Shown: positions 1-64,000 of the stretch, in pieces
Numbering within the stretch: the stretch's first letter is position 1
Layout of the letters: each line of letters begins with the position of its first letter
Assembly: GCA_005223185.1 (NCBI GenBank)
Contig: NJBN01000001.1
Span: 1-64,000 of the forward strand
Length of the DNA: 64,000 bases
Direction: 5' to 3'
Source of the DNA: a candidate division LCP-89 bacterium B3_LCP
Lineage (GTDB): Bacteria; Electryoneota; B3-LCP
Translations under genes and position numbers: made by a program
The notes under the pieces: model-generated
Told to the model about the DNA's origin: nothing
What the model saw: only the letters and a program-made list of their open reading frames with translations
Databases searched by the model: none

Positions 1-173
1 TCGCTTTTGTGCGGAGAGATCAAATCACCTGCGTCACATCTGTCGCCAGCCCGAAATGTAAAAAAATCGGCGGCGGCGGGTGGCCGGGACAGCTCGATGT
101 CCCGGTATGAATATTTTCCACCGGGGTCCCCCGACCTCTTCAGGGCCGGGTTTCGTTTATTCTTCCCGGGAAT
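1..173. repeat. 173-bp direct repeat, copy 1
   Basis: This block recurs at 774-946 with a constant offset of 773 bases, no indels and about six mismatches. It contains a hairpin at 84-105 (arms CCGGGACA and TGTCCCGG, loop GCTCGA). The window starts inside the repeat, so the true copy may be longer. No protein-like reading frame is convincing in it. Confidence 0.9.
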
Positions 174-236
174 GTCCAAAGGACTCCTACGGAGAATTTC
201 CGGGCGACGGGTGCCCTACCCCTCCAGTTCTGTAGG

Positions 237-261
237 TTGGGTTAAGCGTAGCACAACCCAA
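237..261. repeat. TTGGGTT-type inverted repeat, copy 1
   Basis: The arms TTGGGTT (237-243) and AACCCAA (255-261) flank AAGCGTAGCAC. Related copies lie at about 1324-1350, 3574-3600 (opposite orientation) and 19924-19952, all between genes. This is a dispersed intergenic repeat family. Confidence 0.8.
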
Positions 262-311
262 CAGGTTTATCTGGGGAGGATAGGCATTCTTGCCTGTCTC
301 CCGGCGGGTGG

Positions 312-357
312 CCGGGACAGCTTCCCCAAAGGGGCTGACGAAGTCAGGATGTCCCGG
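312..357. repeat. Compound hairpin of the CCGGGACA/TGTCCCGG family
   Basis: The outer arms CCGGGACA (312-319) and TGTCCCGG (350-357) are the same as at 84-105, 857-878 and 4203-4244. Here the 30-nt interior holds two further hairpins, CCCCAAAGGGG (324-334) and CTGACGAAGTCAG (335-347). The arms are constant and the insert varies between copies. Confidence 0.8.
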
Positions 358-773
358 ACACACCTTTCTTTCCCCGGGAATCAGCCAAAGGCTGACAAGT
401 AAATTCCCCTGGGTGCCCCACAGCTTGCTGTGGATTGTCAGCCTGCGCCTGTGGTATCCCTGACCCCGACACCTCTTGGAAAATCTCTCCTACCACCAAT
501 TTCCCCACTTTTCTCTTGCATTTCCTGCCAGCATTGTTGTATATTATATATATGATCTCTGATATCTCCGGAAACACTACGGATATGTACAACTTTCTCT
601 CGGTTCATCCTTCATCTTCCCGCTTCCATTTATAGTTTCTTGACAACGACACATCTGTCTCAGGCGACAAAAATGACTGACAACCTAATCCGCATGAAAA
701 ACAATCACATAACCACCAAAAACGACAGATATGGCACAATTTCAAATTTTGTGCTTGGGAGTCAAAAATTCTG

Positions 774-946
774 TCGCTTTTGTGCGGAGAGATCAAATCA
801 CCTGCGTCACATCTGTCGCCAGCCCGAAATGTAAAAAAATCGGCGGCGGCGGGTGGCCGGGACAGCTCGATGTCCCGGTATGAATATTTTCCACCGGGGT
901 GCCCCGACCTCTTCAGGGTTGGGTTTCATTTTATCTTCCCGGGAAT
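774..946. repeat. 173-bp direct repeat, copy 2
   Basis: This is the second copy of the block at 1-173, including the CCGGGACA-GCTCGA-TGTCCCGG hairpin at 857-878. After 946 the copies diverge; this one runs into another perfect hairpin, CCCGGGAAT-CA-ATTCCCGGG (937-956). Confidence 0.9.
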
Positions 947-1156
947 CAATTCCCGGGCTATTTAATGTCGGTCCCGCTAAAGAGGGACGAAAACACAAAA
1001 AGCATCCCGCCACGGCGGGATAGCATATTTTTAGCCCGGAAATTTATTTCCGGGTGGCCTTTATCTTCTTTGATCCCCCCTTACTCCCCCCTTGAAAAAA
1101 AGGGGGGGCTTGTGTGTGTCCCCCCTTGTCAAGGGGGGTGTCAGTCGGCAGACTGA
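937..1156. repeat. Cluster of unrelated perfect hairpins
   Basis: Successive hairpins are CCCGGGAAT/ATTCCCGGG (937-956), TCCCGCC/GGCGGGA (1005-1020), CCCGGAAAT/ATTTCCGGG (1035-1054), a C-run/G-run pair around 1087-1107, CCCCCCTTG/CAAGGGGGG (1120-1138) and TCAGTC/GACTGA (1141-1156). The stems differ in sequence, so this is an accumulation of different palindromic elements and not one tandem array. Confidence 0.75.
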
Positions 1157-1238
1157 CGGGGAGATCTATATTATGGTAGCCTGCGTTTCGGCTACGCCTA
1201 CACTTAGCCTACCCTACGAAATCTATCCCCTCCACCAT

Positions 1239-1285
1239 ATCCACCCCATTTCCCCTTGATTTTATCGCCTGACCGGTTTACCTTA
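1239..1285 (+). promoter_or_regulatory. Promoter-like block upstream of the porin gene
   Basis: TTGATT (1256-1261) and TACCTT (1279-1284) are 17 bases apart. The surrounding 47 bases match the block at 2472-2518 in front of the next gene, including the spacer start TTATCGCCTGA. The -35/-10 reading is inference; the duplication is seen directly. Confidence 0.5.
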
Positions 1286-1394
1286 AATTTGCTGCCGTTT
1301 CTCCATAAGTTGCAGTTTTGCAGGCTGGGTTAAGTACAGCACAATCCAACATTAAGCCAAATGAAAGACATTAAGCGAAAAAAAGGAAATACTC

Positions 1395-2381
1395 ATGCAA
1401 GGACAAAGAGGGATAATTCTAATTGGAATAATCTTGCTGATAGGATTATTCGCTGCTCAAATTCAGGCTGAGCCGACGGTTAAACTGCACGGCTTTACAC
1501 AGGCTACAGTCATTAAGACGCAGGATAACAAGGGCTTTGTGTTTGACTTTGATCGTGTGAGACTGATCGCCAAAGGGAAGCTGAATGATCTGGCGGAATA
1601 TAAGCTGCAAGTGGATTTCATGAAAACGGACACTGACGTCGACAAAGATGGCGAAACTCCCGCCATTATAAAAGATGCAGAGATCAAAATCAAGGTATAT
1701 GAGAATATCAAAGTCTCGGTGGGGAAATTCAAAACCCCAATAGGCATGGAATTTTGTGCTTCCGGCGCCAAACTCGATCTGGTTAAACGCGGATTAGGAC
1801 AGGCGCTGGTTTTTGAGCGTAATGTCGGTGCTATGGTTCACGCCAGCAAGTTGGGGCAGATAGGTTTCGGTTTTGCTGCGGGTGCGTTTAATTCCGGTCC
1901 CAACCAGGCAAATACGGTGGGCGATCCTGCGAAAGGTAATGATTACACCGTAGCAGGCCGGTTAAGCATTAATCCGCAGAAAGTGGTATATGTGCAAACT
2001 TATTTCGGTTCTGCTCTGACGAGCGTGGATCAGCAGGAAAGTGTGAGTATCTTCGGTGTTGGCACACATGTAAAATTAATGAAAGAACTCAGCATAAAAG
2101 GTGAGTTTATGTCACGAACCGACGCCCAGAACAATGATGCCGATGGTACCGATTTCTACGCTCAAGCTGGCTATCTACTGCATCCAGGGATCGAACCTGT
2201 CGTTAAGTACGAACAACTCGATGTTACTAATGACGCAATGGACCAGGCGAACATTACTGTAGGGTTTAATTATTACTTGAACCCTGATAATATTCACCAG
2301 ACCAAGATCATGATCAATTATGTCGAATCTGATCTTGACGGTCAGGATGCAATTCAGCTTATGGTGCAGGCTGTCTTTTAG
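1395..2381 (+). CDS. Phosphate-selective porin O/P-like outer-membrane protein
   Basis: A 328-residue outer-membrane barrel, probably of the OprO/OprP (phosphate-selective porin) family, expected to let small anions or other solutes cross the outer membrane. Residues 1-25 form a signal peptide (hydrophobic core IILIGIILLIGLFAAQ, cleavage near QAEP). The rest alternates polar and hydrophobic residues as in beta strands. The family's opening GFTQ segment, the FDRVRLIAKG strand and the GKFKTPIGMEF motif are present, and the protein ends in Phe, as outer-membrane barrels do. AAGGAAAT precedes the ATG. It is somewhat shorter than the usual 380-450 residues. Substrate cannot be told from the sequence. 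Confidence 0.8.
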   Translation: MQGQRGIILIGIILLIGLFAAQIQAEPTVKLHGFTQATVIKTQDNKGFVFDFDRVRLIAKGKLNDLAEYKLQVDFMKTDTDVDKDGETPAIIKDAEIKIKVYENIKVSVGKFKTPIGMEFCASGAKLDLVKRGLGQALVFERNVGAMVHASKLGQIGFGFAAGAFNSGPNQANTVGDPAKGNDYTVAGRLSINPQKVVYVQTYFGSALTSVDQQESVSIFGVGTHVKLMKELSIKGEFMSRTDAQNNDADGTDFYAQAGYLLHPGIEPVVKYEQLDVTNDAMDQANITVGFNYYLNPDNIHQTKIMINYVESDLDGQDAIQLMVQAVF

Positions 2382-2471
2382 GAAAATCCTGAAATTCCAC
2401 CTGCTTTTCACCATACCCCATTGAAAACAGTGACAAAAACAGCGCTCGCTACCCATCACTAGTTTAGCTGC

Positions 2472-2518
2472 ATCCACCTCATTTCCACTTGATTTTATCG
2501 CCTGATCGTTTTACATTC
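2472..2518 (+). promoter_or_regulatory. Promoter-like block upstream of the TGS GTPase gene
   Basis: TTGATT (2489-2494) and TACATT (2512-2517) are 17 bases apart, in a 47-bp stretch that matches 1239-1285. The same promoter-like segment therefore precedes two consecutive genes. Confidence 0.5.
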
Positions 2519-2559
2519 TAATCACAGCAGTTAACCATCACAGACCGACCGGGGTAATC

Positions 2560-3546
2560 ATGCCCACAAACCTGCCTCCGGAATATTTCGAGGTCGAAAG
2601 ACGCTACAAAGCGGCTAGCTCACCGCAGGAGAAGATCAGTACTTTAGAAGAGCTGATCGCTACCATACCCAAGCACAAGGGCACCGATCACCTCCGCGCG
2701 GATCTGCGCCGCAAGCTGTCCAAGCTGAAAGACGCCGCTCAGGCATCCAAGAAGAAGGGCAGGCAGACCTCCTCCTTCCAGATAGATCGCGAAGGCGCCG
2801 GGCGGGTGGCTTTAGTCGGCTGCCCCAACGTCGGTAAATCATCCCTGTTAACCAACCTGACCAATGCCAAACCCAAGGTAGATCAAGCCCCCTTCACCAC
2901 CTGGGTTCCCACCCCAGGCATGATGCTCATCGAAAACATTCAGGTGCAGTTGATCGATACGCCGCCGCTTAGCCGAGAATACATGGAACCGGAACTGCGG
3001 GAACTGATTCGCGGCGCCGATCTCATGATTATTCTGCTGGACCTGCAGGACTATCCCATCCAGCAGTTGGAAGACAGTGTAGAGATACTTAAAAGTCACC
3101 GCATAGAGGTATCCTGCACTGAGAATGAACCTGCTTCCGATTCCAGCCAAGACCTCCACCGACCACTGATCGTGGTAAACAAACACGATGACTGGGAACT
3201 GGATAAGGAATTTGGGGCGCTGTGTGAACTCTATGAAAATGAATGTTCCTTCATTTCCATGTCCACCAAGACCGGCAGGAATGTCCACCAGTTCAAGCAA
3301 GCGGTGTATGAGGCGCTGAAAATCGTGCGCATCTATTCCAAGCGCCCCGGCAAGGAACCGAATTTGGAAGCTCCATTCGTTATGAAAAAGGGCGGCACCG
3401 TGGAGGAATTCGCCGGGCAGGTGCACAAGGATTTCTTAGTTAAATTGAAAACTGCCAGGCTTTGGGGTAGTGGTGCTTTCGATGGGCAGCAAGTCAGCCG
3501 CGACTACGTGCTGCAGGATGGAGATGTGGTGGAGTTGGTGGTGTGA
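2560..3546 (+). CDS. OBG/DRG-type GTPase with C-terminal TGS domain
   Basis: A 328-residue cytoplasmic GTPase of the TRAFAC OBG/DRG class. An N-terminal helical region (1-85, basic, probably RNA-contacting) is followed by a G domain: G1 GCPNVGKSS, a PFTTWVPTPG stretch matching switch I, G3 DTPP, G4 NKHD. Residues 265-328 form a TGS domain (VMKKGGTVEEFAGQVHKDF and a closing LQDGDVVELVV). This layout resembles archaeal/eukaryotic DRG proteins and is patchy in bacteria. Family knowledge suggests a translation-linked role; the exact function is unknown. It stands alone behind a promoter-like block shared with the porin gene. The ATG has only a weak upstream GGGG as ribosome site. Confidence 0.8.
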   Translation: MPTNLPPEYFEVERRYKAASSPQEKISTLEELIATIPKHKGTDHLRADLRRKLSKLKDAAQASKKKGRQTSSFQIDREGAGRVALVGCPNVGKSSLLTNLTNAKPKVDQAPFTTWVPTPGMMLIENIQVQLIDTPPLSREYMEPELRELIRGADLMIILLDLQDYPIQQLEDSVEILKSHRIEVSCTENEPASDSSQDLHRPLIVVNKHDDWELDKEFGALCELYENECSFISMSTKTGRNVHQFKQAVYEALKIVRIYSKRPGKEPNLEAPFVMKKGGTVEEFAGQVHKDFLVKLKTARLWGSGAFDGQQVSRDYVLQDGDVVELVV

Positions 3547-3927
3547 GGGTTTGGGATTCGGAGGTAGCTTAATGTTGGATTGCGCTGTACTTAACCCAAC
3601 CTATTGAACTAATTGGGCTTACGTCCTGTTCGGGGCACCCGCGCGCTGTAAAGACCATTAAGAAGAGTGACATCCAGATAACGCCTGCAGACATTTCAGA
3701 AACCGATATCGTCGATATTTATAGGAATGCGTTATGATTCGTTATATATTCAGAATAAATTCTGCGTAATAAATAATCATAATAAAGTTATTATTCCGTA
3801 AAAATATGCGTATATTATATCATACAGTTTGTCATTATACTTTAGTTTGAGCATTTGGAGCGCTTCGTTAGGGTACCGTGGCATTCTAGTAAGTTATATC
3901 AGTTACATTAAAGTCAGGAGTAAAGTA
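3547..3927. other. Intergenic region upstream of the cold-shock gene
   Basis: No gene is seen. It contains an inverted copy of the TTGGGTT-type repeat (3574-3600), then a very AT-rich stretch with a short palindrome CAGAAT-AA-ATTCTG (3751-3764). The last 90 bases probably form the leader of the cold-shock mRNA; such leaders are long in this family. No promoter could be assigned with confidence. Confidence 0.6.
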
Positions 3928-4137
3928 ATGTCACAAGGTACAGTGAAGTGGTTCAATCCACGTAAAGGTTTTGGATTCATTACGGTGGACGACACGGACG
4001 GAGATGTCTTCGTGCACGCCAATGAGGTTACCGGCGCGGGCTTCCGCAACGAGCTGTTAGAAAATCAGCGCGTGGAGTTCGAAGTTGGCCAGGGTCCTAA
4101 AGGTCCTATGGCTACAGGCGTCAAAGTGATCGAATAA
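3928..4137 (+). CDS. Cold-shock domain protein (CspA family)
   Basis: A 69-residue single-domain nucleic-acid chaperone. It has RNP1 (KGFGFITV) and RNP2 (DVFVHANEV), with the [15 protein letters not shown] opening typical of the family, and should bind single-stranded RNA and DNA and keep mRNA open. The frame is open upstream, but the start at 3928 is chosen because [10 protein letters not shown] is the family N-terminus and AGGAG lies 7-8 bases before the ATG. The preceding leader is long and AT-rich, and an intrinsic terminator follows directly. Confidence 0.93.
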
Positions 4138-4158
4138 CCCAACCCACTGAAAACACAC

Positions 4159-4187
4159 AACCCGCTTCGCAAGAGGCGGGTTTTTTA
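4159..4187 (+). terminator. Intrinsic terminator of the cold-shock gene
   Basis: Stem AACCCGC/GCGGGTT around a short loop, followed by a run of T. It begins 22 bases after the stop codon. Confidence 0.85.
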
Positions 4188-4202
4188 TATTTAGGCGGGT
4201 GG

Positions 4203-4244
4203 CCGGGACAGGCCGTAAGGCCCCTCAGTGGCTCGATGTCCCGG
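4203..4244. repeat. CCGGGACA/TGTCCCGG hairpin family with nested stem
   Basis: The arms CCGGGACA (4203-4210) and TGTCCCGG (4237-4244) are identical to the copies in the first kilobase. The interior differs and carries GGCC-GTAA-GGCC (4211-4222). The left flank GGCGGGTGG and right flank TATG are also shared with those copies. Confidence 0.85.
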
Positions 4245-4265
4245 TATGTCCGGAATGACATGTAC

Positions 4266-6161
4266 TTACAGCACTGATGGAAACAACGCAGCATCTGTAT
4301 GGGGGAGGAACAGTGCGGCCATGTATTCATCCATGTAGCCGGGCCAGGTGGAGAGTTCGAAGTAGGTGATCATCTTGGCGATCTGGTGGAGCTCTCCCCA
4401 CATCTTCCGGGATAGCAGTGCCAGTCCGGCTCCGCGCAGGGAGCCGTTGCCGATATATTCAAATCTATCTCTGGGGAGATCAGGCAGCATACCTATTCTG
4501 ATGGCGTTTTCAATGTTCAGAGTTCTACCGAAACCACCGGCGATCACCACCCTCTCTATTTCAGAAGCTTGAAGCCCTACACCCTTAAGCAAAGTCATTA
4601 TCCCTGCGAAGATGGCGCCCTTGGTCCTCACGAGATTATCCAGATCGACGTCCGTGATGACGATGTCTTCGGCTCCGCCAGTTTGAACTTTATCGAAGAG
4701 TACCATCTCAGCTTTGCGGTTAGCTTTGCGTATTCTGCCGTCCTTTTCCTGCTGGAGTTTACCGCGAGCATCCACTATTTCTGTCGCATGCAGTTCCGCC
4801 AACAGGTCTATCAACCCTGATCCGCATATACCCCTGGGCGTGCCACCTCCGATAACGTTGTATGTCAATCCACCGGAATCGAGGTCGCGAACCACAGCAT
4901 CAATGCTGCCGGGTAAAGCTCTCATGCCACATCTCACCCCGCTCCCTTCGAAGGCGGGTCCTGCGGAGCACGCACATGCCGTCAACCACTCCCGGTTCCC
5001 TAAGACAACCTCCCCATTGGTTCCAAGATCTATGTACAGAGTGAGTTGGTCCGATTTGTGGATGCCAGCGGCTAACAGACCAGCGGTTATATCCCCACCT
5101 ACATAGCTGGCTACTGCAGGTGATAAGAACATGGGAGCACTATGTGGCATTTGTGGCATATTGACGTCCCCCGCTTGCAACAGGGGAAACTCTGTTACCG
5201 TAGGTACGTAGGGATCTTCCCTGATGGACTTAGGGTTCATCCCTAAGAAGAGATGCTCCATGGTGGCATTGCCCGCCACCACGGATGCCACCACTTGATC
5301 TTCTGTGGCATCAACCTCGCTTATCAGATTACCAAATATGCTGCCAATTGTATCAAGCACCAACTGATTAAGTTCGTTCAGCCCCTTCTCATTGCCAGCG
5401 TAGATAATTCGATGGATGATGTCACCACCGCAGGGTATCTGCCGGTTGTATTCACTCGATTCTGCAGCCACCTCGCCGGATGAGAGGTCTATCAATCTAC
5501 CGAAAACAGTGGTTGTCCCTATATCAAGAGCTAAGCCGTAAAGGGGTCTTTCCTCAGTAGTATCCAGCGAACAGATTTCAGTAGTGTTACCTATTCTCAC
5601 AGTCTGTACGTTAAGGAATCCATTATCTTCTCTTAATGCAGAGGACAGACCTTTTAAAATACTAATGTCAGCTTTGAAAGGACGCTTGCAGCCTTCCCTT
5701 TCAAGTGTTGAACAGAGTCTATCAAAGTCGGAAGAGTTGTTCTGAAGAGTTGCTTTAGGAACCGTAATGGAGAGGCATTGGAGAAGAGGATCAACTTTTA
5801 AGGCGAAGGTATGAAGTTCATCACCGGGGTGTTCGCCGGGAAGCCATTGAGGTTTAAATTCATCCTTTGCAAAAGTTAGTTCGGATTCATCGGGGACTTC
5901 GATTATAATGTCTTCAACTATTCGCGCCAGGCACGCCAGGGTAAGATTCTGTTCTCGCTCTGCTGATGAAATATTCGGTTCGCCAGTTAGAAAAACGTCC
6001 CCGGAAACCAGCTTCACCTTACAGCGGCGGCAGGTGCCCTGACCTCCGCACTCGCTTTGCATTACATAGCCAGCGCGCCGTGCCACTTCCAGCAGAGACA
6101 CGCCCTCATCAGCTTCGATGCTGACTTCAGCAGGTAGGAATTTAACCTTGAAGTCGCTCAT
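4266..6161 (-). CDS. RACo-like ferredoxin/ASKHA (DUF4445) corrinoid activation protein
   Basis: A 631-residue protein with the build of reductive activators of corrinoid proteins. Residues 1-100 form a 2Fe-2S ferredoxin domain with the Cys pattern CGGQGTCRRC and a later Cys in LTLACLA. The large C-terminal ASKHA/DUF4445 part (about 200-631) includes LALDIGTTTVFGRLIDL, YIDLGTNGEVVLGN and VVIAGGFGRTLNIENAIRIG. The family's ending STWPGYMDEYMAALFLPHTD is present. Known members use ATP to reduce Co(II) corrinoid in methyltransferases. No corrinoid protein or methyltransferase is nearby, so the partner is elsewhere or the role differs. It lies after the clpX terminator and is probably transcribed separately. 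No clear ribosome site precedes the ATG. Confidence 0.83.
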   Translation of the reverse strand: MSDFKVKFLPAEVSIEADEGVSLLEVARRAGYVMQSECGGQGTCRRCKVKLVSGDVFLTGEPNISSAEREQNLTLACLARIVEDIIIEVPDESELTFAKDEFKPQWLPGEHPGDELHTFALKVDPLLQCLSITVPKATLQNNSSDFDRLCSTLEREGCKRPFKADISILKGLSSALREDNGFLNVQTVRIGNTTEICSLDTTEERPLYGLALDIGTTTVFGRLIDLSSGEVAAESSEYNRQIPCGGDIIHRIIYAGNEKGLNELNQLVLDTIGSIFGNLISEVDATEDQVVASVVAGNATMEHLFLGMNPKSIREDPYVPTVTEFPLLQAGDVNMPQMPHSAPMFLSPAVASYVGGDITAGLLAAGIHKSDQLTLYIDLGTNGEVVLGNREWLTACACSAGPAFEGSGVRCGMRALPGSIDAVVRDLDSGGLTYNVIGGGTPRGICGSGLIDLLAELHATEIVDARGKLQQEKDGRIRKANRKAEMVLFDKVQTGGAEDIVITDVDLDNLVRTKGAIFAGIMTLLKGVGLQASEIERVVIAGGFGRTLNIENAIRIGMLPDLPRDRFEYIGNGSLRGAGLALLSRKMWGELHQIAKMITYFELSTWPGYMDEYMAALFLPHTDAALFPSVL

Positions 6162-6180
6162 ATATAATTATAATCGCAAT

Positions 6181-6210
6181 AAAAAAGCGCCGGACGTGGA
6201 GCCCGAGCGC
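6181..6210 (-). terminator. Intrinsic terminator downstream of clpX
   Basis: On the minus strand, GCGC-T-CGG pairs with CCG-GCGC (a single bulged base) and is followed by six T. It separates clpX from the RACo-like gene. Confidence 0.75.
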
Positions 6211-6228
6211 GAGGATTTACTTCCCAGC

Positions 6229-7464
6229 TTAGGCTCTCTTCTTCTTTTCCTTTCGTTTCACGACCGGTTCAGCTAATTTATTGATCACATTAGCCGTGAT
6301 AGTTACCTGTGATACGTCTTTTTGGGAAGGCAATTCGTACATGAGGTTCAGCATTACATCCTCCAATATGGTTCGCAGAGCGCGAGCTCCCGTTCCCCGT
6401 TTGACTGCCTTTTTGACTATCGCCTTTAAAGCATCCTCTGCAAACTTCAGCTCGACGCCTTCCATTTCGAACAATTTCTGGTACTGCTTCACCAGGGCAT
6501 TTTTCGGTGTGGTCAGAATAGTCTGCATAGCCTCTTCTGACAGGTCACTCATGGCTGAAACGACAGGCAGTCTGCCAATCAGTTCCGGTATAAGCCCGAA
6601 TTTCATCAGGTCGTTGGGTTCGACAAGTTTCAAGTATTCATAGGTTTCCTTTTTCCGGTCACCTCTACCCTCTGCACCGAATCCCATGACCTTTTTCCCA
6701 ACACGGTTCATCACGGTTTTATCCAAATCCTGAAAAGCGCCTCCGCAGATGAACAGCACGTTGCGAGTATCTATATTTATCAGCTTCTGTTCCGGGTGTT
6801 TGCGGCCGCCTTCAGGCGGCACCGATGCGACTGTACCTTCCAGCAGTTTTAGAAGGGCTTGTTGAACGCCTTCTCCGGAAACGTCCCGCGTAATGGAAGC
6901 ATTGCTGTCCTTTCGCGCCACTTTGTCAATTTCATCGATATAGACAATGCCAATTTCCGCCTGGGGAACGTCATAGTTTGCCGCCTGCAGTAGTCTGACC
7001 AGGACATTTTCGACGTCTTCGCCGACATATCCTGCTTCGGTCAATGTGGTGGCGTCGGCAATGGCGAAGGGAACCTGGAGAAATCGTGCCAAGGTTTGCG
7101 CTATCAAGGTCTTGCCGGTTCCAGTGGGTCCAACCATCAAAATGTTGGCTTTTTCCAGTTCAACGTCATCGGTTATGGAAATGGAATTGACCCGTTTATA
7201 ATGGTTATAAACGGCAACAGATATCCGCTTTTTCGCTTCATCCTGACCGATTACATAGTCGTTCAAGCGTTGATTTATCTGTTCGGGTGTGGGGAAGTTT
7301 TCAACTCGTTGGCGGCTGCGCTGAGCCAGTGATTGTGTCACCAGCTTGTGTGAAGCACGAACGCAGACGTCGCAGATATTGACGTCCGGTCCATTGACCA
7401 GGATCTGTACCTGAGCTGCGGTGCGCCCGCAAAAGGAGCATACTTGTGAACTATCCGAACGCAT
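6229..7464 (-). CDS. clpX: ATP-dependent Clp protease, unfoldase subunit ClpX
   Basis: A 411-residue AAA+ unfoldase that recognises tagged proteins and feeds them into ClpP. It has an N-terminal zinc-binding domain (CSFCGRT and CDVC, four Cys), Walker A GPTGTGKT, the pore loop GYVGEDVE, Walker B VYIDEIDK and a C-terminal sensor-2 segment RGTGARALR. The length is normal. It starts six bases after the clpP stop codon, in the conserved order tig-clpP-clpX, and is probably co-transcribed with clpP from the promoter at 8273-8301. The C-terminus is lysine-rich (KRKEKKKRA). Confidence 0.97.
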
Positions 7465-7470
7465 CAGTAT

Positions 7471-8073
7471 TTACTTTTTCTTCTCTTTATCTTCTTTATC
7501 AACAATCACTTCGTCAATGATACCGTAATCCCTGGCCTCCTCAGCGGTCATGAAGTAATCACGATCAGTGTCCTTTTCGATCTTATCTAAAGGAACGCCG
7601 GTATGTTTGACCAGAATATCATTCAACCTACGCTTGATCTTCAGTATCTCTTTAGCGTGAATTTCGATATCTGTCGCCTGACCCTGGACACCGCCCATAA
7701 CCTGATGGAGCAGGATACGTGCATTAGGCAGCGCCGACCGCTTGTTTGCCGCACCAGCCGCCAGAAGCACTGCTCCCATGGAAGCTGCCTGTCCCATACA
7801 GATCGTCGCCACGTCCGGTTTGATGTACTGGATGGTATCGTAGATCGCCAGTCCTGATGTGACTACACCACCGGGTGAATTAATGTAAATGTAGATGTCT
7901 TTTTCAGGATCTTCTGCTTCCAGGAAGAGCAGCTGCGCTATGATTAAACTGGCAACCGTATCGTCAATGGGCGTGCCAATGAAGATAATCCGCTCCTTCA
8001 GCAGTCGGCTGAAAATATCGTAGGCGCGTTCCCCTCGCCCCGTCTGTTCGACTACCATGGGAACTAAACTCAT
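7471..8073 (-). CDS. clpP: ATP-dependent Clp protease, proteolytic subunit ClpP
   Basis: A 200-residue serine protease subunit that forms the tetradecameric chamber used by ClpX. The catalytic triad is visible: Ser in GQAASMGA, His in LLHQVMGG and Asp in [11 protein letters not shown]. Length and sequence are typical ([16 protein letters not shown]). The start ATG is preceded by AAGGGGG. A 180-base leader separates it from a strong promoter, and a possible mini-gene lies inside that leader. The C-terminus is highly charged ([10 protein letters not shown]). Confidence 0.97.
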
Positions 8074-8166
8074 GAAATCCCCCTTTAGTGTTTATATTCT
8101 ATTTAGGATATACTCTGTTTCTGACAGAAGTTCCCTGCGTTTATTAGTAAGTTCTCCAAACACTTC

Positions 8167-8268
8167 TTACATCGGCATTAAAATTGTGACTCTTAACAGT
8201 ACCAATAACAATTGTAGGGATTCATCCAGAAATCGCGCCAGTTCTGCGGGTGTTTTCTTCCAGGGCAT
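8167..8268 (-). CDS. Possible 33-residue leaderless small protein upstream of clpP
   Basis: A short open frame starts with ATG only four bases after the -10 hexamer of the clpP promoter, so its mRNA would have almost no leader. The peptide opens with MPWKKTPAELARFLDESLQ, an amphipathic, protein-like stretch, and ends in a hydrophobic run. I do not recognise a family with certainty; the opening vaguely resembles the start of TfoX-type proteins, so it may be a remnant. It may equally be a chance frame in the clpP leader or a regulatory leader peptide. Confidence 0.3.
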   Translation of the reverse strand: MPWKKTPAELARFLDESLQLLLVLLRVTILMPM

Positions 8269-8272
8269 CTAT

Positions 8273-8301
8273 ATTATAACCGTATTGTTTGATTTATGCA
8301 A
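8273..8301 (-). promoter_or_regulatory. Sigma70-type promoter for clpP-clpX
   Basis: On the minus strand TTGCAT (8301-8296) and a perfect TATAAT (8278-8273) are separated by exactly 17 bases. It lies downstream of tig and about 200 bases upstream of clpP, so clpPX can be transcribed apart from tig. Confidence 0.75.
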
Positions 8302-8342
8302 GTTTATTCTATGCATTCATCAGGGTATTAACCTAAGCACTG

Positions 8343-9647
8343 CTAATGTGGGTGGTCATTGTGTTCGTCTGAGAAAAATTCATCGAACGGTATGGTCTTG
8401 TCTATGATCTTAGCACGCGACAATAACAGGTTCAATATTTTCCGTTCCAGGAGGTCATCATCCAGTTGGCTGCGCCTCTTTGCATCATCATAGGTGGCCT
8501 GGATCTCCTTGACCTTTTTGCCTGACATAGCTGCCTGTCGTTCAAATTCCCTCTGAACGTCATCATCTTCTACCTTCAGGTTCTCATTTTCCGCGATTTT
8601 TCTCCTGATAAGGTACCATTTCAGGTTCCAAACTGCTCTATCACGAAATTGACTGCGAACGTGCTCCTCATCAAACTGATTATCAGGGGAACTCTTACGG
8701 GCATCATTTATAATTCGGTCGAGGTACTCCTTCAGCATGCTTTCGGGCACGTCCAGGTGGGAATTATCGACCACCTGGTGAGCTAAAAGATGGGTAACTC
8801 GTTGATGCGAGACCGCTTCCACCTGATTGGTCAACTCTCTGCTAACCGCTTCCTGTAAACTCTTCAGATCATCAACGTCATTGCTTATTTGCTTGGCGAA
8901 ATCATCGTTCAGTTCAGGCAATTCTAGGGTTTTTACGGATTTAACGGACACCTGGAAATAATCTGTCTTCTTATTATCATTTGGTGAAGTGGGAGGTCTC
9001 ATCAGACTCACATTGCGGCTCTCTCCGGACTTAATACCGATCAGCGATTGGCGAAAATCATCGGAAGCGCGTCTCAAGTCAATAGTTACGTCTTCCTGCT
9101 TGTGTCCAATTATGGGAACGAACCCCGCATCCAACTCCTGCACGTTAGCTTCTAACAGGCTGCTCTCTGTAGCCGGCCCATCATCTTCTGATATGATAGC
9201 GTGCTTCTCACGCAAGCTGTCAATCTGTTTCTCAACCTGCTCTGCGCCGATTTCGGCATGCTGTCTGACAACTGTCAAGCTGTCGTAGGCGGCTAATTCG
9301 ATGGTTGGTTCGACATCTAAGTCGGCTTTGAATTTCAACGGCTTGCCAGCTTCTAACTGATCAATCTCTATTTCAGGTACAGCAACAGGCTTGCCGATGT
9401 CAGCTTCTTTGATCGCCTGATCGTAGTACTCACCTATCTTGTTGCCTAAGATATCGAGCTGCAGCGACCGTTCATACTTCTGGCGCACCATGGACAGGGG
9501 CACGCGTCCGCGCCTGAAGCCCGGCATATCGATATTTTTCTGCAGCTTCTTAAGCTCTTTTTCCACTTCTGTTTGAGTGTCATCGCTGGGTACTTCTATG
9601 GTAAGTGACCAACGCGTACCACCAATGTGTTCTTTTTCAACCTTCAA
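8343..9647 (-). CDS. tig: Trigger factor, ribosome-associated chaperone
   Basis: A 434-residue chaperone that binds the ribosomal exit tunnel and shields nascent chains. The N-terminal domain carries the ribosome-docking motif GFRRGRVP near residue 43, and the C-terminal arms are helical and charged. The middle FKBP-like prolyl isomerase domain (about 150-250) looks eroded: LIGIKSGES is recognisable, but the usual core glycine/aromatic residues are largely missing, so isomerase activity is doubtful. The start is a TTG, as no in-frame ATG or GTG precedes the conserved region. It is first in the order tig-clpP-clpX. Confidence 0.92.
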   Translation of the reverse strand: MKVEKEHIGGTRWSLTIEVPSDDTQTEVEKELKKLQKNIDMPGFRRGRVPLSMVRQKYERSLQLDILGNKIGEYYDQAIKEADIGKPVAVPEIEIDQLEAGKPLKFKADLDVEPTIELAAYDSLTVVRQHAEIGAEQVEKQIDSLREKHAIISEDDGPATESSLLEANVQELDAGFVPIIGHKQEDVTIDLRRASDDFRQSLIGIKSGESRNVSLMRPPTSPNDNKKTDYFQVSVKSVKTLELPELNDDFAKQISNDVDDLKSLQEAVSRELTNQVEAVSHQRVTHLLAHQVVDNSHLDVPESMLKEYLDRIINDARKSSPDNQFDEEHVRSQFRDRAVWNLKWYLIRRKIAENENLKVEDDDVQREFERQAAMSGKKVKEIQATYDDAKRRSQLDDDLLERKILNLLLSRAKIIDKTIPFDEFFSDEHNDHPH

Positions 9648-9770
9648 GGGATACTCACGGGGGGTTAGATGTAATGGTTCTCGATTTTAATTGAACCGAA
9701 TCTTTTTAAGATAATATACTTCAAGCGATTTAGCAATGGGAAAATTCATAAAACATTTAGGCACTTTTAT

Positions 9771-12521
9771 TTACTGATTCGGCCGTAGCCTTTTCAGGAG
9801 ACGCTGAGCTTCGCTAATTGTAGGGTCGAGATCAAGCGCTTTTTGAACCTCCTTAGCGGCATCTGATCGTAGTCCTGCATTCAGGAGAGAATTGGCTAAG
9901 TAAAAGTGAGCATGGGCATCATCCGGTTCAAGCATGCAGGCTTTCTGGTAAGCTTCGACAGCTTCATTCATATACCCCCTCTTGGTGAATTCGATACCAT
10001 AGCGCCAGTAGAGCTCCTTTAAAAAGTAATTTGCGTACCTGTCGTTGGGATTACTGTTATAAGTGGCTTCCAGGTACTTCCGGGCTGCTGGCAGATCACC
10101 CTGTTGATAAGCGGCAAAACCTCTATCACGGTTGACCCAGGTTTTGCGATTTTGTTCCCATTCAATAGAAAACAGTATCATGGCGGAATCGGACATTCCA
10201 TACATTAACTCCAGCGGTGATTCGCGGATTTCCACTAATTGTAGAATATCTTCCCAGGGATCTACATGCTGATGGCGGGGGATGGAGTATTCGGTGAACG
10301 GTTTGTCATCTCTAATTATGGGCGCATCACCTACGAATCCCTTAAGCTTCTCCGGTCCTAACAGGTAGCCTGACAGAACTGCCCAGGGATCATCCAGGCG
10401 CACTTTGTGGAGCGCTCTGTGAATGTCCTCATCGTCCACCATGCGGTTCATCCAGGTCCAGTCTATTTGGAGGGAATCCCGGGCACAAAGCAAGATACCC
10501 TCAGTACCGATGAGCCAGAAGCTGCTCTGTGGGAAAACCTGTAGAGCTGTCCTTATCAGCGACTTGGCATCCTGCCCTGACATGCTGTACAGAGGCACCC
10601 ATTGGCAGATCACACCGCCGGGATTTAATTTTTTTCTGGCTTCGTGGTAGAATTCGCGGCTGTATAGAGCTGTTACTCCTTTTAGTCCCGGATGCATAGG
10701 TTCTAAGGTTATGACGTCGTACAGCTCATCTGTGGTGAGCAGATAACTTCTGCCATCATCTATGATGACGCGCACATGGGGTTTTTCAAGTACGTTGCCA
10801 TTCCATTCGGTGAAATACGATGCAGCTTGAATGACTGAAGGACATATCTCCACGCAATCAACGCGATCGAGATCGTACAGCCCCAGAGCGCCGAAAGTAC
10901 CGCCGCTGCCGAAACAAATTACCAGCGCATTTTTCGCTTCCGGGTTCGCCCACAGAGGTAGATGTCCTAAGAGCTGATTTTTACGCTGACCGGCAAGTCC
11001 GGTGGCAGTTGCCTGCTGCTGATTCAGTAATAGTCTGCGTACATTATGACCCCGGCGATCTTCTGTGACCATAACGGTCTGGTCGGAACTTTCATGGTAA
11101 TACAGCAGTCTGGCATTTTCATGATTCGGTATCTGCAGGAAACCGAAGTGCGGTTGGATGGGATACTGGAAGAATACTAATATACAAGCCACGAGGCAGA
11201 ATGAGAGGGTGGCTATCCTCAAACCCTTGCTTATGGGTCCCAATATCAGAGCGGTTAAACCTACTAAAGCCGAAAATATCGCCAATATCAATAAACTCAC
11301 CTGGATTCCGACAAGAGGGATCAGGATAAATCCACTGCCCAGAATGCCTAGAATGGATCCGGCGGTATTTGCCGCCAAGACCTTGCCAACCTGTCCGCCG
11401 AACCGTTTGATGTTAGTGGTGTACAGGGAGACCAGCAGGGGGAAGAGATATCCCAGCAATAACGTTGTCGGAAGGATTAACACCAGAGCCTGCCAGATGG
11501 TGTTACGCAGAGTTTTCCACCAGAAGGAGGGATCTGAAATGTCAGGACGCGGCATATCAACGTTCATCCAGATTAGAGTGGAGAATCCAACCACGGCCAA
11601 AACGGATATTCCGACTTCCAACACTCCGAATTCAGCCCACAGGTGAGCCGGTTCTTCCGTCTTGCGCTCCGCTATGCGGAAACGTATCAAAGCGATCAGA
11701 CTTCCACCTCCGATCCCCAGCAGGTAGATGCCCAGCATCAAGGCGAAGGCATGTGCATCGGCGACTATAGAGAACGTCAAAATTCGGAACCAGACGACTT
11801 CGTATCCCAACGCAGCCAGACCGGAAAATCCAGCCAGAACGAGAAGCAGAATCTGCAAACGCGAAGCAGGGGATCGTAAAAGTTCCGTCGCTGGCTTGCG
11901 AGACAATTGCGGGGCTTTTTCAGGTCGTTTTATTCTGGTTGCTAAGTAAATAGCGAAGAATCCGATGGCGAAGTTCAAGAACATCGCCGCGATTACTGTC
12001 TTCATATAGCCCAGGTGTTCCAGGAGGAAAAAACCGCAAAGCAACGTTCCTGATGCAGCACCGATGGTGTTCACGCCGTATAAACCACCCAACCGGCTGA
12101 AGCGCTGCTTCATTAAGGTCGTCAATCCTCTCGATACCGCTGGCAGGGTGGCGCCCATCAGGAGAGTTGAGGGGAGAAGGATAACTACAGCTAATACAGA
12201 CTGGATTAAAATGCGTGAACCGGATGGATTAATCGCAGCGTAGATGTTTCTTATCAGAGGAATTAGAATAACGGCAAGCAGCGCAAATACTCCCACGCCA
12301 ATCTCCAGTAAACCGTACAGACGCAGAGGAGAAACGTGGTCTGCGCGTGAACCTAAGAAAACTGCCCCCAGCGCCATGCCGCCTAAGTAAACCGCAAGCA
12401 CTACAGAAACAGCCGGTAAAGTACCGCCGAAGATCAGATTGAGTTGTCTGGCAAAGGCGGTTTCGAAAACCAATGCCGTTAAACCGGACAGGAAGAAGAA
12501 GAGGTAATACCAGCCAATCAT
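9771..12521 (-). CDS. Membrane-fused spermidine synthase-like protein with TPR tail
   Basis: A 916-residue fusion. Residues 1-460 form a multi-pass membrane domain of many hydrophobic helices (opening WYYLFFFLSGLTALVFETAFARQ, typical of the fused family). Residues 500-720 are a Rossmann methyltransferase/polyamine-synthase fold with ALVICFGSGGTFGAL, VDCVEICPSV and IIDDGRSYLL. Residues about 800-916 carry TPR helices (AVEAYQKACMLEPDDAHAHFYLANSLL). Fused spermidine synthases are common in environmental bacteria, and most have no proven polyamine activity. Here the usual catalytic Asp segment after YDVI reads TLEPMHP, which argues against ordinary spermidine synthesis. It is a single gene facing the secreted-protein cluster. 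Confidence 0.75.
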   Translation of the reverse strand: MIGWYYLFFFLSGLTALVFETAFARQLNLIFGGTLPAVSVVLAVYLGGMALGAVFLGSRADHVSPLRLYGLLEIGVGVFALLAVILIPLIRNIYAAINPSGSRILIQSVLAVVILLPSTLLMGATLPAVSRGLTTLMKQRFSRLGGLYGVNTIGAASGTLLCGFFLLEHLGYMKTVIAAMFLNFAIGFFAIYLATRIKRPEKAPQLSRKPATELLRSPASRLQILLLVLAGFSGLAALGYEVVWFRILTFSIVADAHAFALMLGIYLLGIGGGSLIALIRFRIAERKTEEPAHLWAEFGVLEVGISVLAVVGFSTLIWMNVDMPRPDISDPSFWWKTLRNTIWQALVLILPTTLLLGYLFPLLVSLYTTNIKRFGGQVGKVLAANTAGSILGILGSGFILIPLVGIQVSLLILAIFSALVGLTALILGPISKGLRIATLSFCLVACILVFFQYPIQPHFGFLQIPNHENARLLYYHESSDQTVMVTEDRRGHNVRRLLLNQQQATATGLAGQRKNQLLGHLPLWANPEAKNALVICFGSGGTFGALGLYDLDRVDCVEICPSVIQAASYFTEWNGNVLEKPHVRVIIDDGRSYLLTTDELYDVITLEPMHPGLKGVTALYSREFYHEARKKLNPGGVICQWVPLYSMSGQDAKSLIRTALQVFPQSSFWLIGTEGILLCARDSLQIDWTWMNRMVDDEDIHRALHKVRLDDPWAVLSGYLLGPEKLKGFVGDAPIIRDDKPFTEYSIPRHQHVDPWEDILQLVEIRESPLELMYGMSDSAMILFSIEWEQNRKTWVNRDRGFAAYQQGDLPAARKYLEATYNSNPNDRYANYFLKELYWRYGIEFTKRGYMNEAVEAYQKACMLEPDDAHAHFYLANSLLNAGLRSDAAKEVQKALDLDPTISEAQRLLKRLRPNQ

Positions 12522-12640
12522 GGGAAGCCTTTGAATTGAGGTAGTCTATCTCTACAACGCCGTAAAGATAGCTAATTCAATTAAAATAATCAAGTGGGAA
12601 AATGGCTTTAATCACCACGATACCCATTTTGTGGAAATAA

Positions 12641-12668
12641 AGGGCGGACACACAGGTCCGCCCTTACA
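12641..12668. repeat. GGGC-stem/CCCTTAC palindromic element (intergenic)
   Basis: AGGGCGGAC and GTCCGCCCT pair around ACACAG and are followed by TTAC. It has the same build as 16985-17010 and as the elements inside the three downstream coding sequences at 12825-12848, 14777-14800 and 17159-17183. Confidence 0.8.
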
Positions 12669-12689
12669 ACCGTTGATTGTTTTATATGG

Positions 12690-14558
12690 TCATTTCATCA
12701 ACACCATCTTTCCACTAGCCGTGAATTCACCAGCGGTCAGGTGGTAGATGTAGATGCCGGAAGGCAGGGTTGACCCATCGAAGGTAACTTCGTGTACACC
12801 AGCATCCCGCCAGCCGTTGATTAAGGACGAGGCATACCTCGTCCCTACAAGAACCGCACGGCCGGAGATATCGAACACATCCAGTTTGACCAGACTGGCA
12901 ACAGGCAGGGTGAAGGTGATGGTAGTGGCAGGATTGAAGGGATTGGGGTAAACTGAGTTAAGGGAGAAGGAGGAAGGCAAAAACGGATCTGATTTCGCCT
13001 CTTCGTTGTGGATTCTAATCCAATTATCCCAATCGGATACAATTGGGCCATCACCTGTAGAAAGCTTCTCAAATGGGAAGCTGTCGCTGCCCCAGATGAT
13101 ATCAGGATAGACACCTGCATAAGCATCGTAGGTGTATTCACCGGGGGGTGCATTGGCAGGAACGTTCTGCGTTCGGTCGCGATCTAAGGAACCACCACCG
13201 GGAAACGTAAAATTAAAAGGACCGAAAAGCGGACCGTGTTGCGTATTATCAGGCAGAGTGGCCATAATCCAAGCATCGAAAATCAGTTGCACTTGGTAGC
13301 TATTGGCAATAATAACGTTGAAGTTGAAACTACCGCCGGTGGCAGGGATTACAATCGGTGGGTTTTCCGGCGTAAGTGTAACCTCAATCTGCGGCGACGA
13401 TCCTCCAGCATCCAACTTCATTAAGTACATGTCACTATTAATGCCAGATTCCCAGACATATCCTCCCAGGATGTAACCACCATCAGCCGTCTGCTGGACG
13501 GAATAGCAAACAGTCTGATTGGCACGAGAAAAAGATTGCTGCCATTCCTGGTTTCCTAGATAGTCGGTCTTCACAAGGTATATACTCCCTTGACTACATG
13601 CACCGAATGACTTGGTCCACCCCCCTAAAATATAACCGCCGTCAACCGTCTGTTGGACGGAAAAGCAATAATCAATATTGCTTCCACCGAAGGTCTGTTG
13701 CCATACAAAGTTGCCCAGGGAGTCGGTCTTCACCAGGTACATATCTCTCATACCGGCACCATAGGAAGGAGTACTTCCGCCAAGTATGAAGCCGCCGTCA
13801 CCCGTCTGTTGGACGGAATAGCAATAATCCCAACCATCGCCGCCATAAGTCTGTTGCCATTCCTGGTTTCCCAATGAATCAGTTTTCACTAAGTACATAT
13901 CATAATTACCTGCGCCAAAGGACCAAGAATCTCCCCCCAGAATGTAGCCGCCGTCTATCGTCTTTTGGACGGAATTGCATCTATCACAATCGCTGCCGCC
14001 AAAGGTCGCATCCCATTCCATTATACCCAGTGAATTGGTCTTCACCAGGTACATATCATAGTCTCCTGCTCCGAATGAGAAGGTTTCTCCCCCCAGGATG
14101 TAGCCGCCGTCTGTTGTCTGTTGGACAGAATAGCAATACTCAGGACTGCTTCCACCGAAGGTCTGATCCCATTCAAGATTTCCCAATGAATCAGTCTTCA
14201 CCAGGTATATATCATGTCCTTCATTGACCTCGATATTCCCCCCCAGGATGTAGCCGCCATCAGAGGTCTGCTGCACGGAACGGCATTCTTCATATTCACC
14301 GCCACCGTAAGTTTGCTCCCATTCCAGGTTGCCCGGGGAATCAATCTTCACCAGGTACATGTCGTTAGAAATTGCTCCGAAGGACCCAGTACGTCCGCCT
14401 AAAATGTAACCATCATCTGTAGTCTGCTGGATGGAATAGCATCTTTCTCCTTGGTCGCCACCATAGGTCTGCGTCCACAGGGTGTCCGGGGGTTGGGCAA
14501 AGGAATATGCAACTGCCAATACTCCGCTGATTAGAAGTGATAAGATTGCTCTTAGCAT
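12690..14558 (-). CDS. Secreted seven-repeat (propeller-like) protein with C-terminal sorting domain
   Basis: A 622-residue exported protein of unknown function. The start is set at 14558 because GGAGG lies five bases before it; an in-frame ATG 12 bases upstream would put that site inside the gene. A signal peptide (1-21) is followed by seven repeats of about 52 residues, each with W.QT(Y/F)GG, C.SVQQT.DGGYILGG and MYLVKTDS.GN. Seven such units suggest a beta-propeller. Then come an Ig-like domain (VTLTPENPPIVIPATGGSF) shared with the next two genes, a linker, and a FlgD-like/type IX-style sorting domain (YPNPFNPATTITF, ending SGKMVLMK). A palindromic repeat encodes VGTRYASS in that last domain. 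It is probably displayed on or released from the cell surface. Confidence 0.75.
   Translation of the reverse strand: MLRAILSLLISGVLAVAYSFAQPPDTLWTQTYGGDQGERCYSIQQTTDDGYILGGRTGSFGAISNDMYLVKIDSPGNLEWEQTYGGGEYEECRSVQQTSDGGYILGGNIEVNEGHDIYLVKTDSLGNLEWDQTFGGSSPEYCYSVQQTTDGGYILGGETFSFGAGDYDMYLVKTNSLGIMEWDATFGGSDCDRCNSVQKTIDGGYILGGDSWSFGAGNYDMYLVKTDSLGNQEWQQTYGGDGWDYCYSVQQTGDGGFILGGSTPSYGAGMRDMYLVKTDSLGNFVWQQTFGGSNIDYCFSVQQTVDGGYILGGWTKSFGACSQGSIYLVKTDYLGNQEWQQSFSRANQTVCYSVQQTADGGYILGGYVWESGINSDMYLMKLDAGGSSPQIEVTLTPENPPIVIPATGGSFNFNVIIANSYQVQLIFDAWIMATLPDNTQHGPLFGPFNFTFPGGGSLDRDRTQNVPANAPPGEYTYDAYAGVYPDIIWGSDSFPFEKLSTGDGPIVSDWDNWIRIHNEEAKSDPFLPSSFSLNSVYPNPFNPATTITFTLPVASLVKLDVFDISGRAVLVGTRYASSLINGWRDAGVHEVTFDGSTLPSGIYIYHLTAGEFTASGKMVLMK
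12825..12848. repeat. Palindromic element inside a coding sequence (copy a)
   Basis: GGACGAGG-CATA-CCTCGTCC is a perfect 8-bp hairpin, followed by CTAC as in the intergenic copies. It lies in frame in the sorting domain of the surrounding gene and is translated as VGTRYASS, between GRAV and the LINGWRDAG strand. Confidence 0.85.
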
Positions 14559-14584
14559 GGTATCCTCCATGGTTGGTAGAATAT

Positions 14585-14633
14585 GGGGAGGTCGGACATT
14601 CTTGTCTGACAGGCAGGAATGCCTATCCTCCCC
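14585..14633. repeat. GGGGAGG...CCTCCCC inverted repeat between secreted-protein genes
   Basis: A long imperfect stem: GGGGAGG followed by CATTCTTGTCTG pairs with CAGGCAGGAATG followed by CCTCCCC. One half recurs at 273-300. It lies between two minus-strand genes and could also act on the transcript. Confidence 0.75.
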
Positions 14634-14641
14634 GATAATTA

Positions 14642-16867
14642 TTATTTCATCAACACCATTTTGCCGGTCGCGGTGTAATCACCTGCGGTCAGGGTGTAGA
14701 TGTATATTCCGGAAGCCAGATTCGATCCGTCGAAGGTAACTTCGTGCGCACCTGCATCCCGCCAGCTGTTGATCATGGGCGAGGCATGCCTCGCCCCTAC
14801 AGGAACCGTTCTACCGTTGATATCGAACACATTCAGTTCAACCCAACTCGCAACTCGCAACTCGAAACTAATAACTGCCGTTGGGTTGAAGGGATTGGGG
14901 TAAACCTGTACCAGATCGTAGGACGATGGAGTGCTCAGTCCGACGATTTCCTCTTCAAATCCATCGAAATTCGTCCACCATTGGGTATAGCTTCCACCAC
15001 CGAAATCCGTTGCCGATTTACTGAAGCCGAAACTCTCAGATGACCAGACATCGGAAGGATAGATGCCCACGTAGGCGTTGTAGCTGTAATCTCCGGATGG
15101 CGCATTAGCGGGTACGGCCTGGGTCTTGACGCGCGAAATCGCACCGGTCGGAGCGGCAAGGGAGACATTGATGACGGGACCGAAAATCGAGGAATTGGGT
15201 AAAGTCACATCAATCCAGACGCTGCAGCCGATGGGAACGGCTTCGTTATTCACCAAACCTATAGTGTAATCGAAACTGCCCCCAACCGCGGGGATGACGA
15301 TGGGCGGATTTACCGGTTCTAAGGTAACCTGAACATCCGGCACTCCGTTTATAATGGTGAACGGTGCTGATGTGATAACATCTGCGAATGCCCAGCCATG
15401 AAATACTGTTAAACGCAGGTAGCAGTCTGTCGAAGTTTCGACCTCCGAGACGGTCCATTGGTGGCGCCCGTTGGCGGGCAGGTCATCCGCGATGACCGTC
15501 CAGGGACCGGTAGCTCCGGTGGTGGAAAGCTCAATTTTCACATCTGTTACTACACCTGTATCAGGTAGAGCGGTTAAGTAATCGATGAAGCGTACCGATC
15601 CACTCTTGAACAGTTCCCCACCTTTGGGATACATTGGCTTGATGCTAAGTGCTGTGGCTACTGACGTTTCTTTATAGAAACGCAGATGGTTGTAACTGCT
15701 GATCCAGCCGCCTTCGTCGGTCAAATGCACGATGTCCGGGTAACCGTTGTGATCGGCATCGCCGCCCACGCGGAATGCTTCGAAATCGCAATCCGGATCG
15801 TTCTCAATAATGTAGGTGGCAGCACCCGTCCAGTTTCCGGTTCCATCTCCGGTCCACACGGTGACGCGACCGTCACCTCCAGCAGCCACGTCACAATATC
15901 CGTCGGCGTTCATATCGCACAGTTGCGTCATCCCATAACCGCCGGTTGTGGGCAAGTTGCCGGTATAATCAACCCACTGTGTGGACGATTCATCGAATAC
16001 CCAGACTTTTACAGCACCACTGGACGTGAAAGCCAGATCCATACCGCCGTCGTTATCCACGTCTCCCATAGAAGGTCCGGTATGACCTAACGTGCCTCCA
16101 GATGGCAGGTTGTAATCCGCCGGGTAGAACTGACCGTTACCGTAGCCGAAGAAAACCGTGCCGCTCTGGTAAGCTGTGGCTATGTCCAAATTCCCATCCT
16201 TATTGATATCACCGAAGAATACGTGCATCCCGCAGTTGGGGCCTGGAGTTACCGCCTGGCTGTGAGTCCAGGTGCCATCTTCATTATTCAGGTAGATTTG
16301 AAGAGGGTTGCCGGAGCCGAAAGACGTTGCCGCTATGTCAAGGTCGCCGTCGTTGTCCACGTCGCCGAAGTCTGTGGCGAACATGCCGTAGTCTTCACCC
16401 TGACTGGCTAAACCGTCATCCCAGGGCGTCCAATTCTGACCGGTGCCGTCACCAATAGCAACTTCTATCAACTGGTCGCCGAAATCATTTCCGGAATAGT
16501 TGTGGTGCATGGCATAGCCCACGTCTTGATGCCCATCATCGTTGACGTCACCCACGCAGATTCCGCCGTAGCCGAAGTTCCCATTCATGTAAACCTGCCA
16601 GCGACCATCACCATCACCGAAGTAAACCATGATCCCATGCTCATCGGTATTGATGTAGGGCGAGCCGTGATCACCAATTGAAATCAGGTCGATATTACCA
16701 TCCTGGTCTATATCAGCCATCTCTATTTCGGAACGGCCGCCTTCCCACTGAGGAAATCCCAGTCCCCCGGAATATTCCGTGTATTCCAGTGCGATTGAAT
16801 CATCGAGTATCAGACCTGTACATGCAATTAAGGTACACAGTAGAGTGTTTAACGGTAGATTACGCAT
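14642..16867 (-). CDS. Secreted FG-GAP/VCBS repeat protein with C-terminal sorting domain
   Basis: A 741-residue exported protein of unknown ligand. GGAGG precedes the ATG, and residues 1-25 are a signal peptide. Residues 30-400 contain FG-GAP/VCBS repeats with DxDxDG-type calcium loops (DIDQDGNIDL, DVNDDGHQDV, DVDNDGDLDI, DINKDGNLDI, DVDNDGGMDL), which usually build an integrin-like propeller. A fibronectin/Ig-like stretch follows (about 405-495). Then come the domain shared with its neighbours (VTLEPVNPPIVIPAVGGSF, about 500-610) and the YPNPFNPTAVISF sorting domain ending in GKMVLMK. A perfect 20-bp palindrome in the sorting domain is translated as VGARHASP. Likely surface-exposed or secreted. 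Confidence 0.8.
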   Translation of the reverse strand: MRNLPLNTLLCTLIACTGLILDDSIALEYTEYSGGLGFPQWEGGRSEIEMADIDQDGNIDLISIGDHGSPYINTDEHGIMVYFGDGDGRWQVYMNGNFGYGGICVGDVNDDGHQDVGYAMHHNYSGNDFGDQLIEVAIGDGTGQNWTPWDDGLASQGEDYGMFATDFGDVDNDGDLDIAATSFGSGNPLQIYLNNEDGTWTHSQAVTPGPNCGMHVFFGDINKDGNLDIATAYQSGTVFFGYGNGQFYPADYNLPSGGTLGHTGPSMGDVDNDGGMDLAFTSSGAVKVWVFDESSTQWVDYTGNLPTTGGYGMTQLCDMNADGYCDVAAGGDGRVTVWTGDGTGNWTGAATYIIENDPDCDFEAFRVGGDADHNGYPDIVHLTDEGGWISSYNHLRFYKETSVATALSIKPMYPKGGELFKSGSVRFIDYLTALPDTGVVTDVKIELSTTGATGPWTVIADDLPANGRHQWTVSEVETSTDCYLRLTVFHGWAFADVITSAPFTIINGVPDVQVTLEPVNPPIVIPAVGGSFDYTIGLVNNEAVPIGCSVWIDVTLPNSSIFGPVINVSLAAPTGAISRVKTQAVPANAPSGDYSYNAYVGIYPSDVWSSESFGFSKSATDFGGGSYTQWWTNFDGFEEEIVGLSTPSSYDLVQVYPNPFNPTAVISFELRVASWVELNVFDINGRTVPVGARHASPMINSWRDAGAHEVTFDGSNLASGIYIYTLTAGDYTATGKMVLMK
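14777..14800. repeat. Palindromic element inside a coding sequence (copy b)
   Basis: GGGCGAGGCATGCCTCGCCC is a perfect 20-bp palindrome, followed by CTAC. It lies in frame in the sorting domain and is translated as VGARHASP, at the same position and in the same frame as copy a. Confidence 0.88.
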
Positions 16868-16984
16868 TGCTTCCTCCGAACTACCCTAAATTGGTGGTTA
16901 TGGTTAGTGATTCTAATAATATACACAATATTTTTGAATTTGTCAAGTGGTTTATTTTTTTGTGGGAAAATTGTAATAGAAAAA

Positions 16985-17010
16985 GGGCAGACACACAGGT
17001 CTGCCCCTAC
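16985..17010. repeat. GGGC-stem/CCCCTAC palindromic element (intergenic)
   Basis: GGGCAGAC and GTCTGCCC pair around ACACAG, followed by CCTAC. It matches the element at 12641-12668 and lies just downstream of the C25 protease gene. Confidence 0.82.
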
Positions 17011-17033
17011 AACCATTAGTTATCATTATGCTG

Positions 17034-19769
17034 CTATTTCATCAGTACCATTTTACCCGTTGTGGTAAATTCTCCAGCAGTCAAGTGGTAGATGTAAATA
17101 CCAGAAGCAAGATTAGAACCATCGAAGGTGATCTGGTGAGTGCCGGCATTATATTGACGGGTCGACACAAGGTTGACCCCTACGCGGCGACCATTTATAT
17201 CGAAAACATCCAGTTTCACCCAGTTTGCAACTGGCAATTGAAAACTGATAACTGTCGAAGGGTTGAACGGGTTGGGGTAATTACCGATCAAAGCATAATC
17301 AGTTGGATTATCTTCTTCTGAGAGGTATAACCATTCATCAAACGGTTCACCATCATTCACCCAGTTGTCGATCAGGCTTGAACCATCACCAGCAGTTAAC
17401 TTCTCAAAGGTAAAACTATCCAACGATGTATCTGTACCAGCAACTGCGTAGGCATTGAAAGAGTAAACCCCAGCCGGAGCTCCACCGGGAACGTTTTGCA
17501 TACGGTCTCGATCTACCGTCCCACCTTCGGCAAGATAGAGGGCAATCGGTCCGATAACCGGACCGTAGATCGATCCGTTTGGCATGGTTATATCGCACCA
17601 AAGGTTGAAGAAAATGCCGGCAGGTTCATTATTAATGGCTTCTATGTTGTAATCGAAGCTTCCTCCGGTGGCGGGGATCTGAATCAGTGAGCTTACCGGT
17701 GTTAAAACTACACTGACTGGCGGTATCGGTTCAGTTATATCAACCGTCCCTGCATAGGGCAGCATATCGTGAGCCGTTATCATGAGATCTAATTGACCTG
17801 ATTGCTGCAGAGGTTCAGAAAAGAATACTGTGGCTATACCTGAAGCGTTCGAAGATCCTTGTCCCAGTACGACGTTATCCTGAGAAAGAGTAACTAACGC
17901 GCCTGCCATACCGATATCGCTTACCTCGAACAATATGGACCCTTGTACAATTTCTGGGTCATAGGTCGGAGTAAACACTCCCGGCACCGCCGTCCATATG
18001 TCCAATGTGGGATCACCTAAGAGGTTCAGCTCGTAAAAACACCAGCGCAAGTAGTTATCGAAGAACGTTGCCGACACGTTATCCGTTTTCGAGTCGTGAT
18101 TCGCTTTGCCAATAACGGTGATGTTTTCACCATAAATCGCATCCCCAAATTGCCTGTGGAAACGCTGAGATGGACCATCGGTAGTATAGAATGCCCCCCA
18201 TCCGAAACGGCTGTTACCTATAAATGCCACGGCAGCGTGAGCAATCTTGGTGAATTTTTCCATTATGCAATCGGAACTGTTGTGTTCGAAAGCACCAGCG
18301 TGGCATCCCTGGCTGTATCCTATGAAGAAATTGTGATTGACGCCGTTGTTGGTGAAGTTATTATCGGTTATCTGGGAATTGTAGAACTTGAAATTATAAT
18401 TCCAGCTGGCGTGCCCCAGGTGATGCACCACGTTCGGTCCTGAATTTAGAAGCGGCAGCAGATTACTCATACCTGACCAACTGGTTCCGGGATATTCATA
18501 CAGGGAATCCACCGCTATGTTTTCGGCAATTCCAACTGTGCTGTAACCCCAATTAGTCGATCCCAGGTGAATCTCCTGCATGTATTCCCATCCCCAGCTA
18601 TCCCATCCCAGATCTTCTCCAAGCATGAGGGTAGTAACTACTTCATCTACTACAGGATCAGTCTGGTACATCAGGGATTTATTCACAACATTGGTAACTT
18701 CACCAGCATCAGCACAACTTCTACCGATGAAAACGTCCGCATACAGGTCTTCTTCACCCGGTTCGCCCCAGTGGCTGTCTCCATCGTTATTCCAGTTACC
18801 ATCCAGACCGGCATAGTAGAGATCGCTGGGGATATCTTCCGTGTACGTTCCCGCCTGCACCCACAATTCGCGGCAATCGATGTAATCAACGTCGCCACAG
18901 AGGAAAACGTAAGATATACCGTTATTGGAATAATACTCGATGATGCAATTGCGGATCTTCTCCTGGAAATCATCACCGGGGAAATTGATGTAAATGTCTT
19001 CCACTGTTTCCACAGTAGTGCGGATACCGCTGCGGTTCTTATAGTCGATGAATTCCTGGTAATCGTTCACTAATGCAGATCCGGTTATAACCAACAAGTT
19101 CCAGAAATCCGTATCTAATTGAGTTTCAGGACCATAGGTCGCTAACATTTCCGGATTCTGGATTAACCCGGCAACGCGTTCCCGTACGGAAGGATTCACT
19201 TTTAGCATCTGCGCGTGTGCAGTAATTGATTTTTGTGTCGGCTGACTTTTCACCGTAACTTCGATCCAGGGGTAGTAGGACAACTCTCCGGAAAGCGGTC
19301 TATAAATAACCGGGCAAACCAGAGTATTAGCTATGGAATGTCCACAGAGAAAACCTGTGTGCACTTCAAAAACGGCAGAAGCGGGGAAATGATCATCACT
19401 GCTGTAGATTGCTGCGTCAGGTGATGTAGGCTGATGTGAAGACCTTGTAGAAAGTGGATATGGCTGGTGGCGGTAGGCAATCCGGTATCCATCACCAAGG
19501 GCAACCGGTTCTGCAGTTTCGATAGTTATGGATACTGCTTCTTCTCCCGGTGTTAACAGTAATGCTATCTGCGCATGAGGCAGCAACGGTGAACCAACCA
19601 GCCCCCAATTAGGAACGCTTTCCATCACCACCATTGCCTGTCCGTCGATGATTTCAACTGTCGGTTGTTCGAATGTATAGGTGTGTGTAGTTACACCTGA
19701 AGCAGCTATCGATGCTGCCAGAGTAATTGTTGCCATCACAGAAATTATCAAATTCAAGCGTCCCATCAT
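17034..19769 (-). CDS. Gingipain-type C25 cysteine protease with C-terminal sorting domain
   Basis: A 911-residue secreted protease. GGGAG precedes the ATG, and residues 1-23 are a signal peptide. A propeptide region runs to about 210. The C25 catalytic domain (about 220-600) has the expected dyad, His453 in VVHHLGHAS and Cys489 in GYSQGCHAG, and the family segment YVFLCGDVDYI. It is followed by an Ig-like segment, the domain shared with the two neighbouring genes (VVLTPVSSLIQIPATGGSF) and the YPNPFNPSTVISF sorting domain ending in GKMVLMK. Gingipain relatives cut proteins outside the cell and are usually type IX secretion cargo. Specificity cannot be read here. A palindromic element lies in the sorting domain (17159-17183). 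Confidence 0.87.
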   Translation of the reverse strand: MMGRLNLIISVMATITLAASIAASGVTTHTYTFEQPTVEIIDGQAMVVMESVPNWGLVGSPLLPHAQIALLLTPGEEAVSITIETAEPVALGDGYRIAYRHQPYPLSTRSSHQPTSPDAAIYSSDDHFPASAVFEVHTGFLCGHSIANTLVCPVIYRPLSGELSYYPWIEVTVKSQPTQKSITAHAQMLKVNPSVRERVAGLIQNPEMLATYGPETQLDTDFWNLLVITGSALVNDYQEFIDYKNRSGIRTTVETVEDIYINFPGDDFQEKIRNCIIEYYSNNGISYVFLCGDVDYIDCRELWVQAGTYTEDIPSDLYYAGLDGNWNNDGDSHWGEPGEEDLYADVFIGRSCADAGEVTNVVNKSLMYQTDPVVDEVVTTLMLGEDLGWDSWGWEYMQEIHLGSTNWGYSTVGIAENIAVDSLYEYPGTSWSGMSNLLPLLNSGPNVVHHLGHASWNYNFKFYNSQITDNNFTNNGVNHNFFIGYSQGCHAGAFEHNSSDCIMEKFTKIAHAAVAFIGNSRFGWGAFYTTDGPSQRFHRQFGDAIYGENITVIGKANHDSKTDNVSATFFDNYLRWCFYELNLLGDPTLDIWTAVPGVFTPTYDPEIVQGSILFEVSDIGMAGALVTLSQDNVVLGQGSSNASGIATVFFSEPLQQSGQLDLMITAHDMLPYAGTVDITEPIPPVSVVLTPVSSLIQIPATGGSFDYNIEAINNEPAGIFFNLWCDITMPNGSIYGPVIGPIALYLAEGGTVDRDRMQNVPGGAPAGVYSFNAYAVAGTDTSLDSFTFEKLTAGDGSSLIDNWVNDGEPFDEWLYLSEEDNPTDYALIGNYPNPFNPSTVISFQLPVANWVKLDVFDINGRRVGVNLVSTRQYNAGTHQITFDGSNLASGIYIYHLTAGEFTTTGKMVLMK
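17159..17183. repeat. Palindromic element inside a coding sequence (copy c)
   Basis: GGGTCGAC-ACAAG-GTTGACCC (one mismatch in the stem, G-U in RNA) followed by CTAC. It is translated as VGVNLVSTR in the sorting domain of the C25 protease gene, again beginning with codons GTA GGG. Confidence 0.75.
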
Positions 19770-19923
19770 TGATCTCCCTTATAAGCGTGCGAGCTGTTCC
19801 CTCGTATTATGGTTGACATTCGTAAGATATGAACTATAAAGGTAATGAAATTTTCATCCGATTGCAAGTCTTTTTTTTCGTGGGTACGGTTTTTTAGGGA
19901 ATCAGGATTCGGGGGTCAGTGAT

Positions 19924-19952
19924 TGTTGGGTTGCGCTACGCTTAACACAACC
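19924..19952. repeat. TTGGGTT-type inverted repeat, copy 4
   Basis: GTTGGGTTGCGCTACGCTTA followed by ACACAACC, in the same orientation as the copy at 3574-3600. It lies between the C25 protease gene and the decayed FG-GAP gene. Confidence 0.75.
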
Positions 19953-19989
19953 TGCAAGACTCCAGCCCTCCAGTCATCCCTGCCTGCCC

Positions 19990-22019
19990 CTACTTAACCA
20001 CCGTAATCTTCCCCGAAGTGGTCTGCTGAGGCGTCTCAAGCTGTATTATATACACACCTGAAGAGTAATGTGCAGCATCCCATATATGGGTGTGGGTGCC
20101 GGGTGACTGGATGCCGGAGGTTAGGGTGGTGACTCTGGCGCCTAAGATGTTGTAAACGGCTAAGGTAGCTTCTTAGGGAGAAGGCAGTGTAAAACTGATC
20201 CAGGTGATGGGATTAGCTGGATTGGGACCGATGGAGAAGTCTAACTTGGGGAAGGGCGTATCCGGTCTTTTGGGACCGACCTCGTTCTGACCGGTTACGT
20301 TGCGGAAGAAGAAGATGCCGCCGCCTGTTTCACCGCAGAAAAGATCTTCGTCTCCGTCTAAATCGATATCCACAAATGTGGGACATGGTTCAAGCGAAAT
20401 ATCAGGAAATAGCACATCTATTTCCAACACCATATTGGCGTTTTGAGGAGTACCAGTATTTCGGTAGAAGCACAAATTATAATCGACATGACTTTCAATA
20501 AACAGATCATAATCCTGATCGTCATCAATGTCAACAAAATCGAATCCTCTCCAACCATCGCGCGGATACAGGAACTGAATACCCTGCCATTGTGAATCTA
20601 CACAGGTAAAATTGGGCGATAACAAGTCGCCTATATTTTGATAGTAGAAGAAATTACCGCCACCATCAGAAATAAACATGTCGTAATCGCCATCAGCATC
20701 AATATCCGTCAAGCCAGGGCTGGTATTCACAAAAAAGTCTTCGTTTGTGATATAATTAGGATCATGCAGAACAAAGTCGGGCTCCTGAGGCGTGCCTCGG
20801 TTTATATATAACGCCACTGAAGGCGGGCCGGGAATGACCCCTTCACCGCAAAACAGATCGTAATCGCCATCGGCATCGATATCAACGAAATAAGGCTTAA
20901 TTGCAGGTTGGTAAATACCCTGCCAGGCTTCCGCGGTTAGTATAAAATGCGGATTTCCGCCCGTTCCCGAGTTTTCAAAATAGAAAAGGTGATCAGTTGT
21001 AGCAGCAATCAAATCCGGAGCTTCATCTCCATTTATATCAACGATTTGAGACCGGGTTTGCCAGTAACCAAGGTCAATAGTCAGGTAGTTTTCAATTACA
21101 GGGCTAAAGTTGGGTGTGAACGGTGTTCCTATATTTTCATAGTAGAAAGGCCCAGTATCTTCCGATCCCACAAACAGATCGTAATCCCCATCCCCGTCTA
21201 TGTCGGCGAACTCGGGGGAAGCATGGTCGCCTACATCGATATTGGCAAAATGGTCTGTTTGATAAATGAAATTGTAGGTTATTGAATCGCCATCATTTAG
21301 AAAGTACCAAATACTCCCATTTTCATCTCCGATAAAAAGATCAAAATCAGAATCGTTATCAAGGTCACAGAAGGTGGGATCGGCATTATCACCTACATTT
21401 ACGCCTATCCAATTCGCATCTTCCAGGTAGAATGAAAAACTGTCTGGCGTACCGATATTCCTATAGAATTGTAAATGCCCTTGGTATTCACCACAGATTA
21501 GATCCCCATCATCATCGTCGTCTAAATCAACTAACGCAACATGTGTTCCAAAAACCCAATTGCCCGAGGCTTCGAACAGAGTATCTGAAAAACCTGTAAA
21601 ATCTGGATCATTTTGCGTCCCGACATTTTGGTAATAACGAACGTATCCAGCACCAATTAATAGATCTTTATCACCATCATCGTCCAGATCCCAGAAGTCA
21701 GGATTGGTGTGGCTGTTGTTTGGGAAGCAACAAACTGACTCCCAATTGTTCGCACCAAACACGAATTCAGGATCAGTGGCTGTTCCAGTGTTCTCATAAT
21801 AATCGACGTAATGAGAAGAACTTCCGACGAAAAAATCCAAATCGTTATCCGAATCTATGTTGCACAGATCCGGGTGTGAATGTGTATACCCCCCCCCCAA
21901 GGTGCGAAGATCTGCCACCCATCTATATCAACCAGAATGGTGTCAAATTCCTGTTGGAATTCGAAGTCCTGGGCGAATGTCAACACAGGCAAAACCACCA
22001 TTACTAAAATCCATCTCAT
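19990..22019 (-). pseudogene. Secreted FG-GAP repeat protein gene with a frameshift and a nonsense codon
   Basis: Read as one gene it would encode an exported protein of about 675 residues. It starts at 22019 with a signal peptide (MRWILVMVVLPVLTFAQ) after GAGGTG. The frame is lost at a run of ten G on the coding strand (21898-21889): the first frame reads ...IFAPWGGG, and the protein continues in another frame as YTHSHPDLCNIDSDNDLDF. One more G or two fewer would join them. About twelve FG-GAP repeats with DxDxDGDxD loops follow. At 20175-20173 a TAA interrupts the sorting domain after SFTLPSP, while the frame continues as EATLAVYNILG to KITVVK and a stop at 19990. A CAA-to-TAA change would explain it. 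The G run could be a sequencing error or a phase-variable tract; the stop codon is independent of it. Confidence 0.8.
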
Positions 22020-22032
22020 AATCACCTCTTCG

Positions 22033-24429
22033 CTATCTTCCTCCTGCAAATTTACGTAATAAATACCGCAAATACAAAATATTCCCCTCATGGTAATTCC
22101 CCGTGGGGCTCTCAAGGTTGTTGTTAGTTAAAAATTCCGTGTCTGCTATGTAGAGCAGTCCGCCTTCACCTTGAGGCAGGAAAACTAAGGCGGGTTTGTC
22201 ATAGGCATTCAGCAGCACTTCAGCCTGTGGGTTGGAAATTCCTATCTCCCAGGCTTCGTGGAAGCGAATATTTATATCCAGTGAATCAGGCATATTCTCC
22301 CCATTATTGGACGCTTGAGCCATTCTTTCTGCCACTTCCGCTGGTCCCAGGGGCACGTTCAGTGGTTCCACACCGAAACCATCCAAGATGCTCTGTGACC
22401 CATCGTACTCTTCATAACCACAGCATATGATCAGCAAACCTCCCGCATCCATGAAAACTGTCAGTGCTCGACGTTCTTCCCGATCGAAGCGTCGCACCGG
22501 CGCAATTTCAACAATAACCTTAGCATCTGTTATAACTTTATCATTCCACGATTCCTGCATAATCGGCAGGAAACCGGAACGGAGCAGGCAGTTGTTCAAT
22601 CCCCACACGCTCTGCGCTGATGTCAGGTTCAACGGACAGCGTGGAGCATGAGTGAGATCCACAACTGCGCGCGGTGGAGCACTTCCTATCCAGCCCATGT
22701 CTATACTATCCACTGAATGGGAAGTTCTATTCTGACAGAATCCCAGCGCCAGGAAAAGCGCCAGCGATCCCAGCGTCAATCCGGAAAAGCCAGCGCCGGA
22801 TAGACTCCAGATCAGCAGTGAACCTGCCAGCAATAGTATTCCCAGTATCTTCATCCAGCCGGGTGGGTGTGTCACCGGAGAGAGCATATAGCTGAACATC
22901 CGTTCGACGAACTTTGACGACCGCGCCAGTGCTCCGTTCTGCAGTGTTGACGTATCACCGAATACCAGCACTTTGCCATCGCCGGCAATTGCTTCGGCAA
23001 CTAATATCTGGTTCCCCAGCCGCTCATCCGGTGCATAGCGAAAATTGCCCAAATAACCATCCTTGACATTGGAGGAATCACCTGAATCCGACCAGCTCTC
23101 TCTACCCACGATCAAAGGGATCGCTGGCGAGGATAAATCTAACGATGCTCCCACCCAGATCTGTGAAACGCCGGGTTGGGACCCACCCTGCCGGATCAAT
23201 CCCAGACCGGCAGTAAGTGGGTGGGAGGCGGTCGAAAGCGATCCCGACCATCCAGTTCGGTGTGGCTTAGCTGAATCGAAGTTAAGTTCGATACCGTAGG
23301 GTTTCAGTAATTTGTTGGATGGCTCCCGTATGCCGGAAAGAGAGGTATGATCCCCCATAAGCAGCAGGGAACCGCCATTCGATACGAAATTCTGCAGGGC
23401 TTTGGTCTCCGGGGAGCTCAAAGTCTCCTTCAGGTTAATAATGACCACGACACCGGCTTGGCTTAAGACTTCCGAGGAGAGGGAATCCTGCCGGGAGACC
23501 TTGAATCCGCGCCAGGAGAGGTAATCGGGGATCAAGCCGAACATGCCGGATGAACCTCTGCCGTAGGTTCCGTAATGGGGAAGATCCCAGTTCAGATAGC
23601 CATTATGGTAAAAAACCACCTCTTTATCGTATCGGGGCGTCCCGACTGAAGCAGTCCAGCCGGACAGCAGAGCTCCTGTGAAAACCAGGATAGGGATGAC
23701 GAAGGTTCCTCGTTTGCGTGGGGATTCTATTGGTTCTGGAGAATCTATAAGACCCCAAATGGTCAGCACGAATCCCACCAGAATCAACAACGCCCACTGC
23801 AAACTGAAGGCGTCCTGCAGACCGTGCAGACCGTGATGGTGAAGATAGCTATTCAGCAGTGGTATCATCCACCAGTAGATCAATAACGATAATACCAACA
23901 CCGCTGCTGTGCACAGAGGGATGATGATTCTTCGTTCAGACAGCATGGATGCTAAGGGAAAACAGAGGGCTATGCCGATAAGCCGCAGACCGGAGGCTGC
24001 TGAGGATAGATTGGCGTCAGCAATTTTTTGGGTGATACCAGCGGATAATTCATCCAGACCGAACCAGAACTCAGGGTGGTGTGTCCATATCCAACTGAAA
24101 ATTGCGGCTATGAGGGCGGCTCCCATCCAGCGACGCCCCCAGGATCCTCCTGCCCAGGGCAGTAGAGCCAAGAGGAACAATCCTTCGGGGCGGTGCACGG
24201 GTCCGATAGGATTGAAAAGCAGAACTGCCGTGAGGATTGACCACAGGACTCTGCGCCTGCCTGCTGAAAGAAAGACTACAAGAAGCCATAAAAACCCGCC
24301 CAGGGGACGGGATACGACAGGATTAAGTGCGCCAAGCTGACAGCAGAGTAGCGCTAATGCCAGAAAACCCAACGGTGCGGTCAGAATAAAGGAGCTCGCA
24401 GATTCCTGATTCAGCGAGGACTTTCTCAC
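22033..24429 (-). CDS. Polytopic membrane protein with two DUF4350/glutamine amidotransferase-like domains
   Basis: A 798-residue membrane protein without assigned function. The first 240 residues hold several hydrophobic helices. A DUF4350-like, class-I-amidotransferase-like extracytoplasmic domain follows (about 260-500; VVIINLKETLSSPETKALQNF and GGSLLLMGDHTS), then two or three more helices (about 525-580), and a second domain of the same type (KVIVEIAPVRRFDREE, GGLLIICCGYEE). Such domains sense or bind without a catalytic Cys in most cases. The start is GTG and overlaps the stop of the upstream regulator gene by four bases, so the two are translationally coupled. The broken FG-GAP gene starts 13 bases after its stop. 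Confidence 0.6.
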   Translation of the reverse strand: MRKSSLNQESASSFILTAPLGFLALALLCCQLGALNPVVSRPLGGFLWLLVVFLSAGRRRVLWSILTAVLLFNPIGPVHRPEGLFLLALLPWAGGSWGRRWMGAALIAAIFSWIWTHHPEFWFGLDELSAGITQKIADANLSSAASGLRLIGIALCFPLASMLSERRIIIPLCTAAVLVLSLLIYWWMIPLLNSYLHHHGLHGLQDAFSLQWALLILVGFVLTIWGLIDSPEPIESPRKRGTFVIPILVFTGALLSGWTASVGTPRYDKEVVFYHNGYLNWDLPHYGTYGRGSSGMFGLIPDYLSWRGFKVSRQDSLSSEVLSQAGVVVIINLKETLSSPETKALQNFVSNGGSLLLMGDHTSLSGIREPSNKLLKPYGIELNFDSAKPHRTGWSGSLSTASHPLTAGLGLIRQGGSQPGVSQIWVGASLDLSSPAIPLIVGRESWSDSGDSSNVKDGYLGNFRYAPDERLGNQILVAEAIAGDGKVLVFGDTSTLQNGALARSSKFVERMFSYMLSPVTHPPGWMKILGILLLAGSLLIWSLSGAGFSGLTLGSLALFLALGFCQNRTSHSVDSIDMGWIGSAPPRAVVDLTHAPRCPLNLTSAQSVWGLNNCLLRSGFLPIMQESWNDKVITDAKVIVEIAPVRRFDREERRALTVFMDAGGLLIICCGYEEYDGSQSILDGFGVEPLNVPLGPAEVAERMAQASNNGENMPDSLDINIRFHEAWEIGISNPQAEVLLNAYDKPALVFLPQGEGGLLYIADTEFLTNNNLESPTGNYHEGNILYLRYLLRKFAGGR

Positions 24430-24980
24430 ATTGAAGGCTCCTCTGCATCTTCATTATTCGGGAAGAGCGGTTCAGAGAGGGACACGTCATCCTTTCTGCT
24501 TTCAGGGCGGGCGGATAAATCTTCATCTTTGCGGGTTCTGTGAAGCCTGACGTTCTTCTCCAGCTTATCCAGGCGATGGTTTACCTCACGCAGCAGCGCG
24601 AACAGCTCATTTGCCATGGTGAGCTGCGCTCTGCGAATGGTTTCCAGAGAATGCCTGAAGGATCTGGCACCCAAGGTCTCTTCGCCAGGTTCTTTTCCGG
24701 CAAAGCGCTCCTCCAGCGTCTGCTTGATTTCAAACCAGGAGGCACGGCGCGCCTTCATTTCCTGAATCACCTTGAAGAGTTCGACGGCTGTGGGCTTATA
24801 ACCCCTCCCACCACCCGGTGGCGTGAAGGGATTCAAATAAGCTGCAAATTCTGAACGATAGCGGGAAATGGTTGTGGCGGACACTCCAACCAGGGCAGCG
24901 ACGTCAGCGGTATTCAGGTACGCCGATTCCTTTTTCTCTTCTACGGGGTCATCCCCAACGGAACGATCATCGAAATCCAT
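24426..24980 (-). CDS. MerR-type HTH regulator with coiled-coil tail
   Basis: A 184-residue protein. Residues 20-95 resemble a MerR-like winged helix (LNTADVAALVGVSATTISRYRSEF, then a PPGGGRGYKPTAVELFKVIQ wing and second helix). A helical, probably coiled-coil stretch follows (about 115-150, LTMANELFALLREVNHRLDKLEKNV), and the C-terminus is charged and probably disordered. No ligand-binding Cys pattern is seen. It overlaps the next gene by four bases and probably governs or partners that membrane protein. It is divergent from lexA, with about 250 bases between them. Confidence 0.65.
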   Translation of the reverse strand: MDFDDRSVGDDPVEEKKESAYLNTADVAALVGVSATTISRYRSEFAAYLNPFTPPGGGRGYKPTAVELFKVIQEMKARRASWFEIKQTLEERFAGKEPGEETLGARSFRHSLETIRRAQLTMANELFALLREVNHRLDKLEKNVRLHRTRKDEDLSARPESRKDDVSLSEPLFPNNEDAEEPSM

Positions 24981-25147
24981 GGCGTTATCCTATGTAAAGA
25001 AGCGGTAAAGTAGTGAGTGTGGTGTTATTGGACTCTGTGGTACATTGGTAATCTCGTGAAATATAAGCAGAAATTATTTGGAATGCAACCAAAAATTTGC
25101 AGTTGGTTGAATTTAAGGTGGAAATTAGAGAAATCTCGGAATTATCC

Positions 25148-25176
25148 TTGACTTTTGCCCATTTGTGCAGTATTTT
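25148..25176 (+). promoter_or_regulatory. Sigma70-type promoter of lexA
   Basis: TTGACT (25148-25153) and TATTTT (25171-25176) are separated by exactly 17 bases, about 50 bases before the lexA start codon. Confidence 0.7.
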
Positions 25177-25187
25177 ATTGGTGCAAA

Positions 25188-25201
25188 TTTGTTCAGACAA
25201 A
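25188..25201 (+). promoter_or_regulatory. Candidate LexA operator
   Basis: The palindrome TTTGT-TCAG-ACAAA sits over the expected transcription start of lexA, where an autoregulatory SOS box would be. The motif does not match the E. coli, Bacillus or alpha-proteobacterial boxes, so the assignment rests on position and symmetry. Confidence 0.4.
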
Positions 25202-25228
25202 AGGGATAGTTGCCCCAGGAGGTGAAAA

Positions 25229-25858
25229 ATGGCTCGACCGCTGACAGATAGGCAAAAGGAAGTGTTGGGATTTATACGCAAACAAGTCTCCACCAAAGGC
25301 TACCCGCCGTCCATCAGGGAGATCGGAAAGAACTTCGGCATCAAGTCCACCAATGGCGTTCGGGGAATTCTGCAGGCATTGGAACGAAAAGGCGCGATAA
25401 AGCGCAGCCCACAGTTGTCGCGTGGGATTGAACTGATGCACCCTGATGCAAAAAACGCAGCTCTGAAAGCCTCCATGATCAGGATCCCGATCGTGGGAAG
25501 CGTAGCTGCCGGTCATCCCTTGACGGCGGAAGAGAATGTGGAAGGCTTTGTCGCCGTTGATAAGGATCTCTTGAAAGGCGATAACACCTTCGCTCTGAGA
25601 GTTAAGGGTGATTCCATGGTGGGTGCGGGAATTTTCGATAAAGACCTGGTTTTCGCCAGGCAGCAGCCTACTTTCCGGCGTGGTGATATCGTGGTGGCGG
25701 TTATCGGTGATGAGGCAACGGTCAAATATTACTATCCGGACAGCAGTAACATCCGTCTGGAACCAGCCAACCGCTTTTTCGGTCCCATCGTGGTGGATAA
25801 AAGCACACCCGGATTTCACATCGCCGGTAAAGTTGTGGGGGTATTTCGCAGGATGTGA
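25229..25858 (+). CDS. lexA: LexA repressor, SOS response
   Basis: A 209-residue transcriptional repressor that cleaves itself when stimulated by RecA filaments. Residues 1-65 form the winged-helix DNA-binding domain (LTDRQKEVLGFIRKQV, GYPPSIREIGKNFGI). The S24 peptidase part has the Ala94-Gly95 cleavage site (VAAGHP), Ser129 (GDSMVGAG) and Lys166 (EATVKYYY), so autoproteolysis should be intact. A strong AGGAGG precedes the ATG. A promoter and a palindromic candidate operator lie upstream. The recognition helix (STNGVRGILQALERKG) differs from the E. coli sequence, in line with a different operator. Confidence 0.96.
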   Translation: MARPLTDRQKEVLGFIRKQVSTKGYPPSIREIGKNFGIKSTNGVRGILQALERKGAIKRSPQLSRGIELMHPDAKNAALKASMIRIPIVGSVAAGHPLTAEENVEGFVAVDKDLLKGDNTFALRVKGDSMVGAGIFDKDLVFARQQPTFRRGDIVVAVIGDEATVKYYYPDSSNIRLEPANRFFGPIVVDKSTPGFHIAGKVVGVFRRM

Positions 25859-25970
25859 TGGGGGGGGTATGACACATCATCAGAAATAATGTTGAGTTAG
25901 AAAGAATTCGCCGTTATATTAGATCCAATCCAAAGAATTGGGAAATTGATCCAGAGAATCCGGTAAATAA

Positions 25971-27662
25971 ATGAAATATTGCCTTTTATTAATTCTCCTC
26001 CTCCCCACCCTCATCTTGGCACAATCCCCGTTGCTGCCGGTGGATCATTCGGCCTATGACTTCTTGGAGCGAATGGAAACAAAGGGGCTTTTAGAACATC
26101 CCCTGCTGGGAAGCAAACCAGTTTCGCGAGTGCGAATCTCCGCGCTCTTGGATGAAGTGCATGAGGCATTGGCAGGCCAGCCCGATCTGCTTTCCAGTGT
26201 GGACCGGGATATACTAAGTGTCCTGCGCTGGGAATTCGCCCGTGATGCGGAGAGGTTCGCGATCGATTCTCCACCAGCAGAACACCCGGATGGGGAAACC
26301 AGAATTGATTGGATCCATTCCGGGATACTGGAACACGGCGGCTTCTTGGGTACATTTTACCGCAACGGTTTGAACCTCTACTCGTACCAATCGGATAAAT
26401 TCGACGGATACATTGATCCTCGCGGGATGGCTCGGGTGATACAGCAGGAAGGTGATAACCGAACTATCGCCATCACTGCCGTGGGGATACGGTTGCGGGG
26501 CCAAATCTATGATAAACTCGGCATATACTTCGACTTCCTGGATAATACAGAACAAGGACGGGGACCGTATTGGGACCGGGCACAGCTCTATGAAGACCGC
26601 ACCGGCTGGGTCCCCAATATGGAAGGGAAGGAATTTGCCAATTATGACGTGAGCAACTTCGATATGACCTTTGGGGGAGGGTTCTGGGAACTGCACCTGA
26701 CTAAAACACCGCTGCGCTGGGGACCAGGTCAAAGCGGGCAATTGCTCTTATCCGACTGGGGTACATCCTTTCATCAGGTTCAGGCGGGATTTAATTTGGG
26801 ATCGCATCTGAGGCTGGTTTACGTCTTCGGAACATTAAAGACATATCCGGAAGTTTACGACTGGCTTTACAACTCTGCCGGGTATGTTCGCAATATCGAG
26901 GCTGACAAATATATCGCCGCTCACAGGTTAGAATGGGATCCACACCCTCGCTTTAGAATTGCTTTTTCGGAGACGGTGATCTTTGGGGAACGAAATCCTG
27001 AACTGGCTTTCCTGATTCCAGTAAACTTCTTCCATTCTGCTCAGCACGATTTGGGTGATGAAGATAATTCTCTGCTGACGTTCGATGCGACCTGGATATT
27101 TCATAAGGGCTGGAGGCTTTACGGCGAGCTACTGGTAGATGACGTCTCTTTCAATAAGTTAGGTACAGATTTTTATGGTAATAAGCTGGGTTGGCTAGGG
27201 GGATTATCCTGTGTTGAACCTTTAGGGCTGGACAACTTAGACGCCACCCTGGAAATGGTTCAGTTACGCCCCTTCATATATACTCACCAGTATCCAGTCA
27301 ATGTTTACACACACTGGACTGCACCGTTAGGGTACAGGTATGGACCTAACACTGAAACTCTGTTTTTCGATATACGTTACAGACCCCACAGAAGGGTCGC
27401 ACTAAACCTGAACCTGACCCGAAGCCTGCATGGAGGCAACACCGCTTCATACAATGCGGGCGGAAACATTCTGGAACCACACGAACACGGCACTGATGAA
27501 GACGCTCCTTTCTTGGGGGGTGCGTTGGAGAGAATGCAGGGGATTGAGATTGGTGGCGAGATCGAACTGCTTATGGGGCTCTACATCTGGAGTAGAGGTT
27601 CATGGATTGATTACGATGGTGACGGATTCTGGGAATGGGAAGCGGGATTCAGGTTTAATTAG
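25971..27662 (+). CDS. Wzi-like capsule-assembly/outer-membrane barrel protein
   Basis: A 563-residue outer-membrane protein. A signal peptide (1-18, LLLILLLPTLILAQ) is followed by a short helical region (YDFLERMETKGLLEHPL...), as in Wzi-family proteins. A long beta-strand-rich part holds the family motif LTKTPLRWGPGQSGQLLLSD, and the C-terminal strand ends in FRFN. Wzi in E. coli anchors capsule polysaccharide. Relatives in FCB bacteria are widespread and mostly uncharacterised, and no capsule genes lie nearby. It is 112 bases after lexA, on the same strand. Confidence 0.7.
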   Translation: MKYCLLLILLLPTLILAQSPLLPVDHSAYDFLERMETKGLLEHPLLGSKPVSRVRISALLDEVHEALAGQPDLLSSVDRDILSVLRWEFARDAERFAIDSPPAEHPDGETRIDWIHSGILEHGGFLGTFYRNGLNLYSYQSDKFDGYIDPRGMARVIQQEGDNRTIAITAVGIRLRGQIYDKLGIYFDFLDNTEQGRGPYWDRAQLYEDRTGWVPNMEGKEFANYDVSNFDMTFGGGFWELHLTKTPLRWGPGQSGQLLLSDWGTSFHQVQAGFNLGSHLRLVYVFGTLKTYPEVYDWLYNSAGYVRNIEADKYIAAHRLEWDPHPRFRIAFSETVIFGERNPELAFLIPVNFFHSAQHDLGDEDNSLLTFDATWIFHKGWRLYGELLVDDVSFNKLGTDFYGNKLGWLGGLSCVEPLGLDNLDATLEMVQLRPFIYTHQYPVNVYTHWTAPLGYRYGPNTETLFFDIRYRPHRRVALNLNLTRSLHGGNTASYNAGGNILEPHEHGTDEDAPFLGGALERMQGIEIGGEIELLMGLYIWSRGSWIDYDGDGFWEWEAGFRFN

Positions 27663-27671
27663 AATTGCGGC

Positions 27672-29171
27672 TTAATCAACCAACACTATCCTTCCATCCG
27701 TTTGGGAACTCACCCTGCCCTCCATTAAGAAAGCCTTCATAGCCAGATCACGATCGAGCCAGCCGGTATCGGTGATAGGACGATCCACTAATTCAAAACC
27801 AAAGTATTTCTGCGGGTGACTGGTGATGTACTCATTGGCAACCACGGTGTACATCTTTTCTGATTCCACACGCATCCCCCCCACCGTTATTTCAAGGAGT
27901 TCCCCGCTGTTTTTCCTGGCTCGGTAACGCAGACCGCTGATTTGGTTTATGTCGCGCATCTCTCTTGCTTGATGGCTAACTGCTCTCTTCAGCTCTAAGC
28001 CACTCATGTTAAAGGTCATCAGACGGTTGCCGAAGGGGTGCAGTTCCCACATATCTCTTTCTGTAACGGTTCCCTCCGGAACGTTCTTCCTCAAACCTCC
28101 TGAATTGATAAAAGCAATGTCTTTGCCAGTAATCCGGGTGATGGCATCCGCAGTCCAGCTACCCACGTTACTTTCACCGTCCCAGTTTCGCTCCCAGGGG
28201 TCAAGCAGTACGCCAATAGGTCTGTCCAATCCCTCCGCTACCTGACTCTCCTGTTCTTCGATCAGTACGGCTATGTCTTCCCGGGGTTGCAGGGAATCGC
28301 TGTAAACCGGTATCAGTTGTCCTGTATAAGCGACAATCCTGTCGTTCACGGTGTCAACCTCCGCTCTGAACAAGCCCAGATACTGACCCTTGGCTCCTGC
28401 CTGCAGTATGGGCACTCCTGATTCGACTAATGGTTCGAAAAGACGCGCATGTTTGTGCCCACCCACGATCAGGTCCAATCGCGGACATGATTCCGCCAGA
28501 TGCTTATCCAAATTGACGCCGTGATGGGTGAGGGCAATCTGAATGTCGGTGATCTCTTCCACCTCATCCAACCATTTGTTGATGATGGGCGCGGGATCCT
28601 CGATGCGAAGCCCTGGCAGGGCATCGCTTAAAACGTAACTGGACAGATATTGAATGGTGCTGCCTATAACTCCGATTTTCACACCGGCTCGTTCGAATAT
28701 CATAGCGGGTTCGGTGATTGTCTGTCCAGTGAGCGAATCGAAGACATTACAGCACAGTACAGGGAAATTAGCGCCGCTATATCTCTCCTTCAAACTGATC
28801 CATCCGTGGTCGAATTCATGGTTTCCGGGAGTGTAGGCGTCGGGCTTGAGATAGTTCAAGATTTCAATCTGCGACTGCCCTTTGGTGATGGCGCTTATGG
28901 GTGTGCCGGTGAACTCATCACCAGCATGGAAGGTGAGCGATCGAGGATAATGTAACCTTAAAGAATCCAAGAGTGTAGCCAGATATGCAGCTCCACCGAC
29001 TCGCACGCGCTGGCTATCTATGTAAGTTTCGAATGGTTGATTCTGGGCATGGAAGTCATTCCAGTGAAGGACGGTTACAGGAAGTGGTTCCGGGGCTTTC
29101 TGGCAGCTCTGCCAGAGAAATGCTGATACTATTAAAAGCAGTATCGCGTAGAGTGGGGTTCTATTCTGCAT
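27672..29171 (-). CDS. UshA-family 5'-nucleotidase/metallophosphoesterase lipoprotein
   Basis: A 499-residue exported metallophosphoesterase that should release phosphate from extracellular nucleotides. A lipobox ends the signal peptide (LWQSC, Cys23). The N-terminal metal-binding domain has the expected motifs: LHWNDFHAQ, FHAGDEFTGTP, PGNHEFDHG, ALTHHGVNLD and VGGHKHA. The C-terminal 5'-nucleotidase domain (about 330-499) has FINSGGLRKNVPEG and the LMTFNMSGLELKRAV region. Length is a little short of typical. It converges on the Wzi-like gene, with nine bases between the stops. Confidence 0.9.
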   Translation of the reverse strand: MQNRTPLYAILLLIVSAFLWQSCQKAPEPLPVTVLHWNDFHAQNQPFETYIDSQRVRVGGAAYLATLLDSLRLHYPRSLTFHAGDEFTGTPISAITKGQSQIEILNYLKPDAYTPGNHEFDHGWISLKERYSGANFPVLCCNVFDSLTGQTITEPAMIFERAGVKIGVIGSTIQYLSSYVLSDALPGLRIEDPAPIINKWLDEVEEITDIQIALTHHGVNLDKHLAESCPRLDLIVGGHKHARLFEPLVESGVPILQAGAKGQYLGLFRAEVDTVNDRIVAYTGQLIPVYSDSLQPREDIAVLIEEQESQVAEGLDRPIGVLLDPWERNWDGESNVGSWTADAITRITGKDIAFINSGGLRKNVPEGTVTERDMWELHPFGNRLMTFNMSGLELKRAVSHQAREMRDINQISGLRYRARKNSGELLEITVGGMRVESEKMYTVVANEYITSHPQKYFGFELVDRPITDTGWLDRDLAMKAFLMEGRVSSQTDGRIVLVD

Positions 29172-29258
29172 AGTTGGCTCGCGCCTCAGATGAAAGAAAC
29201 CATTACTTGATCTTGTGAATTTAATTCGGTTGGTCTATATTCTACGTTGAAGTTACGA

Positions 29259-29876
29259 ATGGATAAAGCAATGAACAACACTGGCAAACTTATCGTTTAT
29301 GAAGGCATTGACGGATCCGGAAAGACGACGCAGCTCCAGCGATCAGCGGAATGGTTAAGCAGCAGGAAATACCTTGTGCGCACCTACCGTGAACCGACCT
29401 CTGGACCGCACGGGCAGAAACTGCGGCAGTCCGCATCAACCGGCAGGCTTTCAGCCGAAGAGGAGATGAATCTCTTTCTACGGGATCGCGAATGGAATGT
29501 CACCACGCGCATTAGACCTGCACTAAGCGAGAGGGTGACGGTGCTTTTAGATCGTTACTATTACTCTTCCATCGCCTATCAAGGTGCACGGGGACTCGAT
29601 ACTGAAATGATCCGCGATAAAAACAGAAAAATCGCTCAAGAACCCGATTTAGTATTGCTCTTCGACCTTGACCCGGAGATGGCAATTGATAGGATTCGCG
29701 CCAGCAGGGGTGATACTCCCAACCTCTTTGAAAAAATCGACTACCTGAAAAAAGTCAGGGCTATCTTTCTATCGCTGACCGATCCAAATATGGTGCGAAT
29801 TGATGCCTCGGAGCCTATAGATACAGTCTGGCAGCAGGTCGAAGAAGCTCTCGCATCTCTGTTCCCGCACCCTTAG
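29259..29876 (+). CDS. tmk: Thymidylate kinase
   Basis: Phosphorylates dTMP to dTDP for DNA synthesis. The protein has the P-loop GIDGSGKTT, the DR(Y/F) motif in LLDRYYYSSIAYQG and the TYREPTSG substrate segment. About 205 residues long, as expected. The start is uncertain: ATG at 29259 or 29271 are both possible, neither with a strong ribosome site, and the conserved region begins at KLIVYEG. It is divergent from the UshA-like gene and converges on the LVIVD-repeat gene. Confidence 0.93.
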   Translation: MDKAMNNTGKLIVYEGIDGSGKTTQLQRSAEWLSSRKYLVRTYREPTSGPHGQKLRQSASTGRLSAEEEMNLFLRDREWNVTTRIRPALSERVTVLLDRYYYSSIAYQGARGLDTEMIRDKNRKIAQEPDLVLLFDLDPEMAIDRIRASRGDTPNLFEKIDYLKKVRAIFLSLTDPNMVRIDASEPIDTVWQQVEEALASLFPHP

Positions 29877-29893
29877 TAATCCCATTTTCTCAG

Positions 29894-32080
29894 TTATTTC
29901 TGCAGGATTACTTTCCTGGTTGTCGCACTCTTACCTGCAATCACATTAATCATGTACACACCTGACGGGTAACTCTCAGCATCCCACAAGAAACGATGTG
30001 CGCCACGATCCAGTCTCCCCAAGAACAGTTGATCCAATCTCTGTCCGTGAACGTTGTAAACGTTAAGTTCAGTCTTTTCGGAAAAGGGAATATCCACATT
30101 TATAGATACAACCGCATTGAAAGGATTAGGGTAAGCTGTCAATTCGAAACTGCCTGGTAACTGGAAGCTGTAACCGGGTTTAATCGAAGCAGTGCCTAAG
30201 CGGTATATACCCAGGTCAAACTGATCTGCTATGTATATATCTTCACCATTCAGGAAGAGTCCTTTGGCAACTCCGGGTGTGCGGTAGGACGCCTGATAGG
30301 TTAGCATGAAGGGATAGGTGACGTCAATTGCGTAGAATCCCCCATCATCCGCAGCCAGAAAAGCTGTGTTACCGTCAATTTTTATGTCCCATACCGAACC
30401 AGAGGTGTCGAACTGGGCTACAACTAGATCTTCAAGAAGCACCGTCATGCCGGCATAACCATCTGCCACATAGATATAAGAACCATCCGAGACACATTGA
30501 CGTGCCAGGCCGGGAGTATCATATTCAACCAATAGATAGGGCGCGTTCGGTTGGTGCGTATTTACCAAGGCGACTCCCGCATCCCATTGGCTCACGTAAG
30601 CAGTATCATTGCTGAAAAAGATGCCCTTCGCCTGCCCCGACATGGGCAAATCCGCCAGGTATTCAGGGTATTCAGGATCTGTGATATTCAGAACAAGCAG
30701 ACCACCATCGCCATCAGCAACATAGAGGCAGGTATCGCGAACGGCTAAACCCGTGGCTTCACCGTCGGTATCGAAATGTGATAATTCATAAGGTAGAGAA
30801 GGAGTACTAATATCGGTGAAATACACACCGTCTTCCTCGTGCGCCGATATGCAGACACTGCGATCATAATAGACGTCCACGACATTTGCACTTAGATCAA
30901 TCTCCGATATAAATTGAGGATCATAGGGATCGTTGACGTCTAAGAAAGTCAGTTGACCGGTATTCCCTCGTGCCGCCAGTGCTATATCTTCATGCACCCA
31001 AACAGAACTAACGCTGCCGATCAGAGAATAGGTGTCTAGCATCACCGGTGCAGCGGGATTGGCTATCCATATTGAAGCCAGCCCCTGATCGTCGTTTGCC
31101 AAAAACAGAGTCGTTGCGTATATATCAAGCCCCACTGCAATTCCGGTAGTATCTAAATTTGCAACTTCATGGGGGATTTCAGGATCACCAACGTCCAGGA
31201 TCACCAAACCGTTTTCATCATCAGCAACGTAAGCATAATCATCCATCACTTTTATATCGCGGGCGATACCGTCAGTATTCCACTGGCTTATCAGATTCGG
31301 ATGCAGGGGGTCGCTAACTCCAATAATCAATACTCCTTCATGACCGTCCGCGAGGTAAACGATGGTATCCACCTTGGCGATCCCAAGCGCTGTGCCATCT
31401 GTGTTATACCCTTCACCGATGACGTACGGCTGTGAAGGAGTCGCAACGCTGACGATCTTCAAGCCGCCGTTTTCCGCGGCGAGGTATAGAAGAGAACTCT
31501 CAATGTGCAGATCTCGAGCCCATCCGCCCAATTCTTGTTCGTTAAGAGAACCAACTATATATGGAATTGATGGTGAAACTACATTGACAACTTGCAAACC
31601 GCCACTTCCGTCTGCCACATAAAGGTGCGCTCCGGATTTAATGCATTCCCAGGCGTAGCCCGGTGTGTCCTTTTCACCCTGGAATATTGGCTGGGAGTTG
31701 TCTGTCACATCGAGTACCTGAATGCCCGCCGTTCCACCTGCTAAATAGGCATAGCCCTCTGAAACGTGAATTCCTTCAGTAATTCCCGGTAGTGCAAAAG
31801 TTGAATGCAGGGTGATCTGTGCAGGCGTCGAGACGTTGAATATCTCTAACCCGTATCCCATAGAACAATATGCGTAATTATCAACGATCTGAACATCGTG
31901 AAAAGGTCCCCACTGCAGTGATTCGGAGACGCGATAGACCCCATCTCCCCACTGGCCATAGGCAGGATAGTTAATGGTTAAACACAACAGTACAGATACA
32001 ATTAAGACAACGCCGCTTGTAGCCAATCTTAAACAGCGCATCTTAAGCTCAAACTGGACGTGTAATAGTCGTTTTATCAT
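29894..32080 (-). CDS. Secreted LVIVD-repeat protein with C-terminal sorting domain
   Basis: A 728-residue exported protein of unknown function. A signal segment (MRCLRLATSGVVLIVSVLLC) begins at residue 14, so the true start may be ATG 32041. About twelve to fourteen LVIVD-type repeats of roughly 45 residues follow (AYVADDENGLVILDVGDPEIP, LYVADGDGGLLVLNITDPEYP), which are predicted to form propellers. The C-terminal FlgD-like sorting domain (YPNPFNAVVSI, ending TRKVILQK) lacks the palindrome-encoded insertion seen in the cluster at 12-19 kb. It may be a cell-surface adhesion or binding protein; the ligand is unknown. Confidence 0.75.
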   Translation of the reverse strand: MIKRLLHVQFELKMRCLRLATSGVVLIVSVLLCLTINYPAYGQWGDGVYRVSESLQWGPFHDVQIVDNYAYCSMGYGLEIFNVSTPAQITLHSTFALPGITEGIHVSEGYAYLAGGTAGIQVLDVTDNSQPIFQGEKDTPGYAWECIKSGAHLYVADGSGGLQVVNVVSPSIPYIVGSLNEQELGGWARDLHIESSLLYLAAENGGLKIVSVATPSQPYVIGEGYNTDGTALGIAKVDTIVYLADGHEGVLIIGVSDPLHPNLISQWNTDGIARDIKVMDDYAYVADDENGLVILDVGDPEIPHEVANLDTTGIAVGLDIYATTLFLANDDQGLASIWIANPAAPVMLDTYSLIGSVSSVWVHEDIALAARGNTGQLTFLDVNDPYDPQFISEIDLSANVVDVYYDRSVCISAHEEDGVYFTDISTPSLPYELSHFDTDGEATGLAVRDTCLYVADGDGGLLVLNITDPEYPEYLADLPMSGQAKGIFFSNDTAYVSQWDAGVALVNTHQPNAPYLLVEYDTPGLARQCVSDGSYIYVADGYAGMTVLLEDLVVAQFDTSGSVWDIKIDGNTAFLAADDGGFYAIDVTYPFMLTYQASYRTPGVAKGLFLNGEDIYIADQFDLGIYRLGTASIKPGYSFQLPGSFELTAYPNPFNAVVSINVDIPFSEKTELNVYNVHGQRLDQLFLGRLDRGAHRFLWDAESYPSGVYMINVIAGKSATTRKVILQK

Positions 32081-32091
32081 TGTTTGGGGAG

Positions 32092-32751
32092 TTATACATT
32101 CGCCAATGCGAAGGAAAGCCGTTCTATTTCTATGACCATATTCTCATTTCGGACGGAAACGTCCTCGGAAACCATGAGTGTGATGGGCGCAAAATTCAGG
32201 ATAGCTTTGACGCCAGTTTCCACCAGTGCGTTCGCTACCTTCTGTGCAGCATCCACAGGCACCGCGATTACAGCTATATCAACATGCCCTTTTCTAATTT
32301 CTTCGGATAAGTTATCTAAGTTCTTCACCTCCAGTCCACTTATCTTGGTACCGATCAGTTTGGGGTCACTATCGAGTAGTAGAGTAAAGTGAAAATTCTG
32401 TTCTTCAAACTGCTTGAAATGAATCAAGGCGCGACCGATGTTTCCCACGCCGACTAAAGCTAAATGCCATTCCTGGTCCAGACCTAAGATGCGCATTATG
32501 TTGTCTTTCAAATTAAGGACGTTATAGCCCAAACCGCGGCGCCCGAAGGCGCCGAAGAAAGAAAAGTCTTTACGGACCTGCGCTGGAGTGGAATTGTTTC
32601 TTTTCGCCAGTTCATCGGAAGAAACGGTCTGGACGTTATCGGCTTCCAGATGTTTTAAGGTCCGATAGTAGCGTGAGAGGCGGCCTACGGTGGCGTCTGA
32701 TATCTTCTGATTGAATCGTTCTGCCCCGGATCCGCTGATAGGAGTTGACAT
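32092..32751 (-). CDS. rex: Redox-sensing transcriptional repressor Rex
   Basis: A 219-residue NADH/NAD+-sensing repressor that typically controls fermentation and respiratory genes. The winged-helix domain (IS...VGRLSRYYRTLKHL, SDELAKRNNSTPAQVRKDFSFFGAFGRRGLGYNV) is followed by a Rossmann domain with GVGNIGRAL. The start is placed at ATG 32751 because GGAG lies seven to eight bases before it; a GTG 12 bases upstream overlaps that site. It follows the LVIVD gene region on the same strand and diverges from a small secreted-protein gene. No clear Rex box was seen upstream. Confidence 0.93.
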   Translation of the reverse strand: MSTPISGSGAERFNQKISDATVGRLSRYYRTLKHLEADNVQTVSSDELAKRNNSTPAQVRKDFSFFGAFGRRGLGYNVLNLKDNIMRILGLDQEWHLALVGVGNIGRALIHFKQFEEQNFHFTLLLDSDPKLIGTKISGLEVKNLDNLSEEIRKGHVDIAVIAVPVDAAQKVANALVETGVKAILNFAPITLMVSEDVSVRNENMVIEIERLSFALANV

Positions 32752-32874
32752 TATTTGCTCCACAGGAAATTATTTATCTTTAGAAAACCCATGATTCTAT
32801 TAAACCTTTCCACATAAATTGTGTCAAATCTCTGAAAGCCCACAGAAGCAACTCGTAAGAATGAGGGGAAAATC

Positions 32875-33117
32875 ATGAAAAGATCTATGAAACTTTCGTT
32901 GACGATATTAACGTTATCAATAATGCTTCTCGCATCGCTGTGTAATAATAGTTATGCTCGTGGCATTCATCGTTACAGAACCAAACATGTAATTAGAGTA
33001 AAACCAGTCTGCCGGGTTGTAGTTTATAATGTAGATGGATTTCGTGTAAAAACACCTCTCTGTTGCCGATGCTGCCATCCGACTGTGAAACTAATATGGC
33101 ATAGGCATCACTGGTAG
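32875..33117 (+). CDS. Small secreted Cys/His-rich protein of unknown function
   Basis: An 80-residue protein with GAGGGG before the ATG. Residues 1-28 form a clear signal peptide (LSLTILTLSIMLLASLC, cleavage near SYARG). The mature part of about 52 residues is basic, with two repeated-looking segments (HVIRVKPVCRVVVYNVDG) and a cluster of Cys and His at the end (CCRCCHPTV, HRHHW). That ending could bind a metal or form disulfides. I do not recognise the family. It stands between rex and the histidine kinase gene, facing the latter. Confidence 0.6.
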   Translation: MKRSMKLSLTILTLSIMLLASLCNNSYARGIHRYRTKHVIRVKPVCRVVVYNVDGFRVKTPLCCRCCHPTVKLIWHRHHW

Positions 33118-33123
33118 TTGTAT

Positions 33124-34302
33124 TCAAACACCTGCTTTTTCTTTGCTTCTTTCTATTTTTACGGTAACTGGGATATCAATGCAAAAGCAGGTGCCGGTTC
33201 CGGGATTACTCTCCACCTTGATGGATGCTCCATTCTTTTCCAGGAGATGCTTAACTGAAGAAAGCCCCAGGCCGGTCCCGGAAGGCCTCATTATCCCTTC
33301 ATTTTCCTTGCATGCCTTGGTGGTGTAAAACGGCTCAAATATCCTGGGAATATCCTCCGGAGGAATCCCCTGCCCTGTATCAATTATGGTGAGGACAATC
33401 CTATTGTCACTATGGCTATACTCGGTACTGATAGACAGCGTACGCTCTTCTGTATCTTCCATAGCATCAAGTGCGTTCTGAAAAAGGTTCTGGAGACATT
33501 GGGAGAAGTCACTGTAGAGCCCGCGGATCGTGGGTATATCCGGTTGTAGCTGCAGGTTTGTTTCCACCTGATGTTTGAAGAAGATGTTGGCTTCTAAGAA
33601 TTTCAGTTCCGTTGAAATAAGATCGCTAATATTAATATCAACAACGTCCATCGCTTGATCCATCCGGCTCTTCTCGGTCAAATTGGTGATAATGTCTCTG
33701 ATGCGGAAAGCTGCCTGCAGAACGTCATCAAACTCCTTTATATCAGGATTGTTTAGTTTAGCCATCTCTGCAGTCATAATAATGGCAGATAACGGCGAGT
33801 TTATATTATGCGCTATACCTGAAGTAAGTAAACCGATTGCTTCCAGCTTCTGTGCCTGCAAGAGCTGCGATTCCAGTATGCGAAGTTGAGATACATCGGT
33901 TGCGGATACTATAAGCACCTTGGATCGACCATAATCATCTGGAACTACAGACATCGCCAGTCGAGCCACCCTTTCATGCCCATTCACATCAGGTTGATTG
34001 ATCTCACCAACCCAGCGACCTTTCTTCAACAGGTCCGCCATAACCTGATCGACAGCATCTCTATCGGCGCCGGCGACCAAATCCTTAACATTTATGCCGA
34101 TCATTCGCTCAGGGCTATAGCCGTAAAAAACCGATGCTTCGCTATTGGCGTATTGAATATGCCCTTCAGGCGTCGTTATCAATATAGCACCATGTGCTTC
34201 TTCCAGAGCCCGCTTATAGACGCTTTCCCTGTGTTCCTCTTCTTTCGCTAAGGTGTCGTCATCCACTACGTTCTGAATATCCGGGACCGGGCTGTCAGTC
34301 AA
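33124..34302 (-). CDS. Cytoplasmic PAS-domain sensor histidine kinase
   Basis: A 392-residue kinase without membrane segments. A PAS domain (about 30-145; AILITTPEGHIQYANSEASV, GYSPERMIGINVKDLV) precedes a dimerisation/phosphoacceptor helix with the His in GIAHNINSPLSAI. A HATPase domain follows, with N box QNALDAMED, G1 DTGQGIP and G2 GTGLGLSSV. No response regulator is adjacent, so the partner is elsewhere. The start is a TTG with AAGAGG upstream; no in-frame ATG fits. It begins 37 bases after the gyrA stop and may be read from the same transcript. Confidence 0.88.
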   Translation of the reverse strand: MTDSPVPDIQNVVDDDTLAKEEEHRESVYKRALEEAHGAILITTPEGHIQYANSEASVFYGYSPERMIGINVKDLVAGADRDAVDQVMADLLKKGRWVGEINQPDVNGHERVARLAMSVVPDDYGRSKVLIVSATDVSQLRILESQLLQAQKLEAIGLLTSGIAHNINSPLSAIIMTAEMAKLNNPDIKEFDDVLQAAFRIRDIITNLTEKSRMDQAMDVVDINISDLISTELKFLEANIFFKHQVETNLQLQPDIPTIRGLYSDFSQCLQNLFQNALDAMEDTEERTLSISTEYSHSDNRIVLTIIDTGQGIPPEDIPRIFEPFYTTKACKENEGIMRPSGTGLGLSSVKHLLEKNGASIKVESNPGTGTCFCIDIPVTVKIERSKEKAGV

Positions 34303-34339
34303 TTTATGCCTCTTAGTATTTCATTTAACACAGACGTTC

Positions 34340-36916
34340 CTAACTACTATTGGGCTCCTGGTTTGCATTACCGCTAAAAAGCTCATTCTGTCCGTCCGGT
34401 GGTTCGCCATTCTGGTTATCCATGCCTTCTTTCAGTTCTATTTCGTCCGTTCTAACCACTTTGGCTATGTCGGCTATAACGTCGTTTTCGTTAATGCGTA
34501 TCAAACGGACGCCTTGTGTGGCTCTGCCGATGGTGCGTATTTTTTCTATCGGCTGTCGTATGACCATACCTGCAGCAGTTACGATCATCAGGTCATCCTG
34601 ATCGACAACTTCCATAATGGCTATCATTTTACCGATTCTTTCATTAACACGCAGAGTGATAATTCCTACGCCGCCTCGGTTAGTCAAGCGGTAATCCTGG
34701 ATGGAGCTGCGCTTGCCGTAGCCTTTCTCCGATGCCACCAGTAGCGTCCCTTCGCGCTTGACCACCACCATGCCGATAGCATAGTCGTCACTGCGCAGCG
34801 AAATACCCTTGACTCCGGCTGCCTTTCTGCCCATAGGGCGCACTCTACTCTCCTGGAATCGGATCGCTTGTCCTTTGTGCGTGCCTAAAATGACGTCATC
34901 ATTGCCATCAGTCACCTTAGCCTGGATGAGTTCATCACCGTCACGAATATCAATGGCGATAATTCCCACCTTGCGGGGATTTCCGTATTTGGATAGCGCA
35001 GTCTTCTTCACCAGACCGCGGCGAGTTGCCATAATTATGTAGCGGTCTTCGGGGAAGTCAGCTACAGAGACGATGGCGCAGGGCTTTTCATCGCGTTCAA
35101 CATTCACCAGATTAACAATGGGACGTCCTTTGGAACCGCGCCCCATCTGAGGCACTTCATGAACCTTCAGCCAGTGGCAGCGACCCTTATTGGTGAATAT
35201 CAACAGGTAGTTGTGAGTGGAAGCAACGAAGAGGTGTTCGATCCAGTCTTCGTCCTTGGTTTTGGCACCGGTCAGTCCTTTACCGCCGCGTCCCTGTCTA
35301 CGCAGTCCGGAAACAGGGAACCGCTTTATGTATCCCTGGTGCGATATGGTAATCACCATCTCTTCTTCGGCGATCATGTCCTCTACGGAGAATTCGCGGT
35401 AGTCAGAGACGATATTGGTACGGCGTTCATCTCCGTAGGTTTCCGCGATCTCCTTTAATTCTTCCCGGATCAGTTCAATGCGGCGCTCTTTGGAATCTAA
35501 GAGTTGCTGCAGTTCGACCGACAATTCCTGCAATGCCTTGATTTCATCCAGCAGTTTCTGTCTTTCCAGGCCAGTCAGCCTGGCTAAACGCATATCTAAA
35601 ATAGCCTTAGCCTGAATTTCGCTGAGTTCGAATTCCGCCATTAAAGCTGTTCTGGCTACGTCCACGGATTTACTCTGCTTGATGATGGCAACGACGCGAT
35701 CGATGTTATCGACTGCGATGCGCAAACCTTCTAAAATGTGTAGACGTTCCTTGGCTTTGCGCAGTTCGAATTCCGTTCGCCTGACGATGACTTCGTGGCG
35801 GTGCTTCAGATATTCCACCAAGAAGCTGGGCAGTGGCAGGGTGCGGGGAATTCCGTTGACCAGAGCTACAGAATTGACGCCGAAGGTAGTCTGGAGTTGT
35901 GTGTGCTGGTACAGATTATTCAGCACCACGCCGGGGATGACGTCCCGCTTCAATTCAATGACTAACCTCATGCCGTCCCGGTCGGATTCGTCGCGGATAT
36001 CGGCAATCCCCTCCAGTTTTTTGGCATTGACCAGTTCAGCGATTTTCTCGATCAATTTCGATTTATTGACCTGGTAGGGAATCTCTGTTACTATAATGCG
36101 GTCGCGCAGTTTTCCCGGTTCGATGCCAGCCCGAGCACGCACAATTATCCGCCCTTTGCCTGTGCGATAGGCTTCCCGCACTCCTTCCAAACCGTAGATA
36201 ATACCGCCAGTGGGGAAATCCGGCGCAGGGATTACCAGGTGCAGAGCTTCACAGACGTCGTCTATAGTATTGCGGTCCTGGACCCAGTTGGGCTCATCGA
36301 AGTTTTCGCCAAAGCGATCTAAGACATAGTTCAATCCCTCTACGATTTCGTGTAGATTATGCGGTGGGATATTGGTCGCCATGCCCACAGCAATACCGGA
36401 AGTGCCGTTTACCAGCAGGTTGGGAATCTTGGCAGGGAGCACGGAAGGCATTTGCAGAGATTCGTCGTAATTGGGGACGAATTCCACGGTCTCCTTGTCA
36501 ATGTCCGCCAGCATTTCCGCGGACATGGGCCGCATGCGAGCTTCGGTGTACCGCATGGCTGCTGCGCCATCGCCGTCTATGGAACCGAAGTTACCCTGCC
36601 CATCAATTAAAGGATAACGCAGGGAGAAATCCTGCGCCATACGCACCAGGGTATCGTATATCGCCGAGTCGCCGTGAGGGTGGTACTTACCCATGACGTC
36701 ACCCACGATGCGGGCTGATTTTTTGTACGCTTTGCCGGGTTGTAAGCCCAGTTCATGCATACCGAAGAGGACGCGCCGATGCACCGGCTTCAAGCCGTCG
36801 CGCACGTCTGGTAAAGCGCGGGAAACTATTACGGACATGGAGTAATCGAGGTAGGAATTCCGCAGTTCCTCCTCGATATTTATCGCTGTTATCCGTTCTC
36901 CGGGGATGAAGGCCAT
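34340..36916 (-). CDS. gyrA: DNA gyrase subunit A
   Basis: An 858-residue subunit that cuts and rejoins DNA in gyrase. The winged-helix domain has the catalytic Tyr in [10 protein letters not shown], and the quinolone-determining region reads [10 protein letters not shown], with the susceptible-type Ser and Asp. The C-terminal beta-pinwheel carries the GyrA box QGRGGKG, which marks it as gyrase and not topoisomerase IV. Length is normal. It is separated from gyrB by about 3.9 kb of accessory genes. Confidence 0.97.
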
Positions 36917-36922
36917 GTTGTT

Positions 36923-37708
36923 TTATTCTTTACTTAAAGCTAATATCTGCATCTCCACAAGCTTTTTAACAATAGCTGGGAATTCTTTTTTATATTCTGA
37001 AATCGGAATAGTATCCTGGATATCCACTTTAAGTGGAAAATACTCTGATCTTCGCACTGTCACCAATTCTCCGGGTTCATCAAGACCAAATCTTAATGTT
37101 GATATTCGGCCTTGATGTAAATTGTCATCATAACTATTATCAACCTCTATATGGAAAGATGGTAATTCCCCCTCAACCTCCCTTGAGGCATATATTCCCA
37201 TTTTCCAGATGACATCTTCTGAATATTTTATTTTTCCAAATAGAGATCCTTTAAGATCGTCGTGGTATAAATTTTCTGGAATATTAAGAAAATCGGATTC
37301 AATTTTCAGTCCGAGTTCCTCTCGATATACATTAGTTAGATTTTGTATGGTATTTAGAAGAAAATCAAATACTGGTCTTGCCTTTTTGCTTGCTGTTATT
37401 TCCCTATCAACTTCAGATAATTTCATCTTCTTAAAATCTAGCTTTCTGGCTTCGAAAGTGCCCAGGAATTCATTTGCCCAATCTTGAAAATCTTGTTCAA
37501 TTACCAATAATGAATCTTTAACCGAAACAGAGTCACTTAAATCACTGGATTTAGCATCATCTATTTTGGATTTAACTTCCTCTATCTTTTGATTAAACGT
37601 ATGCCTCGTTTTATCATTCTCAATCTTATTACGCACAAAACCACCATAAATTGTTAGGCCAGTGCCTAATGCGATCAAAATCAACCCTATGTATATGTAA
37701 AGATTCAT
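36923..37708 (-). CDS. Membrane-anchored protein of unknown function upstream of gyrA
   Basis: A 261-residue protein whose first 25 residues form one hydrophobic helix (LYIYIGLILIALGTGLTIYGGF). A charged, probably coiled-coil stretch follows (about 28-75, KIENDKTRHTFNQKIEEVKSKIDD), then a mixed alpha/beta C-terminal part. I recognise no family. It ends six bases before gyrA starts, so gyrA may be translated from the same transcript. Its AT-rich composition compared with gyrA suggests a later arrival. Confidence 0.5.
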   Translation of the reverse strand: MNLYIYIGLILIALGTGLTIYGGFVRNKIENDKTRHTFNQKIEEVKSKIDDAKSSDLSDSVSVKDSLLVIEQDFQDWANEFLGTFEARKLDFKKMKLSEVDREITASKKARPVFDFLLNTIQNLTNVYREELGLKIESDFLNIPENLYHDDLKGSLFGKIKYSEDVIWKMGIYASREVEGELPSFHIEVDNSYDDNLHQGRISTLRFGLDEPGELVTVRRSEYFPLKVDIQDTIPISEYKKEFPAIVKKLVEMQILALSKE

Positions 37709-37752
37709 GGATGTTCTACTCCACTAGCTTCATTTTTCTTTTTTATGTTGTT

Positions 37753-38043
37753 CTACAACGGAACCGCTTCCCTTAGAACGCGTTGGCGAATCCGCTTTTT
37801 TAAACCCTGCTCGGTGACTACATCTACATCACAATGTAACAGCTCTCGGAGATCCATCAACAATCCTCCCATATCGAACAGGTTCCGTCCGGATTCCATG
37901 TCCACTAGGAAATCCACATCGCTGTGTTCATCACTTTCGCCACGAGCGACGGAGCCAAAAACGCGGACATTGTGAGCGCCATGTTTGGATGCAAGCTCAA
38001 CAATTGCTTTGCGTTTGCTCTTTATTTGCCTATCGATCTGCAT
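37753..38043 (-). CDS. MNT-type minimal nucleotidyltransferase, no HEPN partner seen
   Basis: A 96-residue nucleotidyltransferase domain with the MNT signature GSVARGES...DVDFLVD. Members of this group are usually antitoxins that AMPylate a HEPN RNase toxin encoded next to them. Neither neighbour is a HEPN protein: downstream is the 261-residue membrane-anchored protein, upstream another nucleotidyltransferase. It is either an orphan, or it acts on a distant partner such as the HEPN-like protein at 43.7-44.5 kb. ATG start at 38043; a short AT-rich gap precedes it. Confidence 0.8.
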
Positions 38044-38182
38044 TTGTCTTTAATATTGTGTTAGATCCTATACTACCCCCTCCTGAATACCGTACGACGC
38101 ATCCCCCCAATATAACCACAATCTACCTCTAAATGAAATAAATCTTTCGCTTTTACGCTTGGGGCATCGGTGTTTGGTGGGG

Positions 38183-38749
38183 TTAAGGTTTCAACTTATC
38201 TGCTTCGTCGATGATCTTCTCCAGCATCTCCTCAACCCCTAACTCATGTGCCCACTTGCGTAGATAGTCTAGATCCAAATTCTCTCTTTGAACTTCGATC
38301 ACACCAGACGCATCGCGTATTTGGCGTTCGGAATCGCTGGATTTTGCCCAAACAAGTTTGCTCAGGATAGCATCTTCAGGGGAGGTGACTCTTACCTTCA
38401 CACCAAATATCAAGCCCGCTCTCCTCCTTTGAAAAGCCTCCTTTTGAAAAGGGAGGTTCTTCAGCACAATGAGGTCAGCTTTCCAACCTGTTTTGTGATC
38501 GATAATATTGAACATAGTGTGTTTTCTGTAGGCATCGCGAGCCGCATCGCTGCTTATGTAATAATCTTCGGAAAACGAGTTAAGAAATAATTCAAACTGA
38601 TCCTGTGTTGGCTGAATAACGATGTCAAAATCATTCGTGGTGCGAGGCACCCCCCATAAACCACTTGCCATCGATCCTGTCACCATGTAGGGGATTTTCG
38701 CCGTTTCCAATTTGTTGATTAACCGCACCAAAAAATCGCTTTCTTCCAT
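38183..38749 (-). CDS. AbiEii-like nucleotidyltransferase family protein
   Basis: A 188-residue nucleotidyltransferase-fold protein with VTGSMASGLWGVPRTTNDFDIVI, a match to the GS-x9-DxD pattern, followed by helical regions. Similar proteins occur in toxin-antitoxin-like and abortive-infection contexts, but also as lone enzymes. Its ATG overlaps the stop codon of the small upstream gene (TAATG), so the two are translationally coupled. Internal features include SPEDAILSKLVWAKSSDSERQIRD, found in this group. Substrate unknown. Confidence 0.65.
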   Translation of the reverse strand: MEESDFLVRLINKLETAKIPYMVTGSMASGLWGVPRTTNDFDIVIQPTQDQFELFLNSFSEDYYISSDAARDAYRKHTMFNIIDHKTGWKADLIVLKNLPFQKEAFQRRRAGLIFGVKVRVTSPEDAILSKLVWAKSSDSERQIRDASGVIEVQRENLDLDYLRKWAHELGVEEMLEKIIDEADKLKP

Positions 38750-39027
38750 TACGGTTTTACCTCTATGTTAGGCAACAGTAGATCAAAAACTTCTCGTCCC
38801 GCCGTAAGACGAATTACTGCTAATTTGACTGTTTCATCATCGTACTCCGGATGCCTCATACGCACCCCGTCTTCGACAGTACGACGCATTCCACGGCATA
38901 ATTGGGACATTAACTTCATCCGCCCTTCCGGTCCTATGCGCCGTAATACCGCAATCTGGAACCGATACGCTTCGAGTGTCGTATCAGCCGGTATTGGACT
39001 TATCCCGTCTAACGGTCCTTTTGGCAT
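38749..39027 (-). CDS. Small protein coupled to the nucleotidyltransferase gene
   Basis: A 92-residue protein. The start at 39027 is chosen because GGAGG lies eight bases before it and the longer frame would overlap the SixA gene. It is helical and charged (YRFQIAVLRRIGPEGRMKLM, GVRMRHPEYDDETVKLAVIRL), with no recognised domain. Its stop codon overlaps the start of the nucleotidyltransferase gene by one base. A small helical protein tightly coupled to a nucleotidyltransferase suggests a two-component unit, possibly toxin-antitoxin-like. This is inference from gene layout only. Confidence 0.6.
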   Translation of the reverse strand: MPKGPLDGISPIPADTTLEAYRFQIAVLRRIGPEGRMKLMSQLCRGMRRTVEDGVRMRHPEYDDETVKLAVIRLTAGREVFDLLLPNIEVKP

Positions 39028-39043
39028 GTTCCAACCTCCATCA

Positions 39044-39511
39044 CTACACCACCTCCGGTGCCACAATCCAGACCACTGACCAGGCGCCTTCTTCATCCCG
39101 CTTCAAACAGACGATGCCGCCGTTCCTAAAGTCAATCACCTTTTGCGCTGCATCGCCGGAGATCAACAGCGAAGCCAGCCGGCTCAAGTGCGGTAGATGA
39201 CCTGCCAGCATCATATCATCTGTTAGTTCTTCAATCTTAGCTGCCCAGATGTCAGGATCATCCATGGGAGCCAAGCCTTCTGCCGCCTCTACCCCACCTT
39301 GAAGCTGCAGGTATTCCCCCAATATTTCTGCGGTCTGGCGCGCCCGAGTCTTATCGCTATGAAGGATGCGATGCACCGTGCCACATGCTCCTTTAGATGC
39401 CACATAGGATGCCACCTTGCGGACGTCTGCCTCTCCCTCATCGGTCAAGGATCGGTCGGGATCCTCTTCCTTCGGTTTGGACTTTCCGTGCTGGACTAAG
39501 TAAAGAAGCAT
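39044..39511 (-). CDS. sixA: Phosphohistidine phosphatase SixA-like
   Basis: A 155-residue histidine phosphatase-superfamily protein. It opens with LYLVQHGKSKPKEEDPDRSLT; the usual RHG is QHG here, a substitution found in many SixA relatives. The segments SDKTRARQTAEIL and LAGHLPHLSRLASLL carry the second Arg and His of the active site. SixA removes phosphate from phosphohistidine, for example in ArcB-like or PTS proteins. It is followed after 16 bases by the small-protein/nucleotidyltransferase pair and may be in the same operon. Confidence 0.82.
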   Translation of the reverse strand: MLLYLVQHGKSKPKEEDPDRSLTDEGEADVRKVASYVASKGACGTVHRILHSDKTRARQTAEILGEYLQLQGGVEAAEGLAPMDDPDIWAAKIEELTDDMMLAGHLPHLSRLASLLISGDAAQKVIDFRNGGIVCLKRDEEGAWSVVWIVAPEVV

Positions 39512-39556
39512 TATTAGTCTAATCGGTTAGTTTGGCTTTCTCAAATAAAATAAGGC

Positions 39557-39585
39557 TTGACTTTTCCGTTTACAGTCGTTATATT
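39557..39585 (+). promoter_or_regulatory. Strong sigma70-type promoter in the sixA-DUF3800 interval
   Basis: TTGACT (39557-39562) and TATATT (39580-39585) are separated by exactly 17 bases. It points rightwards, although every protein gene for 8 kb on either side runs left. Confidence 0.7.
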
Positions 39586-39591
39586 ATTAGT

Positions 39592-39720
39592 ACGAACATC
39601 TTCGGGGATGCAGGCATAACCTGATCGGTTATGCGCCTTTCGGCTGCAGTCGGATCTGCTTCCCCGCTACTTTAAATGCGAAAGAGGCGCCTCGGGCAGA
39701 CGGCGCCTCTTCTCATCTCT
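39592..39720 (+). ncRNA. Candidate structured non-coding RNA
   Basis: Downstream of the promoter lies a compact fold. An 11-bp closing stem with one mismatch (CGGGGATGCAG at 39603-39613 with CTGCTTCCCCG at 39656-39666) encloses a perfect 8-bp hairpin (GCATAACC/GGTTATGC, 39614-39634) and a small GCC-TTTC-GGC hairpin (39635-39644). After a linker comes a perfect 9-bp hairpin (AGAGGCGCC/GGCGCCTCT, 39683-39710), which could end the transcript, although the following T-run is weak. No tRNA, SRP, RNase P, tmRNA or 6S signature is seen. It could instead be a leader for sixA read on the other strand; the promoter favours the plus strand. Confidence 0.5.
39683..39710. terminator. Hairpin after the RNA candidate, possibly bidirectional
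   Basis: A perfect 9-bp stem with a 10-base loop. Rightwards it would end the RNA candidate; leftwards it lies 47 bases past the stop of the DUF3800 gene. T-runs on both sides are poor. Confidence 0.45.
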
Positions 39721-39757
39721 GATGAGATGGTGTTAAATTCGTCTATCCCGACCCCGA

Positions 39758-40534
39758 TCATTCGATAATGTTCATCCCCCTTATCTCAAATTCTCCTTGT
39801 CTTATCGACGATACGAATTCCATGGATTGCACCTCTTCAAAGAACTCCTTCACTTCTCTGCGCCCTCCATGGTTCTGGTTGATAATATAAGCAAAGATAT
39901 CTGCTATCTGTAGTCCTATAGAATGAGATGCCGGTGCAAATAGCGGCGAACCCATCACCCCGTGAAATCCTCCCCCGAAGGTGGTCTTGTACATGAAGTT
40001 CATGACACTCGATCCTAAGACCCGATCGCGGTGTGTCTCTTCATTCTTGAATACCAGCTTTGCCAACTGTCCGGGATTGCTTTCCAGCATGAAAGTGTTG
40101 ATTCTCTCGATGAGATAAGCTAAAAGTAGTGAACAGACCTCTTCGTTATACCAGTCGGATCCCGATATGGCGCCTTTTTGCACAAGTACGGGAATGCTGT
40201 TGGCGTTGTTCTGCTTATTCTGATGAGCACAGCGCTTGGTGGTGGAAAAAATCGCAACTTCTTCGAGGCGACAGAGGCTGAAGAGTTCTCCAACGAATTC
40301 CACCTTTCGGTAGCTTGCCAGAGCTCGATGGCTGGCTAAGGACCTACCTAAAAGTGGATACTCTCCAATCCCCGGCTTCTTGAAGAACCTGCCCTTAAGC
40401 CTCATCAGCTTCAAGCAGAAATCGTCATAAGAAGTCTCATTTAACGCAACGCCAGCAATGGTAGCGTAGTAATCATCTTCTCCGGGGCGTTGCCAGCGGC
40501 TTTCATCGATAAAGACCAGTATAGACATCCACAA
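39758..40534 (-). CDS. DUF3800 family protein
   Basis: A 258-residue protein with the RNase H-like DUF3800 layout: LVFIDES near the N-terminus, a central conserved region, and SIGLQIADIFAYIINQ towards the end. These contain the acidic residues expected for metal binding. DUF3800 proteins are frequent near mobile or defence genes, but their activity is unproven. The frame begins MWMSILVFIDES, so the true start may be the second ATG. It sits between the RNA candidate and gyrB as a single gene. Confidence 0.8.
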   Translation of the reverse strand: MWMSILVFIDESRWQRPGEDDYYATIAGVALNETSYDDFCLKLMRLKGRFFKKPGIGEYPLLGRSLASHRALASYRKVEFVGELFSLCRLEEVAIFSTTKRCAHQNKQNNANSIPVLVQKGAISGSDWYNEEVCSLLLAYLIERINTFMLESNPGQLAKLVFKNEETHRDRVLGSSVMNFMYKTTFGGGFHGVMGSPLFAPASHSIGLQIADIFAYIINQNHGGRREVKEFFEEVQSMEFVSSIRQGEFEIRGMNIIE

Positions 40535-40773
40535 GCACTCCTGATATCACATTCATAGGTTACAAAATAAGCAACGCCGCCGCCCCATTTAAAGCGCGCC
40601 CTCTTGGGGTTCCATCATACTAACTTCTATAGGCGTACTCCTACATTATATAATTAATGGTTTTTACGAGGTTTATAGGGTGATATATATCACAAGTTGA
40701 CGGTTGATAGTGCTGTCCGAAAAGGGTCACTCTGTACGAAGGACATTTATGTTTTGGGAACAGCCCCTACTAG

Positions 40774-42759
40774 CTACACATCCAGGTTTCTCACGTACCT
40801 GGCATTTTCCTCGATAAATTGCCTGCGGGGTTCAACGTGATCCCCCATCAGGGTCTGAAACATTTTATCGGCTGCCGCAGCGTCTTCGAGATCGACTTTA
40901 AGGACCGTTCTACGCTCAGGATCCATGGTTGTCGCCCAAAGCTGGTCAGGATTCATCTCACCCAAACCCTTATAGCGTTGAATATTGACTCCCTGTTTTC
41001 CCCCGAAGCGCTTCAGTACTTCTTCCTGTTCACGATCGTCATAAGCATAGAATTCCTGCTTTGCTTTGCGCAGACGATAGAGTGGCGGTTGAGCAATGAA
41101 TATGTGTCCTGCTTCAACTAACTTGCGCATGTGGCGGAAGAAGAAGGTCAACAACAGTGTGCGAATGTGAGCACCATCCACGTCAGCATCGGTCATGATG
41201 ATTATTTTGCTATAGCGCAGCTTTTCTATATTGAAATTGCCGGCATCACCGTTTCCGTTATGGTTGTTATTCTCGCCGTTTTCCGCTGCCTCTTCACCGC
41301 CGATTCCCGCACCGATTGCCTGAATGATTGTACGGATTTCTTCGTTGGCTAAGATTTTGTCCTGGCGGGCTTTTTCCACGTTCAGTATTTTTCCCCGAAG
41401 CGGCAGAATGGCTTGAAAACGCCTGTCTCGTCCCTGTTTTGCTGATCCTCCTGCGGAATCTCCCTCCACCAAAAATAGCTCGCAGTGTTCCGCTTCGTTG
41501 ATGGAACAATCTGCTAACTTGCCCGGAAGCGTTCCTGATTCTAAGGCTCCTTTACGCCGGACTAATTCCTTGGCTTTCCTGGCTGCCTCTCTGGCACTGG
41601 CGGCAGCTGTGCATTTATCTAAAATGCGGCGGGCTATTCCGGGGTGTTCCTCCAAGAATTCATTTAAGGATTCACCGACGATGGATTCGACTATACCCTT
41701 GACTTCAGAGTTTCCCAGGCGGGTTTTGGTCTGTCCCTCAAACTGGGGATCCGGTACTTTTATAGAAATAATCCCCGTAAAACCTTCCCGGGTGTCCGTA
41801 CCTCCTAATGCAAATTTGCTATTTTTAAATATGTTATTCTTCTGAGCATAGAAGTTCAAGGTTCGGGTTAATGCAGTTTTAAACCCGGAAAGGTGAGTGC
41901 CACCCTCAAGGGTATAAATGTTGTTGACGTAAGTAAAGATGTTTTCCAGGTAGCTGTCGTTATATTCAAAAGCTACCTCCACGTGTACACCTTCACGTTC
42001 ACCCGTGATTACCACCGGTTTGGGGTGCAGCGCCTGCCGGTTTTCATCTAAGTAGGAGACGAATTCTGTCAGACCACCATTGTACAAGAAAACTCTTTCG
42101 CGCGGCTCATCATCACGCAGATCCTTGGCGGTAATTTTCAATCCGCTGTTGAGAAAAGCCAGTTCCCGGAGTCTGGTTGACAACGTTTCAAAGCTGAAGA
42201 GAGTAACTTTGAATACTTCATGGTCCGGCAGGAAGCGAACGCGGGTTCCCGTGCGCCTCGACTTCCCCACGTTTTGTACGCTCTTTTCCGGCTTGCCGCG
42301 AACGTAGCTCTGGCGGTACAGATTACCATCACGGCTGACTTCCACCCGCATCCATTCAGCTAAAGCGTTCACGACTGAAACGCCTACGCCATGCAAACCA
42401 CCTGATACCTTGTAACTCCGTTTGTCGAATTTGCCACCGGCATGGAGTAACGTCATTACAACTTCAAGGGCAGAGCGTTTCTCCGTTTTATGTTCATCCA
42501 CCGGTATTCCTCTGCCGTTATCAACGATCTCTGCTGATCCGTCAGGGAAGAGGGTTACTTCTATCTGGGTGCAGAAGCCTGCCACAGCTTCATCGATGGC
42601 ATTATCTACTGCTTCGTAAACTAAGTGATGAAGTCCTCGGCTGGAAACGTCTCCTATGTACATAGCGGGACGTTTGCGGACAGCCTCAAGTCCTTTTAGA
42701 ACGGTTATCTTTTGGGCATCGTAACTTTCGACTGTTTCTGGTGTCTCAATGTCTGTCAT
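40774..42759 (-). CDS. gyrB: DNA gyrase subunit B
   Basis: A 661-residue ATPase subunit of gyrase. The GHKL domain has EAVDNAIDEA, DNGRGIP and GLHGVGVSVVNAL; the TOPRIM domain has EGDSAGG and TDADVDGAHI; the C-terminal QRYKGLGEMNP is present. A low-complexity insertion rich in Asn, Gly and Glu (ENGENNNHNGNGDAG) lies between GAGIG and the TOPRIM acidic motif, where many GyrB proteins have only a few residues. Its ATG directly abuts the stop codon of the transporter gene, so translation is likely coupled. Confidence 0.97.
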   Translation of the reverse strand: MTDIETPETVESYDAQKITVLKGLEAVRKRPAMYIGDVSSRGLHHLVYEAVDNAIDEAVAGFCTQIEVTLFPDGSAEIVDNGRGIPVDEHKTEKRSALEVVMTLLHAGGKFDKRSYKVSGGLHGVGVSVVNALAEWMRVEVSRDGNLYRQSYVRGKPEKSVQNVGKSRRTGTRVRFLPDHEVFKVTLFSFETLSTRLRELAFLNSGLKITAKDLRDDEPRERVFLYNGGLTEFVSYLDENRQALHPKPVVITGEREGVHVEVAFEYNDSYLENIFTYVNNIYTLEGGTHLSGFKTALTRTLNFYAQKNNIFKNSKFALGGTDTREGFTGIISIKVPDPQFEGQTKTRLGNSEVKGIVESIVGESLNEFLEEHPGIARRILDKCTAAASAREAARKAKELVRRKGALESGTLPGKLADCSINEAEHCELFLVEGDSAGGSAKQGRDRRFQAILPLRGKILNVEKARQDKILANEEIRTIIQAIGAGIGGEEAAENGENNNHNGNGDAGNFNIEKLRYSKIIIMTDADVDGAHIRTLLLTFFFRHMRKLVEAGHIFIAQPPLYRLRKAKQEFYAYDDREQEEVLKRFGGKQGVNIQRYKGLGEMNPDQLWATTMDPERRTVLKVDLEDAAAADKMFQTLMGDHVEPRRQFIEENARYVRNLDV

Positions 42760-43674
42760 TTATTTTCCGATATTTTTCAAATGTTGATTTTGCCTACTAG
42801 AATGCAACAGCACTCTCCTCCCCCCCATCAATACCAGCGCTCCGATAAGTATCAACATACCGCCTGCCATTTCTCTCATACTGGGAATCATCCCCATGAA
42901 GGTGAAAGCTAAAATGAAAACGAATACAGGTTGGATCTGATTTAATAGCGCTACTTTAGAAATGTCTATATGTCTCATGGCGAACAAAAAACACAGGCGC
43001 GAAAAAAGTGGCCCGATAATTCCGATAGCGACAACGTGCCAGAAGACGCCTCCAAGATCGAATAAATGCTGTCCTCGCAACAATACAACAAATGTGAAAA
43101 CTACCGCAATAATGGAGTTGCGCACGAAATTTAGCGGTATGGGATGAATATGCCGAACCGACTGCTTGGCGAAAATTTCCGTTATTCCAAAGAATACTCC
43201 GCTGGCAACCATCATCCAGAACCAGTAGCTTAAGGCGACGTCAAAAGATATGCGGATGATCACTATCCCAAAGATCAGCACCAGTCCTCCCATAGCTTCA
43301 TGCAGTCGAAATCTTTCTTTTAAGAACAGCAGCCCTAACGTCACGGTAACTAAAGTCTGCAACCTGCCGATAAACGAAGCGACCGTCGGATCCAATCCCT
43401 GCAGCCCCATCCACATCGTCTGTAAGGCTGCGATACTGAAGGCGCTGAAAGCTAATATATAAACCCAGTCCCTTTTACTACAACTGCGTAGTTCTGAAAA
43501 TTTTCCTATATATGCAGACCAGATGCCTAAAGGTACAGCCGCGACCATAAAGATCCAGGCTACAAGCTGTTCCGGCGTAATTTCTTCAAGAGCAGCTTTG
43601 CCTAACGTATATATACAACCGGTGAGGAAAGTGCTGGTTATTACAAACGCGTACCCTTTGCTGGTACTTGACAA
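42760..43674 (-). CDS. EamA/DMT-superfamily transporter
   Basis: A 304-residue inner-membrane protein with about ten hydrophobic helices in two halves, as in drug/metabolite transporters of the EamA type. Recognisable family features are the tandem five-helix repeat, GLQGLDPTVASFIGRLQTLVTVTLGLLFLKERF in the first half and ISKVALLNQIQPVFVFILAFTFMG in the second. Substrate unknown. Its stop codon is immediately followed by the gyrB start, an unusual partner for gyrB. Confidence 0.85.
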   Translation of the reverse strand: MSSTSKGYAFVITSTFLTGCIYTLGKAALEEITPEQLVAWIFMVAAVPLGIWSAYIGKFSELRSCSKRDWVYILAFSAFSIAALQTMWMGLQGLDPTVASFIGRLQTLVTVTLGLLFLKERFRLHEAMGGLVLIFGIVIIRISFDVALSYWFWMMVASGVFFGITEIFAKQSVRHIHPIPLNFVRNSIIAVVFTFVVLLRGQHLFDLGGVFWHVVAIGIIGPLFSRLCFLFAMRHIDISKVALLNQIQPVFVFILAFTFMGMIPSMREMAGGMLILIGALVLMGGRRVLLHSSRQNQHLKNIGK

Positions 43675-43745
43675 GTAGTCAGTCCTGGTCTTGTTTTATG
43701 GTAACCCGGGTATTCTACGACTCTTATATCGTGTAGAAATTGAAG

Positions 43746-44516
43746 TTAACTTTGTATTCTTTCGTGTACCCCTTTAGCGATCTCGCTCCACAGCTTGACA
43801 CACTGCATGAATTCATCGCGGTCCTTATTGGTTACCGGATTGGTAAAAGTAATCGCGGCTCTGACCTTTTCAACGATATCGACCCATTCATCCATTTTAG
43901 GCAAATTATCAATGAACTTGCCAAAAAGTTCTGTGTGCTCTTCGAAGATTTTTCTCAGATCTTTTATGTCCGTATAATATATAGCTTCTGCCCCAAATTG
44001 CCCACGCCAGCGTGTTTCGCCTTCACCCGAACGGCGGTCAAAGGTGCTGTACATGATGTCTCGCGGCGCTACATCGTACCACCAATCTATGCCATATTCC
44101 GTTGCCATTATTGCAGAAACAACGCGACGCATGGAATTCTCCAGAAAGAACAGCTTCATGCAGATTTCCGCATTTTGGTGAGCGTAAATAATCATTCCGT
44201 TATCCAGATAGGGATCGGTGTTAAGGTGATTTTTCTGCGCTTCACGTAACGCTTCTGAGGTCTCCTCTTTAGCCGGCAGTGCATCATCAATGATCTTCCT
44301 TAAACTCGGATCTGTTTCTCTTATCCGCAGGAGATCATATTCAGTGGCGTATTTTGACACATCGATGCCCAATTCCATGGCAACAGCTATTGCCGCTTGT
44401 TCACGCTTCAACCCGGTGGTTTCCGATTTTTTAACCACGTGCCCATAGATCTGGGTGATTCCTGTGTTTAATTTGTTCTTAAGTTGTTTTAAGAGTTCCT
44501 GGTTGATAGTACTCAT
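43746..44516 (-). CDS. HEPN-like (Swt1-type) protein lacking the usual RNase motif
   Basis: A 256-residue protein. An N-terminal helical part (1-90, QIYGHVVKKSETTGLKREQ) precedes a region resembling the Swt1/HEPN group (about 115-240: FFLENSMRRVVSAIMATEYGIDWW, DLRKIFEEHTELFGKFI). In active HEPN RNases a helix after this carries R-x4-6-H; here the matching place reads VRAAITFTNPVTNKDRDEF, with no His. It may thus be inactive, or a binding module. The family call is tentative. It occupies the dnaN-gyrB interval, where recF is often found. Confidence 0.5.
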   Translation of the reverse strand: MSTINQELLKQLKNKLNTGITQIYGHVVKKSETTGLKREQAAIAVAMELGIDVSKYATEYDLLRIRETDPSLRKIIDDALPAKEETSEALREAQKNHLNTDPYLDNGMIIYAHQNAEICMKLFFLENSMRRVVSAIMATEYGIDWWYDVAPRDIMYSTFDRRSGEGETRWRGQFGAEAIYYTDIKDLRKIFEEHTELFGKFIDNLPKMDEWVDIVEKVRAAITFTNPVTNKDRDEFMQCVKLWSEIAKGVHERIQS

Positions 44517-44596
44517 ACAATTTTGTACCTTTACCTTTTATACCTGTGAAACTGTCGTTTTGTTTTCGTTCTGTAGTGTTGTACAGTTGTAAAAGG

Positions 44597-44914
44597 TCAG
44601 CGTATCCTCATCTCTTTGATCTTATAGCGGCCGTATTTCTTCTTCAGCTCTTCTAATATTTTGGGCTTGACCATTGTCAATTGTTGGCGCCATACTGAAG
44701 AGTCTGCCTTTACCGTTAATAGCCCTCTTTCCAGCGTTTGCGGCGAGGCGTGTTTTGCCACTGTTTCGCCAACTACCTCTACCCATTTATTCTGCAGTTC
44801 AGCAGCTTTTAAATAACGCCTTAGCTTCGGTGACCGCACCGCGTTTTCCAGGGCATCCGCCAATGTCATATAAGGAAAAGGCTTGGCATATTTCCCCTTT
44901 TGACGTTTCCTCAT
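44597..44914 (-). CDS. dciA: DciA-type (DUF721) replicative helicase loader
   Basis: A 105-residue DUF721 protein. The domain is seen in LADALENAVRSPKLRRYLKAAEL, NKWVEVVGETVAKHASPQTLERGLLTVKADSSVWRQQLTMVKPKILEEL. DciA is the ancestral helper that brings DnaB to the origin in bacteria without DnaC or DnaI. Its position directly after dnaN in the origin region fits. It begins 27 bases after dnaN ends. Confidence 0.85.
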   Translation of the reverse strand: MRKRQKGKYAKPFPYMTLADALENAVRSPKLRRYLKAAELQNKWVEVVGETVAKHASPQTLERGLLTVKADSSVWRQQLTMVKPKILEELKKKYGRYKIKEMRIR

Positions 44915-44941
44915 GATATATGGTAATAATATCCCTGCGGA

Positions 44942-46063
44942 TTACTGCAGCCTGATAGGCATCAATAGCATCAGGAGTTCTTCGCCTTCCTTGGTCTCGT
45001 TGGGTCGAATCAGTCCCGCTGAAGTTGAAGTCCCTAAGTTAACTATGATGGACTCATCCGGAACGTGGCGGAGTGCCTCCAGAAGATAATTTGCATTGTA
45101 TCCGATCTCAAGATCATCGCCCTCAAAGGTTGCCTCAATCTCTTCCTGCGCTTTCCTGCCACTATCAGGATCCTCTGCGGATATTCCGATCTTGTCAGAA
45201 GTTACTTTGAATACAACCAGGCGGTTAATCTGGTTGGCAAATATAGAGACGCGCTTTACGGAAGCTATCAGCGGTCCTACGTCCACAAGCAGTTTATTGG
45301 GAACGTCCTTAGGAATAACCGCATCATAAGAGGGGAATTTTCCTTCGACTACCTTGCTGGTAATCACCATATCATCCATATCGAACACAACCCTGTTGGT
45401 CGCTAAGAAAATATCGACGGATTTAACCTCTTCCAGATTCTTCTGCAGAAGGTTCAGTGTTTTTAGAGGAACGATCACTTCCACATCATCTGCCGCAGAT
45501 GTTTCGTCAGACTGTCTCTGCTTAACCAGTTTTACCAACCTGTGACCATCTGTTGAAACTGCGCGCATTTCATTTGTCTTGAACTGAAGCAGGAGTCCTG
45601 TCAATGCCGGACGTAGTTCATCGTGGGAAACTGCGAAGACCGTCTGATCCAAAATACTCTTCAGCTCCTCAGGGCTGAAGGAAATCTTCTGAGGTGGTTT
45701 ATCTTCAGGAGCTGGTGGATATCTTGAGGGGTCTTCTCCTGGGATGTTAAATCGTCCTTTTTCTGTGCTTATCAGAAGATGTTGATCTTCTGTGGTTTCT
45801 ACTTCAATCTCTGCTTCCGGTAATTCCCGTAGTAACTCTTGAAGAGGTCTTGCCGGAACCAGTACCGAACCATCTTCCTGTCCTTCTACTGTTACATTGG
45901 TTATCAGGAAAACGTCTCCATCCGATCCCGTCAACGTCAGTTTGTTACCCTCTAGGACCGCGTGGACATTATAGAGAAAGGTTAAAGGCGTCCGCGAAGG
46001 AATAACACCGGATACCTTAGAGATCCCCTTTAAAAAAGGATCCTGAGTGACTTTAAACTTCAT
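44942..46063 (-). CDS. dnaN: DNA polymerase III beta sliding clamp
   Basis: A 373-residue clamp that tethers the replicative polymerase. It has three repeated clamp domains; MKFKVTQDPFLKGISKVSG begins the first and the protein ends in EELLMLLMPIRLQ, a typical clamp C-terminus. The start at 46063 is chosen because it matches the family N-terminus and AGGAG lies seven to eight bases upstream; the frame is open 21 bases further. It is followed by dciA. The likely replication origin lies just upstream. Confidence 0.96.
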   Translation of the reverse strand: MKFKVTQDPFLKGISKVSGVIPSRTPLTFLYNVHAVLEGNKLTLTGSDGDVFLITNVTVEGQEDGSVLVPARPLQELLRELPEAEIEVETTEDQHLLISTEKGRFNIPGEDPSRYPPAPEDKPPQKISFSPEELKSILDQTVFAVSHDELRPALTGLLLQFKTNEMRAVSTDGHRLVKLVKQRQSDETSAADDVEVIVPLKTLNLLQKNLEEVKSVDIFLATNRVVFDMDDMVITSKVVEGKFPSYDAVIPKDVPNKLLVDVGPLIASVKRVSIFANQINRLVVFKVTSDKIGISAEDPDSGRKAQEEIEATFEGDDLEIGYNANYLLEALRHVPDESIIVNLGTSTSAGLIRPNETKEGEELLMLLMPIRLQ

Positions 46064-46346
46064 AATGCACTCCTGCAGTTGCAAGTCATGAACCTTGTTA
46101 CTATTAATATTTTTATAGATTAATAAAATATAGTAGTAATAATAAGCATTGTGGATAGGTGAATAAGCATGCTAAGTGAATAATTTAAAGCAGACGTAGT
46201 GATGTTAGTAAAAAGTTAATTTTTGTTGATAAATTGTGGGTAAACACGTAAGAGACCACCGTGTAATCACAATCACGTTAACAAAATGTGTTTATTAAGA
46301 AGAAACCAACACCAAGCTAACGTGAAATTAACATGTTATCAACACT
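46064..46346. other. Probable replication origin (oriC) between dnaN and dnaA
   Basis: This AT-rich gap carries at least four sequences one mismatch from the DnaA box TTATCCACA or its complement: TGTGGATAG (46150-46158), TGTTGATAA (46224-46232), TGTGGGTAA (46235-46243) and TTATCAACA (46336-46344). An almost pure A/T stretch precedes them (about 46100-46145) and could be the unwinding element. Genes diverge around dnaA. Composition, gene context and box cluster agree, but no box is perfect. Confidence 0.6.
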
Positions 46347-47699
46347 TCAAGGTGAAGGTATTTTCGACTTTAAAGACTGAATCTCGGATGATAATTTTGA
46401 ATCACCATTTAACCGTTTACTGATGAGGTTACGCGCATGAATGACCGTTGAATGATCACGATTACCAAAACGCAGACCAATACTCTGCAGCGAGGAATTG
46501 GTAAGGTCAGCGCAGAGAAACATGGCAACCTGCCTCGCATGAGCGACCTCTTTCTTGCGATTTCTCGCTATTAAAAGATCTGCAGGAATATTATAGAAAT
46601 CAGCTACTTTCTTTTGGATGGTTTCTATATCTATAACAGCAGATGGAATCACGATGTGATCCCTCAAAACGTCTTTAGCTAATTCCAGCGAAAGGTCTTT
46701 TCCTGCAATTGATCCGTAAGCGAGAAGACGAATCAGAGCACCCTCCAGATCACGGATGTTAACCTTGAAAGTTTGCGCTAAGAAATCTCCTACGTCAGCA
46801 GGAATGTCTATTCCTTCCTGATCGGCTCGCTTTTGCAGAATTGCCAGGCGCGTTTCGAAATCCGGCGGTTGGATGTCGGTAACCAGCCCCCACCCTATCC
46901 TGCTGATCAAGCGCTTATCGAAATCATCAAATTCTTTTGGAGGACGGTCGGAACTTAAGACAATCTGAGCGCCCGCCTGGTAAAGAGAGTTGAAAGTGTG
47001 AAAGAATTCCATCTGGGTGCGCTCTTTACCCTGGAAGAATTGAATGTCATCTAAGAGGAGAAGATCCACTGTACGGTAAAGTCGGGAAAAATCGGTGGTT
47101 TTGTATCGCTTAATAGCCAAAATAAAGTCATTCATAAATTTTTCGCTGGTGACGTATAGAATATTGCTGGTTTTGTTGTGTGCCAGCGAAAAATTACCTA
47201 TAGCTTGAATGAGATGCGTTTTACCCAGACCGGTTGCGCCGTAAATAAAGAGAGGGTTGAAGGGCGTTTTTCCCGGAGCTTCTGCCACCGCCAGGGCAGT
47301 AGCTTTGGCGAAGGAGTTACTGTCTCCTTCAACAAAATTTTCGTACGTGTAACGAGGATTTAGCTGGGTTCGCTCGTAAAAATTTATTTCCTTCGTTTTT
47401 AGCTGTCGTGATTCTACTACAGGCTCAGGCTGGGTTTCGACAGGGTCTTCTTTGATGATCTTGTACTGAATTCTTATCTTTCCATCAGAGATGTCCGATA
47501 ACGCCGACAGGATGGTTTTATTGTAATGCGTATCAAGAAATTCGTAGAAAAAGCGATTGGGCACACCCACCTCAAGTATGTCTTCCGCAAGCTTCAAGCA
47601 TCTCAGCGGCTCGATCCAGGCATGAAAACTACTCTTGGGGATCTGGTCTTCAATCTTCTTTAAGACCAAATTCCATATATTTTGTGCGTCCATTGACAT
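46347..47699 (-). CDS. dnaA: Chromosomal replication initiator DnaA
   Basis: An AAA+ initiator of about 450 residues. Domain I at the N-terminus (IWNLVLKKIEDQIPKSSFHAWI), a variable linker, domain III with Walker A GATGLGKTHL and Walker B LLLLDDIQFF, and domain IV with the DNA-binding signature FGNRDHSTVIHARNLI. The start is placed at ATG 47699, just before the conserved N-terminus; ATG 47693 is equally possible and no ribosome site decides. Its promoter was not identified. Confidence 0.95.
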   Translation of the reverse strand: MSMDAQNIWNLVLKKIEDQIPKSSFHAWIEPLRCLKLAEDILEVGVPNRFFYEFLDTHYNKTILSALSDISDGKIRIQYKIIKEDPVETQPEPVVESRQLKTKEINFYERTQLNPRYTYENFVEGDSNSFAKATALAVAEAPGKTPFNPLFIYGATGLGKTHLIQAIGNFSLAHNKTSNILYVTSEKFMNDFILAIKRYKTTDFSRLYRTVDLLLLDDIQFFQGKERTQMEFFHTFNSLYQAGAQIVLSSDRPPKEFDDFDKRLISRIGWGLVTDIQPPDFETRLAILQKRADQEGIDIPADVGDFLAQTFKVNIRDLEGALIRLLAYGSIAGKDLSLELAKDVLRDHIVIPSAVIDIETIQKKVADFYNIPADLLIARNRKKEVAHARQVAMFLCADLTNSSLQSIGLRFGNRDHSTVIHARNLISKRLNGDSKLSSEIQSLKSKIPSP

Positions 47700-47884
47700 A
47701 ATTAAATAATTAACAATAAGATGTATTCGGGAAGTGCGAGAATCCACCGTAGCAAAAAAATATAGGGATATTCAGAGGAAAAGTCAAGCAAAATTATAAA
47801 GCTTACTCAAAACGGAATTCTTGTGTCCGCGTCCGAGATCATATTGAGGCAGAAACTTTCTTTCGAAAAACGGCAGAGAATGAC

Positions 47885-47913
47885 TTGCTTATCGGTAAAC
47901 TTTATGCTATATT
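47885..47913 (+). promoter_or_regulatory. Sigma70-type promoter of rpmH
   Basis: TTGCTT (47885-47890) and TATATT (47908-47913) are 17 bases apart, and the rpmH ATG follows 30 bases later. Confidence 0.7.
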
Positions 47914-47942
47914 AGTTTTCTGTATTTTTCAACAGGAGAGAA

Positions 47943-48089
47943 ATGAAGAGAACATATCAACCCAGTCGCCGCAAGCGCTTAAACAAGCACGGGTTTCGTA
48001 AGCGCATGTCCACGGCGGATGGCAGGAAAGTTTTGAGCCGCAGACGGGCGCGGGGTCGCAAGAGATTGACCGTTTCCGATGACATGTAG
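47943..48089 (+). CDS. rpmH: Ribosomal protein L34
   Basis: A 48-residue ribosomal protein, identified from the sequence itself: [18 protein letters not shown], then [20 protein letters not shown] and KRLT, the standard L34 pattern. AGGAG precedes the ATG, and a promoter lies 30 bases upstream. It opens the conserved rpmH-rnpA-yidD-yidC-mnmE-mnmG-rsmG series at the origin. Confidence 0.97.
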
Positions 48090-48105
48090 AAGATTTCCCA
48101 GGACT

Positions 48106-48428
48106 ATGCGCCTGAAACGAAGAACGGACATCAAAGAGGTGCTGGGACTGGGGAAAAAGGTTACTCGGGGTGGACTGACGATTTTTTTTTACCCGGCAGC
48201 GCACCCAGATTCGCCGTATTAGTCGGTCGAAAATTAGGGAAAGCACATGTGCGAAACAAGCACAAGCGTTGGGCACGAGAGGTTTTTCGAAATAACAGAG
48301 ATGACTTCAAAAAAAACGGCAGCCTCATTGTCAGCTTCAAGCAGGTTTTTAACGACTACTGGATGGTTGAGGAAGCTATCCTCTCTGCTTATCAAATTGC
48401 CATCGAGAATAGTGGTGATAGTGCTTGA
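48106..48428 (+). pseudogene. rnpA: Ribonuclease P protein component, frame broken at T9 run
   Basis: The RNase P protein subunit, needed for tRNA 5' maturation. The frame from ATG 48106 reads MRLKRRTDIKEVLGLGKKV to LTIFF and then stops at 48220-48222. In the next frame the protein continues as LPGSAPRFAVLVGRKLGKA, with the family signature RNKHKRWARE, to a stop at 48426-48428. The joint is a run of nine T (48182-48190); one more T would restore a 107-residue protein of normal size. As the gene is essential in most bacteria, a sequencing error at the homopolymer is the simplest reading. Transcriptional slippage at the T run is the alternative. Its end overlaps yidD, as is usual. Confidence 0.9.
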
Positions 48429-48606
48429 TATATATAGAATGAGTTTCGGCATAAGTTTCGGGGGACAGTGCCGATTTTATCCTTCCTGTTCCACCTACGC
48501 AAGGCGGGCTTTTCTGAAAAATGGTGTACTGCTGGGGGGAACGAAGATCCTGTGGAGATTGGTTAGGTGCAACCCCTTCAATCCAGGCGGTGTTGACGAG
48601 CCCTGA
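48412..48606 (+). CDS. yidD: Membrane protein insertion efficiency factor YidD
   Basis: A small (about 64-residue) amphipathic protein that helps membrane protein insertion. The family core is clear: CRFYPSCSTYARRAF, GGTKILWRLVRCNPFNPGG. The start is uncertain among GTG codons at 48412, 48415 and 48421, chosen to leave the usual short N-terminal helix before CRFYP; ATG 48439 would be too short. It overlaps the end of rnpA and ends two bases before yidC. Confidence 0.85.
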   Translation: MVIVLDIYRMSFGISFGGQCRFYPSCSTYARRAFLKNGVLLGGTKILWRLVRCNPFNPGGVDEP

Positions 48607-48608
48607 TT

Positions 48609-50330
48609 ATGGATAAAAGAACAGCCATCGGCTTTGGGTTTATTATACTGGTAATAATTCTGCTGCCCTATTATTACAAGGCAGTGCTCCCCCCTACTGA
48701 ACCTGTAGTCCAACCAGAAATAAGCGGCGAAGAAACTACCACACCTGATACAACCTCAACATATATTGCCCCCAAAGAACTCACCACACAAGAAGAATTT
48801 CCACGGGAAATATCTGAACCAGGAGCTCTGGGCACAGGAGGATTTTCCCCGGAATTGCAACCAGAGACAATCAGGGTGGAAACTCCTTTGTATTCTATGG
48901 CATTCTCCACTCGTGGGGGAGTGTTGACAGAATGCAAACTATTGGAATATAACGACCAGTACGGCGATCCTGTACAAATTATCAGGGAGGATTCCCAGAG
49001 CAACCTGAATCTGATTCTTTATAACCTGGGTAATGCTTTAGATCTACGCCAGATTAAATTTGTTCCAGATAAAAAAGATCTATTTATTTCAGAAACAGGC
49101 GAAGGAAAGCTCACGCTCAGGGCGCAAACAGAAGACGGCAGCTGGGTGCAGAAGAAGTTTACTTTTAGGGGTGATGTTTATACTATTCAGATGCAAATCG
49201 ATGCCGGCGGAATAGCGGATCTCGATCCCTTTTATGAACTGTACTGGGGTGACGGTATGGCTATCACCGAAGCGGATTCAACTCAGGATGTCTATTATGC
49301 CAAAGCCTACGCTTATATGGGTGGCGAACTTGAGACCTTCAGCGAGAAAGGGAAAAAGGACCTGGCCGGTCAGGCGAGCGGCCAAACCGACTGGGTAGCT
49401 CAACGCAATAAGTACTTTGAAGTCGCCCTTCTTCCGGTTTCTCAGAAGGCTAAGGGGGTGCTTTTCGGAATACAGGCTAAAGCCAAAGTGGGGAAGATTA
49501 TTCCCAAGGTTTACAGTATGGCTCTGAGCATGGGGGGGAGGCTCGACCGAGAACCGGCAGTATTTGACGTTTTTTGTGGTCCCTTAGACCAGAACATTAT
49601 AAGGAACGTTCATCCGGCGCTGGAAGAGACCATGAACTGGGGATGGGCAGTGATAGAACCTTTCAGCAAATTGGTATTGTGGTCGTTGAAGGGATTGCAT
49701 ACATTCATTCCTAATTACGGTCTGGTGTTAATCATTTTTTCGATCATCATCAAAATTGTAGTCTGGCCCCTGACGCACAAATCGACCAAGGCAATGAGCC
49801 GGATGTCCGCCGTTCAGCCCAAGATGAAGGAACTACAGGAGAAACACAAGGGTCATCCGGAAAAACTGAACAAAGCTACGATGCAGCTTTATAAAGAGGA
49901 GGGGGTTAATCCATTCTCAAGCTGCTGGCCCACCCTTTTACAAATGCCGCTGCTTTATTCGTTGTTTATCATATTCAGATCTACCATAGAATTGCGTCAG
50001 GCGCCGTTTATATTCTGGATAAGTGATCTGTCTGCTCCTGACATTATAGTGAATTTGCCTTTCAATGTACCCATGTATGGAGCACACATCGCACTGCTGC
50101 CCATCGCGATGGGCATAACGCAGTTATTAATGAGTAAAGTGATGATGACAGATCCCAAGAATAAAGCCATGGTTTACTTTATGCCGATATTTATGGTGAT
50201 GATATTTAATAACTTCCCATCAGGGTTGTCCCTTTATTACGCATTATTCAATTTATGGACCTACCTGCAACATATCTATCTGAAAAGACAGGGTGTTTTG
50301 CAGAGTCCTGCGAAGCCAGCCAAAGCCTGA
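48609..50330 (+). CDS. yidC: Membrane protein insertase YidC
   Basis: A 573-residue insertase of the inner membrane. An N-terminal helix (FGFIILVIILLPYYYKAVL), a large periplasmic domain (about 60-355), and the conserved five-helix core (WSLKGLHTFIPNYGLVLIIF, KEEGVNPFSSCWPTLLQMP, FMVMIFNNFPSGLSLYYALFN). The long periplasmic domain is the Gram-negative type. It follows yidD with a two-base gap and is followed by an intrinsic terminator. Confidence 0.96.
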   Translation: MDKRTAIGFGFIILVIILLPYYYKAVLPPTEPVVQPEISGEETTTPDTTSTYIAPKELTTQEEFPREISEPGALGTGGFSPELQPETIRVETPLYSMAFSTRGGVLTECKLLEYNDQYGDPVQIIREDSQSNLNLILYNLGNALDLRQIKFVPDKKDLFISETGEGKLTLRAQTEDGSWVQKKFTFRGDVYTIQMQIDAGGIADLDPFYELYWGDGMAITEADSTQDVYYAKAYAYMGGELETFSEKGKKDLAGQASGQTDWVAQRNKYFEVALLPVSQKAKGVLFGIQAKAKVGKIIPKVYSMALSMGGRLDREPAVFDVFCGPLDQNIIRNVHPALEETMNWGWAVIEPFSKLVLWSLKGLHTFIPNYGLVLIIFSIIIKIVVWPLTHKSTKAMSRMSAVQPKMKELQEKHKGHPEKLNKATMQLYKEEGVNPFSSCWPTLLQMPLLYSLFIIFRSTIELRQAPFIFWISDLSAPDIIVNLPFNVPMYGAHIALLPIAMGITQLLMSKVMMTDPKNKAMVYFMPIFMVMIFNNFPSGLSLYYALFNLWTYLQHIYLKRQGVLQSPAKPAKA

Positions 50331-50356
50331 CACGGTGGTTTATACATACATTGATT

Positions 50357-50379
50357 CCCGCTGACAGGCGGGTTTTTTT
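50357..50379 (+). terminator. Intrinsic terminator after yidC
   Basis: CCCGC and GCGGG pair around TGACAG, followed by seven T. It ends the rpmH-yidC transcript; mnmE has its own start region, with TATAAT at 50478-50483. Confidence 0.8.
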
Positions 50380-50488
50380 GTGAGGGATTATGTGCAGAAT
50401 TTTAACCCTATAGTCGGGGTCGCCTGCCCCTATGGAGCCCCTGACCCTGACGAGATACATTTGTAAAACAATTGAGATATAATAGCGA

Positions 50489-51856
50489 ATGGAGGACGTA
50501 AATATAAACAGTCTTGAAGACACAATCGTGGCTCTGTCAACTCCCAGGGGACGCGGCGCCATTGCTGTTGTGCGGCTATCGGGTGAGCGATCATTGGAAA
50601 TCGCTTCTGAGATAGTGGAGAATAGTGAAAAGCTGTTGGAGCAGCAAACACACCGGATAGCACGGGCGAGATTGTTATTTGAGAACGGGCAGCTTCTTGA
50701 TGATGCGCTATACTCGCTGTTTCTGAAACCCAACAGCTATACCGGAGAGAATGTGGTGGAGTTCTCTATCCATTGCAGTCCCTTTATTATTGCCAATGTA
50801 ATAGATCGTTGTTGTCGAGAAGGAGCTCGTCCGGCAGAACCTGGCGAGTTTACCCAGAGGGCATTTCTTAACGGACGCATAGATTTAGCGCAGGCGGAAG
50901 CTGTCGCCGATCTCATAGCATCAGAGGGTGAAGCAGCTCACCGCGCTGCAATATCACAAAAGGAGGGCAATTTATCCCGGCGAATTGAGTCCATTCATGA
51001 CAATTTGTTAGAAACGGTTGCTTTATTAGAAACGGAAATAGATTTTTCCGATGAGGATATTCCTATTGTCGACAAAGGAGAATTATTAGGAAGAATGGCT
51101 ATAATACGTGAAATACTCGTGGAGTTAAGAGATACCTATCAGCGCGGACGTATGCTGCGAGAGGGTGTTCGGGTAGTTATCGCTGGAGCTGCCAATGTCG
51201 GCAAATCGACGTTATTCAACGCATTGCTTAAAGAGGACCGAGCGATCGTTCATGAACAACCGGGAACCACGCGAGATTCAGTTTCTGCCCGCATAGAGTG
51301 GGGGGGGGTCGGAATTAGGTTGGTGGATACGGCTGGTTTGGGGGATCATTTAAAAGGGCCAGATAAAGCGGCAGTTACCAAAGCAAGAGCGGAAGTCAAG
51401 CAAGCGGACTTAGTGTTGTGGGTAATAGACCTTTCCGAAAGCGATCACGAACTACCTCCTGCTGATATCATTGATCGTATGTTGTTGGTGGGAAATAAGT
51501 CGGACATAAGTGTGAAGTGTGAAATTCCTTCAGAATTTAAGCACCTGATGGTATCAGCATTAAAAGGAACAGGATTGACTAAGATTACAGATAATGTGTT
51601 GAATATGTTATCGTTAGATAGCAATTCAATCGAGATAGGCAGCGATACTCTAACCAGGGAAAGACACTATAGAGCAGTGGCAGAAGCTGTAGAATCTGTT
51701 GAGAATGCTCAAAGCGCCCTGCAAAAGGAGCGTGGAACAGAGCTAATAATTGCGGATCTCTGGGAATCTGCTAAGCATCTGAGCAGTATTATGGGAAAGA
51801 TGACGGCAGATGATGTCTTAAACCGCATCTTCGGGGAATTCTGCATTGGGAAGTGA
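50489..51856 (+). CDS. mnmE: tRNA modification GTPase MnmE
   Basis: A 455-residue GTPase that, with MnmG, modifies the wobble uridine of certain tRNAs. The N-terminal folate-binding domain (STPRGRGAIAVVRLSG), a helical domain, and an inserted G domain with GAANVGKSTL, DTAGLGDH and NKSD. The C-terminal FGEFCIGK with the essential Cys is intact. TATAAT at 50478-50483 ends only six bases before the ATG, so the mRNA may be leaderless, although no clear -35 box was found at the right distance. Confidence 0.96.
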   Translation: MEDVNINSLEDTIVALSTPRGRGAIAVVRLSGERSLEIASEIVENSEKLLEQQTHRIARARLLFENGQLLDDALYSLFLKPNSYTGENVVEFSIHCSPFIIANVIDRCCREGARPAEPGEFTQRAFLNGRIDLAQAEAVADLIASEGEAAHRAAISQKEGNLSRRIESIHDNLLETVALLETEIDFSDEDIPIVDKGELLGRMAIIREILVELRDTYQRGRMLREGVRVVIAGAANVGKSTLFNALLKEDRAIVHEQPGTTRDSVSARIEWGGVGIRLVDTAGLGDHLKGPDKAAVTKARAEVKQADLVLWVIDLSESDHELPPADIIDRMLLVGNKSDISVKCEIPSEFKHLMVSALKGTGLTKITDNVLNMLSLDSNSIEIGSDTLTRERHYRAVAEAVESVENAQSALQKERGTELIIADLWESAKHLSSIMGKMTADDVLNRIFGEFCIGK

Positions 51857-51935
51857 GTAGTAAGCTAATGTTTCACGTGAAACATTTTCGCATTAAATCT
51901 AAAAGGATTGTTTAGCGAAAGGTATATATCCAGAA

Positions 51936-53762
51936 GTGGATTACGATGTAGTCATAGTTGGAGGTGGACATGCCGGATGCGAAGCAGCTTCAGCTTGCGC
52001 CAGGTTAGGTGTTGACACTCTGTTAATAACTCAAAGAGAAGCAGATCTAGCAAGAATGTCATGTAATCCCGCCATCGGAGGATTGGCTAAGGGGCACCTG
52101 GTCAAAGAATTGGATGCGCTGGGTGGAATTATGGGATGGGTTGCGGATAGGTCATCGATACAGTCTAGGATGCTCAATCGCTCCAAAGGACCTGCCGTAT
52201 GGTCTCCCAGAGTGCAATGCGATCGAGAACTTTATACAGAAGGCATGCGCAGGCTTCTTGGTGATACATCAGGTTTGGACATCTTGGAAGATGAAGTTGC
52301 AGATATAAGCCTCTCCAATGGTGCGGTAAATGGAGTTGTTACCATACAGAGCGGAACCATAAATGCCAGGAAGGTCGTGTTGTGCGGTGGAACATTCTGG
52401 AACGGTGTGATTTATATCGGAGAATGGCAAAAACCAGCCGGGAGGATAGGAGAAGATCCGGCTGTGGGTATCTCAGATCGATTAGAGAAATTGGGTTTGA
52501 GAAGGATCAGGCTGAAGACCGGAACCCCGCCTCGGTTAGATGGTAATACCATAAATTTCAACATGTTGGAAAGACAGGATGGGGAAGAGGAGCCCATCTG
52601 GTTTTCTTCAGATCCTCCAGTTGAAAGCCTACCTCAACGACCTTGCTTTCTGACTTACACAAATGAAGAAACACACGATATTCTACAGGGAGGCTTAGAT
52701 CGTTCTCCCCTTTATACGGGCAGAATAAAGGGAGTGGGACCCCGTTATTGTCCTTCAATTGAAGATAAAATCGTGCGTTTTGCCGATAAGAATCGTCATC
52801 AGCTTTTCATAGAACCAGAAGGTTTGCAGGAGGAAGAATACTACATCAACGGTTTTGCCACCTCGCTTCCAGAAGATGTGCAACTTAAGGCTTTGCGAAC
52901 GGTTCCGGGTCTAAGCGATGTGAAGATGAACCGCCCCGGTTATGCGGTCGAATATGATGTTTTTCCAGCGGAACAGCTGTCCCTTTCGCTGGAATGTAGA
53001 ATCATTAATAACTTATATTTAGCCGGGCAGATAAACGGAACTTCCGGATACGAGGAAGCGGCAGTTCAGGGATTCATCGCCGGTATAAATGCAGCCAGGT
53101 CTATTTTAGGGAATGACCAAATTGTTTTGGGGCGTGATCAGGCATATATAGGTGTGTTGATAGAAGACCTGATAACCAAGATACCGGAAGAGCCATATAG
53201 GATGTTCACATCGAGAGCTGAGTTTCGCCTGCTGCTGCGTCAGGATAATGCCAGGCAGAGGTTATTGGATGTTGCCCAAAAAATAGGGTTGGTTAGCACC
53301 AGAAAGCAACAAAGCACAAAGGAGAGTATTGACAACAAAGACCGTATTATTAAGGGTTTGAAGTCCACTAGCGTTCTTTATAATGGTGTTCGCATGAAAT
53401 CTGCAGAATTGTTGAAGCGACCTGAAATCAAGCTCACTGATCTTGTGAATTTTACCGATTTTCCTGGCGAGCAGAGAGAATTCATCAAAATTCATTCACA
53501 ATCCGCTTTCCACGCAGAAGTGGAGATCAAGTATAACGGCTACCTGGTTAGACAGCAGGCACAGGTAGAGAGCTTTCGCAAGATGGAACAGCTGCTTCTG
53601 CCCGTTGTTATGGATTATGAAAGCATCAGCGCTCTATCAGCAGAAGCGCGCTGCGAATTGAACAGAATTCGCCCAGAAACTTTAGGTCAAGCGTCTCGAA
53701 TTCCCGGTGTTCGTGCTGCAGATGTATCCGTTCTTATGGTTCTTCTGAAGAAGGGGTGGTAA
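51936..53762 (+). CDS. mnmG: tRNA uridine modification enzyme MnmG
   Basis: A 608-residue FAD enzyme acting with MnmE. It has the dinucleotide motif VIVGGGHAGCEAA, CNPAIGGLAKGHLVKE(L/I)DALGG and the conserved C-terminal region. The start is GTG at 51936, since no other start fits the conserved N-terminus; the ribosome site is weak. Length is slightly below the usual 620-630. It follows mnmE after 79 bases, as in many genomes. Confidence 0.96.
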   Translation: MDYDVVIVGGGHAGCEAASACARLGVDTLLITQREADLARMSCNPAIGGLAKGHLVKELDALGGIMGWVADRSSIQSRMLNRSKGPAVWSPRVQCDRELYTEGMRRLLGDTSGLDILEDEVADISLSNGAVNGVVTIQSGTINARKVVLCGGTFWNGVIYIGEWQKPAGRIGEDPAVGISDRLEKLGLRRIRLKTGTPPRLDGNTINFNMLERQDGEEEPIWFSSDPPVESLPQRPCFLTYTNEETHDILQGGLDRSPLYTGRIKGVGPRYCPSIEDKIVRFADKNRHQLFIEPEGLQEEEYYINGFATSLPEDVQLKALRTVPGLSDVKMNRPGYAVEYDVFPAEQLSLSLECRIINNLYLAGQINGTSGYEEAAVQGFIAGINAARSILGNDQIVLGRDQAYIGVLIEDLITKIPEEPYRMFTSRAEFRLLLRQDNARQRLLDVAQKIGLVSTRKQQSTKESIDNKDRIIKGLKSTSVLYNGVRMKSAELLKRPEIKLTDLVNFTDFPGEQREFIKIHSQSAFHAEVEIKYNGYLVRQQAQVESFRKMEQLLLPVVMDYESISALSAEARCELNRIRPETLGQASRIPGVRAADVSVLMVLLKKGW

Positions 53763-53827
53763 AATGGGGGAGATCCCTCAAGAAACATCAGATTTCGGTT
53801 GACTCAAGCCTGAATGAAGGAAACAAT

Positions 53828-53875
53828 ATGAAAATATTTGCAAAGTATGTTGATAACTGTCCAAGCATAAGATGA
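53828..53875 (+). other. Possible 15-residue upstream frame overlapping rsmG
   Basis: An ATG preceded by GAAGGAA opens MKIFAKYVDNCPSIR and ends in a TGA that overlaps the rsmG start by four bases (ATGA). It could couple translation to rsmG or be chance. No family is recognised. Confidence 0.25.
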
Positions 53876-54540
53876 AGCTTGATAAGCATAAAATATTGAA
53901 CCTACATTATGTGGATAACCCTGATTTTTATCCCCAGTGCCAAGCTTATGCATCACTCTTAAGTTATTGGAATACAATAATTAACCTCGTTTCAGACAGG
54001 ATTGTTGATAACTTGTTTACAGATCTAATTGTTCAATCTATTTACCCCTTAAGTAAACAGATAATTAGCCTCGATTCTCACGTGTTGGATGTGGGAACCG
54101 GAGCCGGTCTTCCAGGAATTCCACTGAAGCTGGCTCGCCCGGACCTGAAGATGATACTTTTGGAACCACGGCGCAAGAAGACACTTTTTCTAAAGCGAGT
54201 TATTGAAGAACTTGAACTTAAGAACATTGAAGTCGTTAGATCGAGGTTGCAGGATTTCTCCCAAAAGGGTGATCAGCTGCAGAACTATGACCTGATTACG
54301 ACGCGGGGGACGGGTTCATCGTTACAACTGTTTCCAAACATGAAACATCTGCTTAAGCCACAAGGCAAGTGTTGGTTTTACAAAGGGATAAAGGGTCCAA
54401 AAGAAGCCAGGGAGATCAGCCAGCAGAAAGCAGTAAGCACAGAACTTATGAGAATCGACAAAAACATGTGCGTTATAGTGGTTGGAATAACTCAGGGAAA
54501 GGCAATAAGGAAAAATATGCCTACTCAGAAAGAAGAATAA
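53872..54540 (+). CDS. rsmG: 16S rRNA 7-methylguanosine methyltransferase RsmG
   Basis: A 222-residue SAM-dependent enzyme that methylates G527 of 16S rRNA. The SAM motif LDVGTGAGLPGIPLKLARPD is clear, with ILLEPRRKKTLFLKRVIEEL after it and ITTRGTGS further on. The start is preceded by a short possible upstream frame. Its stop overlaps the nth start by one base (TAATG). No parA or parB follows, unlike the usual order. Confidence 0.93.
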   Translation: MKLDKHKILNLHYVDNPDFYPQCQAYASLLSYWNTIINLVSDRIVDNLFTDLIVQSIYPLSKQIISLDSHVLDVGTGAGLPGIPLKLARPDLKMILLEPRRKKTLFLKRVIEELELKNIEVVRSRLQDFSQKGDQLQNYDLITTRGTGSSLQLFPNMKHLLKPQGKCWFYKGIKGPKEAREISQQKAVSTELMRIDKNMCVIVVGITQGKAIRKNMPTQKEE

Positions 54541-55223
54541 TGGAGCGGATATCAGATAACTTGCAGGCACGTTTAGAGAGAATCACCGGATTTCTCGAAA
54601 AGGAACAGAGCGTGAAAACCTGGCCCGGTCCCTCCGAACCTCTCGATAGCCTGATCCTAACGATTCTATCCCAGAACACCAACGATAACCTGCGAGATCG
54701 TGCCTATGACAACCTCCGCAGTCGTTTCCCTCAATGGATGGATGTTCACAGTACTCCAGTCGAAGAAATTGCTCAGTTAATTAGAATCGCGGGGCTGTCT
54801 CAGCAGAAATCCAAAAGAATCAAGGAGATACTTGAGTGGGTGAAGGAGGAATTTGAAGGGTTTTCCCTTAAAGCGTTAGAGAATGTTGATGATGATGAAG
54901 CGCTAAAACTGCTGACCAGCCGCAAAGGTATAGGAATCAAGACCGCGGCTGTGGTTTTGATGGCGACATTAGGGCGGGATCTCTGCCCGGTGGATACGCA
55001 CGTGCATCGTATAGCTAAACGATTGGGCTGGGTGTTAGAAAAAATCAATGCCGAGAAGACATTCTGGCAGTTGCGTCCGCACGTTCCTGAGGGCAAGGGA
55101 TACTCACTGCACATGAATTTACTGCAGTTTGGCAGGACTATCTGTTCCGCGCGCAAGCCGTTATGCTCATCATGCTACCTATGGGCGGATTGCATTTATC
55201 CTCAGAAGGGAACCAAGAAATAG
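54540..55223 (+). CDS. nth: Endonuclease III-like DNA glycosylase
   Basis: A 227-residue base-excision repair glycosylase/lyase for oxidised pyrimidines. It has the helix-hairpin-helix TSRKGIGIKTAAVVL, with the catalytic Lys, the Asp in PVDTHVHRIAKRLG, and an iron-sulfur cluster loop with C-x6-C-x2-C-x5-C (CSARKPLCSSCYLWADC). The start at 54540 overlaps the rsmG stop; the frame is open further upstream but only as an overlap with rsmG. A terminator hairpin follows. Confidence 0.92.
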   Translation: MERISDNLQARLERITGFLEKEQSVKTWPGPSEPLDSLILTILSQNTNDNLRDRAYDNLRSRFPQWMDVHSTPVEEIAQLIRIAGLSQQKSKRIKEILEWVKEEFEGFSLKALENVDDDEALKLLTSRKGIGIKTAAVVLMATLGRDLCPVDTHVHRIAKRLGWVLEKINAEKTFWQLRPHVPEGKGYSLHMNLLQFGRTICSARKPLCSSCYLWADCIYPQKGTKK

Positions 55224-55250
55224 ATGTGTAAATGCTGTAATAACAAATAG

Positions 55251-55274
55251 AAAAGGCTGCTCTTGCAGCCTTTT
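55251..55274. terminator. Bidirectional terminator between nth and apt
   Basis: A perfect 10-bp stem AAAAGGCTGC/GCAGCCTTTT around TCTT, giving T-runs on both strands. It serves nth from the left and apt from the right. Confidence 0.85.
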
Positions 55275-55293
55275 CCATTAACAGCAGTAAATA

Positions 55294-55818
55294 TTATTCC
55301 GAATCATAATCTATCAGCACGTTGATTTTTCTTCCTCCCAGTTTCTCTCGCCCAGGTATAAAGGAAAGCTCGATCAGAAGGCTCAAACCAACAACCACTC
55401 CACCTAACTTTTCTACTAAGTTGCAACAAGCCGCAGCCGTCCCTCCTGTTGCCAGCAGGTCATCTACGATAAGCACCCGCTCACCCTTCTGCACGGCATC
55501 GATGTGCATCTCGACTGAATCTGTGCCATATTCCAATTCGTAAGATTCGCTGACGGTTTCAGCGGGGAGTTTGCCCGGCTTGCGAAAGGGAATGAATCCA
55601 ATTCCGTGTTCATATGCCATGGCAGCTCCGAAAATGAAGCCGCGTGATTCTATTCCGGCGATTTTCTGCACCCCATCATCCTTGAACGGTTCCCACATCT
55701 GCCGCACAGATTCTTTGAAGCCGTCAGGGTTCTTTAAAAGAGTAGTAATGTCTTTAAAACCAATTCCTTCCTTGGGAAAATCAGGTACGTTGCGGATTAG
55801 ATTCTTCAGGTTATTCAT
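55294..55818 (-). CDS. apt: Adenine phosphoribosyltransferase
   Basis: A 174-residue purine salvage enzyme making AMP from adenine and PRPP. The PRPP loop VLIVDDLLATGGTA and the N-terminal DFPKEGIGFKDITTLL are diagnostic, as is IESRGFIFGAA. Length is normal. The acylphosphatase gene ends three bases before its start, so the two are probably in one operon. Confidence 0.96.
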   Translation of the reverse strand: MNNLKNLIRNVPDFPKEGIGFKDITTLLKNPDGFKESVRQMWEPFKDDGVQKIAGIESRGFIFGAAMAYEHGIGFIPFRKPGKLPAETVSESYELEYGTDSVEMHIDAVQKGERVLIVDDLLATGGTAAACCNLVEKLGGVVVGLSLLIELSFIPGREKLGGRKINVLIDYDSE

Positions 55819-55821
55819 GCT

Positions 55822-56100
55822 TTACCTCGTTATGACAAAGTTTGTATATATACCATCATAGGGCTTGTACTCGACCTTGACCCCGCTGATATTACTCCAG
55901 CGGGGTCCAATTTTAATATCAGAGATAAATTGTTCAACAGCAGAACGATCACCCTCAACTTCCGTTTCCACCGATCCGTCATAGTTATTGCGCACCCATC
56001 CGGTCAGCTTAAGCCTTTCAGCGCAGTTGGCGGCGAAATAACGAAACCCCACATTCTGGACGCGTCCCTGAACTATCATGTGTGCGCGAATATCGTTCAT
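55822..56100 (-). CDS. Acylphosphatase
   Basis: A 92-residue enzyme that hydrolyses acyl phosphates. The catalytic pattern is intact: VQGRVQNVGFRYF with the active-site Arg and GWVRNNYDGSVE with the Asn. It overlaps the end of the upstream glycosyltransferase gene by four bases and precedes apt by three bases. Confidence 0.93.
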   Translation of the reverse strand: MNDIRAHMIVQGRVQNVGFRYFAANCAERLKLTGWVRNNYDGSVETEVEGDRSAVEQFISDIKIGPRWSNISGVKVEYKPYDGIYTNFVITR

Positions 56101-57239
56101 CGTTGCGGTTCCCAGGTGATTAGGCGCCTACCGGTGATGAACCCCCAGATTCCGATAAAAGAAGCGAATAGAAGCATTAACAGGTAAGCAGGAAATCTAA
56201 ACCAACCTGCTGGCTTTCCGCTAAGCTGCACAAAAATACCGATTAAGCCTGAAAGGCACAGTAATGCCTGGATGATCAATAGAGCGGCAAAAACAGGTAT
56301 AGTGATTAGAAACAGACAACATACGAATATCCCCAGCATCCATACCGGTGTAAACCAGCGTAAGACTTTATGGGATAGCAGTTGAAGCGCCAGCCATTTC
56401 GAAGATAATGGGTTAAGGAGGTCTCTATTTTTCCACAAGCCGTACAAACTGCGCTGCACTATGCGTTTCTTTCTACGAAATTCCGCCTTAAGGTTGCGCG
56501 TGCTGATCTCTGTGCACATTGCAAACGGTTGATATACGGTGCGTTTACCTCTTCTTAGAACGAGCAACGGCGTGATGAAATCGCTGATGACATCTTCATC
56601 TAAGGGAGTGTATAATTTCCTTAGCATTGCGTATATTGCTCCATTTGCACCGAACATCGTACCCAAATTGCTCTCCGCCCGCTTCAGGAGGATTTCGAGC
56701 TTCCAATAGAGACTCTCTTCCTCGCTTACCGCTAACGGGTGTTTCTCATAGGTAATCTCTCCGCAGACGACTCCTATTTCATCGGATGCATCAAAAGCAT
56801 CAACCAGTTTTCGTACAGCGTCAGGCAGATACATGGAGTTGGCATCTGTGAAGACCAGAACTTCACCTTCAGCTTCTTCCACGGCACGATTTAGAGCAGC
56901 GGTTTTTCCTTTTCTATCTTTCTGCTGTAAGAGAGTTATTCTTGCGCTTTGCAGTTCCTTAATTAGTTGAACCGTTCCATCCGTGGAATCGTCATCTACG
57001 ACAATCACATACAGTTTATCTTCAGGGTATTCCTGTTCCAGAGCATTATTGAGCTTCTTGACAATATTATCCTCCTCATTGAATGCGGAGAAGACCAAGG
57101 TAACTGAGGGCAGATCTGACCATTTGGGCTCGAATTCTCTCTTTGTAAAACTTCCCAGCAACAGGATCAAGGTGGGGTAGAGGAGAAAGACGTAAACCAG
57201 TATCCCTGCGAATATGAAGAAACATGTTAAGAAAATCAC
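56097..57239 (-). CDS. Membrane glycosyltransferase, family 2
   Basis: A 380-residue processive-type glycosyltransferase. One N-terminal helix (LTCFFIFAGILVYVFLLYPTLILLL) anchors a GT-A domain with VVDDDSTDGT, VFTDANS and an RRKKRIVQRSLYGLW segment like the Q/RxxRW acceptor motif. Three to four C-terminal helices follow. Such enzymes make or extend surface polysaccharides. No other polysaccharide genes are adjacent; its partners in the transcript are acylphosphatase and apt. Confidence 0.88.
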   Translation of the reverse strand: MIFLTCFFIFAGILVYVFLLYPTLILLLGSFTKREFEPKWSDLPSVTLVFSAFNEEDNIVKKLNNALEQEYPEDKLYVIVVDDDSTDGTVQLIKELQSARITLLQQKDRKGKTAALNRAVEEAEGEVLVFTDANSMYLPDAVRKLVDAFDASDEIGVVCGEITYEKHPLAVSEEESLYWKLEILLKRAESNLGTMFGANGAIYAMLRKLYTPLDEDVISDFITPLLVLRRGKRTVYQPFAMCTEISTRNLKAEFRRKKRIVQRSLYGLWKNRDLLNPLSSKWLALQLLSHKVLRWFTPVWMLGIFVCCLFLITIPVFAALLIIQALLCLSGLIGIFVQLSGKPAGWFRFPAYLLMLLFASFIGIWGFITGRRLITWEPQR

Positions 57240-57257
57240 CGGATAGACCCGACCTGT

Positions 57258-58550
57258 TTATGGTTTCAATCTATGCATGAGCCTGGGATAGGGAATTGTT
57301 TCCCTGATATGCCGTATGCCGCATATCCAGGCGATGGTTCGTTCTAAACCCAGCCCGAAACCGGAGTGGGGGAAAGTACCGTAGCGCCTCACGTCCAGAT
57401 ACCACTCGAAAGCTTCGGAGGGGAGATCGTGCGACTTTATTTTTTGTTTCAAGATATCTAAGTTATCCTCCCTCTGGCTGCCGCCTATGATCTCTCCGAA
57501 ACCCTCCGGAGCTATAAAGTCCACTGATAGGGAAGTTTCGGGATCATTTGCTTCGCACTTCATGTAGAAGGCTTTGATGGCAGCCGGGAAATGGTGGATT
57601 AACAGAGGTTTATCATATCCTTCCACCAGCGCTTCTTCATCCGGAGTACCGAAATCGTCGCCGGGTGTGAAATCGATGCCTTTGTCAACCAGTATTTCAC
57701 AGGCTTCCTTGTAGTGGATGCGCGGGAACGGTTTCTGAATACATTCCAACTTTGATATATCCCTATCCAGAGTATTCAGTTCGGATTTGCATCTCTCCAA
57801 AACCCTCCGGATGATGAAACAGAGCATATCTTCACCTAACTCCATGCAGCCCCTCAGATCCATATAGGCGACTTCGGGTTCCAGCATCCAGAATTCGGTC
57901 AGGTGTTTGCGTGTCTTGGATTTTTCCGCCCTGAAAGTGGGACCGAAGCAATACACTTTGCCGAAAGCCGCACAGCCGGGTTCCATGTACAGTTGCCCGG
58001 ATTGGGATAGATAGGCTTTATCGCCGAAATAATCGGTCTCAAACAGGGTTGAAGTTCCTTCGCTGGCGTTGGGCGTGAAGATGGGCGCATCTAAGTTGAT
58101 GAAACCTAGGTCATCGAAGAAATCGCGCATGGCTTTGATCACCTGGTGGCGTATCCTTAAGATCGCATGCTGGCGCCGGGAACGGATCCACAAATGCCGG
58201 TGATCTAAAAGAAAGGCATCGCCGTGTTCTTTTTTGGTAATGGGGTATTCGTCCGCACTGCCAACGATTATCAAGTCCTTCAGCCAGAGTTCGAAACCGC
58301 TGGGAGCGCGCTCGTCCTTGTTGACCTGCCCTTGGACGATGATGGAGCATTCCTGGGTAAGTTCCTGGGCTGCTGTCCAAACTTCTTCGCTGACTTCCTT
58401 TTTTGAGAGGACCCCTTGAATCATTCCAGTCCCGTCGCGCACTTGCAGGAATTTCAGCTTGCCGCCGGAGCGGAGGTTATAGAGCCATCCTCTGATTTCT
58501 ACTGTTTCGCCCTCGCGGGCAGCTATGTCGGATATGTAGGTTTGGTGCAT
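57258..58550 (-). CDS. asnS: Asparaginyl-tRNA synthetase
   Basis: A 430-residue class II enzyme that charges tRNA-Asn directly. An N-terminal OB-fold ([26 protein letters not shown]) precedes the catalytic domain with motif 2 ([21 protein letters not shown]) and motif 3 ([15 protein letters not shown]). Motif 2 and the sequence [11 protein letters not shown] favour AsnRS over AspRS. Length is normal. It is followed after 18 bases by the glycosyltransferase gene. Confidence 0.94.
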
Positions 58551-58565
58551 GGGGAGATTTAATAT

Positions 58566-59756
58566 TTATCGTATAGGTGTCCCATCACGATTCCAACAAC
58601 TGGTTATTTCCTCTGGGATACCGGCTTCATTAAAGAGTGGTTGGATTATTTCGTTTATCAATACTCTGATACTTTGTCTCATTGTATTTAATTCCACAGA
58701 TTTAATATATGGTTTATAGGTATTCTGCATAGGTTCACCACGATGACTCCTGCTCTTTGGATATAATAAAGCTTTACCGGAAATATTTCTAATATCAGCG
58801 AATATTCTTAAATATCCGTGGTAAGAATATTGAGTGTGCCAATCAACAAAAGTAAGGAGTGTATAAAAAAGATCTTGTACTATAAGCTTTGAGTTGATGG
58901 CTTCTCTATTATCGCCGTAGAAGAACATATTTGTAGTAAAAGATACAGTTCCATCAAAATAAAACCTCATTACTGCTTCCGATACGAATTTCTCATAATG
59001 GTCAAGTCTAATGTTTGGAATACCGGAGTTGCTATAATGCCCCCCCCAAAGGTTTATATAATTGCTGTTTAGATGCAAGGAATCAATAATGACGGAATCA
59101 TCAAATCTTTGTGTTGTCAGAATAGGCGCAACAGTTAAGACCATGCCACCATTTTCAGTATCTGCCAATCTGCTAAATGTTTCTTCAGAAACCTCCTTTA
59201 TCCTTTCATCTGTCCATTTCACCCCCCTTCCAATCATCTCATATCTTGTCCTAACCTCGTATTCATCCATTGGTATATTCTGGTCACCGTATCTTTTGTA
59301 GTAGCAATTCTTCTTTTTAACCACAACCATGTGAAGGGAATCGTGGGACATTGGTATATATATCACCAAGACAACACGGTCCGAATTACCGCGAATGTCG
59401 ATTGTGTTACAATGAATGGTTGGTGTCGGCATGATTGATGTGTAGATTTTACTGTGTAGTTGTGTCTCTAGATCGCCATGCTTTTGAATACCAACTATTT
59501 CGCCAGGTCTTATCTCTATAATTTTGCCATCATTATCCTTTAATTTGTCTTCCGCAACACCCAGGATTAGCCATCCGCCTGAGGTATTGGCGAAGGCGGA
59601 GATGTCCTTAGCAAGTTCTGTTGTTTTATTCTTCTCGTAATTATCCCTCTTATAATCCAGGTTATAGCTCTCAGGAATTTTCTCATTGACGAGCCATTTA
59701 ATATCTTCAAGTTTCAGCTCGCTGACAGGTTTTTGAAAGAAAGACTGCTCTTCCAT
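58566..59756 (-). CDS. AlbA_2 (Schlafen-like) domain protein
   Basis: A 396-residue protein. The N-terminal part (about 15-150) is an AlbA_2/Schlafen-type domain: ESYNLDYKRD, ELAKDISAFANTSGGWLILGV, then a strand-rich section. The rest is unassigned. The start at 59756 is chosen because AAGGAAC precedes it; an ATG six codons earlier lacks a site. AlbA_2 proteins include nucleases and regulators, some in defence contexts. It is AT-rich compared with asnS and lies directly next to the transposase/REP unit, which suggests that it was acquired. Confidence 0.7.
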   Translation of the reverse strand: MEEQSFFQKPVSELKLEDIKWLVNEKIPESYNLDYKRDNYEKNKTTELAKDISAFANTSGGWLILGVAEDKLKDNDGKIIEIRPGEIVGIQKHGDLETQLHSKIYTSIMPTPTIHCNTIDIRGNSDRVVLVIYIPMSHDSLHMVVVKKKNCYYKRYGDQNIPMDEYEVRTRYEMIGRGVKWTDERIKEVSEETFSRLADTENGGMVLTVAPILTTQRFDDSVIIDSLHLNSNYINLWGGHYSNSGIPNIRLDHYEKFVSEAVMRFYFDGTVSFTTNMFFYGDNREAINSKLIVQDLFYTLLTFVDWHTQYSYHGYLRIFADIRNISGKALLYPKSRSHRGEPMQNTYKPYIKSVELNTMRQSIRVLINEIIQPLFNEAGIPEEITSCWNRDGTPIR

Positions 59757-59792
59757 ACTTGTTCCTTGAACCATATTGAAAGCCTAATTCCT

Positions 59793-59846
59793 AGCCCCTT
59801 TCAAGGGGCTTTTCGGTTTATCCGTAGGCCGGTGCTTCAGCGCCGG
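59793..59846 (+). repeat. REP-like palindromic repeat, left outer copy
   Basis: Two hairpins in series: AGCCCCTT-TC-AAGGGGCT (59793-59810) and CCGGTGCT-TC-AGCGCCGG (59829-59846), joined by a linker with TTTATCCGTAGG. It is a direct repeat of 60407-60459 and an inverted repeat of 59901-59954. Confidence 0.88.
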
Positions 59847-59900
59847 GCGTGTCCTTCATAACACATTTCCCTGGCATCCGTACTGGTTATCAGCTTCTCT

Positions 59901-59954
59901 GCCCAGCCCTGAAGGACTGCGCTACGGATTTTTAGAACCCCCCTGAAGGGGGCT
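59901..59954 (-). repeat. REP-like palindromic repeat, inverted copy
   Basis: Read on the minus strand: AGCCCCCTTCAGGGGG, a linker ending ATCCGTAG, then CAGTCCTTCAGGGCTG. The order hairpin-linker-hairpin matches the outer copies, with inverted orientation. Together with 59793-59846 it forms a pair like the BIMEs made by REP elements. Confidence 0.75.
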
Positions 59955-59976
59955 AAAATAAAAGGGTTAGTGAAGC

Positions 59977-60390
59977 TTACCCAGCATTTTCCAACGAAGT
60001 AAATAGCTTATTGGCTTTGTGGTATTTAGGTTGATTTTCAATGTATTCGACAATAGTATCCAAATCGCGCTCACTGAAACTGACCACACCATATCCTTCC
60101 TGCCAGGAAAAATTGTTTAGTGAAAATGACCCCTTAATTTCGTGTGAACTAAAGCCTTTTATTTCACCAATCCACTGGGCAATGTTCAGGCTTGGAGGGA
60201 CCTTCACTGCTAAGTGAACGTGATTCTCAATTCCACCAAAAGAAATAAACAACACTTCCTTAGTTTTTTCACATTTGGAACGGACAAAGGTATTAAGCGC
60301 TTTTAATACTTCTGATTTTAATATAGGCTCATTGTTCTTTGTATGCCAAGTAAAATGTAAATAGATCTTTGAGTAAACATTATGGGGCAA
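59977..60390 (-). CDS. REP-associated tyrosine transposase (IS200/IS605 TnpA-like, RAYT)
   Basis: A 137-residue Y1 HUH-endonuclease. The HUH motif is in ENHVHLAVKVP, the catalytic Tyr is expected in WQEGYGVVSFSERDLD, and the ending VEYIENQPKYHK is typical of single-copy RAYT/IS200-like proteins. It is flanked by three copies of a two-hairpin palindrome, the arrangement expected of a RAYT and its REP substrates. No second transposon gene and no target duplication is seen, so it is likely a domesticated REP-mobilising enzyme rather than a complete insertion sequence. The length is close to the IS200 size. Confidence 0.88.
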   Translation of the reverse strand: MPHNVYSKIYLHFTWHTKNNEPILKSEVLKALNTFVRSKCEKTKEVLFISFGGIENHVHLAVKVPPSLNIAQWIGEIKGFSSHEIKGSFSLNNFSWQEGYGVVSFSERDLDTIVEYIENQPKYHKANKLFTSLENAG

Positions 60391-60406
60391 AACTAACCTC
60401 CTATGG

Positions 60407-60459
60407 AGCCCCTTTCAAGGGGCTTTCAAATTATCTGTAGACCGGTGCTTGAGCACTGG
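60407..60459 (+). repeat. REP-like palindromic repeat, right copy
   Basis: AGCCCCTT-TC-AAGGGGCT (60407-60424) and CCGGTGCT-TG-AGCACTGG (60442-60459), with a TTATCTGTAGA linker. It is a direct repeat of 59793-59846 on the other side of the transposase gene. Confidence 0.88.
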
Positions 60460-60466
60460 ATTCCCC

Positions 60467-61483
60467 TCAATCCTCCACCTTCAATTCCCGGGTCATCAGG
60501 TCTATAACAGCCTGCTTAGGATCCTTATCCTCGAAGAGGACAGTATAGGCAGCTTCGCAGATGGGCATGGGCACGTTCTCTCTGCGGCTGAGTTGATAAG
60601 TTGACCTGGTGGTGCACACTCCTTCCGCGATCATTGACATGCCGGCTTCCACTTCTTCTAAGGTCTTACCCTTTCCGACCTGTTCTCCAACGTATCGGTT
60701 GCGGCTGTGGCTGCTCATGCAGGTGGTGATCAGATCGCCCATGCCGGAAAGCCCCGCAAACGTGCGCGGTTGACCACCCAATTTAACTCCCAGACGTGTC
60801 ATTTCCGCCAGACCTCTCGTCAATAACGCCCCTTTAGTGTTATCCCCGAAGCCCAGACCATCGGATATACCCGTGCCAATAGCTATGACATTTTTCAGCG
60901 CAGCGCCCAATTCCACGCCGATCAGATCCTGGGATGCGTAAACGCGAAAAGAAGGTGTGTAAAACAGTTCCTGAACTGTCCTTGCGGTGTCCAATGAAGG
61001 ACTGGCAGCAACCACGCTGGTGGGAATGCCCCTGGACACTTCTTCCGCGTGTGATGGACCAGAAAGAGCCGCATATTGATTGGGAAGCACATGGGGAAAC
61101 AGGTCAGCGACCACTTCAGAAGATCTCTTGAGTGTGTCCTCTTCGATCCCCTTGGCAGCGTTGACGATGAGAGCGTTTGTGGGGAAGTAATCCACCATCC
61201 TTTCCATCGCACTTCTGACGAACTGCGATGGTATAGCCAGCAGCACGACGTTAGCGCCCTGCAGACATTCTACAGCGTCATGGTGAATGGACATACTTAC
61301 CGGCAATGGAATTCCCGGTAGGAATTCTCTATTCTCTTTATCCTGCTGCAGTCTAATGGCTGCCTCTTTGCGGAATTCCCACAAGCGGACAGGAAAACCT
61401 TTTCCGTGTAACACAAGCGCCAGGGTAGTGCCCCAACTGCCAGCCCCAAGGACGGCGATAGAGGGATTTGAGTTGTTTGGCAT
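60467..61483 (-). CDS. gpsA: NAD(P)-dependent glycerol-3-phosphate dehydrogenase
   Basis: A 338-residue enzyme reducing dihydroxyacetone phosphate to glycerol-3-phosphate for phospholipids. The Rossmann motif GAGSWGTTLA opens it, AALKNVIAIGTGISDGLGFGDN carries the catalytic Lys, and GLSGMGDLITTCMSSHSRNR is the family signature. Length is normal. It lies just beyond the right REP copy, which ends eight bases from its stop codon. Confidence 0.96.
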   Translation of the reverse strand: MPNNSNPSIAVLGAGSWGTTLALVLHGKGFPVRLWEFRKEAAIRLQQDKENREFLPGIPLPVSMSIHHDAVECLQGANVVLLAIPSQFVRSAMERMVDYFPTNALIVNAAKGIEEDTLKRSSEVVADLFPHVLPNQYAALSGPSHAEEVSRGIPTSVVAASPSLDTARTVQELFYTPSFRVYASQDLIGVELGAALKNVIAIGTGISDGLGFGDNTKGALLTRGLAEMTRLGVKLGGQPRTFAGLSGMGDLITTCMSSHSRNRYVGEQVGKGKTLEEVEAGMSMIAEGVCTTRSTYQLSRRENVPMPICEAAYTVLFEDKDPKQAVIDLMTRELKVED

Positions 61484-61535
61484 TTTTATCTAATTTAAAC
61501 GTTATAGGTCTTATGCATCTAAAGTAACATAACCC

Positions 61536-62534
61536 TCAGATCACCCTGCCCACTTCAAATATCTTCCAGCTTGCAAATTCCTTCGATGCAATCCGATTGG
61601 CATCATCCGGCGATACCACCAACGCCATTCCCACACCCATATTGAACACGCGTCGCATCTCATCGGTTTCAACGGGACCCAGCTTTTCGATCAAGTCGAA
61701 GATGGGGGGGACTTGCCAATTACCCCAATGGATTTTAAGCGAATGTTCCTTGCTGACAACCCTGCGTAAATTGCCCTCGATGCCGCCTCCGGTAATGTGC
61801 GCAATCCCCTTGATTTTCAACTCTCGGCGCACCGCTCTGATTGCTTCTAAATAGGATGGATGCACCTTTAACAGACAGTCAGCCAGCGTGCATCCCAATT
61901 CAGATATATGCTCATCCAGACCGAGTCTGGCTTCATCCAACAGTACTCGCCGCGCCAGAGAATAGCCGTTAGTATGTAATCCAATAGAGGGAAAACCCAG
62001 TATGACGTCGCCCTTTTCAATTCTTTTACCCAGGATTAAATCATCTTCATCCGCCCAGCCAATGATAGTTCCCGCCAGATCAAACTCGTCATCCTGATAG
62101 AATCCGGGCATCTCCGCGGTTTCCCCACCTAACAGAGCGATACCATTCGCTTTGCAGGCTCTGGTAAAACCGCTGATGACCTCTACCTGTACGTCAGGAT
62201 TTAATCTACCGCAACCGTAATAATCAAGGAAGAAGAGCGGGTCAGCTCCGTTTGCTAACAGGTCATTCACGCAGTGGTTAACCAGATCCTTACCAACGGT
62301 GTCGTACTTACCCGCCAGAAAAGCGACCTTCAGTTTGGTACCGACTCCATCAGTGCTGGCTAACAAGACGGGGTGTGATTTTTTCCCAATAGGCAGGCGA
62401 AAGGCTCCGGCGAATAAACCAACATCACCGATAACTTGAGGTGTGCGGGTAGTTTTAACCAGCGATTTAATTCTCTTCAAGGCTTCATCAGCCGCTTTGA
62501 GGTTCACTCCTGATGATTTATAATCAATAGGCAT
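61536..62534 (-). CDS. purM: Phosphoribosylformylglycinamidine cyclo-ligase
   Basis: A 332-residue purine biosynthesis enzyme (AIR synthetase). It has YKSSGVNLKAADEAL at the N-terminus, STDGVGTKLK, VNHCVNDLLANGADPLFFLDYYG, GGETAEMPGFY and AHITGGGIEGNL. The start is placed at ATG 62534 (MPIDYKSSGVN); a TTG at 62546 is possible but unnecessary. It begins nine bases past the stop of the acyl-CoA synthetase gene and so may be translated with it. Confidence 0.95.
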   Translation of the reverse strand: MPIDYKSSGVNLKAADEALKRIKSLVKTTRTPQVIGDVGLFAGAFRLPIGKKSHPVLLASTDGVGTKLKVAFLAGKYDTVGKDLVNHCVNDLLANGADPLFFLDYYGCGRLNPDVQVEVISGFTRACKANGIALLGGETAEMPGFYQDDEFDLAGTIIGWADEDDLILGKRIEKGDVILGFPSIGLHTNGYSLARRVLLDEARLGLDEHISELGCTLADCLLKVHPSYLEAIRAVRRELKIKGIAHITGGGIEGNLRRVVSKEHSLKIHWGNWQVPPIFDLIEKLGPVETDEMRRVFNMGVGMALVVSPDDANRIASKEFASWKIFEVGRVI

Positions 62535-62542
62535 AGCTGGAT

Positions 62543-64000
62543 TCAACTGACCGCAGTTTTGTACATGCTGTTGATCTCTTTTTCGTAGCGTTCCATTACG
62601 ACGTCGCGCCGCACCTTCAGGGTGGGGGTGAGTTCACCCGCTTCGATGGAAAAATCACGACGAAGGACCACGAATTTCTTCACCTGCTCAAATTCGGCTA
62701 AGTCCACCGAAAGTTGGCGAATCTCAGCGCGAATCATTTTATTAATCTTGGGATCGTCAATTGATGCATCCTCATGAAGGCTGTAATCACTATGCCATAA
62801 ACCCACGTCACTCAGTTTCTCAAAGTTGGGAATGGCCAGCGCAGTCAGGTATTGACGATTATCTCCTATGAGCATTATTTCGTTGATATAGGGGCTGGTT
62901 TTTATCAGATTCTCTATAGGCGCCGGAGCTATATTTTTACCTTTTGACGTAACCATGATCTCTTTCTTGCGACCGGTGATGACCAGGTAGCCGCGTTCAT
63001 CAAAATGCCCGATATCACCAGTGCGGAAAAACCCCCTGTCAGTGAATACTGCTTTTGTGTCCTTAGGTAGGTTATAGTATCCCTGCATTATGTTGGGTCC
63101 CTTCGCCAGGATTTCCCCCCCGGGATCGATTCTGATATCGACCCCCGGCAAGGGAGGACCTACGGTGCCAGGGCGGTTGTCTTCGATGATATTGGCGCAA
63201 AGCACCGGACTTGTCTCCGTCAAACCGTAACCTTCGATCAGAGGCATCCCCGCCGATACGAAGAATTCGGCGACGTCCGGAGAGAGCGCAGCCCCACCGG
63301 ATACGAAAATGCGGATGCGTCCGCCGGTCTTGGCGCGTAATTTGGAGTAAACCAAACGATCCGCTAGAGCGCGTTTAACTGCCAGGGCAGGTTTTTTTCG
63401 CGATCCACCGTGCATGGATTGTCTGCCTACGCCTAAAGCCCAGTGAAAGATTTTCTGGCGAACTTTAGGGCTTTTCTCCACCGTGTCTAAGATCTTGGCG
63501 CGCATCATTTCATACAGACGGGGTACGGCTAACATGACTGTTGGCTGCACCTCGCCCAGGTTCTTTGACACGGTCGCTGGTGATTCCGCATAGGCGACAC
63601 TGGCGCCAGTGCAGAGAGGCAGGTAGTGCCCTGCCGTCCTTTCAAAGACGTGAGCTAACGGTAGCAGGGATAGAAAGACATCCTTGGGATTTATGTCTAA
63701 TACCCCTAATACCTGTTCCAGGTTCGCTAATATGTTGCCGTGAGTCAGCATGACGCCTTTGGGTTCACCGGTAGTTCCGGAAGTATAAATCAGAGTTGCA
63801 AGGTCATCCCGGGTAACTTTTTGTAAAGCGTGAAGAACCTGGTCGGTCTCTTTTGTGGAACTATGGAGCAGTTTACTAAAATTTTCGAACTCGGATGAGT
63901 TGTCTTCCGAATCATCAAACACCCATATTGACTCAAGCTGCCCCTTGATCCGTAATGCCTCCGCTTTCTTCGCCTGGGATGGATTTTCGGCAAAGAGGAT
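62543..64000 (-). CDS. Long-chain acyl-CoA synthetase, N-terminus beyond the window
   Basis: A partial AMP-forming synthetase of at least 485 residues; the frame is open to the end of the window, so the N-terminal 100 or more residues are missing. Motifs present: TLIYTSGTTGEPKGVMLTHGN (P-loop), GYGLTETSPV, FRTGDIGHFDERGYLVITGRKKE and GKNIAPAPIEN. The ending and spacing fit the FadD15/long-chain group that activates fatty acids. Substrate length cannot be set. It is upstream of purM, an unrelated pathway. Confidence 0.9.
   Translation of the reverse strand: MLFAENPSQAKKAEALRIKGQLESIWVFDDSEDNSSEFENFSKLLHSSTKETDQVLHALQKVTRDDLATLIYTSGTTGEPKGVMLTHGNILANLEQVLGVLDINPKDVFLSLLPLAHVFERTAGHYLPLCTGASVAYAESPATVSKNLGEVQPTVMLAVPRLYEMMRAKILDTVEKSPKVRQKIFHWALGVGRQSMHGGSRKKPALAVKRALADRLVYSKLRAKTGGRIRIFVSGGAALSPDVAEFFVSAGMPLIEGYGLTETSPVLCANIIEDNRPGTVGPPLPGVDIRIDPGGEILAKGPNIMQGYYNLPKDTKAVFTDRGFFRTGDIGHFDERGYLVITGRKKEIMVTSKGKNIAPAPIENLIKTSPYINEIMLIGDNRQYLTALAIPNFEKLSDVGLWHSDYSLHEDASIDDPKINKMIRAEIRQLSVDLAEFEQVKKFVVLRRDFSIEAGELTPTLKVRRDVVMERYEKEINSMYKTAVS

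Follow-up and report, generated by a model that had tools for sequence, protein, structure and literature searches.

How do short palindromes come to be read as protein at one and the same place in three consecutive genes? The window examined here, 64,000 nt of contig NJBN01000001.1 from the candidate division LCP-89 bacterium B3_LCP, holds five palindromic elements, three within genes and two between them, all on the minus strand and all where the initial annotation had put them. We followed these elements through 2.39 Mb of the 3.79 Mb genome, comprising contigs C7, C16 and C18 whole and chosen stretches besides. Element classes, whose boundaries were drawn by hand, are called R1 to R9.

The three in-gene elements do lie in the C-terminal sorting domains of consecutive genes, as had been proposed, and the three reading frames all end in a Por_Secre_tail / TIGR04183 domain above curated cut-offs (TIGR04183 33.7–40.0 bits, cut-off 23; PF18962 32.3–40.7 bits, cut-off 27). 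The gene at 12690–14570 (minus strand) encodes delta-60/SBBP-like repeats followed by a sorting domain at about 12690–12950 (PF18962 32.3 bits, TIGR04183 38.4 bits); seven tandem repeats of ~52 residues, delta-60/SBBP-like and with a 156-nt period, occupy 13440–14441. The gene at 14642–16867 (minus strand) is that of an FG-GAP repeat protein (PF13517, PF18962), and the one at 17034–19769 (minus strand) encodes a C25 peptidase (PF01364 162.6 bits, PF18962 40.7 bits). All three elements open in frame with the codons GTA GGG. The R3 element GTAGGGACGAGGTATGCCTCGTCC at 12825–12848 (minus strand) is read VGTRYASS after GRAVL; against the R3 consensus it has one stem pair altered on both sides, from G-C to A-T, and it folds well as RNA (z = −5.1). 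At 14777–14800 (minus strand) the exact R3 consensus, GTAGGGGCGAGGCATGCCTCGCCC, is read VGARHASP after GRTVP. The third element, the R1 variant GTAGGGGTCAACCTTGTGTCGACCC at 17159–17183 (minus strand), is read VGVNLVST(R), with its GTA codon serving as the V of GRxV; a stem mismatch breaks its hairpin, which folds no better than shuffles (z = −0.11), whereas the other four window hairpins fold clearly better (z −2.7 to −5.3). The two window R3 copies have their junction two codons later than the V of GRxV. Their closest empty sites are in paralogues of 0.67–0.74 flank identity, and against the nearest of these about 27 nt replace 6 nt, which lengthens the protein by seven residues net.

An AlphaFold2 model of the sorting domain of the 14642–16867 gene, computed with 29 relatives, gives a predicted beta sandwich (mean pLDDT 83, pTM 0.70), in which the element residues, 35–42 of the domain, form a predicted loop; it lies where the second long strand is joined to the strands that follow, a part modelled with less certainty (block pLDDT 70–79). 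A PDB fold search with the domain returned generic Ig-like folds, all at E above 0.001, one of them the T9SS NucA substrate chain 8glk_D; the sequence search of the PDB gave a single marginal T9SS match (8glj_D, E 0.66), and an Rfam search of the window region gave no match.

The two intergenic copies have another character. The R2-type element at 12641–12668 (minus strand), with a GTAAGG head, is about 20–50 nt downstream of the 12690–14570 gene, and the R2 element GTAGGGGCAGACCTGTGTGTCTGCCC at 16985–17010 (minus strand), followed by TTTTT, is 24 nt downstream of the 17034–19769 gene. In both, a T-rich tail follows the hairpin, and both score as terminator-like. Genome-wide, R2 copies are found about 24 nt past stop codons, and among copies outside the domain at least four T occur in the next 8 nt for 23/26 of R2 and 15/25 of R4; REPs of these two classes thus look like intrinsic terminators. 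The hairpin that the initial annotation took to be shared by all five copies is therefore reduced to a shared GTAGGG head and a palindromic form, since the in-gene copies (R3, R3, R1) and the intergenic copies (R2) belong to classes with different arms; a single element behind all the copies was not borne out.

We found at least nine hairpin classes in the genome, with a common GTAG head (mostly GTAGGG) and differing arms: R1 (GTAGGGGTCGRYCTTGYRYCGACCC), R2 (GTAGGGGCRGACCTSTGTGTCYGCCC), R3 (the consensus given above), R4 (GTAGGGYGGGGGTGYTTCCCCCRCC), R5 (inverted pairs such as GTAGGGGCAAGCCTCTGTGCTTGCCC with the reverse of GTAGGGGTAGCCCTCTGTGGCTACCC), R6 (GTAGGGGCGTTTCGTGAAACGCCC), R7 (beginning GTAGGGGCGGGTTT), R8 (GTAGTCGGGGTCGCCCCTGACCCCGAC) and R9 (GTAGCGCGGGGGCTTGCCCCCGC). 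GTAGGG hairpins of score 7 or more number 57 in contigs C7, C16 and C18 (1.43 Mb), against 0–3 in order-2 Markov sequence and 2 in reversed sequence. All nine classes have a GTAGGG or GTAG head and a hairpin, in keeping with GTAG-type REPs, in which the tetranucleotide ends an imperfect palindrome of 20–40 nt. Such REPs are numerous, mostly intergenic and often close behind stop codons; R2, R4, R8 and R9 are mostly intergenic here, R2 about 24 nt past stops, while R1 and R3 are mostly in the domain, which is unusual. The elements are GTAG-type REPs of several classes.

The transposase genes of the genome bear on this assignment. Among ten Y1-transposase matches, one RAYT on C18 (160 aa; 97 bits to NF047646, cut-off 80) stands between inverted copies of R1; another on C4 (158 aa, 104.5 bits) is flanked by R9 at either end, and a shortened RAYT on C18 (78.4 bits, just under the cut-off) has R8 on both sides. 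Because of these flanking RAYT genes, a REPtron structure, R1, R8 and R9 are REPs in the sense of Di Nocera et al. (2013; PMC3733652). No RAYT flanked by R2 to R7 was found among the RAYT matches of the genome, and the remaining classes are assigned as REPs by anatomy. The R1-flanked RAYT arrangement recurs in a second genus. Adjacent REP pairs in sorting domains run GTAG...CTAC in 14/14 cases, matching the ends of the RAYT genes. Most likely the RAYTs of this genome mobilise the REPs. One RAYT-like Y1 transposase gene, at C14:126153–126782 (minus strand), itself carries an R7 (VGAGFAEGTLKGKPAPT) in frame, between the HUH motif and the next conserved segment.

About 300 matches to T9SS-type sorting domains occur in the 2.39 Mb read, a large set of candidate secreted proteins, and type IX secretion is plausible because the genome encodes both SprA (819 bits, in one frame) and PorU (744 bits). 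Within these domains we counted 22 copies of R1, 11 of R3, 14 of R5, 2 of R6, 4 of R7 and 12 of R8. Statements of frequency apply to C7, C16 and C18, because the other stretches were chosen for domain or R1 matches and are biased: on these three contigs 33 of ~107 class-matched copies fall within sorting domains, although loop DNA makes up 0.8% of these contigs. In other coding sequence read, matches within reading frames are almost absent, and those left over are either N-terminal extensions, probably upstream of the true starts, or in one RAYT-like gene.

Three sites are used. Most of the copies are in the first loop, directly after GRxV, which carries a REP in 49 of 237 parsed domains and lacks one in 188. 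The second loop, before GKMVLMK, receives R8 in reverse (read SGSGATPT). The third site is the linker just before NPFN, with reverse R4 or R9 at the same position in paralogues (GGGSTPALQ, GGGQAPALP), and one R6-like copy in the linker before the domain; the reverse copies are at C16:205469, C15:58999, C7:592254, C18:3912, C4:241711, C4:245061 and C10:1450. This linker before NPFNP is a second instance of class exchange at one site. Some R1 copies in the first loop are split by a further short insert (VGVACPFGGLAPTR, GSAQDPRGGRRPLR), at C7:474246, C7:477768, C13:35784, C10:3522 and C1:173087.

The initial annotation had also held that sorting domains without the element are shorter and that the element is always read in the frame beginning GTA GGG (VGTRYASS, VGARHASP, VGVNLVST), and both points extend beyond the window. 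From GR to FDG, domains without the element have a modal length of 18 residues, against 20–33 in the bearers. All forward copies (36/36) are in frame starting at codon GTA, which supplies the V of GRxV in R1, R5, R6, R7 and part of R3; of the alternative frames, the one through TAG is closed, and the remaining one is open in R1, R3, R5 and R7 and never used. Both orientations occur in sorting domains, the reverse copies beginning directly past the V of GRxV (GSAQDRPL) or in another frame (GRRKTDPY, SGSGATPT). Genome-wide, then, the extra residues derive from hairpins, in frame and at one structural place, with many copies in one loop of an otherwise shorter domain, much as the three window genes had suggested. 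The extent could not be seen from the window alone: dozens of genes and many classes are involved, on both strands, at three sites of the domain and in six genera.

The pattern is shared by relatives. Among the genomes sampled, R1 occurs in the own genus and in four others of the same family, and was not found in the other sampled families of the phylum; R3 occurs in the own genus and three others, including one without R1. Each of the six genera sampled in the family (the own one and five more) has R1 or R3 inside sorting domains, and in the relatives the in-domain copies are many, encode other peptides and lie in both orientations. Since these relatives are separately assembled MAGs (among them candidate division LCP-89 bacterium Meg19_1012_Bin_459, bacterium Modern_marine.mb.49 and Calditrichaeota bacterium DeMMO3_2), an assembly artefact is argued against. 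In two genomes (G001 and G004) the in-domain copies agree with the REP variant found in that genome, in a third (G005) not clearly, so we put no weight on this agreement. R1 was also seen in unrelated bins (Clostridium, Roizmanbacteria and others), in none of them within a recognised sorting domain. In the relative's contig JALGVT010000001.1 (L238, 2250–2600), what looks like the remains of a sorting domain, with no NPFNP, bears an R3+R1 pair whose R3 is read in a frame that intact genes do not use; this is possibly a decayed gene.

What history lies behind these copies was read from a tree of the 237 domains, built with the loop left out and resting on about 70 residues. On it, REP presence changes 5 times, compared with a mean of 45 after shuffling, so that first-loop REPs mark essentially one lineage, the one with a VFDINGR-type strand. 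Part of the copy number is therefore due to gene duplication and not insertion. Among the 49 bearers the class of REP turns over fast: it changes 24 times (28.8 ± 1.0 after shuffling), and only 19 of the 49 share a class with the domain closest to them in flank identity. Five tandem genes at C7:155–162 kb, for example, have near-identical domains with the inserts R6, R6, R3+R8, R8 and R7. At third codon positions the elements of R1, R5 and R8 diverge by 0.04–0.11 and their flanks by 0.49–0.58. At synonymous sites the elements are at least five times less divergent than the flanks, and in every one of the 105 pairs of forward R1 copies the element has diverged less than the flank. The same R1 variants are found in domain-borne and other copies. 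Such low divergence is what recent arrival or homogenisation would give; it could also stem from selection on the DNA hairpin or from gene conversion. We reject an ancestral origin of the extra residues in view of the class diversity and the synonymous divergence.

We consider the best explanation to be that GTAG-type REPs, mobilised by RAYTs, have inserted recurrently into sorting-domain loops and are tolerated there (probability roughly three in four). REPs would have entered surface loops of the sorting domain of type IX secretion substrates again and again, on both strands and without breaking the frame, the main target being the loop after GRxV, and would stay there because the loop can absorb a change of between a few and ~15 residues, insertions elsewhere in coding sequence being lost. 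One sorting-domain lineage may have had its loop occupied early and been amplified across the genome, other REPs having later displaced or joined the resident one many times over. The near restriction of REPs to a single clade could also come from duplication and conversion alone: a small number of old insertions would have been copied along with their sorting-domain genes, none occurring at present. Identical elements in tandem duplicates (C16:92–108 kb, C7:590–592 kb) speak for such copying, and the domains C7_156717 and C7_158058, which have 75 identical nt in the right flank and different inserts, suggest local conversion. We nevertheless find this account improbable: the first loop holds at least six classes, in both orientations, in single and paired forms and with differing junctions, the elements are far less diverged at third positions than their flanks, and near neighbours usually differ in class. 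A more tentative form of the insertion account, which we think possible and on balance doubtful, makes the loop a landing pad, in which the resident REP is itself the target where RAYTs or recombination swap one REP for another, the shared GTAGGGG head keeping the frame during the exchange. It would fit the constancy of the GTA junction, the exchange of right halves (R3 with R8 or R1) and the turnover within a lineage bearing REPs almost throughout, and if it were true an exposed loop of dozens of secreted proteins would be continually diversified.

The loops coded by REPs might also benefit the host. Positive selection on them, for instance through recognition or diversification of secreted proteins, might account for the strong confinement to one domain, the single frame of all forward copies and the near absence of REP-free members from the bearer lineage. 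The peptides vary widely, however (VGVGLAPT, VGARHASP, GSAQDRPL, SGSGATPT, VGASLCAC), and those 188 domains of the same genome do without a REP in the first loop, so we take tolerance rather than benefit to be the likelier state and selection for the peptides to be quite unlikely. Still less do we favour a role for the hairpins as RNA or DNA, whether as attenuators, through mRNA stability or as recombination sites, with the reading frame incidental. The T-rich tails of R2 and R4, and the paired change by which the R3 at 12825–12848 keeps its pairing, agree with such a role; the in-gene copies, on the other hand, stand ahead of the stop codon without T tails, one window copy has no stable stem, and the use of frame is strict.

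Such a genome is a replicated natural experiment in how selfish DNA turns into protein, with ~300 copies of a domain, several REP families having their own transposases, and dozens of in-frame insertions at few loops. Comparing copies inside this one genome, and between the six genera, makes insertion preference, tolerance and possible benefit testable. In this lineage the 'extragenic' of REP fails.

The initial annotation compared the elements with Rickettsia palindromic elements (RPEs), and for what they do this is fair: both are palindromes in frame within protein-coding genes and tolerated by the protein. RPEs occupy varied genes, and we know of no transposase for them. Kinship with RPEs is scarcely credible for the elements described here, whose GTAG head, size of 24–27 nt, RAYT-flanking copies and intergenic terminator-like copies are those of GTAG-type REPs. 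The host domain agrees with the T9SS type A sorting domain (TIGR04183 / PF18962) in its scores and in the presence of SprA and PorU, and departs from the usual form in having its first loop extended or replaced by REP-coded residues. QMITE1 and QMITE2 of Coxiella burnetii, in-frame MITEs for which no locational preference was reported among insertions in annotated hypothetical proteins (PMC5896051), are likewise small non-autonomous elements that add residues to proteins, and are of a different type. In-frame carriage alone is not new, because intragenic GTAG REPs have been published in several species, where they are spread among unrelated genes, repair genes being numerous among these, and where a REP lies at about the same site of recB in two Xanthomonas species (Di Nocera et al., 2013; PMC3733652). 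Our search of the literature, which was incomplete, turned up no description of REPs gathered in a single protein domain or in T9SS sorting domains; judged by it, the recurrent occupation of one loop of one secretion domain by many classes is new. The elements resemble those GTAG REPs in head, short hairpin, inverted pairs, REP-flanked RAYT genes and position past stop codons, and differ from them in their confinement to one C-terminal domain, where many classes exchange at one loop in dozens of paralogues.

Follow-up and report, generated by a model that had tools for sequence, protein, structure and literature searches.

A promoter-driven three-way-junction small RNA convergent with a DUF3800 gene in candidate division LCP-89 and related bacteria

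In a 64,000-nt stretch of the genome of candidate division LCP-89 bacterium B3_LCP (contig NJBN01000001.1, positions 1 to 64,000; here called the window), positions 39604 to 39665 of the plus strand encode a compact, 62-nt small RNA that has its own housekeeping promoter and, as sequence comparison shows, folds into a three-way junction. The same comparison shows vertical inheritance of the RNA gene, which faces a DUF3800 gene linked to gyrB. We consider it nearly certain that the RNA gene is real. A preliminary description of the region had proposed a promoter-driven, structured, noncoding, and possibly novel small RNA, and the promoter, the covariation, and the absence of any Rfam match bear this out. 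The best reading of the evidence is that the RNA is a new member of the DUF3800-associated RNAs, forming a family new to Rfam 15.

Promoter, fold, and transcript end

The features of the locus are as follows.

39044-39511, minus strand: sixA-like histidine phosphatase gene, a divergent and inconstant neighbor
39557-39585, plus strand: sigma-70 type promoter TTGACT-N17-TATATT, with box and spacing common to all six homologs
39604-39613, plus strand: 5' strand of the P1 closing stem, GGGGAUGCAG, assigned from the fold and covarying pairs
39614-39634, plus strand: P2 hairpin, 8 bp, with the conserved apical sequence CCU(G/A)AUCGG, assigned from fold and covariation
39639-39654, plus strand: P3 hairpin, 5 to 6 bp, variable in sequence and covarying, assigned from fold and covariation
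39656-39665, plus strand: 3' strand of P1, CUGCUUCCCC, assigned from the fold; a T-tract follows closely in some homologs
39683-39710, no single strand: bidirectional 9-bp terminator-like hairpin, common to the RNA and the convergent DUF3800 gene
39758-40528, minus strand: DUF3800 protein gene, the convergent partner, with a putative RNase H-like fold and a degenerate acidic site; an ortholog lies beside the RNA in 6/6 genomes

The -35 box (TTGACT, 39557-39562) and the -10 box (TATATT, 39580-39585) are separated by a spacer of exactly 17 nt, just as first described. A local scan found 3 promoter sites against 3.1 expected, so that one match of this kind is no more than chance would give. Across the 3.8-Mb genome, TTGAC-N18-TATATT occurs at 213 sites, compared with 3 for the reversed control pattern, and we therefore regard it as the consensus of the organism's own strong promoter class. 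All six homologs retain the promoter, as TTGAC(A/T)-17-TATATT upstream of the RNA. The overrepresentation of the pattern is also useful in annotating the host phylum.

On the plus strand, the window sequence folds at -56 kcal/mol (z -4.2), and no shuffled sequence was equally stable. P1 pairs 39604-39613 with 39656-39665 in 10 bp with one U.U mismatch; the closing stem had been described as 11 bp long, a length reached only by counting C39603-G39666. P2, the 8-bp internal hairpin of the preliminary description, pairs 39614-39621 with 39627-39634 around the loop UGAUC. P3 pairs 39639-39644 with 39649-39654 (6 bp in the window) and has a counterpart of 5 to 6 bp in every homolog. A 3-bp hairpin (GCC/GGC) suggested earlier is possible, but it competes with P3 and is neither the favored nor the conserved fold. 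No long plus-strand open reading frame lies nearby, in agreement with the reported gap in plus-strand protein genes.

The perfect 9-bp terminal hairpin noted previously is present, with 39683-39691 pairing with 39702-39710. In all six genomes a second hairpin lies between P1 and the DUF3800 stop, and its better T-tract, where there is any, faces the direction of DUF3800. Because the T-tract of the terminal hairpin in the homologs is stronger on the minus strand, this hairpin would also, or mainly, terminate the convergent gene. T-tracts stand close behind P1 in G004, G005, and G001 (GCTTTTTT, GTTTTT, and TGTTTT, respectively), and P1 plus the following T's may serve as the terminator in some homologs. 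Since this unit may itself terminate, we place the transcript length in the window at about 75 to about 125 nt.

Conservation and covariation

A DNA search found two relatives, both folding alike. We built a covariance model from these three sequences, each folded separately, and it gave a single strong hit per genome in all six sampled members of the family, each of which represents a different genus. A model rebuilt from the six sequences recovered those six copies and nothing else among 386 genomes. Those relatives that have named records are metagenome-assembled bacteria labeled candidate division LCP-89, Calditrichaeota, Zixiibacteriota, or marine bacterium; LCP-89 is assigned to the FCB group.

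In the alignment of the six sequences, 97.1% of the cells are paired, and 8 pairs have changed on both sides, in 13 cells. The covariation score is 0.412, compared with 0.218 (standard deviation, 0.035) in shuffled alignments, none of which (0/500) reached the observed value. When the partners were slid by one to three columns, pairing fell to 40 to 47%. This alignment was fitted to the model and is hence flattering, and the three separately folded founding sequences agree with it. Compensatory changes in the closing stem, which the preliminary description had set as its test, were found at pair 5 (A-U to U-A) and pair 9 (A-U to G-C), and both P2 and P3 contain such changes as well. The strand could also be assigned, with 13 G-U against 3 A-C cells favoring the plus strand (P = 0.011).

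Several candidates were rejected. Hits of the first-pass model in other genomes or at second sites (L014 to L018) had neither the promoter nor the DUF3800 context and resembled repeats or coding sequence. Pattern matches in Proteobacteria, Microbacteriaceae, Hyphomicrobiales, Lactobacillaceae, and Sphingomonas were judged to be chance; the best of them, which reached 32 bits after preselection from 257 billion bases, overlaps reading frames, one of which resembles a membrane protease.

The DUF3800 neighbor and related RNAs

The preliminary description placed the RNA between sixA and the DUF3800 gene without recognizing that DUF3800 is the constant partner; sixA is not constant, and the gene on this side differs among the six genomes. 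The RNA is convergent with a DUF3800 ortholog (50 to 63% identical) in all six, and the ortholog adjoins gyrB in five of them, the G002 contig starting too close to show gyrB. Two nucleotidyltransferase-like genes lie at 37753-38749 (minus strand) between gyrA and sixA in the window; genes of this type are again found near the RNA in G002 and G005, which suggests a variable insertion spot beside it.

Within one family, vertical inheritance by itself could account for the synteny, and the only independent case is G027, from another family of the phylum. Beside the gene of its distant DUF3800 protein (32% identity) lies, at the corresponding position, an RNA with this architecture, in the order TTGACT-17-TATACT promoter, GGGAACGG, a hairpin topped by CCUAAUCGG, a third hairpin, CCGTTCCC, and ATTTTTCTTTT; that is, P1, the CCUAAUCGG-topped hairpin shared with the present RNA, P3, and then a T-tract. 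The model score of 23.7 bits (E = 0.004 over 34 DUF3800 loci) is weak when taken alone, because a chance match elsewhere reached 32 bits. MAFFT misplaced the G027 helices, and this sequence was left out of the pair counts. At the closest DUF3800 paralogs (L070, L071, and L072), no such RNA was found, so the DUF3800 protein does not always need one. These genes represent a second DUF3800 paralog, 43 to 53% identical, located beside apparent sigma-factor and anti-sigma-type genes (L070 is at C4 of the B3_LCP genome).

Some DUF3800 proteins are tied to CRISPR loci in the literature. The domain has been described as having an RNase H nuclease fold (PMC10910872, PMC12669027), and one of these two papers noted an earlier link of DUF3800 with putative noncoding RNAs. 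The AlphaFold model of the protein encoded in the window is of low confidence (pLDDT 55.5, pTM 0.61); the PDB structures closest to this weak model are RNase HII/HIII, none of them significant (E ≥ 0.02). The protein had no match in PADLOC or in PDB sequence searches, and no relatives of it were found in the viral contigs and plasmids searched. An alignment of 76 DUF3800 proteins shows broad retention of the putative site acids; by analogy with the RNase H fold, we infer that these alignment columns form the nuclease site. In the present clade the third site acid is lysine in 8/8 proteins (six orthologs and two paralogs), and further losses are D to E, E to S, and D to N. The first D is changed in G002 and G005, the second acid also in G005, and the last D in G001. 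The clade thus lacks the intact acidic site of an RNase H-like nuclease, and the RNA is retained despite the decay of this putative site.

A search of the whole window with Rfam 15 (4,227 families) at gathering cutoffs gave no match, and no tRNA or tmRNA was found. Weak Rfam matches to STnc250 and GlsR14 were rejected as chance, since they are far below the cutoff and rest on the terminator. The numbered DUF3800 RNA motifs, which reportedly stem from Weinberg et al. in 2017, did not match the present RNA even at E values up to 10. The closest in layout is DUF3800-VII (RF02967; L116 and L099), typed as an sRNA, which is likewise promoter driven and convergent just downstream of DUF3800, with two hairpins enclosed by a closing stem. 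There is, however, no sequence or covariance match, and the conserved letters are unlike (GTAGGTCG..GGCAGCGC..GTGGGATCCTAC versus GGGG..CCUGAUCGG..CCCC). DUF3800-VI (RF02915; L123 and L097) is also structured and adjoins a DUF3800 gene, but it lies upstream in the gene's direction and is typed as cis-regulatory, whereas the present RNA is downstream and convergent. DUF3800-I (RF02969), DUF3800-IX (RF02968), and the other numbered motifs are structured RNAs named for their DUF3800 neighbors, with no match here; RF02969 was not detected in 291 genomes, nor in any control genome, so that its absence is weak evidence. As all Rfam models were tested and none fitted, we assign the RNA to no numbered motif. 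It nonetheless shares the features of DUF3800-associated structured RNAs, namely, a covarying structure, a DUF3800 (PF12686) neighbor, and its own promoter, and its conserved neighbor places it in this known kind.

Type III toxin-antitoxin RNAs are short tandem repeats upstream of the toxin in the same operon. The present pair resembles them in having a structured RNA beside a putative nuclease gene but differs in that the RNA is a single unit, not a tandem repeat, and is convergent with a gene whose active site is degenerate.

We surveyed 75 DUF3800 loci from genomes across the domain (69 excluding the six orthologs) for convergent promoters, defined by at least 10/12 matches and a -10 box ending 20 to 180 nt past the stop. 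Such promoters were found at 28/75 loci and, without the orthologs, at 25/69, compared with 9/164 control gene ends in the same loci (25/69 versus 9/164; Fisher P = 1e-8). Elsewhere at the 75 loci the counts were 6/75 on the same strand and 4/75 and 0/75 upstream. Most of the convergent promoters precede short RNAs that are stem-closed and T-ended, with a mean z of about -3 against single-base shuffles. This suggests that more than a third of the DUF3800 genes sampled are faced by the promoter of a convergent RNA and that most of these RNAs are outside Rfam.

When grouped by eye, several sets of these RNAs have common letters. DUF3800-VII was identified with the Rfam model at L099 and L116 and by eye also at L103 and L129, and DUF3800-VI occurs upstream of DUF3800 at two loci (L123 and L097); the other groups gave no hit at the Rfam cutoff in the loci scanned. 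The RNAs of L078, L092, L094, L096, L100, and L117 have in common a small hairpin, GGAGGTGGA, another hairpin, and a terminator, with no Rfam match among the members scanned. L107 and L119 have three-way-junction RNAs with a common AATTCGGCT.CATGCCGTGT, and their closing stems differ, yet each matches. At L075, L076, L079, L083, and L089, downstream convergent RNAs contain GGGG...CCCGGTCG followed by a terminator hairpin. L095, L128, L132, and L140 show a long closing stem (CCTCCTCA / TGGGGAGG in two) and near-consensus promoters. At L102, L110, L112, and L142, the RNAs downstream of DUF3800 combine a short hairpin on the 5' side, GGGA(G/A)A, and a strong hairpin on the 3' side.

Proposed role and alternatives

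On balance, we think it rather likely that this RNA serves its DUF3800 protein as a dedicated partner. Binding by the protein would involve the closed three-way junction together with the CCU(G/A)AUCGG hairpin, and in the resulting complex the RNA may be a cofactor, a scaffold, or a sequestering ligand. Because the acidic site residues have been lost in this lineage, the pair is probably an RNA-protein complex rather than an active nuclease, and it looks domesticated. A guide role is unlikely, since the stem in G005 begins only a few bases from the expected transcription start and leaves no free guide segment. Elsewhere, DUF3800 proteins with intact sites have analogous convergent RNAs, L078 being one example. 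A wider proposal, which we hold tentatively, is that DUF3800 and a convergent RNA make up a widespread two-part RNA-protein system with many seemingly unrelated RNA families beyond Rfam, which here would have been domesticated beside gyrB, losing the nuclease site and keeping the RNA and its binding for a cellular role.

We think it unlikely that the RNA is instead a separate small RNA with a housekeeping or regulatory function, whose target would be mRNAs, RNA polymerase, or some other protein. Such a role would fit the strong promoter and the strict conservation, and a single syntenic locus accounts for six of the seven cases, the adjacency to DUF3800 then being due to the stability of the gyrB region. 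Against it stand the G027 RNA, located beside a distant DUF3800 gene, and the general enrichment of convergent promoters downstream of DUF3800 genes, where DUF3800-VII is among the RNAs. Still less probable is a cis-acting element that would regulate DUF3800 by an antisense effect or by convergent transcription, or would serve as an elaborate terminator for both directions. The convergent layout, the common hairpin with its T-tract toward DUF3800, and the overlap of the G027 RNA with the 3' end of the DUF3800 reading frame would suit it, but the RNA has kept its own consensus promoter in 6/6 genomes, about 90 nt, with the terminator hairpin among them, separate its core in the window from the DUF3800 stop, and compensatory change preserves the structure as the sequence drifts, for which antisense pairing alone has no need. 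It is highly improbable that the element is a leader or riboswitch on the minus strand, serving sixA or the genes that follow: the minus strand likewise gives a stable fold (z -6.1), but the pairs fit the plus strand better (97.1% versus 89.8% of cells), the conserved promoter is oriented oppositely, no space is left for a minus-strand promoter between terminator and element, and the downstream minus-strand gene varies among genomes.

In the literature searched, we found no description of a domesticated, degenerate-site pair or of a general convergent layout. The present finding extends the known, unexplained association between DUF3800 genes and small RNAs. It adds a clean pair in which a 62-nt RNA of defined fold and a small protein keep their position across six genera. 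If the two are partners, as we favor, the degenerate active site here would separate RNA binding from cleavage.
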